DNA of 33,375 nucleotides from Spirochaetae bacterium HGW-Spirochaetae-5 (GTDB taxonomy: Bacteria > Spirochaetota > UBA4802 > UBA5550): contig PGXT01000088.1 in NCBI GenBank assembly GCA_002839285.1, positions 4,137-37,511 of the forward strand. Direction: 5' to 3'. Shown here piece after piece: positions 1-33,375 of this stretch. How positions within the stretch are numbered: position 1 is the first letter of the stretch; each line of letters opens with the position of its first letter. Made by a program: the position numbers and the translations under genes. The notes below the pieces were generated by a model. That model saw nothing but the letters and a program-made list of their open reading frames with translations, was not told the origin of the DNA and searched no databases.

Positions 1-25
1 TATAAAATGAAACAGGAGATTTAAA

Positions 26-1225
26 ATGACACCGGATAATTCATTAAAAAAATTTTCAATTCTGATTGCCGACGATAACCAGAACAATTTAAAAATTTTA
101 AGCGCCATGCTTGAAGAACTAGGTTATAGAGTGAGAGTTGCCAAGTCGGGCGAGCAGACTCTTCAAAGCGTTGAAACCCTTAAACCTGATATTATTCTCC
201 TCGATATTCACATGCCGGGAATGGACGGCTATGAAGTATGTAAAAAACTCAAGTCAACAGAGAAATACAGGGATATACCTGTAATATTTATCAGCGCGCT
301 TTCAGAAGTATTCAACAAGATTCAGGCGTTCAAAGCGGGGGGAGTTGATTATATAACCAAACCCTTTGAACTTGCCGAGGTTCAACTGAGAGTGGAGACT
401 CATATAAAACTCAAAGAGAACACATTGATGCTTCAGCAGGCGTTATCCGACCTGCGGAACAGAGAAGATCTCCTCATCCAGACCGAAAAAATGGCAGCAC
501 TGGGAATACTGACATCCGGTGTAGCACACGAAATCAACAATCCGATTAATTTTATTTCAAACAGTTTTGCGGCTATTGAAGAGAGAATAAAATCAGTTAT
601 TGAGAATAAAACACTCCCCGATGAAGAGATGAACGATGATTTTAAAATGCTATTTTCAAATGTATCCACGGGAATTAACCAGATTACAAAAATAGTTCAC
701 AGTCTCAGATTATATTCACAAGACAAAAATGATAATTTAGAAGATACTCCGGTTAACAATCTTAATAGTATTATCGATTCAATATTGACAATTATGCATC
801 ATAAGTTTAATGAGAAAATAACTGTTGAAAACAGAATTTCTCCTGATACTATGATTAAATGTCATGCCGGGCAAATGAGTCAGGTTTTTATCAATATAAT
901 ATCCAATTCAATACATGCAATTGAAGATGCCGTTGAATCCGGAATAATAAAAGAAAACCAGGGAAGGATAACTATTCTGACTGAAATAAAAAACGGCTAT
1001 ATAAATATTACAACCACTGATAATGGGATTGGTATGGAGAAACCGGTTATAAGCAGAATATTTGATCCTTTTTTTACGACAAAAAAAGTCGGCCGCGGTA
1101 CGGGACTCGGCCTGTCGATCTGCCAGAGTATAATTAAAGATCATAACGGGATTATAAAAGCTGAAAGTAATAAAAATACCGGGACATCTGTAATTATAAG
1201 TTTACCTGAAAGCGGAGTTAAATAA
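26..1225 (+). CDS. Hybrid response-regulator / histidine kinase (REC-HisKA-HATPase)
   Basis: Cytoplasmic signalling protein with an N-terminal receiver and a C-terminal kinase. The receiver (about residues 10-128) has the acidic pair D16/D17, phospho-acceptor D60 in LLDIHMPGMDG and K112 in TKPF. A coiled linker leads to the HisKA motif, with H168 in GVAHEINNP. The ATPase domain shows an N box (NIISNSIHAI), a G1 box (DNGIGM), an F box (FDPFFTTK) and a G2 box (GRGTGLGLS), so it looks active. There is no membrane segment, so input must come from a partner that phosphorylates the receiver. An AGGAG sits 8 bases before the ATG. The stop overlaps the next start as TAATG, so the downstream receiver protein is probably co-translated and may be its phospho-target. 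The upstream neighbour lies outside the window. Confidence 0.93.
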   Translation: MTPDNSLKKFSILIADDNQNNLKILSAMLEELGYRVRVAKSGEQTLQSVETLKPDIILLDIHMPGMDGYEVCKKLKSTEKYRDIPVIFISALSEVFNKIQAFKAGGVDYITKPFELAEVQLRVETHIKLKENTLMLQQALSDLRNREDLLIQTEKMAALGILTSGVAHEINNPINFISNSFAAIEERIKSVIENKTLPDEEMNDDFKMLFSNVSTGINQITKIVHSLRLYSQDKNDNLEDTPVNNLNSIIDSILTIMHHKFNEKITVENRISPDTMIKCHAGQMSQVFINIISNSIHAIEDAVESGIIKENQGRITILTEIKNGYINITTTDNGIGMEKPVISRIFDPFFTTKKVGRGTGLGLSICQSIIKDHNGIIKAESNKNTGTSVIISLPESGVK

Positions 1226-1605
1226 TGGAAGATAAAGCCGTTATTCTTTACATTGACGATGAATTTCTTAATCTTACAGCATTTGAAATTCTTTTTAAAA
1301 AGAAATATACAATTTTTTCGACTAATACCCCTCAGGAAGCCCTGGAGATAATTAAAACAAATAAAGTCGATGTTGTTATAGCCGACCAGAAAATGCCGGT
1401 TATGACAGGAGTTGAACTTTTAAAAAAAATAATTGAACTGGATAACTCGATTTTGAGAATAATTCATTCCGGTTATATTGATGATCCCGAAATAAAAAAA
1501 GCAACGGATGACGGCACTGCACACTTTATTTTAGATAAACCACTTAATAGAAATATAATGATATTAGTCATTAGCCTTCGACATTTTGTATTCGCCAATT
1601 TTTGA
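1225..1605 (+). CDS. Single-domain response regulator, unusual C-terminus
   Basis: Receiver domain of 126 residues with D11/D12, phospho-acceptor D54 in IADQKMPVMTG and K105 in LDKP. Its start is fused to the kinase stop (TAATG), which makes it the likely partner of that kinase. After LDKPLNRN, where family members continue into a charged helix 5, the chain becomes hydrophobic (IMILVISLRHF) and stops. Helix 5 may therefore be replaced, or the gene may have lost its end. No output domain is present. The receiver assignment is firm; the integrity of the C-terminus is not. Confidence 0.85.
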   Translation: MEDKAVILYIDDEFLNLTAFEILFKKKYTIFSTNTPQEALEIIKTNKVDVVIADQKMPVMTGVELLKKIIELDNSILRIIHSGYIDDPEIKKATDDGTAHFILDKPLNRNIMILVISLRHFVFANF

Positions 1606-1622
1606 CTAATCAAAAATTTTTT
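1563..1622 (+). terminator. Possible terminator after the receiver gene
   Basis: Inverted repeat ATTAGTCA (1563-1570) and TGACTAAT (1603-1610) overlaps the end of the receiver gene and is followed by an A5T6 tract. The loop of about 32 bases is long, so this is a weak call. Confidence 0.3.
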
Positions 1623-1631
1623 ATCTCAAAA

Positions 1632-1675
1632 ATTCTGGAGCTATACATACTCTATCATATATCAAACTCCAGAAT
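1632..1675 (-). terminator. Possible terminator of the 1655-3445 kinase
   Basis: On the minus strand ATTCTGGAG, inside the last codons of the kinase, pairs with CTCCAGAAT about 26 bases later. A short T run (TTTTT) follows. The position between two convergent genes fits a terminator; the long loop lowers confidence. Confidence 0.4.
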
Positions 1676-3445
1676 AAACCTTGTACCGTCTCCATGCTCA
1701 ATCCTTATTGTTCCACCGATCTGTTCAGTAAGTATACTTATAAGCTGCATTCCGAAACCGGTTGAATTTTTGAAATCAATTGATTCCGGCATACCCGCGC
1801 CATTGTCTGCTATTACAAAACAGACCGCTCCGACGGCAACCTTTGCTGAAACAGATATTATTCCGCTCTCGATACCATTAAAAGCATACTTCATTATATT
1901 GGTTAAAAGCTCGTTGATGATTATCCCCAATGGCTGCATTTTTTTTACATTCAATTCAAACGGTTCAATATTTTTTTCAACTTTAACATATACACTATTG
2001 GGGAAATTAACTATAATTTCATCAATCAGGAGTGATAAATATTCATTGACCGGCATGGAATCAAAACTTTCAGACTGGTAAAGTTTATCATAAAGGATCA
2101 TCATACTCTGGACCCTGCCGGCTGCATCATTAAGAGCAGATACAACCGAATGATCTTTCAGCATATCTGCCTGTATTGAGAGCAGACTTATAATTGTATT
2201 AAGATTATTTTTTATACGGTGGTGAACCTCTTTAAGAAGAAGTTCTTTTTCAGCAAGCAGCTGCTTAATTCTATCTTCAGAATTTTTACGGCGTGTTATA
2301 TCTTCTTTTACTGCAATAAAGTTTGTTATATTACCCTTTTCGTCAATAATCGGAGAGATAATTGCAGCTTCCCAATACAGCTCTCCATTTTTCTTTTTAT
2401 TATGAAAAGTCCCTCTCCATACATTACCCGCAGTTATTGTAGCCCATAACGTTTTATATATTATATCAGGAGTTTCACCTGATTTTAAAATACGGGGATT
2501 CTGACCTATTGCTTCTTCAGTAGTATAACCGGTAAGTGTTGAGAACATAGGATTTACATATTCAATGGTACCGTCCAATCCGGTTATAATTATATTCGCG
2601 GGGCTCTGATCCACAGCAACTGAAAACTTGCGTAGTTTATCTTCAGCCAGTTTCCGTTCTGTAATGTCAGTCGATATCCCGATAACTCCGATGATTTCTC
2701 CATCTTCACCTACAAATGGTATTTTACTGGTATTAACCCATCTTACTCCCTCCGCTGTCCTCCAATGTTCTTCAATATTCAATTTAGCAACGCCGGAATT
2801 TATAACATCTAAATCATCCTGAAAGTATTTATCCGCTTCAGTTTTTGGATATAGATCATAAAGACTTTTCCCTTCAAGATCCCGTTTCTCCATATTATAT
2901 GCACGAGCAACATACTTGTTAACACGAATAAAATTATTATTTTTGTCTTTATAGAAAACCAGTGCAGGCAGATGATCAAGAATAGATTCAAATTCCAGAC
3001 TCAGTTTCTTATATTTCTGCTTATTTTTAAGCAGCTCTTCGTTTTCAATATTTTTTCTATTGGACTCAAAATGTTTTAAAGCCATTTTTATTGAAGCGTC
3101 TATAACGGTAATTCCGCTGTTTTTCAGTACATAACCGTAGGATTTTGCCCCCTCTGTTTTTTCAATCAACTCAGGATCCGCGTGATTTGTAAGAAATATA
3201 ATCGGGAAAGGGCGTTCATTTAATATAATTAACGCGGCATCAAGTCCGTTCATTCCATTGCCGAGAAAAATATCCATGAGTATAAGGTCTATGTTTGAGT
3301 TTTCTTTAATATCATTAATTGCCAGTTCTGCAGAACCTGCTGTAATTACATTATAACCATACTCTTCTAGGGATTTCTTCAATGCTATTGCTATAAGAGC
3401 TTCATCTTCAACAATAAGTATTGTTTTTTGATTATCTTTGTTCAA
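1655..3445 (-). CDS. Response regulator / PAS-PAS / HisKA_2 sensor kinase
   Basis: Soluble 596-residue protein. The receiver (residues 8-125) has D58 and K108, with the YGYVLKNSG tail common in spirochaete hybrid sensors. PAS 1 spans about 150-265 and ends in a typical PAC (GISTDITERK). PAS 2 spans about 272-390 and ends EDITRRK. The HisKA_2 motif KEVHHRIKNNLN (H408/H409) and an HATPase with NELLTNIMKYAF, DNGAGMP and GFGMQLI follow. PAS domains of this kind often bind haem, flavin or small ligands; the ligand is unknown here. The start is a TTG two bases after the stop of the hemerythrin gene, with GGAG in the hemerythrin end acting as its ribosome site, so the two are probably translationally coupled. 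The hemerythrin may pass oxygen information to this sensor (inference). Confidence 0.9.
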   Translation of the reverse strand: MNKDNQKTILIVEDEALIAIALKKSLEEYGYNVITAGSAELAINDIKENSNIDLILMDIFLGNGMNGLDAALIILNERPFPIIFLTNHADPELIEKTEGAKSYGYVLKNSGITVIDASIKMALKHFESNRKNIENEELLKNKQKYKKLSLEFESILDHLPALVFYKDKNNNFIRVNKYVARAYNMEKRDLEGKSLYDLYPKTEADKYFQDDLDVINSGVAKLNIEEHWRTAEGVRWVNTSKIPFVGEDGEIIGVIGISTDITERKLAEDKLRKFSVAVDQSPANIIITGLDGTIEYVNPMFSTLTGYTTEEAIGQNPRILKSGETPDIIYKTLWATITAGNVWRGTFHNKKKNGELYWEAAIISPIIDEKGNITNFIAVKEDITRRKNSEDRIKQLLAEKELLLKEVHHRIKNNLNTIISLLSIQADMLKDHSVVSALNDAAGRVQSMMILYDKLYQSESFDSMPVNEYLSLLIDEIIVNFPNSVYVKVEKNIEPFELNVKKMQPLGIIINELLTNIMKYAFNGIESGIISVSAKVAVGAVCFVIADNGAGMPESIDFKNSTGFGMQLISILTEQIGGTIRIEHGDGTRFILEFDI

Positions 3446-3447
3446 AA

Positions 3448-3846
3448 CTAAATTACTCCCCTTACGCGAAGATACTCACCCATTTTTTTATCAGTTTCAA
3501 GTATATGTTCAAAAAGCCATTTTTTTAAAAACTCAAATATCTGATCATCAAGATCACTTTTCCCGGCGGAGTATTTGTCAAGAAATAACTCAACCTGCTC
3601 GGTCAGTTTCTGATGCTCCAGTTTATGTTCCTTAAATAGTTGATAATTATGCTTTTCCATCATCCGCTCTTCAGCTGTAAAATGATATTTAGTATAACTG
3701 ACAAGTTCAAAAAGAAGATTTTTTATATAAACATGATTTTCGCCATTATGCATCGATTCTTTCAATTCAGATATTATGCGAATAAGTTCTTTGTGATGTT
3801 CATCAAATTGTTTTACACCAATTGTCAACCTGCTTTCCCACTCCAT
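3448..3846 (-). CDS. Bacteriohemerythrin
   Basis: Non-haem di-iron O2-binding protein of 132 residues, normal family length. All expected ligands are present: H18 (in DEHHKEL), H55 and E59 (in YHFTAEERMM), H74 and H78 (in HKLEH), and H114 and D119 (in HILETD). It is expected to be cytoplasmic, storing or sensing oxygen. An AGGAG (3857-3861, read on the minus strand) precedes the ATG. It is the first gene of a two-gene unit with the PAS kinase, which suggests oxygen-linked signalling. Identification is from the motif pattern and is firm; the sensing role is inferred. Confidence 0.93.
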   Translation of the reverse strand: MEWESRLTIGVKQFDEHHKELIRIISELKESMHNGENHVYIKNLLFELVSYTKYHFTAEERMMEKHNYQLFKEHKLEHQKLTEQVELFLDKYSAGKSDLDDQIFEFLKKWLFEHILETDKKMGEYLRVRGVI

Positions 3847-3918
3847 GAATTTGTCGCTCCTGTATTATCAATTCATACTGCATTACAATCCTGAAAATAT
3901 TAACAAATTAGAATAGGA

Positions 3919-6417
3919 TCAAGCTCTGTGTGATTTTTTATTCTGCTTCTCTTTATACATTTCTCCGTCGGCTATTGTTATAAATTCATCGGCTGATAAT
4001 TTACTTCCCAGGGGATATAAAGCAAATCCGATACTCACCTCTAATGGATAAGGATGATCACCTGCATCATTTGCTTTCTTTAAACAATTTTTAATCCTTT
4101 CACGGATCATTCCCGTCTTCTCTAAATCACATCCAGGCAATACAGCAAGAAATTCGTCACCACCAAGCCTGCAAAAAGTATCAGACCCGCGGAAAACAGA
4201 AAAAAGAATTCTGCTTACATCTGTAAGAAGACGGTCCCCTTCATTGTGACCATATGTGTCATTAACACTTTTGAGTCCATCAACATCCATGAAACATATA
4301 GTTAAAGGCTTTTTTTCCCTTACGGATGATATTATACTTTTCTCAATAATAGATATACCGGCTCTGCGGTTCATGACGCCTGTGAGAACATCGGTCATTG
4401 CCATTTCTTTAAGTTTAAACTCCATCTCCTTCCTATAGGTAATATCAGTAAAATATATCGATATCCCGTCTGAATAAGGATAAAAATGAAGCATAAACCA
4501 TTTTTTAGTGTTGCTCTCGTAATGTTCCAGTTGAGAGTAAATCTGCTTTTTCATAGCCTGATCAAAATGTTCGTAAACAGAAGCAAAATATTTTCTCTTA
4601 AATACAGACTCAACATGTTTACCGATTATTTTTTCAGATTTAAGTCCCCAGATCTCCTCAGCCTGGGAATTAACATATGTAAGGATTCCATTACCGTCGA
4701 TAGCGAAGAATCCGTCATTGATACTTTCAAGTATACTGCTCAATTTATTTTTCGAATCTGACAATTCCATTTGAATAATTTTAACATCAGTTACATCCAG
4801 AATCATAACTATCAGGCCGGTTAATTTTTCATTAATATCTCTAACGGGAGCAATATTCAAAGATATATACTGTTTGTAGTTACCCTCCCTTTCGATGACA
4901 CTGTCAATATTATATAAAGGTCTACCGCTTTCTATAGCCAATGTTAAGGGCCAGCCTATGGTATTACCGGTCAGAAAAGATACTGCGGGTGTTCCTTCAA
5001 TTTTCTCCCATCTCCCTTTATTATCATTTTTTGAAAGATATAGAATAGATTCAGCAATATGATTAGCGAGGATGATACTCCCTTCAACGGTTACATATAT
5101 AACGCCCATGGGTGCATTCGCAATTATATTATTAAACAGCTCTTCATTGCGCTTAATAAAAGTAATATCAGAGCTTGCAATCGAAATAAGATCAACTTTA
5201 TTTTCATCGTCAACTATCGGGTAAATATTATTCAGCAAAATAAGGCCATTTCTTTCATCGGTAAAGCTGACCGGCATATTTGTTTCTACAACAAGATTAA
5301 TATACTCAAGTCTTTTACTCCGAACATCTTCCGGAAACAAACTGAATATATTAACTGCCTCCATACGCTTTTCGGAAAGATTGAACCTGTTTATAGCTTC
5401 AGTATTTGCATCCACAAGCAAACCGTCCGGTTTAATAATGAAAACAGCTTCGGTTATCGAATTTAATATTGATCGCAGTGTATTTTCAGAATGAATTGAT
5501 TTTTTTCTGTTGCGCCGTTCCCTGATCATTATTACAAAGAGAAGAGACAGCACTACACTGAAAAAACTCAGCGTTAGAATAATAAAAGCCTGCCTGTGCA
5601 TTTCATAATACTCGTAAATCCCCGGTTCACGATTTATAATTATACTCTCTTCAGGCAAATCTTTAATATCTATACTAAACTTTTTTAATTCGGTAAAATC
5701 AAACATATATCTGTTTGGACTTTCTAAAATTACAGGAATAGAATCCGCAAATACTCCAGATAAAATTTTCAAAGCTGATTCAGCAGCAGTTTTACCCTGA
5801 TAAAAACCGCTGATAAGTTTGCCGCCTGTTATTCCGTAGCCGAGATGAAAATCCCATAGACCATATATAGGAACATGCGTGATATTCCGGAGTCTTAAAA
5901 TAATTTCATTATAATCGTAGTAATTCTTACTTGTATCTTTTGTAAATACTGTAAAAAGCACGGCAGTATTCTCATCAGCTTCACCGGCACTTTTAAAAAT
6001 GCCGGTCATATCCCCCTTCAGGAATATGAAATCAATATTTTTATAATGAAGACCGGCTATTTCATTAATTCTGTTTTCAAATCTAATACCAACCTCAGTT
6101 GCGTCGTTTATAATCAGAATTCTGTTTATCGCCGGCTGCAGATTTAAAATAATATCTATAGTGCTTTTTATATCGGTCTGCTCATTAACACCTGTAATAT
6201 TCTTCATCCCCCGAATATCACCAGGTATGAAATTATTTATGCCGCAAAAAACCACAGGAACATCATGGAAAAGTTCATTCCTATATTTTTTCAAAAAATT
6301 CAAAGCATCATTGTCAGTACAGATAATTACATCAAAAGGATCTGAACTGTATTTGATCTTATATATTTCAGATAGATATTCAAGATACCTGTCTGAAGAT
6401 GCCCGCTTTACATCCAT
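3919..6417 (-). CDS. Diguanylate cyclase with ABC-substrate-binding-like sensor, TM, three PAS and GGDEF; N-terminus broken
   Basis: Makes c-di-GMP from GTP. Residues 1-255 match the ABC_sub_bind-type periplasmic sensor found in many kinases and cyclases (EYMDVKR, VIICTDNDALNFL, PVVFCGINNF). One membrane helix lies at 277-298. PAS domains are at about 310-420, 428-540 and 550-660, then GGDEF at about 670-830. The active loop GGDEF is residues 752-756, and RGSD exactly five residues before it is an intact inhibitory I-site, so product feedback is expected. As it stands the open frame begins inside the sensor domain without signal peptide or the usual NSYH...W..GI stretch; a signal peptide lies just upstream in another frame (see 6422-6526). 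Without repair the sensor would not be exported, so this may be a pseudogene or an assembly error. Confidence 0.88.
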   Translation of the reverse strand: MDVKRASSDRYLEYLSEIYKIKYSSDPFDVIICTDNDALNFLKKYRNELFHDVPVVFCGINNFIPGDIRGMKNITGVNEQTDIKSTIDIILNLQPAINRILIINDATEVGIRFENRINEIAGLHYKNIDFIFLKGDMTGIFKSAGEADENTAVLFTVFTKDTSKNYYDYNEIILRLRNITHVPIYGLWDFHLGYGITGGKLISGFYQGKTAAESALKILSGVFADSIPVILESPNRYMFDFTELKKFSIDIKDLPEESIIINREPGIYEYYEMHRQAFIILTLSFFSVVLSLLFVIMIRERRNRKKSIHSENTLRSILNSITEAVFIIKPDGLLVDANTEAINRFNLSEKRMEAVNIFSLFPEDVRSKRLEYINLVVETNMPVSFTDERNGLILLNNIYPIVDDENKVDLISIASSDITFIKRNEELFNNIIANAPMGVIYVTVEGSIILANHIAESILYLSKNDNKGRWEKIEGTPAVSFLTGNTIGWPLTLAIESGRPLYNIDSVIEREGNYKQYISLNIAPVRDINEKLTGLIVMILDVTDVKIIQMELSDSKNKLSSILESINDGFFAIDGNGILTYVNSQAEEIWGLKSEKIIGKHVESVFKRKYFASVYEHFDQAMKKQIYSQLEHYESNTKKWFMLHFYPYSDGISIYFTDITYRKEMEFKLKEMAMTDVLTGVMNRRAGISIIEKSIISSVREKKPLTICFMDVDGLKSVNDTYGHNEGDRLLTDVSRILFSVFRGSDTFCRLGGDEFLAVLPGCDLEKTGMIRERIKNCLKKANDAGDHPYPLEVSIGFALYPLGSKLSADEFITIADGEMYKEKQNKKSHRA

Positions 6418-6421
6418 ATAT

Positions 6422-6526
6422 TCAATTGATGTATGAATTGCAGGCTCTTCCGGAAACAGAGGAGAAACTATTTATTTCAAGCAGCAGAATGAAACTCAGG
6501 AGTATAAATAATATTTTTTTGAACAT
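6422..6526 (-). pseudogene. Displaced signal-peptide start of the diguanylate cyclase
   Basis: A 34-codon frame begins with ATG at 6526, preceded by GAGG at good spacing. Its first 20 residues (MFKKILFILLSFILLLEINS) form a typical signal peptide, and it stops at 6422-6424. The cyclase frame is open from just after a TAA near 6478 and reads VSPLFPEEPAIHTSIEYMD into the sensor domain. The two frames overlap but do not match, and about 20-25 sensor residues normally found between them are absent. The natural start of the cyclase is therefore probably 6526, with a deletion plus frame change at about 6440-6480. Confidence 0.7.
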
Positions 6527-6722
6527 TTGATGCCTCATAGCTAACGATTGATTGTAAAATTCATGTTTCTGATTTTATTTAAATTGAAAAACTGCAATTA
6601 AAAAAATTATTATTCGTAGATTTTTATTTCAAAATCACTAATCACTCTTACAATAGATATTTTCAAACCATTAACCACTAAATGCAGGATAAATGTTCCG
6701 GGAACCGGTTAGATAAAAAGTA

Positions 6723-7148
6723 TCAAACCAGCTTTAACAGAAGCTGAATGATTGTATCCCGGTCGTATGGTTTTTTAATATAACCATTTATACCAAGTTT
6801 TATCAGCTCATCAACTTTCTCTTTATCGCTGTGAGAAGTCACCATAACAATCTTTGTATTTTCAAGCTGATGTCTGATTTTTTTCAGAACTTCAATACCG
6901 TTCATTACAGGCATCTCAACATCTATAAATAGAAAATCAGGGGGGAATCTGGTATTTTCAAGCTTTAATACCGCAGTACCCCCATTATCCATTTCATCAG
7001 TTACATTAAACTCTACAGACAAAAGTATCTGTTTTAATACCTGTCTTGAGAAGAGAGAATCGTCTACAACAACAGCAGTATAGCTTACTCCATCCTTCCT
7101 TTTTCCAAGAGCCCTTTTTTTATAAATGTTTTCATGTTCTGCCGGCAT
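6723..7148 (-). CDS. CheY-like single-domain response regulator
   Basis: A 141-residue protein with a basic 20-residue N-terminal extension and one receiver domain: D29/D30, phospho-acceptor D76 in FIDVEMPVMNG, S105 and K126 in IKKPYDRD. No output domain is present, so it acts by protein contact in a phosphorelay or on chemotaxis or cyclase partners. GGGAT precedes the ATG. It sits between the LuxR-type regulator upstream and the diguanylate cyclase downstream, transcribed the same way, with a gap of about 200 bases before the cyclase. The upstream gap of 87 bases is AT-rich and may carry its own promoter. Confidence 0.9.
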   Translation of the reverse strand: MPAEHENIYKKRALGKRKDGVSYTAVVVDDSLFSRQVLKQILLSVEFNVTDEMDNGGTAVLKLENTRFPPDFLFIDVEMPVMNGIEVLKKIRHQLENTKIVMVTSHSDKEKVDELIKLGINGYIKKPYDRDTIIQLLLKLV

Positions 7149-7235
7149 TTTATTATCCCTTTTATATCAGAATTATAATCTAAGTATATGTAATCTAACA
7201 AAAATAACCAAATAACGATTCTTTTTTTAAATTGT

Positions 7236-8690
7236 TTATTTATCCGGAACAAAATTATTATGAAGATATTCAATAAGCTGGTATTTATTGTTTATTCCAA
7301 GTTTAGAGTATATACCGGAAAGACGTTTTTTAACAGTTATCTCGGCAACCTCCAGCCGTCCGGCAATCTGCTTGTTTGTCATACCCGATTCAATGTATTT
7401 TAAAATTCCCCTGTCCATAATATCGAATTCAATATCACCGCGTTTGATGGATTGATTATAAACATTTGTTTCCAGCAGCAGCTCGCTCAGATCATCCATT
7501 TCGCGCACAATACTCTCGATATGATTCTGAAGCCTAACCTGCTTTTTCTCCAGTTTTTTTTCAAATGATATATCGGTGATAAAATATATCATTTTATAAT
7601 TTTCATTTATCGGTTTTTCAAAATTTAAAATTAAAACTTTTGCCGGAAAAGAATCTAAATCCTTTTTCTTAAGATCAATCTCAACGGGAATATAATTACC
7701 GTTCCCCGTATTTTCATTTAATAACAAAATATCAGATGATGATTGTATCTGCAGAAATTTAATATCTTTTCCCTCCAGTTCTGCTGAGGCAAACCCGCTC
7801 ATTGATTCAAATGTTTTATTAGCAAGAGTAATAACGCCCTTTGAATCCGTAAGTAAAACACCGGTAGGTACTGTTTGAAGAATATTATCAAGTATTTCTC
7901 TGGTGGATATGAGAGTTTCACTCTGGGCAATTATTTCAGATATATCCCGACCTGATAATACAGCCAGGTCCATACTACCATCTTTATAAGATACCGGCGA
8001 AACACTTACATTGAACTTTCTGATGTCCCCTTCTGAATTCATGATTGAAGCAATCTTTAAATAACGTTCGCCTGATTTAAAAAATTTTTTTAGAAGACCT
8101 GATCTGCCGCTGAACTCTTCATTTATAAAACTCCTGAATTGAGACGCTGAGCTGATATCTCCGAAAATAGTTATAAACGGTTCATTATAATATATAATTT
8201 CAGATTTATTATTAACAACAATTACCCATGCTGTCATAGAATTTAAAACAGTATTATAAAAATCTTTCAATTCTTTTAACTCATTTTGATTTCTTTTCAT
8301 CTCACGATCACCAGCGATTCTCTGATCAGTAAGCATTATGGCATATTTTATTTCGGTCTCTCTGAACGGCTTTATGATATATCCATAAGGGTTTTCCCGT
8401 AACGCCTTATCCACTAATTCAGGCTGGATATTTGATGTAATAAAGATTACAGGGATATCAGAGATTGTCCTTAAATTACCCGCAGCAGTTATTCCATCTA
8501 TATCATCATCAAGTTGTATATCCATAAGTACTAAATCCGGTTTATAAGTCTTTACAGCATCAACAACTCCCCTCCCTTTTGAAATCAACGCAACAGGCTC
8601 AAATCCTATCCGCCGTACGGCTTGAGAAAGATTTTTTGCAATAATTGCGTCATCTTCCACTATTAGAATTTTTTTTATATTTATATCCAT
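7236..8690 (-). CDS. REC-PAS-PAS-LuxR (GerE) transcriptional regulator
   Basis: DNA-binding response regulator of 484 residues. The receiver (residues 6-120) has D57 in LMDIQLDDD and K107 in IIKPF. Two PAS domains follow at about 143-255 and 265-385. A short coiled region leads to a C-terminal LuxR-type helix-turn-helix (MTNKQIAGRLEVAEITVKKR, then SGIYSKLGI). Having PAS sensor domains between receiver and HTH is less common than the plain REC-HTH layout and suggests it integrates a phospho-signal with a ligand or redox signal. The GGAG is only two bases from the ATG, unusually close, yet no other start fits. It is divergent from the secreted-protein gene at 8878, and the 187-base shared region holds three helically phased TATACCA repeats that could be its target (inference). 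Confidence 0.9.
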   Translation of the reverse strand: MDINIKKILIVEDDAIIAKNLSQAVRRIGFEPVALISKGRGVVDAVKTYKPDLVLMDIQLDDDIDGITAAGNLRTISDIPVIFITSNIQPELVDKALRENPYGYIIKPFRETEIKYAIMLTDQRIAGDREMKRNQNELKELKDFYNTVLNSMTAWVIVVNNKSEIIYYNEPFITIFGDISSASQFRSFINEEFSGRSGLLKKFFKSGERYLKIASIMNSEGDIRKFNVSVSPVSYKDGSMDLAVLSGRDISEIIAQSETLISTREILDNILQTVPTGVLLTDSKGVITLANKTFESMSGFASAELEGKDIKFLQIQSSSDILLLNENTGNGNYIPVEIDLKKKDLDSFPAKVLILNFEKPINENYKMIYFITDISFEKKLEKKQVRLQNHIESIVREMDDLSELLLETNVYNQSIKRGDIEFDIMDRGILKYIESGMTNKQIAGRLEVAEITVKKRLSGIYSKLGINNKYQLIEYLHNNFVPDK

Positions 8691-8755
8691 ATCTCCTTTA
8701 CCATGATGAAATTTTTATTACTGCTTATTTCAAAAATTTTCATTTTCCATTACTT

Positions 8756-8790
8756 TTCACCAATATACCATAGTATACCAAGATATACCA
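8756..8790. promoter_or_regulatory. Phased TATACCA direct repeats between divergent genes
   Basis: TATACCA occurs at 8764-8770, 8774-8780 and 8784-8790, exactly 10 bases apart, so all copies face the same side of the helix. A weaker fourth copy, TTCACCA, is at 8756-8762. They lie between the LuxR-type regulator and the 8878 gene, where an activator or repressor would bind. Which protein binds is unknown. Confidence 0.55.
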
Positions 8791-8877
8791 ATAGTTTTAT
8801 TTTTTTTGTCGTAAAAAAACAGCAAAAAAAGGTATTGTCCATTATAAAGTGAAACGGCTTATTTCAGGAGAAAAAAA

Positions 8878-9609
8878 TTGAAAAAGAAATATTTATATAT
8901 AACAGCAATTTTATTAATAAAAATGCTGATACCGGCTTTTCCCGAAGGCCATGATGATCTTCAGATAAAAAAACTGACAGTTGACAGAATGATATATTTT
9001 CCCGTTACACAGGATAACATCAACTACATATTTATGCAGGCGATTGAGAATGATACAGCAATTATTATTGGTGATTTTTCAGGATTAGAAAAAAAGATAA
9101 TTATGATTATTGATAAAAACAGCGACAACACCATCGACTCAGTTTTTGAATATTACCCTCTTACAAAGGATCTCCGTAAAAAAAATAATTCTTCGTCAAA
9201 ATTTTTTAATAAGGATATAGCAAAACTTAAAAAAGATATAATTGAAGGGACTATTTACAAGGGTAACTATACGGACGGTATGAAATCCATCAAAACTCTT
9301 GAGAGTATTTTAAATAATTCCGATACACGCTCCTTATATGCAGATGTATATGGTTTTAATATTAAGTATTATGAAATTGATGAATTGAAAAAACACTCAG
9401 CATTATTTACTTACGGTAAAGCATCTGCTGGATACTACCTTCAGTTTAAAACAGTTTATTACAGAAAAGATCATCGCACAGAAGAGAGACCTGTTCTAAA
9501 CTACTCGGTTTACTGCAGAGACAGCAATGATCCGATAGTCAAAGAGACTGTCGAAAATCTTTTTAAAATCAGACAGCCCGGTGTAAATTCACAAAAGAGG
9601 TATAAATAA
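8878..9609 (+). CDS. Secreted protein of unknown function
   Basis: I do not recognise the family. The 243-residue product starts with a TTG, chosen because AGGAG lies seven bases upstream. It begins with a basic stretch and hydrophobic core (KKKYLYITAILLIKMLIPAF) typical of a signal peptide, so the mature part is probably periplasmic. It contains a calcium-loop-like DKNSDNTIDS and is rich in K, N, D and Y, with no further cysteine-rich or catalytic pattern visible. It is first in a plus-strand series leading to the HD-GYP-like and outer-membrane genes and is divergent from the LuxR-type regulator. Confidence 0.75.
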   Translation: MKKKYLYITAILLIKMLIPAFPEGHDDLQIKKLTVDRMIYFPVTQDNINYIFMQAIENDTAIIIGDFSGLEKKIIMIIDKNSDNTIDSVFEYYPLTKDLRKKNNSSSKFFNKDIAKLKKDIIEGTIYKGNYTDGMKSIKTLESILNNSDTRSLYADVYGFNIKYYEIDELKKHSALFTYGKASAGYYLQFKTVYYRKDHRTEERPVLNYSVYCRDSNDPIVKETVENLFKIRQPGVNSQKRYK

Positions 9610-9664
9610 TCATACCGGAATTCCGATTGGGTTACCAGCCTGACTTAAACCGACCAGGTAGTCA

Positions 9665-11131
9665 ATGAACAGGATTAAAATGAATAAAATTATAAAAATT
9701 GAAAATAAAAATTTCATTAAATTAAGCCATGAAGAGACTCGAAAACTTCTGCCTGTAATTATAGAGAACAACATCCCTCTTATGCGGAAAAAAAAGGATG
9801 AGACTTTTGTCTATTTACCTTCATCAGATCTTGATCAATACCTGAAAAAACAGGAAATGGATTTATACATAGAAAATGAAACTTACACACGATACAAGGA
9901 TATAAATTTAGATTTCTCCTTCGATTCACCAGCTGAAAAGTATCCGGACGATATCGGAATAAAATCACCCCGAACTGCGGTGATAAACAAAACTGATTCA
10001 GTATTTAAGACTGAACTTGCCATTGCAAACGAAATGGACATGATTGAGAGAGTTCAGACAGTTATAAACAGCAACTACCGGTTAAGACAACTGATAGATC
10101 AGCAAAGCTGGTACAATGAAAGTGTAGCCTCTGAAATTGCGAATAATTTTTCACGAATATTGTGTATAAGCAGAGCAACACTTGACGATAACATCAATCG
10201 AAAAGTTTCAGAGGATCAGATTATTAAGCTGATAAGCGAGACAGAATTTGCAGTGGATAATCTCATTTCTCTTTTATCAAACGGGAAATCGACCTATGCA
10301 GACCTCGGGAGACTCGGGTTTATTCAGACAGGATCAAATACTCTTAATCATATGAATCGAATGCTGATCCGGTTAGTGACCTTCATGTCGTATTTCAATG
10401 AATATTTCACAACTCACTCCAATGACGTAAAAAGAATAAGAACCCGTTTTAAAGAGAGTTTCCACCCGCATTATTTAAAACTATTTCCGGACCCTCAGAA
10501 TATTAATCTTGAAATTGTTTTTAAAGGGGGAATGGCGCCAGTCGCCGACAAAAAGATATTTCTTGAATATGCTCTTGGGGGATTTTTTCACGACATTGGT
10601 AAAATTCCGGATATTGAATACCACGACAGCGACGAGGGATTTGTCCCGGTAAAAGCCAGAAGACATGTTTTTGACAGTTACAATATGCTTCTGCAGTCGG
10701 GAAGATTTCCCCTTGGTACTGTGGCCATGGGACTGCTTCACCACGATTACTACCATGCGTCTTATGGATACAGGCAACGTGACACTTTAGTAAAAAAATT
10801 TGATAAACGGAAAATGGACCGCAGTGATTCTCTAAGGACCAGATACTGCATGTCTCACAATATTATGGATGTAGCTTACGGTATCAGTCTTTCATATTTC
10901 CCGTCAAAAATTCTGGAGATACTCGATATTTACGATGCGATGACAGACCCGGATAAAAATTATAGAAAGTCGAGCCTGTCACCTGATGAGGCTCTTGAAG
11001 AGATTAAAAAATCATATATCGAAAAAGGAGCACCGGGGATTGACCCGATCTTATATAATATTTTTATAGATTTTCTAAAAGACAGCAAAATCATTATTGA
11101 TAGCAGTTTTGCTGATGCATTAAAGATTTAA
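9665..11131 (+). CDS. HD-GYP-like phosphohydrolase with degenerate GYP motif
   Basis: Probable c-di-GMP phosphodiesterase relative, soluble, up to 488 residues. The N-terminal 290 residues match nothing I know. The HD part shows FFHDIGKIPD (H309, D310, K313), H334, the pair H359/H360 followed by D361 and H364, then GYR instead of GYP at 368-370, and DIYDAMTDP near 427. Metal ligands are therefore largely kept, while the third letter of the signature loop is changed. Two starts are possible: ATG 9665 or ATG 9680. The second has AGGA six bases ahead and is favoured slightly. No membrane segment is seen. It lies with a diguanylate cyclase and a second HD-GYP protein within 10 kb, supporting a c-di-GMP role. 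Confidence 0.82.
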   Translation: MNRIKMNKIIKIENKNFIKLSHEETRKLLPVIIENNIPLMRKKKDETFVYLPSSDLDQYLKKQEMDLYIENETYTRYKDINLDFSFDSPAEKYPDDIGIKSPRTAVINKTDSVFKTELAIANEMDMIERVQTVINSNYRLRQLIDQQSWYNESVASEIANNFSRILCISRATLDDNINRKVSEDQIIKLISETEFAVDNLISLLSNGKSTYADLGRLGFIQTGSNTLNHMNRMLIRLVTFMSYFNEYFTTHSNDVKRIRTRFKESFHPHYLKLFPDPQNINLEIVFKGGMAPVADKKIFLEYALGGFFHDIGKIPDIEYHDSDEGFVPVKARRHVFDSYNMLLQSGRFPLGTVAMGLLHHDYYHASYGYRQRDTLVKKFDKRKMDRSDSLRTRYCMSHNIMDVAYGISLSYFPSKILEILDIYDAMTDPDKNYRKSSLSPDEALEEIKKSYIEKGAPGIDPILYNIFIDFLKDSKIIIDSSFADALKI

Positions 11132-11144
11132 AAAATTATGGACA

Positions 11145-11172
11145 GAATCACCGACTGATTAGTCAGTGATTC
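11145..11172 (+). other. Intergenic hairpin
   Basis: A 12-pair stem (11145-11156 with 11161-11172, one G-T pair) closes a GATT loop between the HD-GYP-like gene and the outer-membrane gene. No T run follows, so it is more likely an mRNA stability or processing element than a terminator. Confidence 0.5.
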
Positions 11173-11190
11173 CATAGATAAATAAAGGAT

Positions 11191-12066
11191 ATGAATATGA
11201 AAAAATGGTTACTTTTATCAGTTATAATGCTTTTTATAAGCTCTTCGGTAATGGCTGAAGTTATAATGCTTCATGACGGGAATATTTATCTCGGCAAGAT
11301 TACAAATACAGATTCAAAAGGGATTATTCTTGAGACTTTTGGTCAGACGTTGACCATCTCGCAGAGTGATATTTTAAAAAATGACAAGAACTTTGACAGC
11401 TTCAAAGATATGACTGTTGACATTACACTTCGTGACGGATCTCTTATAAAGGGTAAAATACAGAACTATGATGAAGAGGTTGGGATCTTTGTTAGTATAG
11501 ATTTTGGCACTATTACTTTACCGGTTGAATCAATTGAGGAAATTTCTGATCCTGTTAAGAAAAAGTATTATATAGGATCTCCTGTAAGTATTGGTATATC
11601 CGGCGGATATTATATCCCGGTATTCGGGTTAGCCCCTGATTTCGAAAGTAGCTACAATTTTTCTTTATTTGCAGAATTTAATTCTTCCTTCCTGCGCGGG
11701 CTTGCATTTGGAGGTGAACTCCAGACAATTATGATCGACTATAAAGCTGACGATAGCAATTTTTCGATTTATTTGATACAGCCCTATCTTATTTATAAGT
11801 TCCTGGATTTCAAAAAAGAATCATCATTTATCAATCGATTTACACCTTTTATCTCAGCCGGTATCGGAGGAGCATACATAATTAAAAAATCTGTAGTAAC
11901 TGAAAAAAGTGAAATTAACCCGGCGGCAAATATGAAAATTGGATCTGATATTACAATAACTGAAAGCGTTCGTGCACGTATTTTTACAGGTTTTGAAACC
12001 ATATTACAGAGCAGCACTACATTTAACCGATTATTTGTTAATGCCGGCGTTATGTATTCATTCTAA
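11191..12066 (+). CDS. Outer-membrane beta-barrel protein with N-terminal periplasmic repeats
   Basis: Probable outer-membrane protein of about 289 residues. The likely start is the second ATG (11197), since AAAGGA is seven bases from it and only one from the first. A signal peptide (KKWLLLSVIMLFISSSVMA, cleavage before EVIML) is clear. The first 120 mature residues hold two similar beta-rich units (LHDGNIYLGKI, LRDGSLIKGKI), resembling small SH3-like or LSM-like folds. The remainder alternates hydrophobic and polar residues and ends in MYSF, a terminal aromatic typical of BAM-assembled barrels. Function is unknown. The next gene, a kelch lipoprotein, starts 17 bases later, so both may act at the envelope. 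Confidence 0.8.
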   Translation: MNMKKWLLLSVIMLFISSSVMAEVIMLHDGNIYLGKITNTDSKGIILETFGQTLTISQSDILKNDKNFDSFKDMTVDITLRDGSLIKGKIQNYDEEVGIFVSIDFGTITLPVESIEEISDPVKKKYYIGSPVSIGISGGYYIPVFGLAPDFESSYNFSLFAEFNSSFLRGLAFGGELQTIMIDYKADDSNFSIYLIQPYLIYKFLDFKKESSFINRFTPFISAGIGGAYIIKKSVVTEKSEINPAANMKIGSDITITESVRARIFTGFETILQSSTTFNRLFVNAGVMYSF

Positions 12067-12083
12067 AATAAAAAGAGGAAATC

Positions 12084-13211
12084 ATGAAAATTAAAAATAT
12101 AATAATTATAATCTTACTGACATTTATATCTTGCGGAGGAGATATCCTTGTTGAAGAAAATGATGATAGTGGAACCGGATCAGGCAGCAAAATATATATT
12201 GTCGGAGGACTATCTTCAATAAGTATAGGATCTGTAGTACCAGGGATTGATATATATTATCCTGATACTGATTCCTGGGAGTATAGCATTACCGGTATTC
12301 CTGTACCAGTTAGTTTCGCGGGAGTTACAGAATATGACGGTAAAATTTACATTATAGGCGGTTTTAATAATCTTGGTACTGTTGTGAATATTGTACAGAT
12401 TTATGATATAGCTACAAACTCATGGACAGCAGGCACACCTATGAGTGAAAGCAGAGCCAATCACTCAGCTGTTGCTTTAAATGGTAAAATATATATAACT
12501 AGAGGAACTACTGCAAATGCATCGATTGCTTGGACAGTAGGTTCATTGACTAATACTTTGATTTATAATATCGCTGATAATTCCTGGAGCCCTAATGCAA
12601 CCGGTGTAGCTGATCTTGCATATTCAAACAAATCAGTTGCAGTGTTTGATAACGTGATATACTATACTGGCGGTAAAAGTCTTACATCAACGTTGCAGGC
12701 TGCTCACGATGGTATTATAATATCAAATAATACTACAACTAATTCAATCACAGAATGGAATCTCACTAATGGCGTCACAACAACTGCTACCGTCAGAGTG
12801 GGACATTCCGCTCTTTTTGCATCTATTGATTCTATTACATATCACTTTGTAATTGGAGGTTTTTCAGCACTTACTAATACAGGTTGTTATGTTTTTAATA
12901 TTGCAACTGGTTCAGCCCCAGTTTCACCCGCTGCAAGTGTTTTTCAGTATTTAAGATATCCATTCGCGAATACTACATCAAACAACTGGAGTAACGTAAA
13001 TACAGGTGTTTCTTTGTCAGGAACAGGTTTTGGTTCAGCAGTAGCATCCGGTAATAAGATTTATTATTTTGGTGGAGCTTCGAGTGAAATATCTGGAGGG
13101 AGTCAGCTGGTATATAGTTATGATTTAAAAGACTTCCCTAATGGGAACTGGATAACTAAAACCAATATGCCAACCCCTAGATTTGGTCACACAGCAATTG
13201 TGTTAGAATAA
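12084..13211 (+). CDS. Kelch-repeat lipoprotein
   Basis: A 375-residue envelope protein. The signal peptide ends in a relaxed lipobox, FISCGG, with the lipidated cysteine at about residue 17. At least five kelch motifs follow, shown by paired glycines after a beta strand and a later W (KIYIVGG..., KIYIIGG...NSWTAG, NVIYYTGG, HFVIGG, KIYYFGG), with PTPRFGHTAIVLE as the last blade. This predicts a beta-propeller used for protein or sugar binding. AGAGGA precedes the ATG. The motif is commonly protein-interacting; the partner here could be the neighbouring barrel or the membrane HD-GYP protein (inference). Confidence 0.88.
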   Translation: MKIKNIIIIILLTFISCGGDILVEENDDSGTGSGSKIYIVGGLSSISIGSVVPGIDIYYPDTDSWEYSITGIPVPVSFAGVTEYDGKIYIIGGFNNLGTVVNIVQIYDIATNSWTAGTPMSESRANHSAVALNGKIYITRGTTANASIAWTVGSLTNTLIYNIADNSWSPNATGVADLAYSNKSVAVFDNVIYYTGGKSLTSTLQAAHDGIIISNNTTTNSITEWNLTNGVTTTATVRVGHSALFASIDSITYHFVIGGFSALTNTGCYVFNIATGSAPVSPAASVFQYLRYPFANTTSNNWSNVNTGVSLSGTGFGSAVASGNKIYYFGGASSEISGGSQLVYSYDLKDFPNGNWITKTNMPTPRFGHTAIVLE

Positions 13212-13231
13212 TTTTAAAACAGGAAAAATCT

Positions 13232-14983
13232 ATGAAAAAATATATAGTATCATTACTAATCTTTATACCAATATTACTCTTCGCCGCTACTGCTGAAGAG
13301 TCCATTCAGCAGGCGAAGATAAAATATGCGGCTGGAAACTCAACGGAGGCTATCTCGATACTTGACGGTGTAGTCAAAGAGAATCCTTCGAACTTTCAGG
13401 CGAAGAGAATTCTTGCTGATATCTGTGTTGATACCGGAGAACGGGAATACGATAACAGGAATTTCAAGAACGCATACGAGTACTTTAAAAAAGCTGTAAA
13501 AATTCTTCCTACTCATCCTATCGCTACTGAACGATACTGGAAGATGAAGAGCGATTTTGATGTGGCTAATTTAAAAAATGAAGGGGGATCCCTGCCCGCA
13601 AAGGATACTGCTGTTAAAGACACATCAGCAACAGGGAAAACTGATGAATCTGTAACCGAGAAGAAAAGAACGGAAACAGAAATTAAAGAGATAAAAAGAA
13701 TAGAGGCTAATCCGCGCATAGCAGACGATATCTATGCAAAAAAAATTGTGGGCATGGAAGAGCGTTTTAATCAGCGTCTTCTGGATATGAACGCTCAACT
13801 TAAAAAAACATCCGAGCAGGAAAAAGATAAAAACTTTTTATCCGGTATTGCAGGGAATACATCACTTCTTATTGCCTCTATAATATTTCTTATAATAACA
13901 GTAGTCATTGTGACTTTAATAATCATATTCCTGATCAGATTTATTAAAAAAACCGGCAAGTCAAGAAAAGGAGGAAAAGAATTTGACCGCCTCTTTACGG
14001 ACAATACAGGGCAGTACTATAATGAACTTATTAAAATGCAGAATATTAAAGAGCTGATAAACAAAATTAAATCCGGTGAACTAGATTGGTCCATGATAAA
14101 AAAATCCATCAGTGAAATGGACCGTGAATTAAGACTAGAAGTCTTTTCATATATTGAAACAAAAGTTGACCCCAATCTTCAGCCTATAACTATGGGACAG
14201 GCTGATATTCTCATGGCACTGCTTCTTGATGGCGATGAATATCTCAGAAGAAGAGTTTCATCATTTTTATCAGGACAGATAACAGCAGGTGATCAAACAA
14301 GCATTAAAGCTCTCCCTTTCAATCAGACAGCAATCTCAGAGAGAAAGAATGTTCTACAGATAACCGATCAGACTTCTGCTGCAATAGATTATTCCATTAT
14401 GGAAGATCTCAACATTGTTCTCCCTCTCTCAAAAATAGTAGACCGTAAAGTTTTTAACGACAAGCACGCAGAGAGAGTTGCTGTTGACACCTACGATATG
14501 GCAGGACTACTTGGTCTTTCACAGGAAGAATGTAATCTATTTTATATTGCCGGACTGATACATGATGTCGGCTATCTTGACATACCATCGGAAATACTTA
14601 ACAAGAAATCTTCATTGAACGATAAAGAGTTCAATATTATTAAAACCCATACGAAAAGGGGTGTTGCACTTCTTGATTTCGCGGTATTACCCCAGGTTAT
14701 CAATGATGGTATACTTTATCATCATGAAAAATTTTCAGGCGAAGGATATCCCGAAGGTCTTGCAGGAGAGAATATTCCTCTTGTCGCAAGAATTATATCA
14801 ATTTTTGATATGTATGAGGCATTGATCCTCCCGCGTCCGCAGAGACCGGCATTTCCGACCAAGGAAGCACAAAGAATTATTAAAAAAGGATCTGGTAAAA
14901 TTTTTGATCCTGAACTTGTAAAGATTTTTGAAAAAATGGCAAAAGAGAACATGTTGTCACGCGAGGACATATGGAAAAAATAG
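13232..14983 (+). CDS. Membrane TPR / HD-GYP domain protein
   Basis: Probable c-di-GMP phosphodiesterase of 583 residues. A signal sequence (residues 1-20) is followed by TPR-like helices (about 22-105), a charged coiled region, one membrane helix (about 211-238) and a cytoplasmic part. The HD-GYP domain has H412 in KHAERVA, H444/D445 in LIHDVGYLDIP, H473, H497/H498/E499 and GEGYP (GYP 505-507), then D526 in FDMYEAL. The lysine usual in HDIGK is Y here, a conservative-site change that could alter activity. The periplasmic TPR part suggests regulation by an envelope partner. Its last 13 bases overlap the next gene, indicating coupled translation with the MinD-like protein. Confidence 0.88.
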   Translation: MKKYIVSLLIFIPILLFAATAEESIQQAKIKYAAGNSTEAISILDGVVKENPSNFQAKRILADICVDTGEREYDNRNFKNAYEYFKKAVKILPTHPIATERYWKMKSDFDVANLKNEGGSLPAKDTAVKDTSATGKTDESVTEKKRTETEIKEIKRIEANPRIADDIYAKKIVGMEERFNQRLLDMNAQLKKTSEQEKDKNFLSGIAGNTSLLIASIIFLIITVVIVTLIIIFLIRFIKKTGKSRKGGKEFDRLFTDNTGQYYNELIKMQNIKELINKIKSGELDWSMIKKSISEMDRELRLEVFSYIETKVDPNLQPITMGQADILMALLLDGDEYLRRRVSSFLSGQITAGDQTSIKALPFNQTAISERKNVLQITDQTSAAIDYSIMEDLNIVLPLSKIVDRKVFNDKHAERVAVDTYDMAGLLGLSQEECNLFYIAGLIHDVGYLDIPSEILNKKSSLNDKEFNIIKTHTKRGVALLDFAVLPQVINDGILYHHEKFSGEGYPEGLAGENIPLVARIISIFDMYEALILPRPQRPAFPTKEAQRIIKKGSGKIFDPELVKIFEKMAKENMLSREDIWKK

Positions 14984-15747
14984 AAGATAATCTGCATATT
15001 TCATTCATAGGTTCCCGCGAGGGTATAGGAAACAGTTTTGTAAGTCTTAATTTCGCAATTGAGATGATATCGAGAAACATGCACGTTACTTACAGCAATT
15101 GCATTGAAGATAGCGAGAATAAAAACTTCTTTAAAAACATTAATTTTTCAAAAGACAAAGACAGTGTAAGTATCCATAAAACTTATATTGAGAAAATGGA
15201 TCTGTTGACTTTTTCAAAAACTTTTGATTCCAGATATTCAGTAAAAGCAGAAGAGCTGATGAGGCAAATGGAGGGTAAATCTAATATTTTTCTGCATAAT
15301 ATTAAAGATCCAATTGCTAATCCTTATAATCTCCTGGTACAGAATTCTGATGTTTGGATTATCACTCTCAGAATTGAGACAACTGCTGTTTCAGACTATT
15401 TCAATACAGTCAAAAAACTGCTTCTACTCGAAAAACATCCTGCTGAAATATTTATTGTGTTTAACTACACAAAGGATATAGAAAGGGCTTTTGAAGTTTA
15501 TCAGAAAATACTTAAAGAGACTATGGAACTATCAATAGAACTCAGACCTTTTTTTCTCGGGATTCTACAAAACGATCTTCTTCGGCAGGCTCATGCGATA
15601 AAACTGGGAATACCGATAAGACAGGCATTTCCGGAATGCAGTGTAGGCGGTTCAATATCTTTCATGGCAGAAAAGATATTGCGGAGAAGAACTATTTTTA
15701 ACACAGATCAGGAATCACAACTTTCAATTGGGAGTGATAATAATTAA
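14971..15747 (+). CDS. MinD/FlhG-like protein lacking P-loop lysines
   Basis: A 258-residue relative of the ParA/MinD family, judged from the N-terminal strand-loop-helix and the C-terminal PFFLGILQND...AFPECSVGGSISFMAEKIL, which parallels FlhG/MinD. The deviant Walker A KGGxGKT is replaced by REGIGNS, so both the signature and P-loop lysines are missing and ATP hydrolysis is unlikely; the Walker B aspartate is not obvious either. It may be a scaffold that kept the fold. GAGG lies before the ATG, inside the end of the HD-GYP gene, which it overlaps by 13 bases. A role in placing or regulating the HD-GYP protein is inferred. Confidence 0.7.
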   Translation: MEKIEDNLHISFIGSREGIGNSFVSLNFAIEMISRNMHVTYSNCIEDSENKNFFKNINFSKDKDSVSIHKTYIEKMDLLTFSKTFDSRYSVKAEELMRQMEGKSNIFLHNIKDPIANPYNLLVQNSDVWIITLRIETTAVSDYFNTVKKLLLLEKHPAEIFIVFNYTKDIERAFEVYQKILKETMELSIELRPFFLGILQNDLLRQAHAIKLGIPIRQAFPECSVGGSISFMAEKILRRRTIFNTDQESQLSIGSDNN

Positions 15748-15820
15748 TTAAATGTAACTAGTGCTTAAACCGGATAATTCCTCATCAAATAGCTCTTTAT
15801 ATAATACCAAAAAATCTCCC

Positions 15821-15921
15821 GGCCTATCGGCCACCCTCTTTAATAAAGAGGGTTTAAACTTCCGTGATTTTATAACCCCCTTTATTAAAGGGGGATGTTG
15901 AGCGAAGCGAAATGGGGGGAT
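15821..15921. repeat. Palindromic repeat-like element
   Basis: Contains GGCC-TATC-GGCC, then ACCCTCTTT-AAT-AAAGAGGGT (15833-15853), then CCCCCTTT-ATT-AAAGGGGG (15876-15894) and a GCGAAGCGA-containing tail ending in a G run. This kind of stacked short hairpin with pyrimidine/purine arms is typical of dispersed intergenic palindromes and shares style, not sequence, with the elements at 17.7 and 24 kb. Confidence 0.6.
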
Positions 15922-15988
15922 TTCAAGTTTATAGCTGATAAATTATTGATACATAATCATACGGTCACGGCACTAGTTAAAAATCGCA

Positions 15989-16033
15989 AAAAGTTTTATC
16001 AGCCGCGCCTAAAGCCCGGCTGATAAAACTTTT
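15989..16033. terminator. Bidirectional Rho-independent terminator
   Basis: A perfect 17-base inverted repeat (15989-16005 with 16017-16033; core ATCAGCCG / CGGCTGAT) around an 11-base loop. The stem starts with AAAA and ends with TTTT, so each transcript direction ends in a U tract. It sits between convergent genes and can serve both. Confidence 0.8.
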
Positions 16034-16117
16034 ACCCCTAAGTAATACGTAACGACATTAAATACTGATAAATAATTATTTTCGTAATCGATAATTTTTA
16101 TTATCCATATCACTTTT

Positions 16118-16390
16118 CTATTTGATCGACTTCAATTCCATCTTATACTGACTGTACCCGCCTGAGAGATTATAAACATTTTTAAATCCAAGGTTAATCA
16201 GCAGATTCTGAGCCGCATTCCCGGTTGTCCCCTTATTGCAGTGGACAACGATTTTATCATTAAGACTTATCTCACCCAATCGTCCTTTCATCTCTTCATG
16301 AGGGATATTAACAGCCCCTTCTATGTGTCCTTTACCGTAATCACCGGGACTTCTTACATCAATTACTTTATACGAATTCCGGTCAGCCAT
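16118..16390 (-). CDS. Rhodanese domain, detached from its oxidoreductase
   Basis: A 90-residue rhodanese (sulfurtransferase) domain: IDVRSPGDYGKGHIEGAVNIP, then active loop CNKGTTG with catalytic C51, then NLGFKNVYNLSGGY. In many bacteria this domain is the C-terminal part of CoA-disulfide-reductase-like proteins (CoADR-RHD), and the reading frame is open upstream of the ATG as RAIITSAELM, the usual linker to such a domain. The ATG has only a weak ribosome site, so independent translation is uncertain. It would hand sulfane sulfur to the reductase. The two frames differ by one and about 30-35 residues are missing between them, so this half is likely stranded by a deletion. Confidence 0.85.
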   Translation of the reverse strand: MADRNSYKVIDVRSPGDYGKGHIEGAVNIPHEEMKGRLGEISLNDKIVVHCNKGTTGNAAQNLLINLGFKNVYNLSGGYSQYKMELKSIK

Positions 16391-16415
16391 AAGCTCTGCA
16401 GAGGTTATTATTGCT

Positions 16416-17669
16416 CTACCCCGAGGACACCTTAGCTCCGAAGGTCATAGCTGTTACAAAAACATCAATTCTTTTATCGACTCCACGCTCTCCGACAATC
16501 TGAACACCGAGAATCCTTTCACTTTCCCGTTCACTGATGCACTTGATGACCAGTTCTCTGCTCTCTCTAAGATATTTGCTCTGGTTCTCCTTGATATTGT
16601 GACTTACAAGAATATCAAATCCTGCGTCTCTGGCTTCTTTTTCGGATAATCCGGTCTGGGCAACACTCAGATCGAATGTTTTAAATATACCGGTTCCAGG
16701 CACACCCCTGAACCTGAGATCACCGCCGGTTATTACATCTCCGGCGATACGCCCCATCTTATTTGCAGTTGAACCGAGGGGTCTGTATATAAACTCGCCC
16801 GTTACAGTCGATTTTACTTCACAGCAGTCACCAACGGCATAAACATCGGGCAGATTTGTTTCCATTTTATCATTTACAATTATTCCGCCCGATTTACCGA
16901 GCTTGATATTTTTATTTATCACAAGTGCAGTATTCGGCTTAACCCCTGCTGCCAGAATAATCATATCAGTTTCAATAACTTTTCCGTTTTCAGTAAATAC
17001 GCTCTCTCCGTTGTCAGAAATTTCAATAACTGTATCTCCCCTGATAAGTTCAACATTTTTTAGTATCAGGTGATCTTCGATATATACGGCCATATCACTA
17101 TCCATAGAGGGCATTACATGATCAGCCATTTCAATCAATGTTACTTTTATTCCAAGGTGAGTCAGATTTTCAGCCATTTCTAGACCGATAAATCCTCCAC
17201 CTATAATCAGGGCCCGTTGCGGTTTCTTTTCGAATATATATTTTTTTATTTTATCGGCGTTACTGACATTTCTTACGGGGAAGATACTGCTGTTTTTAAT
17301 ACCGGGAATGTCCGGTATAAACGATTCAGCTCCAGTTGCTATTATAAGTTTATCATACCTGTCATTGAATATATTTCCTGTTTGAATATTTTTAACAGCA
17401 AGAGTCTTCCCCTCAATATCAATATCCGTTACCTGATGTTCTGTAAAAATATCTATATTAAAACGGTTTTTAAACCATGCCGAATTCCGGGGAGTAAGAT
17501 CGTCTCTTGTGATGTAATCTTCCCCAATATAGTACGGAAGTCCGCAGCCGGAGTATGAGATATCGCGGTCCATGTCATAGATTACTATTTCATGCTCTTC
17601 GCTGTTCCTTCTTGCTTTGGCGGCTGCTGACGTTCCGCCGGCTACTGATCCTATTATTACTATTCTCAT
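16416..17669 (-). CDS. CoA-disulfide-reductase-like FAD/NADH oxidoreductase, C-terminally truncated
   Basis: Pyridine nucleotide-disulfide oxidoreductase of 417 residues. It has the FAD dinucleotide fold (IVIIGSVAGGTSAAAKARR), the single active cysteine C42 in SGCGLPYYIG, the NAD fold (ALIIGGGFIGLEMAENL) and the second FAD motif (VYAVGDCCEV). Family members reduce CoA disulfide, per- or polysulfide, or O2. The chain ends abruptly at FVTAMTFGAKVSSG, exactly where relatives continue DLEDLELAYAPP...AKDPVN; the dimer-interface end is lost. The downstream rhodanese (16118-16390) is the other half. It is the third gene after arsR and acr3, separated from acr3 by a palindromic element, so a redox role linked to arsenic or sulfur stress is plausible. 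Confidence 0.88.
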   Translation of the reverse strand: MRIVIIGSVAGGTSAAAKARRNSEEHEIVIYDMDRDISYSGCGLPYYIGEDYITRDDLTPRNSAWFKNRFNIDIFTEHQVTDIDIEGKTLAVKNIQTGNIFNDRYDKLIIATGAESFIPDIPGIKNSSIFPVRNVSNADKIKKYIFEKKPQRALIIGGGFIGLEMAENLTHLGIKVTLIEMADHVMPSMDSDMAVYIEDHLILKNVELIRGDTVIEISDNGESVFTENGKVIETDMIILAAGVKPNTALVINKNIKLGKSGGIIVNDKMETNLPDVYAVGDCCEVKSTVTGEFIYRPLGSTANKMGRIAGDVITGGDLRFRGVPGTGIFKTFDLSVAQTGLSEKEARDAGFDILVSHNIKENQSKYLRESRELVIKCISERESERILGVQIVGERGVDKRIDVFVTAMTFGAKVSSG

Positions 17670-17715
17670 TGTTGTTTTGCCTTTTTGTAAATACTCACAG
17701 ATTTAAAATCCACTT

Positions 17716-17895
17716 CACGCCCCTATCCGCCCTGGCGGGCACCTTTCCCCATGAATGGGAGAAAGGAGTGATTCAGAACTTTTTGTATTCACCTTTCTCA
17801 GTTTATAGAGAAAGAAAAACCAGAAAACTTCCACACTCACAACTCTCCTCCCATTCATGGGGGAGATGTCGCTACTGCGACAGAGGGGGCGGTGT
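17716..17895. repeat. Palindromic element, copy 1
   Basis: Begins GCCCCTATCCGCC and ends AGAGGGGGCGG, which pair imperfectly. Between are hairpins: CCGCC/GGCGG, CCTTTC.CCCAT/ATGGG.GAAAGG, CTCCTCCCAT/ATGGGGGAG and GTCGC/GCGAC. The same units recur at 24152-24270 and 24665-24840. The right edge is within three bases of the acr3 stop codon. It has no ORF, so it is a miniature, non-coding repeat. Confidence 0.8.
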
Positions 17896-18972
17896 CTAAA
17901 AGAATCTTTTCTTAAAATACAGTGATACGTTTACCAGACCTATAAGAACGGGAACCTCGACAAGCGGCCCCACTACTGTTGCAAATGCAATTGGTGATGC
18001 GATTCCGAAAACGGCTATTGCTACTGCGATTGCAAGTTCGAAGTTGTTCCCTGCTCCGGTAAAAGCCAGCGTCGCGCTTTTGCTGTAATCAGCACCGAGC
18101 TTGCGGGCCATAAAGAAACTGAACATAAACATTATGACAAAATAACAGCTGAGAGGAATTGCAATCCAGAGAACATCAAGAGGCCGGTTAATTATCTGTT
18201 TCCCCTGTGTGCTGAACATGGCTACAATAGTAAAAAGCAGAGCAATCAGAGTGATCGGTGATATTTTCGGAATAAATACATTTTCGTACCAGTCATTACC
18301 TTTCATCGGCAGAAGTATAACCCGGCTCAGTATACCTGCGGCAAAGGGGATACCCAGATAGACTATAACACTGACAAAAATATCTTTAATAGACACCTCT
18401 ACTGTCATACCCTGAAGACCGAACATCGGAGGTAAAACTGTTACGAACACATATGCATAAATACTGAATGTAAGTACCTGAAAAATACTGTTCAGTGCTA
18501 CAAGACCCGCTCCATATTCGCTGTTCCCGCCGGCAAGCTGGTTCCACACTAAAACCATTGCAATACAACGGGCTATACCAACAAGGATAAGCCCTGTCAT
18601 AAAATAACTCCATCTCGGGTCAGGCCCGAATACGGCAGGTGCGATGAATCCGAAAAAAGATACTGAAAGCAAAAACATTATAATTGGACCTGCAATCCAG
18701 TTCTGGAAAAGGGAGAGTCCCAGAATTTTACCATCGGCAAATACTTTCGGAAGCAGTTCATATTTTACCTTCGCAAGTGGCGGATACATCATAAGAATAA
18801 GTCCGAAGGCGATTAAAAGATTGGTATGTTTCCCTACGGTTAATGCTTTATTGAAGATCTCGACAGGTTCCTGAAATACATATCCGGTAATTACACCGAT
18901 TGCCATAGCTCCAAAAATCCAGAGTGTAAGATACCTGTCCAGAAATGATAATTTTTTTGTTAAATTTTCCAT
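17896..18972 (-). CDS. acr3: Arsenite efflux permease Acr3
   Basis: Ten-helix membrane transporter of the bile/arsenite/riboflavin superfamily, 358 residues, full length. It exports arsenite, and in some members antimonite, driven by the proton gradient. Hallmarks are [23 protein letters not shown] with the conserved cysteine needed for arsenite, [11 protein letters not shown], and [21 protein letters not shown] with the conserved glutamate. A good AAGGAG lies before the ATG. It is 141 bases downstream of arsR on the same strand, and a palindromic element abuts its stop codon before the CoADR-like gene. The resistance role is well supported by family knowledge and the arsR neighbour. Confidence 0.95.
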
Positions 18973-19113
18973 TAATTGATTCTCCTTATATATTGTTAAC
19001 TTTTAATAAAATTTATGTTAATTAATTATCAGTTTTTTATTGTCAGCATTGGCCGAGTTTTATTATCAGTGGTGCCTATACTTCTTGAATGCCCGTGAAT
19101 AAAATTTAAGCCG

Positions 19114-19455
19114 TCAGCATTTCACCTCCGGCTTTTTTTTCTTTATTACGGAGAGAGATTTAAGATCATTTTTATAATCAGACCTTCTTTTCAATTCAAC
19201 AGTGAAAGATTCAATAAGCTCCGGATGTAGTTCTATGAATTTTTTACTGATTGCGTAATATACCCATTGGGCATTTTTTCTTGATGTAAGAATACCTGCA
19301 ATTTTCATTTTGGCAAGGTGCCTTGAAGCATTAGCCTGTGATATCTCCAGAACGGATTCAATGTCACATACGCAGAGTTCATTTTTTAACAGGAGTCCAA
19401 ATATCCGTATGCGGATATCATCGCCCAGAGTTTTAAATATTAGTGACAGTTCCAT
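19114..19455 (-). CDS. arsR: ArsR-family arsenic-responsive repressor
   Basis: Winged-helix metalloregulator of 113 residues. The DNA-binding part shows ELCVCDIESVLEISQANASRHLAKM, with C28 and C30 in the CVC motif that binds As(III) in classical ArsR. A further cysteine is the last residue (C113). The wing is in RKNAQWVYYAI. It should bind DNA without arsenite and release it when arsenite binds. Its own promoter contains a perfect 15-base inverted repeat (19468-19505), so autorepression is likely, with acr3 downstream in the same unit. The gene starts only 52 bases after the modC stop but has its own promoter. Confidence 0.93.
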   Translation of the reverse strand: MELSLIFKTLGDDIRIRIFGLLLKNELCVCDIESVLEISQANASRHLAKMKIAGILTSRKNAQWVYYAISKKFIELHPELIESFTVELKRRSDYKNDLKSLSVIKKKKPEVKC

Positions 19456-19467
19456 AATTCAATCCTT

Positions 19468-19511
19468 TATATTAGTATATTCATATACGCGAATATACTA
19501 ATATATGTCAA
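19468..19511 (-). promoter_or_regulatory. arsR promoter with ArsR operator
   Basis: A perfect inverted repeat, TATTAGTATATTC and GAATATACTAATA with flanking pairs (15-base arms, 19468-19482 and 19491-19505; 8-base spacer), covers the space between a TTGACA -35 (19506-19511) and an AT-rich -10 near 19483-19488. The position matches ArsR repression. The -35 overlaps the modC stop codon (CCT TGA CA). Confidence 0.8.
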
Positions 19512-20620
19512 GGTTTTTTCACGTCTTCAAGTGAGATCCAAATGCTGCTGCTTTTCAGGGATACCTGTATACTACCGCCGGTTTTCAGGTTCAGTTTGCG
19601 GTACACAAGATTAACCAGTTCTATTTCAAGGGCAAACTCATCAAACTCGTCCCTGAAAAAGACTGTATGGCTGGATGTCTTTTCGATAATGTGCGAAATA
19701 ATCCCGTTTATTACATTATGCTCAAGAAGCGGTTTAATATTTTCACCCTGCCGGAGTATCATTACCTCTTCACCCCGGATTCCGAAATAGACATCCCTGT
19801 TAACTTCCGGTAAAGTAAGAAATTCAGGGAGTTTAGAAGTAAAAATATATCTTCCGCATCTTAGTGAAACATTTCTATTTTCATTATCTACAGATTCAAC
19901 AAAGCCGGTAAAAATATTATCCATTCCGGTAAATACAGCAACATTCATCGTGCGGGGAAAGTAGTAGAGTCCGTTTTTACGGCTTGTCTGCTCAATTTTT
20001 CCGTTAAACATCAGTGATATAACATTTCCGAGAATGAAAGCCTCATCCTGATCGTGAGTGACATGAAGAAATGTCACACCTGTATCGCGGTGTATATCTC
20101 CAAGTGCTTTAATGATTTTCGTCTTAATCGGACGATCCAGTGATGAAAGCGATTCATCAAGCAGCAGAATGCGGGGTTTGAGAAGCATTGCCCGTGCAAT
20201 TGCGGCTTTCTGCCTCTCCCCTCCGCTGAGTGTGGAAATTTTTTCGTCAAGCAGATAGTCTATACCGAGAACACCTATAAGATAATTAAAAAATTCTTCC
20301 ACATCTTTAAAGGGTATCTTCCTGACTGCCGCGCTGAATAAAATGTTCTCCCTGACGTTAAGATGCGGGAGCAGCAGATCACTCTGAGGAACATACCCCA
20401 GCCCGCGTAATTCAGATGGAAGACGGGTAACATCAAATCCGTCTATTTCGATTGTGCCCTTTTCCACATGGTGGAATCCGGCAATTGTTTCCAGTATTAC
20501 ACTTTTTCCAACGCCTGACGGACCGAGAAGAATGTAATACTCCCCCCCTCTCACCTCAAGTGAAAAGTCTGTAAGAGAAAATTGTCCGAGCCTGAGAGAT
20601 ACATTATTCATCCTGATCAT
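19508..20620 (-). CDS. modC: Molybdate/tungstate ABC transporter ATP-binding protein
   Basis: ATPase of an oxyanion importer, 370 residues. Walker A GPSGVGKS (33-40), signature LSGGE (131-135), Walker B ILLLDE (151-156) and the switch His in LHVTHDQDE are all intact. The C-terminal third (from about 240) fits the TOBE oxyanion-binding region of ModC. Its start overlaps the modB stop by four bases, so it is translationally coupled. The stop is shared with the arsR promoter -35. It drives uptake with ModB and ModA; whether molybdate or tungstate is preferred cannot be told from sequence. Confidence 0.9.
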   Translation of the reverse strand: MIRMNNVSLRLGQFSLTDFSLEVRGGEYYILLGPSGVGKSVILETIAGFHHVEKGTIEIDGFDVTRLPSELRGLGYVPQSDLLLPHLNVRENILFSAAVRKIPFKDVEEFFNYLIGVLGIDYLLDEKISTLSGGERQKAAIARAMLLKPRILLLDESLSSLDRPIKTKIIKALGDIHRDTGVTFLHVTHDQDEAFILGNVISLMFNGKIEQTSRKNGLYYFPRTMNVAVFTGMDNIFTGFVESVDNENRNVSLRCGRYIFTSKLPEFLTLPEVNRDVYFGIRGEEVMILRQGENIKPLLEHNVINGIISHIIEKTSSHTVFFRDEFDEFALEIELVNLVYRKLNLKTGGSIQVSLKSSSIWISLEDVKKP

Positions 20621-21414
20621 AAAATCTCTCTTCCGGGTGAGAAATATTTAATCGCCCCAAGCGACAAAAGTGAAATGAGAAGAAGAACCCCTGTGACAGC
20701 AAGCGCCCTTTCCACATCCGCTGAAGCAAAACTGAGATAAATCGAAACAGGTAGAGTTTCAGTCACTCCGGGCATAGCTCCCGCAAGCATTATTGTAGCA
20801 CCGAATTCCCCCATACATCTTGCCCATACCAGCACCACCGAAGCAACAATGCCGCCTCTTGCCATGGGCAGCACGACTTTGAAAAAGGTCTGCCGCTCTG
20901 TACACCCCAGAGTGCGCGCAATCTTTTCGTATCTGGGGTCTATGCTGTCAAATGTTGATTTAAGGAGACGTATAGCCAGTGCAGTCACTATAGAAAACTG
21001 TGCAATTACAATACCGGTAAATGTGAAAACAACAGGTATGCCGAGCCCCTTTAAAAATTGCCCTGCACCCCCGGTAAAAAAAACAAGAAGGAGAGCCCCT
21101 AGAGCTATAGGGGATAAAACAAGAGGAATATCTACAATCGTATCAAGAATCAGTGTAATACGGCCTGTCCCTCTGGACAGTGCGTATGCTGCAGGGATTG
21201 CCGCTGCCATTGCAAGAAATGACGCTGCCGATGAAGATAGAACACTAAGTAAAAGAGCTTTTAGAATATCCCCGGAGAACAGAATTTTAAAAATTGATAC
21301 GGGATTGTATTTTGTGTAGGCAAAAATTACAAAGGTTGAATAGTATAAACCTGTAAAAAAAAGTATCCACCATGCGGTGCCGGAATTCCCTCTGAGTTTA
21401 CTTCCACGAATCAT
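20617..21414 (-). CDS. modB: Molybdate/tungstate ABC transporter permease
   Basis: Inner-membrane permease of 265 residues with about six helices and the binding-protein-dependent signature near residue 180 (EKIARTLGCTERQTFFKVVLP), where the ATPase docks, followed by the conserved EFGATIMLAG. It overlaps modA by 17 bases and modC by 4 bases, so the three are a tight operon. It forms the channel for oxyanion import. Length and motifs are normal for ModB/WtpB. Confidence 0.9.
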   Translation of the reverse strand: MIRGSKLRGNSGTAWWILFFTGLYYSTFVIFAYTKYNPVSIFKILFSGDILKALLLSVLSSSAASFLAMAAAIPAAYALSRGTGRITLILDTIVDIPLVLSPIALGALLLVFFTGGAGQFLKGLGIPVVFTFTGIVIAQFSIVTALAIRLLKSTFDSIDPRYEKIARTLGCTERQTFFKVVLPMARGGIVASVVLVWARCMGEFGATIMLAGAMPGVTETLPVSIYLSFASADVERALAVTGVLLLISLLSLGAIKYFSPGREIL

Positions 21415-22231
21415 GAAGACTGTATCTCCCGCCTGTTTTCAAATTCCCGAAACGGGCATTAAGTTCATCTTCTGAAACTATATACCCCGCTCTTCTGTAA
21501 ATGTTTTTCCCGGTTTCGGAAGTAAGATAACTCATAAATTTTTCAGCTATTAATCGATTCTTTGAATGCAGAGTAACAGCTGCCGGAATATATGCCGATC
21601 TCTGTACAAATTTTCTATCTATCTGTATAATCTCAATTTCATCAGGATTCCATTTACCGAAAACATCCCATCCTATCACCGCATCAACTGCTTTCAGAGT
21701 TATAAAAGTTGCCGTTTTTTCACAGTTTTCTGCATAGGTTGAAACTTTTCCCCGGAGAGGTCCGGCAAGTCCCGCTTTCTCAAATACCTCCACTGCATAA
21801 ATCCCGACACAAACTGTTTCGGGATTTCCCACAGCAAAGGAGACATCCTTACGAAGAAGATCATCAAGACTCCTGATATTACGGGGATTCCCCTTCTGAA
21901 CAGCTATTACCGGTACAAGATAGGCGATTATACGTATTGTATTTTTATCTGCGATACCCTTCTCTACGGCTATCGCCATAAAGTCATGTGAACCGGGTAG
22001 ATAGATATCGCCGCGCCCGGATAAGATCATACTGGAAAGAACAGAGCCCGATCCTCCATAAATGCGACGTACTTCAACTCCGGTCTCCTTTTCAAAACTA
22101 GATGAAATTTCCTCAAGTGCAGGCTTAGATGCGCTTCCGGCAAAAATTTCGATGTATTCTTTATTCGCCCCTTTGCACGCAAAGATACTGAAAGAGAAAA
22201 GTACAATAAACGGAAATACAAAAAATCTCAT
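21398..22231 (-). CDS. modA: Oxyanion-binding lipoprotein of the Mod/Wtp type
   Basis: Periplasmic substrate-binding protein of 277 residues with a lipoprotein signal (lipobox SIFAC, C19). The body shows the ModA pattern FAGSASKPALEEI, YGGSGSVLSSMILSGRGDIYLPG and VGNPETVCVGIYA, and the ligand-contact region near IGWDVFGKW. It captures molybdate or tungstate and delivers it to ModBC. It starts 13 bases after the fmdE-like stop and overlaps modB. It belongs to the operon driven from 22875-22903. Confidence 0.9.
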   Translation of the reverse strand: MRFFVFPFIVLFSFSIFACKGANKEYIEIFAGSASKPALEEISSSFEKETGVEVRRIYGGSGSVLSSMILSGRGDIYLPGSHDFMAIAVEKGIADKNTIRIIAYLVPVIAVQKGNPRNIRSLDDLLRKDVSFAVGNPETVCVGIYAVEVFEKAGLAGPLRGKVSTYAENCEKTATFITLKAVDAVIGWDVFGKWNPDEIEIIQIDRKFVQRSAYIPAAVTLHSKNRLIAEKFMSYLTSETGKNIYRRAGYIVSEDELNARFGNLKTGGRYSLHDSWK

Positions 22232-22243
22232 ACCAATTCCATC

Positions 22244-22831
22244 TTATTCTGCTGAACTATATTTGAAGTAACCGTGACCGGAACACTGCTGACACAGGGC
22301 GCCGGTCGAAGCAGAATAAGGCTCACCGCATCCTGAACAGATTGAAATATTGTTTTTTTCTTTTTTACCGTAAAGACCGGTTACTGTGACTTTTTTGCCC
22401 GATAACATATCTCTCCCGGCTGATAATATTGCTTCATTTAACACTTCAAGGGGAATGCTTTTTTTCGGGACAAGACGCATATACCAGTTATTGACAACGG
22501 TAAAATGTTTGAGTTTTTCAGGGTCCAGCCACACTCTGAATCCGTTTAAAGTCTTTTTATCATAAAAAGTAAGTGCGAATCTGTCCCAGTCTGCCACCTT
22601 CATCCATCCGTTGCCGAATGTGCAGGGGGTAAACAGCTGAATTGAGTCCGGCAGGCAGTGTGTTGTCTCCACTATTGCATCCTTTTCTGCTTCAGCAGGG
22701 AGATTCTCAAGTGCATAGTCTACCATTATTGCCCCGATGATTACGCCAGGTGCAGCCCATCCATGAAATTCCTGAATGGTTTTAATAATCTCATCTGAAC
22801 TTTTGTTTCCGAAAAACTTTCTATCTTTCAT
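22244..22831 (-). CDS. FmdE-family protein
   Basis: A 195-residue member of the FmdE family (named for formylmethanofuran dehydrogenase subunit E), with the HGWAAPGVIIGAIMVDYAL start, conserved ETTHCLPDSIQLFTPCTFGNG and a C-terminal zinc ribbon (CSGCGEPY...CQQCSG). FmdE-like genes often sit beside molybdate or tungstate transporters, as here, and are thought to help molybdopterin enzymes; the biochemical role is not settled. The ribosome site before the ATG is weak. It is the first gene of the fmdE-modABC unit. Confidence 0.9.
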   Translation of the reverse strand: MKDRKFFGNKSSDEIIKTIQEFHGWAAPGVIIGAIMVDYALENLPAEAEKDAIVETTHCLPDSIQLFTPCTFGNGWMKVADWDRFALTFYDKKTLNGFRVWLDPEKLKHFTVVNNWYMRLVPKKSIPLEVLNEAILSAGRDMLSGKKVTVTGLYGKKEKNNISICSGCGEPYSASTGALCQQCSGHGYFKYSSAE

Positions 22832-22874
22832 TCTGTTCTTTCATCCATATTTAGAATAATAATAACCGGATATG

Positions 22875-22903
22875 ATTATACAGACTTAAACATTCGGAGT
22901 CAA
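22875..22903 (-). promoter_or_regulatory. Sigma-70-like promoter of fmdE-modABC
   Basis: On the minus strand TTGACT (-35, 22898-22903), a 17-base spacer, and a perfect TATAAT (-10, 22875-22880). This implies a leader of about 35 bases to the fmdE ATG. No clear ModE-like palindrome is seen around it. Confidence 0.8.
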
Positions 22904-23016
22904 CACTATTTAGACAGGCAAGCAGTACTTATGGCATGAATTATAAATAATTCATTTTACACTAAAAATTAAACATGGGATTATTAATGCTTTTATTTCA
23001 ATTTATTACCGATTTT

Positions 23017-23463
23017 TCAGAGCGCTAAAACCAGCATATAAATTCCGGCAGCAACTACAAGAATCCCGCATGCTTTCTTTATATAATGCGCCCCCTTTGA
23101 ATTCTCATTCCACTTAAGCAGATGATTCACAGCCTCAGCCGAACTTCCGGCAATAATAATTACCAGACAATGACCCATGGCATAAGCTCCAACTAGAATA
23201 ACAGCATATAAAAGATTTGTTGATGCCACGGTAAATGCCACACCAAGCATCGGAGCCATATAAGCGAAAGTGCATGGTCCCAGAGCAAGCCCGAAGAAAA
23301 GACCAAGAAGAAAAGCTGCAAGCAGCCCCTTCTTTTTCATTCCAGGCTGATTAATTCCGTTATCCAGAAACGGCAAGGGGATTATTCCAAGAAGATAAAG
23401 CCCAATAATTACCATAAGAACAGCAACGGCAATATTACCATACTGCCCTATATCTCCCATCAT
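23017..23463 (-). pseudogene. ccdA: CcdA/DsbD-type membrane protein, C-terminal half
   Basis: C-terminal four helices of a cytochrome-c-biogenesis CcdA protein, with the second redox cysteine C64 in LGPCTFAYMAPM. The apparent start MMGDIGQYGN is internal: the frame is open upstream and reads HSIIGIITGLAGRM, as in intact relatives. This half is one frame off the N-terminal half (23435-23683) and about 15-20 residues, one membrane span, are missing between. CcdA carries electrons from cytoplasmic thioredoxin to periplasmic partners, so the split would separate its two cysteines and abolish transfer unless it is an assembly error. Confidence 0.85.
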
Positions 23464-23683
23464 CCTCCCGGCAAGACCGGTGATTATTCCGATTATTGAG
23501 TGCGGCTCTACCGGTCTTCATTTCACCCTGCGAGTCGATGTATCCTACAATAAGCGGGATACTTGCCAGATGGCACGGAGAAAGAAGAATACTGGCGATT
23601 CCCCAGAGGAATGAGCCTGTAACGGCTATCCCCGGAGATGAGCTGAGCATTGATGAAAGCATTACAAAAAAATCAAGAATCAT
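23435..23683 (-). pseudogene. ccdA: CcdA/DsbD-type membrane protein, N-terminal half
   Basis: N-terminal part of CcdA: two helices and the first redox cysteine C37 in LLSPCHLASIPLIVGYID. The natural sequence continues to EMKTGRA, then switches to unrelated LNNRNNHRSCRE because the frame is wrong. The right frame of the C-terminal half resumes at about 23498. The ATG overlaps the thioredoxin stop as TAATG, so the pair was meant to be co-translated. It completes a thioredoxin-CcdA electron path to the periplasm. Confidence 0.85.
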
Positions 23684-24126
23684 TATTTAACGCCCTTCTG
23701 CTTCAGAATTTTATCAACCTCTTCAAAGGGGAAAAAACCTTCATGTCTGAAATACTCCTTCCCATCCTTATCAAGAAAAACCTGTGTTGGTATAACGCGT
23801 ATTGCATATTTTGCTCCTGAAGTTTTCCCTTCAGGGGTCCATACATCATGAAAGACAATTTTCACCTGACCGGGATATGTCTTTTCAATTTTTTCCATTA
23901 CCGGCACCATCATTCTGCACGGTATACAGTTTACAGAACCGAGCTCAACAAAGGTTACCTTATGACCCCCGGCAGTTACGGCTTTTTCTTCAACGGTTTT
24001 ACTTTCAGCAGTATTTACAGCTTGTGTCGGACCATCAGTACTCCCGTTGTTACATCCCGTGACTGAGGATAATATCAGGAATACTGACAGCATAATCGGC
24101 ACAACTCGAATATTTTTAAAACTCAT
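23683..24126 (-). CDS. Thioredoxin-fold lipoprotein
   Basis: A 147-residue periplasmic thioredoxin-like lipoprotein. The signal peptide ends in SSVTGC (C25 lipidated). The fold shows the CxxC active site in NCIPCRMM (C67/C70), and RVIPTQVFLD with the cis-proline. It would exchange electrons with the membrane protein CcdA, whose gene overlaps it (TAATG). A ribosome site GGAG precedes the ATG, and a palindromic element (24152-24270) lies just upstream. It is likely a reductase for periplasmic disulfides or peroxides; the substrate is unknown. Confidence 0.9.
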   Translation of the reverse strand: MSFKNIRVVPIMLSVFLILSSVTGCNNGSTDGPTQAVNTAESKTVEEKAVTAGGHKVTFVELGSVNCIPCRMMVPVMEKIEKTYPGQVKIVFHDVWTPEGKTSGAKYAIRVIPTQVFLDKDGKEYFRHEGFFPFEEVDKILKQKGVK

Positions 24127-24151
24127 TTAATTTCTCCAGTTATATAAAATT

Positions 24152-24270
24152 CCGCCCCTATCCGCCCTAGCGGGCACCTTTCCCCATGAATGGGAGAAAG
24201 GGGAATTCAAAATATTTCCTATACCTCTCCTCCCATTCATGGGGGAGATGGCCAGCGGCCAGAGGGGGCG
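24152..24270. repeat. Palindromic element, copy 2
   Basis: Second copy of the 17716-17895 element: GCCCCTATCCGCC start, CCTTTCCCCATGAATGGGAG, CTCCTCCCATTCATGGGGG, a GGCCAGCGGCC hairpin and AGAGGGGGCG end. It abuts the stop codon of the DGC-domain gene, at a distance of eight bases. Same orientation as copies 1 and 3; shorter than both because the spacer between the two main hairpins is reduced. Confidence 0.8.
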
Positions 24271-24277
24271 TTTAAAA

Positions 24278-24625
24278 TCAGCAATTCCCACCGCAGCCGC
24301 AAAGGAGGGTTTCACTATATGGGGACTCCCCCTTTTTAAATCCAAGTTCAGCAAGATTGATAGCAACAGGAGTTACTCCAATATTTTCCAGATTCAGCCT
24401 TGCACATCCGACCGGGCATCCGTCTATAGCGATAGTCATATCTGCCCCTTTTGCTGACTGAACATATCCGGAAAGCTCAACTCCGATTGCCGCAATGCAT
24501 GACCCCTGGGCAATCCCTTCTTTCCTCAATTGTCTTACAGCTCTGTCTGAGAGTTCACCAACATCCGCTGCGCCGGAACATGAATAAATTATTTTTACTC
24601 CGCTGTTACATGCACAATCACCCAT
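24278..24625 (-). CDS. DGC-domain putative zinc-binding protein
   Basis: A 115-residue cysteine-rich protein with the DGC family signature AIDGCPVGCARLNLE (DGC at 68-70, C74) and nine cysteines in all: 4, 6, 16, 43, 70, 74, 109, 111 and 115. It ends CGCGGNC. Family members are small, cytoplasmic, and found in metal-efflux, selenium or arsenic gene clusters, where a metal-chaperone or redox role is suspected but not proven. It has a good AAGGAG before its ATG. It is bracketed by same-direction copies of a palindromic element (24152-24270 and 24665-24840), so it could have moved as a unit. Confidence 0.85.
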   Translation of the reverse strand: MGDCACNSGVKIIYSCSGAADVGELSDRAVRQLRKEGIAQGSCIAAIGVELSGYVQSAKGADMTIAIDGCPVGCARLNLENIGVTPVAINLAELGFKKGESPYSETLLCGCGGNC

Positions 24626-24664
24626 TTTGTATTCTCCTTATTAATATATTGTAATTTCAAACTT

Positions 24665-24840
24665 CCCGCCCCTATCCGCCCTACGGGCACCTTTCCCCAT
24701 GGGATGGGAGAAAGGGAAGATGAAAATTTCACACTTCTCTCCTCCCATTCATGGGGGACTAGAAACATGATGTTTCTGTGTCTAGCGCGGACACGATGTC
24801 CAAAAAGCGCCGACTGATGGCCAGAGGCCAGAGGGGCGGT
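24665..24840. repeat. Palindromic element, copy 3, with extra hairpins
   Basis: Third copy of the family, same orientation, with GCCCCTATCCGCC at one end and AGAGGGGCGG at the other. An inserted block of about 60 bases adds hairpins AAACATGATGTTT inside a CTAG/CTAG pair, and GGACACGATGTCC. It ends seven bases from the stop codon of the small thioredoxin gene. Confidence 0.8.
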
Positions 24841-24846
24841 ACGGGT

Positions 24847-25083
24847 CTACCCCTGGATCATCTTCTTCACTTCATCAACTGCCGGTACTTTCCCCGCAAC
24901 CTTAACAACTCCATTAACAACAAGAGCCGGAGTAATCATTACACCGTAGTTCATAATGTCATTTATATCTTTAACCTTTACTACTTCATATTCAACACCA
25001 AGTTCATCGGCAGCTTTTCTTGCTGTTTCTTCAAGTTTGCTGCATTTAGCGCAGCCTGTTCCGAGTACTTCAATTTTATACAT
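24847..25083 (-). CDS. Thioredoxin-like CxxC protein (redox-active disulfide family)
   Basis: A 78-residue thioredoxin fold with the active site TGCAKC (C11/C14) and ITPALVVNG with the cis-proline. It belongs to the small glutaredoxin/thioredoxin-like group often found with permeases of the ArsP/DUF318 family. It would be cytoplasmic, reducing a disulfide or metal-bound intermediate. A strong AAGGAG sits before the ATG. It lies between the ArsR-permease fusion upstream and the DGC-domain gene downstream. Confidence 0.9.
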   Translation of the reverse strand: MYKIEVLGTGCAKCSKLEETARKAADELGVEYEVVKVKDINDIMNYGVMITPALVVNGVVKVAGKVPAVDEVKKMIQG

Positions 25084-25100
25084 TTTATTTTCTCCTTTTT

Positions 25101-25203
25101 TATTTGCTCCTCCCTCTCTATGGGGGAGGCCGGGTGGTGATGGAAAGTGTTTGTATACAATTGATCACCCTCCCCTAACCCCTCCCGTCAAGGGAGGGGA
25201 ATA
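25101..25203. repeat. Second palindromic element type
   Basis: Pyrimidine-rich arms: CTCCCTCTCTATGGGGGAG, then GGTGAT paired with ATCACC, and CCCCTCCC-GTCAA-GGGAGGGG. It lies between the small thioredoxin gene and the permease-fusion stop codon, 17 bases from the latter. It differs in sequence from the 17.7/24 kb family. Confidence 0.7.
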
Positions 25204-25220
25204 AAACCTATATGAAAAAT

Positions 25221-26813
25221 TTAAAAAAAAGTTCCAAAAATCATACCGCTTATCGTTGCCATAATAACTACCAGCGTACAATAAACGATTGTCTTCTTCG
25301 GGCCGATATAACTGTTTATTACTATCATGCTCGGCAGTGAAAGTGCCGGTCCTGCAAGGAGTAGTGCGAGCGCAGGCCCCTTCCCCATTCCGCTTCCGAT
25401 TAATCCCTGAACAATCGGCACTTCAGTAAGTGTTGCAAAGTACATAAACGCACCTACAATTGAAGCAAAGAAATTTGCTGATAAAGAATTTCCACCTACA
25501 AGATCTGATACCCAAACCGCGGGTATAATCCCCTCATGCCCCGGCCTTCCGAGAAGAAACCCCGATACAAGTACGCCGCCAAGCAGAAGAGGTGTAATCT
25601 GTTTTGCAAATCCCCATGTAGAACCGAACCATTCTCCAGCTTCACCCTTGTCGGTACTTGTAACAACCGAAAGACCTATAGTACCTGCAGCAAATGCAAT
25701 TACAGGCTCATGAGGAAATATAAATCCAAGAGCAGCCGCAGGAACTACCGCAAGAGCCATCTTCCATGGTTTTACGCCATACCACAAAACAACTACAGAC
25801 GCAAAAATCACCGCTGATACTGAAGTGAAATACCACTTAAACGCGAACATAAAATGCCAGAATCCTGAACTATCCGCCGCCTTCCCCCAGTTAGCGAAAA
25901 CAAGAATTGCAACCATTGAACCGAAATAGATAATATCCTTCCATAATGGTCTTGATGCAACCGCATCAGGTATATACATCGCAGCTTTAACCTTAGCGAT
26001 CTCCTCTTTCCTGAATATAAAATGCATAATCCCGCCAATAACAACGCTGAAAAATACAGCTCCAACTGCCCGGGCAATACCTATATCCATCCCTATAACT
26101 CTTGCCGTAAGAATAATCGCAAGTACGTTGATTGCAGGCCCCGAGTAGAGAAAAGCAATTGCAGGTCCAAGCCCTGCTCCCATTCTGTATATCCCTGAAA
26201 ATAGAGGAAGCACAGTACATGAACACACAGCAAGCACTGATCCTGAAACAGACCCCACTCCATAAGCAAGCAACTTGTTGGCTTTAGGTCCCAGATATTT
26301 CATAACGGCTTCCTGTCTTACAAAAACGCCAATCGCGCCTGCAATAAAAAAAGCAGGGATAAGGCAGAGCAGAACATGCTCCTGCGCATACCATTTTGTT
26401 AAATATAAAGCTTCAAAGACCGCGTTATCAAACCGGTCTGTCCCCACAGGCATATAATACAGGGCAAGAAAAAATCCCCCGATTATCGCAAGTGGTTTCC
26501 ATTCCTCTAAATGTTTATTTGTATTACTTTCAATAACATCCTCAATACACCCGATAAAATCAAGAATACATGGACAGAGCAGTGTGTAATAAATTGCTGT
26601 ACCTTTTCTTGTGTCAGAGACAATTCCGGCATTTTTTAACACGCTCAGATGCTTTGAAACAGTGGATGTGTCAGCACCGATCATATCCGTAAGTTCACCT
26701 ACGCACCGGTCCTGTTTTTTCAGCTCATCAATGATAAGGAGCCTGCTTGGATGAGCCATGGCTTTAATAATTGATGCCCTTGCTTCATAAGCCTGTAATT
26801 TTGGATTATTCAT
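25221..26813 (-). CDS. ArsR-type repressor fused to an ArsP/DUF318-like permease
   Basis: A 530-residue fusion counted from the ATG at 26813, chosen over the TTG at 26819 because AAAGG lies seven bases from the ATG. Residues 1-95 are an ArsR winged helix (VSKHLSVLKNAGIVSDTRKG), with C80, C82 and C89 (LLCPCILDFIGC) as likely metal site. Residues 96-105 form a short linker and 106-530 a multi-helix permease with VCSCTVLPLF (C197/C199) and LYSGPAINVLAIILTARV. Relatives of the permease export trivalent organoarsenicals or other metals. A regulator tied to its own transporter would be membrane-bound and would need DNA near the membrane. The separate genes are usual, so fusion could also be a joined deletion; no frame break is seen. 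Confidence 0.85.
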   Translation of the reverse strand: MNNPKLQAYEARASIIKAMAHPSRLLIIDELKKQDRCVGELTDMIGADTSTVSKHLSVLKNAGIVSDTRKGTAIYYTLLCPCILDFIGCIEDVIESNTNKHLEEWKPLAIIGGFFLALYYMPVGTDRFDNAVFEALYLTKWYAQEHVLLCLIPAFFIAGAIGVFVRQEAVMKYLGPKANKLLAYGVGSVSGSVLAVCSCTVLPLFSGIYRMGAGLGPAIAFLYSGPAINVLAIILTARVIGMDIGIARAVGAVFFSVVIGGIMHFIFRKEEIAKVKAAMYIPDAVASRPLWKDIIYFGSMVAILVFANWGKAADSSGFWHFMFAFKWYFTSVSAVIFASVVVLWYGVKPWKMALAVVPAAALGFIFPHEPVIAFAAGTIGLSVVTSTDKGEAGEWFGSTWGFAKQITPLLLGGVLVSGFLLGRPGHEGIIPAVWVSDLVGGNSLSANFFASIVGAFMYFATLTEVPIVQGLIGSGMGKGPALALLLAGPALSLPSMIVINSYIGPKKTIVYCTLVVIMATISGMIFGTFF

Positions 26814-26834
26814 ATTCAACCTTTCTTATTTTGC

Positions 26835-26863
26835 CATTTAGCCAAGGATTGAACATTAGTCAA
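26835..26863 (-). promoter_or_regulatory. Promoter and possible operator of the ArsR-permease gene
   Basis: On the minus strand TTGACT (26858-26863), 17 bases and a weak -10 TAAATG (26835-26840). The -35 sits in the dyad TTGA-N7-TCAA (26849-26863), a plausible ArsR-type site. The spacing fits repression by the fusion protein itself, but the dyad is short. Confidence 0.5.
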
Positions 26864-26887
26864 GTATTTAATTTGTTATGCGTCAAA

Positions 26888-27003
26888 AGGTCGTGGTTTA
26901 TTTTTGGGGGCGCAGCGCTTCGCGCTGCGCCTGAGATGGGGGATTACGGGGGCAGCGCCCCCGTAATCCCCCATCCGGGCGTATGCGGAGCATACGCACC
27001 CCG
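26888..27003. repeat. Three-hairpin GC-rich cassette, copy 1
   Basis: Starts GTGGTTTATTTTTGGGGGC. Three perfect hairpins follow: GGCGCAGCGC-TTC-GCGCTGCGCC, a 16-pair stem GGGGGATTACGGGGGC with loop AGC, and GCGTATGC-GGA-GCATACGC. It ends about 11 bases from the methyltransferase remnant stop codon at 27015. No coding capacity is evident. The second copy is at 29360-29505. Confidence 0.85.
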
Positions 27004-27014
27004 AAAATAATTTA

Positions 27015-27389
27015 CTACCCGTCAAAAACTATGAGCTCTTTAGTAATTGTTAAAGCGGAAAAATTAAAATTTTTCTCAATCCATTTCAATGTATCCGTGT
27101 GATAGAAAAAAAGATGAGTAAAATCATCTTTATACTTCCATTTTTCAAAATTAATATCATAATTGAAAATTGATGTTTTACAGAATAATTTCCCCTTAGG
27201 ATTCAGAAGTGATTTCAGAAGTTTAAACTCTTTATGAGGATTTACAAAATGTTCTATAACTTCGCAGGCGACAATATAATCGTAAGTCTCTTCAAGTCTT
27301 TCCGGTTCATTCCAGAAAAAAGGATCATAAAGCTTAATATTATAACCGCTGTCGCGTAAAAGTTTTGTTATGACAGGTCCGGGACCTGC
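27015..27389 (-). pseudogene. SAM-dependent methyltransferase, C-terminal part
   Basis: Open frame from GCA at 27389 to TAG at 27015-27017, with no start codon of its own at the beginning. It reads AGPGPVITKLLRDSGYNIKL, the glycine-rich SAM loop, then YDPFFWNEPE, YDYIVACEVIEHF and PKGKLFCKTS, all typical of class I methyltransferases. It continues the 27340-27591 gene in another frame. About 30 residues expected before the GPG loop are missing. Without them the SAM site is broken. Confidence 0.85.
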
Positions 27390-27591
27390 TCACATCGTTA
27401 TTATGTGCAAGATATCTTTTTTTCTCATCCTCAGGTGAAGGATAATAATCGGGATGGAGTACTACAGCTCTGCAGTGAACACAGCTGTAGTACTTTCTTT
27501 CTCTATATGTTTCGAACAAAAAAGCATCTTCACCACAGAGCGTACATTTCATTTTCATACAAAGGAACGGTTCCCCTTTTCTAAACCTCAA
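27340..27591 (-). pseudogene. SAM-dependent methyltransferase, N-terminal part
   Basis: Starts probably at ATG 27558 (MKMKCTLCGED), 22 bases after the RNase J stop. It has the zinc-ribbon pair CTLCG and CVHC and the family sequence VVLHPDYYPSPEDEKKRYLAHNNDV. The next residues (SRSRTCHNK) are out of frame, and the correct frame resumes in the 27015-27389 piece. The junction lies at about 27385-27392. The intact protein would be a small class I methyltransferase of unknown substrate. Confidence 0.85.
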
Positions 27592-29248
27592 TCACGTTTA
27601 TAACGATTGGAGGATTCCTTCGAATCAGTTTAAAAATGTAATTCGAAATACTTCTTTTAAGAAGAGATTCAATCTCAGCTGCATCTTTCCCTTCTTTGAG
27701 CATTTTCTGAAGTTTATCTTCTATATCCTTTAACAAAAGCCCGTGTGTTTTCGTATTCTCAACATTGATAAAACCCCGGGTCTCTATATCGGGTCCGCTT
27801 AAAATTTTACCTTTTGAAATCACCATTGAAGCGCAGAAAACACCCTCAGTCGACATGAGATGCCGCTCTTTTATGACATCACTGGCTATGTCGCCAATCT
27901 CCGCGCCGTCAACATACATCTCAAGAAGCGGTATTGTACCGGTTTTCTTAAAAGACTTTTTCGTTAGTTCAAGAACATCACCGTTTTTTGCTATAATAAT
28001 ATGCGAAGGTTTTACATTCAAAGATTCAGCAATCTCGGCGTGTCTTTTTAAATGTTTATACTCCCCATGTACAGGGACAAAAAATCTGGGCTTTGTAATT
28101 GATATCATCACCTTCAGCTCTTTTGAAGCTCCATGTCCCGAAACGTGGATATTCTCATTCTTGTCGTAATAGACATCGGCTCCTATCTCCATAAGTGCAT
28201 TGACAATATTTGTCACCATCCGCTCATTTCCCGGAATTATCGAAGCTGTAATTATTACCGTATCACCCTTTTCAACTGCAAAATTACGGTGAGTACCGAA
28301 TGCCATTCTTGCAAGGGCCGACATGGGCTCACCCTGAGTTCCTGTGCCGATGATAACAATTTTTTTATTTGGATATTTACCGGCATCCTCAACTTTAATT
28401 ATAAGGTCCTCTTTAATATCAAGAAAACCAAGATTATTTGCAATCTCAATATTCTTCTGCATTGATAAACCTGAAATTACAACCTTCTTGTTGAACTTCT
28501 GGGCTGTGTCAAGCACCTGCTGAATTCTCTCAAGATTTGAAGCAAATGAAGCAACAATAATCCGCCCTTTTGAATCCGAAAAAATATCAGAAAGTCTGTC
28601 AAAAATTCCAGATTCAGATTTTGTGAATCCCTCTTTCTCCGAGTTTGTACTGTCAGAAAGAAGAAGCTGTACACCCTTCTCTCCATGATGAGAGAATCTG
28701 TAAATATCGGTAACCTCACCTTCAATAGGACTAAAATCTATTTTAAAGTCCCCGGTATGTATAATCGTCCCTGCCACAGTCTGAATTGCAAGGCCCACGC
28801 CTCCGATAATTGAGTGATTAACATTTATAAATTCGATAATATAGCTTCCGATATTCACAACCTGCCTTGGAACTACTTCAATAAACTGCGGAGTATATGT
28901 AAGGGGTTTCTCTATAAGTCTGCTCTGGATGAGTCCGATGGTAAGCTTTGTTGCATAAATGGGGATACTCACCTCCTGAAGCAGAAAAGCGATAGCGCCG
29001 ATATGATCCTCATGTCCGTGTGTAACTACAATTGCCTTTACCTTTGATTTGTTCTTTCTGATGTATGAAAAATCGGGGATGATATAATCGATTCCTGGCA
29101 TCTCTTCCCGTGGGAACATTATCCCGCAGTCTACGATAATAATCTCGTCTTTCTGTTCAAACAGAGTGCAGTTTTTCCCGATTGCCCCGAGGCCGCCAAG
29201 CGGTATAATCTTTACTTTGTCCGATTCTCTTGAATTGTTTTCTTTCAT
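27581..29248 (-). CDS. rnj: Ribonuclease J
   Basis: Metallo-beta-lactamase/beta-CASP exo- and endoribonuclease of 555 residues, normal length. The metal site is HGHEDHIGAI (H77, H79, D81, H82), HTGDFKID and LSDSTN, and the C-terminal beta-CASP motif is VSGHGASKEL. It takes part in 5'-3' mRNA decay and RNA processing. The ATG at 29248 is unusual: an AGGAGG lies 19 bases away, across a 6-base-pair hairpin (see 29249-29276). The stop is 22 bases from the methyltransferase ATG, so the two may form one transcript. Confidence 0.95.
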   Translation of the reverse strand: MKENNSRESDKVKIIPLGGLGAIGKNCTLFEQKDEIIIVDCGIMFPREEMPGIDYIIPDFSYIRKNKSKVKAIVVTHGHEDHIGAIAFLLQEVSIPIYATKLTIGLIQSRLIEKPLTYTPQFIEVVPRQVVNIGSYIIEFINVNHSIIGGVGLAIQTVAGTIIHTGDFKIDFSPIEGEVTDIYRFSHHGEKGVQLLLSDSTNSEKEGFTKSESGIFDRLSDIFSDSKGRIIVASFASNLERIQQVLDTAQKFNKKVVISGLSMQKNIEIANNLGFLDIKEDLIIKVEDAGKYPNKKIVIIGTGTQGEPMSALARMAFGTHRNFAVEKGDTVIITASIIPGNERMVTNIVNALMEIGADVYYDKNENIHVSGHGASKELKVMISITKPRFFVPVHGEYKHLKRHAEIAESLNVKPSHIIIAKNGDVLELTKKSFKKTGTIPLLEMYVDGAEIGDIASDVIKERHLMSTEGVFCASMVISKGKILSGPDIETRGFINVENTKTHGLLLKDIEDKLQKMLKEGKDAAEIESLLKRSISNYIFKLIRRNPPIVINVIEV

Positions 29249-29276
29249 AATTCCGGGGTATCCGGAACCTCCTTTT
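29249..29276 (-). promoter_or_regulatory. Structured ribosome site of RNase J
   Basis: On the minus strand AAAAGGAGG is followed by TTCCGG-ATACC-CCGGAA and then TT-ATG. Folding the perfect six-pair stem with a five-base loop brings AGGAGG within about two bases of the start. An in-frame TAA upstream rules out a nearer start. Such hairpin-bridged spacers are known from phage T4 genes. Confidence 0.6.
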
Positions 29277-29359
29277 TACTCTCTTTTATATTATATTAAA
29301 GGTTTAATTCATGGCTGTATGTGTCAAGCAGGTTAATATTTTTTAATCAGATTGAAAAC

Positions 29360-29505
29360 AGGTGGCGGTTTATTTATGGGGGCACAGCGCTTCGCGATGC
29401 GCCTGAAATAGGGGATTACGGGGGCAGCGCCCCCGTAATCCCCCACTCCCAGCGTATGCGGAGCATACGCACCCCGGCTGCTGCCGCGAGCCGGGGTGCG
29501 TTTCG
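29360..29505. repeat. Three-hairpin GC-rich cassette, copy 2, with a fourth hairpin
   Basis: Matches 26888-27003: GTGGCGGTTTATTTATGGGGGC, the first hairpin now imperfect (GGCACAGCGC-TTC-GCGATGCGCC), the same perfect 16-pair GGGGGATTACGGGGGC stem and GCGTATGC-GGA-GCATACGC. An extra hairpin (CACCCCGGCT with AGCCGGGGTG) follows. It ends within about three bases of the glgP stop codon and could terminate that gene. Confidence 0.85.
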
Positions 29506-29507
29506 CG

Positions 29508-32006
29508 TTATTTAATCTTAATTGATACCGGTTTAACTCCCCAGATATCTTTTGCGTATTCACTTATAGTTCTGTCTGAAGAGAACTTGCCCATATTGGC
29601 AGCGTTAAGTATAGACATTCTCCCCCACTTCTCTTTATCTCTATAGGTATCACTAACGCGTTCCTGACATTTGACGTAGGATTCATAATCTGCAAAGAGC
29701 ATGTAAGTATCACCCTGATAAAGAAGAGAGTCAACAATCGGCCTGAAAAGATCGGGATGGTCTTTGGAAAAGAATCCATGCTGTATCTGATTGATAACTC
29801 TGTTTAATTCCGTATTATTGTTGTAATAATAAAAAGGATTATAACCCGAATGCTTAAGATTAGCAACACCGGGTGTATCAAGACCGAAGATGAAGATATT
29901 ATCATCTCCAACCTCTTCGCGGATCTCAACATTGGCGCCGTCAAGCGTTCCTATTGTAAGTGCACCGTTAAGAGCAAACTTCATATTACCGGTACCGGAA
30001 GCTTCTGTCCCGGCGGTGGATATCTGTTCAGATAAATCCGCCGCAGGAATAATTTTCTCCGCATTCGATACGGCATAGTTACGGAGGAATAACACTTTAA
30101 GCCTGTTGTCAATCTGAGGATCATTATTAACCACTTCAGCAATTGAATTGATAAGCTTAATGATCAGCTTGGCCATGTAGTATCCCGGAGCCGCCTTCCC
30201 TGCAAAGAGTATAGTCCTGGGAACAAAATCTCCGCCGGGATTATCCTTAATTCTATTATATAGAGTAATGACATGAAGAGCATTAAGAAGCTGTCGTTTG
30301 TACTCATGGAGACGCTTGACATGAATATCAAACATTGAATCAACATTTACAACTATGTTGTTACGGCTGAGGATATATTTAGCCAGATTCTCTTTATTGG
30401 CTTTTTTTACATCGAACCATCTCTCACGGAATTCAGAATCATTCGCGTAGGGGATCAGCTTTTTCATTTCAAAAAGATCTTTAGTCCAGTTCTCTCCGAT
30501 CTTTTCACTTATCAGAGATGAGAGTTTCGGATTACAGAGTTTCAGCCATCTTCTTTGAGTAATACCATTTGTTTTATTGTTAAACTTCCCGGGCCAGATC
30601 CTGTGAAAATCTTTAAACACCACCGACTTTATTATCTCAGTATGGAGTGCAGCAACACCATTCACAGCGTGGCTGCCGATAATTGCAAGATTTGCCATTC
30701 TGACTTTCTTTTCAACTCCCTCCTCAATGATTGAGAGTTCACTCATCATATCGCCGTCTCCGGGATGAAGAGCTGCAAGCTGCTCAAGGAATCTTCTGTT
30801 TATTTCATAAATAATCTCCATGTGCCGCGGGAGCACTCTCCCCACCAGTGTAACGGGCCATTTTTCAAGAGCCTCCGGGAGCACTGTATGATTTGTATAA
30901 CCGAAAACTTTAACTGTGATGTCCCATGCCTCCTCCCAGGTCTGATCTTCAAAATCGAGAAGAATCCTCATAAGTTCCGGAATTGCAATTGCAGGGTGAG
31001 TATCATTAAGCTGAATAGCAACCTGATCGGGGAACTCCCTGAAATCACTGTGTGTTTTCTTGAATCGCCGGACTATATCCTGAACTGTTGCCGAGACAAA
31101 GAAATACTCCTGTCTTAGACGGAGCTCTTTCCCTTCAAAAATATTATCATTGGGATATAAAACTTTTGTTATATTTTCAGAAACCGATTTTGCCGAAACC
31201 GCTTTGATATAATCACCATCATTAAAATAGTTAAGATCGAACTCCCGCGTTGCCTTTGCTGACCACAATCTCAGATTATTAACGGTATTATTCTTATAGC
31301 CGGGAACCGGAGTATCATAACCCATGGCAATGATCTCCTCGGCATCAACCCATCTGCTCTTCAACTTCCCCTTTTCATCGGTGTACTGCTCAACTCGGCC
31401 ATAAAAATTCACAACATAAATAAATTCAGCTCTGGGGAATTCCCATATGTTACCAAGCCGCAGCCAGTTGTCCGGAGTCTCTATCTGATACCCGTCTCTT
31501 ATACTCTGAAAAAATATTCCATACTCATATCTTATTCCGTAACCAACAGCAGGGATCTCAAGCGTAGCAAGAGAATCGAGAAAACATGCCGCAAGCCTCC
31601 CTAGACCGCCATTACCAAGACCTGCATCCCACTCCTTCTCCCTGAGTTCTTCAAGCTCGTATCCGAGTTCATGCATGGCTTTATCAGCTTCACCATCCAA
31701 CCCCAGATTTATAAGGCTGTTCCCCAGAGTTCGTCCGATTAGGAATTCTAAAGATAGATAATAAACTCTCTTTGCATTTTCTTTATAATATGTCTGCTGT
31801 GTACTTATCCATCTCTCAATAAGACGGTCTCTTGCAGTTAAAGCAATACTGCTGTAGCAGTCCTGTGTGGTAGCGGCATATTCATCTTTACCGAGAGAGA
31901 ACTCCATGTGATTAACAAAAGATTTTTTTATTGATTCAGCGTCCATACCTAATAGTTCATTAGTTGAAGGTGTCAATTTAGCAGGTTTATTCTCATTATC
32001 GGACAT
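29508..32006 (-). CDS. glgP: Glycogen / alpha-glucan phosphorylase
   Basis: Cleaves terminal alpha-1,4 glucose from glycogen or maltodextrin with phosphate, giving glucose-1-phosphate. The 832-residue length is normal. Landmarks are [55 protein letters not shown] and the PLP-binding motif [10 protein letters not shown] with K676. AGAGGG precedes the ATG. It stands alone on the minus strand, with a repeat cassette at its end and a long gene-free leader of about 680 bases upstream. It is a core energy-storage gene and looks unconnected to the arsenic island. Confidence 0.95.
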
Positions 32007-32492
32007 AGCATTCCCTCTGTTTTAGTATTTGAATAATAATATATATAATAAAATGCTTCCGGTCACCTTTTTGTATGAATTTTTTAATTTTTATTTAAAT
32101 TCAGCAGCAATCACTCCCGAACTCTTTTATCATTCATTAAAATGCTCTATTCTTCCAGATTCCAAGTATGGCGGGAGATATATATTTTACTATGTAAATT
32201 AGCTCTATAATATTTAACAAATTAACTAATACAGAATCTGTCATTTCGAAGAAGCGATGGCTGCTGAAAAATCCTGAAATCGCACAGGATTTTGGCCTGA
32301 AACTGCCTGAAGTTTAGAAATAACAGGACTTAACTTAATCATTAACCGCTTTTATTTACCACATAACAACAGTTTGCTTATATAGGGGATTTCCCCTGCA
32401 GTAAAAAAAGATTATCCACTCATTTACATATTTAAAATATGAATGTATATTTTTTATAAGTTAATGAAAATTCATGATCCTGCAGGTTTTAA

Positions 32493-32542
32493 AATGAGTA
32501 TTTATGACAGCATTTTCTGAATGACAGGCATAAATACTCATT
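32493..32542. other. Long inverted repeat, RNA hairpin candidate
   Basis: AATGAGTATTTATG (32493-32506) pairs perfectly with CATAAATACTCATT (32529-32542). A small inner stem, CATT with AATG, lies in the 22-base loop. It is about 100 bases upstream of a plus-strand terminator and could be the 5' domain of a small RNA. Confidence 0.55.
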
Positions 32543-32637
32543 AAAATCTTCCGCCAGACAGCAGAAGGATTATTTTTTTGTAAGTTAACATAATCAAATA
32601 TTCTCTGAGCCAGTCACTCAGGGGACTCCATTCATAT

Positions 32638-32668
32638 GCCGCTGAAGAAATATCAGCGGCTTTTTTTT
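32638..32668 (+). terminator. Orphan plus-strand Rho-independent terminator
   Basis: GCCGCTGA (32638-32645) and TCAGCGGC (32653-32660) enclose a seven-base loop and are followed by eight Ts. No plus-strand gene ends here; the neighbour at 32688 is transcribed the other way and meets an A run, not T run. A second hairpin, CTGAG-CCAGTCA-CTCAG, precedes it, so it probably ends a non-coding RNA. Confidence 0.75.
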
Positions 32669-32687
32669 AAATTTATATTTTAAACAA

Positions 32688-33137
32688 TTATTTTATTTTT
32701 TCATTAAATATAATCCTCAGGCTTTCTATACGTTTACCGTTTACACCCATATCTGAATACCCCAGTCTCGATGCAGAGCGTACATGTACAGTTTTTGACT
32801 TATCATCAATTAAAAACTCCACATCATCTACAAAACGGAAAATCCTGGACGTATATTCCGCATGAATATAATTATCTGAATCAGAAATTATTTTAGTTCT
32901 ATCCTGAGATTTAACTGCCTCAAGAAGTGCACTCTTCGCCTTTTCTGAACTCCCTGAATAAGTAAATGGTTCGATAAAATGAGACTTATCCTCTGTCATG
33001 GATGAGACACAGTTCGGCTTATCCGGACATGCAGCAAGCTTTCCATCTTTTACACCAATCGACCCCGGAGTTTTCCCGCTGCAGCTTATGGCAAACACAG
33101 TCGCCAGTGAGATTAGTGTTAACACTTCAAATTTCAT
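32688..33137 (-). CDS. DUF1499-family lipoprotein
   Basis: A 149-residue lipoprotein of the DUF1499 family. I start it at ATG 33137, since the signal peptide MKFEVLTLISLATVFAISC begins there, ending in lipobox FAISC; an upstream in-frame ATG at 33227 would add 30 charged residues ahead of the signal. The family pattern is clear: ACPDKPNCVSS, RIFRFVDDVEF, VRSASRLGYSDMGVNGKRIE. The biochemical role is unknown. Its ribosome site, GGGGGAGT directly before the ATG, lies in a palindromic repeat. Downstream, on the same strand, is the gene-free stretch. Confidence 0.88.
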   Translation of the reverse strand: MKFEVLTLISLATVFAISCSGKTPGSIGVKDGKLAACPDKPNCVSSMTEDKSHFIEPFTYSGSSEKAKSALLEAVKSQDRTKIISDSDNYIHAEYTSRIFRFVDDVEFLIDDKSKTVHVRSASRLGYSDMGVNGKRIESLRIIFNEKIK

Positions 33138-33138
33138 A

Positions 33139-33184
33139 CTCCCCCCCTCTGCCCTTTGGGCATCTCCCCCTTGAAAAGGGGAGA
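33139..33184. repeat. Palindromic repeat overlapping a ribosome site
   Basis: TGCCC-TTT-GGGCA and CTCCCC...GGGGAG hairpins adjoin the DUF1499 start codon. The purine-rich strand supplies the ribosome site, so folding may limit translation. Similar in style to the elements at 15.8 and 25.1 kb. Confidence 0.6.
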
Positions 33185-33375
33185 CATTGATTTTTCTGCA
33201 GATTTTGACCTGCAGTATCTTATACATATTTAATAGTATACTGTGACATATTCAAAAAAAAATTTTTATATCTTTTTAATACAACCGGTTCCGCGGGAAA
33301 AATCCTCCCGTTTCGCATTGTAAAATATCACTTTTGTTAAAACTAATCTCATTACCCGAATCGAGCGGCCCCCCA

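Follow-up and report, generated by a model that had tools for sequence, protein, structure and literature searches.

Two hairpin cassettes flanking an RNase J gene in a spirochaete belong to a new MITE family whose stems have very likely been re-copied by DNA template switching

The window analysed here is a stretch of 33,375 nucleotides from Spirochaetae bacterium HGW-Spirochaetae-5 (contig PGXT01000088.1, forward strand, positions 4,137 to 37,511). It carries an RNase J gene with a multi-hairpin cassette on either side, and the features of this locus are as follows, in window coordinates.

27581-29248, minus strand: RNase J gene between the two copies, a bystander (Pfam PF22505, PF17770, PF00753, PF07521)
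26881-26888, no strand: left target-site duplication of copy 1, CGTCAAAA, exact 8-bp direct repeat adjoining the element end
26889-27019, plus strand: copy 1, full-length element (MITE long form), covariance-model match G000:C130:31025-31155, 136 bits, E 1e-33
26889-26910, plus strand: left terminal inverted repeat of copy 1 (37-copy alignment and sequence reading)
26909-26931, plus strand: hairpin 1 of copy 1, 10 perfect pairs, loop TTC (GAA on the other strand)
26935-26975, plus strand: hairpin 2 (central stem) of copy 1, 19 perfect pairs, loop AGC
26979-26997, plus strand: hairpin 3 of copy 1, 8 perfect pairs, loop GGA
26998-27019, plus strand: right terminal inverted repeat of copy 1 (37-copy alignment and sequence reading)
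27020-27027, no strand: right target-site duplication of copy 1, CGTCAAAA, exact 8-bp direct repeat adjoining the element end
29361-29485, plus strand: copy 2, right end decayed, covariance-model match G000:C130:33497-33621, 102.6 bits
29381-29403, plus strand: hairpin 1 of copy 2, mismatched (sequence reading)
29411-29443, plus strand: hairpin 2 of copy 2, 15 perfect pairs, loop AGC (sequence reading)
29452-29470, plus strand: hairpin 3 of copy 2, same sequence as in copy 1 (sequence reading)
29467-29501, plus strand: fourth hairpin of copy 2, 13 pairs, 9-nt loop, overlapping the decayed right end and adjoining the glgP stop codon

That the cassettes are two related copies, as an earlier note on this DNA had proposed, was confirmed by alignment (26885-27003 against 29357-29476, 91% identity over 89 nt and 89% over 36 nt) and by single-strand folding, which gave z scores of -11.2 for copy 1 and -6.1 for copy 2, with none of 200 shuffles equally stable in either case. 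The central stem and the third hairpin had both been described as identical in the two copies; this holds for the third hairpin, but the central stem has 19 perfect pairs in copy 1 (arms 26935-26953 and 26957-26975) and 15 in copy 2 (arms 29411-29425 and 29429-29443), in which the next outward pair is now A.C. The reported divergence of the first hairpin in copy 2 is visible as mismatches. The fourth hairpin of copy 2 (arms 29467-29479 and 29489-29501) exists, but it looks like a product of right-end decay rather than the added module previously suggested, because it lies at the decayed right inverted repeat, beside the glgP stop codon. No recognisable target duplication was found in the flanks of copy 2.

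The Pfam domains of the gene between the copies agree with its identification as RNase J. A broken coding sequence is also present there, as the minus-strand frame at 27020-27591 is interrupted before RNase J (longest piece 83 aa), and it is consistent with the putative broken methyltransferase reported previously. Elsewhere in the window, an ArsR-type regulator domain and an ArsP-type permease are encoded in a single reading frame (25221-26819), and a second interspersed repeat family, with the palindromes CCCCTATCCGCCC and CCATTCATGGGGGA, occupies 17718-17864, 24153-24267 and 24667-24836 and has at least one further copy (L131).

The cassette is a dispersed repeat, and the outcome that the earlier note had named as its refutation, a genome with no other copies, did not occur. 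A covariance model built from 37 copies was used to search the window's own genome (4.71 Mb, 309 contigs) and gave 150 matches, corresponding to at least 147 places at E<=0.01, a lower bound because 150 of 2042 candidates were scored; one place (C236:2-66) was dropped from later lists, so that the genome-wide search for further copies that the earlier note had proposed leaves at least 146. The full-length element is about 132 bp long, with three GC-rich hairpins and no transposase gene inside, and its mean GC content is 56%, against 33% in the flanks. Shortened copies of about 60-68 nt, which retain both ends and one small hairpin, number roughly 38 (44 table rows, from which five were subtracted because a place had been read twice, and a further one or two as non-elements). 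Among relatives, no copy was found in 58 genomes by DNA search or in 97 by model search with stricter filters, the only same-genus genome among them being 73% complete.

The ends of the element are those of a transposon. They form imperfect terminal inverted repeats of about 22 bp (GGTAGC...GCTACC) with a consensus match at 18 of 22 positions and, reading inward from each end, GGTAGC-NNN-TTATTTT-N-GGGG(G) is followed by a hairpin with a 3-nt loop, the long central hairpin lying between the two. A search of the genome with the terminal pattern returned 195 sites against 7 for a reversed-pattern control, and a second terminal pattern 154 against none; the comparison of model with pattern took in 100 of the 195 end sites. 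Staggered cutting by a transposase leaves target duplications behind, and duplications of 8 or 9 bp that differ at no more than one position adjoin 36 of the 131 testable copies, against about 0.4 by shuffling (15 of the 146 copies, shorter than 120 nt, were left out). Eighteen of these are exact (nine of 8 bp and nine of 9 bp, window copy 1 among them) and 18 have one mismatch, against 0.135 and 0.29, respectively, when right flanks were shuffled among copies; short forms have an exact duplication at nine places. At C295:12194 and C294:72012, a separate palindromic repeat is split by a copy of the element bordered by an exact 9-bp duplication; removal of the element and one duplicate restores a match to uninterrupted copies of that repeat elsewhere, which thus serve as paralogous empty sites. 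The two window cassettes are members of one family of non-autonomous DNA transposons (MITEs), and this family is new. Two other observations concern insertion sites. The short palindromic repeat ATTATCCCCGCCGCC...GGCGGCGGGGATAATAGA, which is frequent in L009, L180, L202, L244 and other stretches, is the landing site for at least two element copies. In L144 (C203, 5784-5793), two element-type ends stand back to back across 8 bp, as if sharing one target, the left one having no recognisable element body.

The gene that mobilises the family was sought through the end sites and through transposase families. Reading of the end sites that lack a near partner led to no transposase among the matches listed (about 100 each of 195, 154 and 184); an autonomous copy may lie among the end sites outside those listed. 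Four candidate transposase families were chosen from generally known duplication lengths: in the 309-contig draft assembly, no member of the IS1, IS256 or IS1595 families (PF12762, PF00872 and PF03400) was found, and the two genes with PF01609 (DDE_Tnp_1), both near contig starts, have no element-type end in the sequence read beside them. The earlier note had raised a link with a nearby REP-associated tyrosine transposase (RAYT), by which the element would be of REP/REPIN type and would be moved by a Y1 transposase acting on single-stranded hairpins. The genome does contain eight Y1_Tnp loci, and the ends of the element contain GTAG, as REPs do in the parts of PMC3733652 and PMC8266576 that bear on this point. 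The element is, however, 132 nt long with three hairpins, as against a tagged palindrome of 20-50 nt, and only one of the eight loci has a copy within the stretch taken around it, one copy in ten stretches (48 kb, eight of them Y1 loci) being about the chance level by copy density. We know of no target duplications made by the Y1 class, and this element makes duplications of 8-9 bp; the Y1 genes are, moreover, flanked by GGTCAGA-like repeats of another kind. The RAYT reading was rejected on the target duplications and the lack of association between copies and Y1 genes, and we regard it as extremely improbable. The short repeats resembling GGTCAGA and GGTCTGGC beside several of the RAYT-like genes (L163-L170) form a separate system.

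Near-perfect stems beside an RNase J gene had led the earlier note to raise autoregulated processing, with chance adjacency as the alternative; this is a special case of the more general explanation that the stems are held by selection on RNA structure, as attenuators, processing sites or terminators. The very stable folding would suit such a role, as would the covariation described below, and RNases can cut MITE transcripts, according to the text available from PMC10969869. The placement of the family argues against it. On a rough gene context taken from open reading frames of at least 90 aa rather than from a gene caller, 24 copies in tandem contexts lie on the same strand as the flanking genes and 26 on the opposite strand, so no orientation bias is seen, and divergent gaps are favoured and convergent ones avoided (71 divergent, 51 tandem and 4 convergent copies, against 51, 62 and 13 expected by gap length). 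By the same gene context, an overlap of more than 60 nt with an open reading frame was seen for 10 of 137 copies. The family is scattered through the genome, and no Rfam match at the gathering score was found over the window. The pair of copies around RNase J is itself unremarkable, since 11 of the 66 gaps between same-contig neighbours of the family are of 2.5 kb or less. Autoregulation of RNase J was thus rejected, on the even orientation and the family-wide spread over many other intergenic sites, and selection on RNA structure in general seems to us very unlikely.

The stems themselves carry a record of change on both arms. Across 115 copies, two-sided Watson-Crick cells number 54 in the inner 16 pairs of the central stem, against about 6 expected from column make-up (16 of the 131 copies, with arms matching the consensus poorly, were left out). 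These changes are of 25 distinct types over 17 pairs, 12 of them private to one copy and 14 of transversion type, which cannot pass through G.T. The ratio of observed to expected two-sided changes is 7.4, 4.4 and 7.2 in the three hairpins and 1.4 in the distant terminal repeats, as expected if the arms must lie close together. With increasing divergence elsewhere in the element, perfect stems become fewer, with 23 among the 29 copies of the lowest quarter and 11 among the 29 of the highest, and two-sided changes per copy rise from 0.14 to 0.97; the stems therefore decay, yet corrected changes also accumulate. In a symmetric count, G.T and A.C mispairs of the central stem are about equally frequent (39 against 36 in the inner 16 pairs, 69 against 77 in 22 pairs), with no G.U preference. 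This is an argument against selection acting on a single RNA strand, though not a firm one, as a gapped alignment disagrees (136 G.U against 90 A.C cells).

The loop of the central hairpin provides a second record. Copies were oriented by their ends, so that loops of opposite sense represent inversions of the hairpin tip, and the reverse-complement partner is present for 20 of the 23 types of 3-nt loop, against a mean of 8.0 and a maximum of 18 in 100,000 draws from a null of random triplets, which is crude given that loop types are related by descent. The pairs include AGC (43 copies) and GCT (6), AAC (13) and GTT (12), TGC (5) and GCA (1), TAC (2) and GTA (2), ACC (2) and GGT (2), and others. 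On a copy tree built without the loop (103 of the 115 copies of the stem count, 130 nt and weakly resolved), loop orientation changes 16 times, against 18.7 when shuffled, and the flipped forms are scattered rather than clustered; copy pairs only 3% apart elsewhere can have opposite loops, with all three loop bases differing. Pairing in RNA leaves such inverted loops unexplained. They are what has been described for template switching, which makes the arms alike and inverts the spacer, the inversion being favoured by long arms, in the sections of PMC8604942 dealing with it, and inverted loops are predicted in stems maintained by this process in the corresponding part of PMC8794818. Ectopic gene conversion between oppositely oriented copies, whose palindromes could pair either way round, might also yield both the two-sided changes and the flipped loops, and the genome offers many similar copies in both orientations. 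It is nevertheless an unlikely source of the pattern as a whole, given that 12 of the 25 two-sided types are confined to one copy each, so that no donor copy is known for them, and that the long terminal repeats do not co-vary; it may have helped to spread loop variants such as GTT.

Hairpins 1 and 3 behave differently. Inverted loops were found in one of 85 copies for hairpin 1 and one of 93 for hairpin 3 (TNC and GNA classes), and this near-absence of flipping points to something beyond blind template switching, either the shorter arms or selection on the loop. On the outward strand, the loop is GNA in 84 of the 98 copies read for hairpin 1 and 92 of the 103 read for hairpin 3 (both out of 131), and single-position changes fall far most often on the middle base (1/19/5 over the three positions in hairpin 1 and 4/40/0 in hairpin 3). 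A GNA-capped mini-hairpin thus stands about 20 nt inside each end, on the strand whose 3' end is the element terminus. Triloops of the GNA type are known to form very stable DNA mini-hairpins when a C-G pair closes them (Yoshizawa 1997 and Hirao 1994, as cited in the relevant lines of PMC6479982). Hairpins 1 and 3 may therefore matter as DNA for mobility, or two old subfamilies may simply differ at the middle base. The broader proposal that the hairpins are needed as DNA structures for transposition, with selection on source copies keeping the arms matched, gains from the G and A retained on one strand of the subterminal loops while the middle base varies, from the stability of such triloops reported in that same excerpt and from the retention of one small hairpin by the short forms. 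We consider it conceivable, if rather doubtful, given that it leaves the loop inversion of the central stem unexplained and that the excess at the middle base may reflect two old subfamilies (GGA and GAA). A narrower form, in which the subterminal hairpins are working transposon parts and a putative transposase with a stagger of 8-9 bp reads the end together with the folded hairpin, is speculative and has little probability in our judgement; if true, it would describe a target-duplicating transposon with structure-dependent ends.

The reading that we prefer, and consider very likely, is that the cassettes are MITE insertions moved in trans, in which the hairpin arms have been re-copied and the central loop inverted by DNA template switching. 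A transposase that cuts and joins double-stranded DNA with a stagger of 8 or 9 bp would recognise the terminal repeats of about 22 bp and, acting in trans, insert the element at mostly intergenic sites, with duplication of the target; the ends, duplications, paralogous empty sites and copy number are observed, and it is from these that we infer the enzyme. Closely spaced arms would then be re-copied repeatedly from each other, after insertion or already in source copies: switching within a strand would equalise the arms and produce two-sided Watson-Crick changes, and switching between strands would invert the 3-nt loop of the long central stem. Here, the two-sided changes and inverted loops are the observations, and the replication mechanism is the one that would account for them. 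If arms are re-copied in this way, near-perfect stems need neither an RNA function nor a link to RNase J.

Two-sided changes in a stem are normally taken as proof of a selected structure. In this family, such changes are seen in well over 100 replicate hairpins, most of which are probably functionless, and they are accompanied by flipped loops, a feature that selection for pairing leaves unexplained. The family makes it possible to test directly to what extent template switching of DNA can by itself give rise to perfect stems in bacteria and preserve them, and it carries a warning that covariation in repeated elements is not to be read as RNA function. Of most interest to us is how cleanly arm correction and loop inversion are recorded over many copies, a record that bears on how perfect hairpins arise. 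The component phenomena are already known; the family itself is new and forms an unusually clear set of replicates. A literature search found no publication joining bacterial MITEs with template switching or loop inversion.

Known prokaryotic MITEs, such as ERIC, Correia/NEMIS, Chunjie and QMITE, are likewise shorter than 500 bp and geneless, have terminal inverted repeats and target duplications that become less distinct as insertions age, number tens to hundreds of copies, most of them intergenic, and include truncated forms, as far as the consulted parts of PMC10969869 describe them; that account gives MITEs as typically AT-rich, whereas this element is GC-rich (56%). It also differs from them in its three separate internal hairpins, its 8-9 bp duplications and the lack of any detected copy in 97 relatives. 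With REP/REPIN sequences and their RAYTs it shares GTAG at the ends, hairpins, a high copy number and an intergenic location, but, unlike them, it makes target duplications, is unattached to the Y1 genes of its genome and is much longer. The likeness to template-switch or quasipalindrome mutation, to judge from the same portions of PMC8604942 and PMC8794818, extends to the homogenisation of arms, the inversion of loops, the preference for long arms and the occurrence of transversions. The cases treated there are rRNA stems and yeast coding genes, whereas here more than 100 dispersed copies within one bacterium carry a loop that is largely unconstrained.
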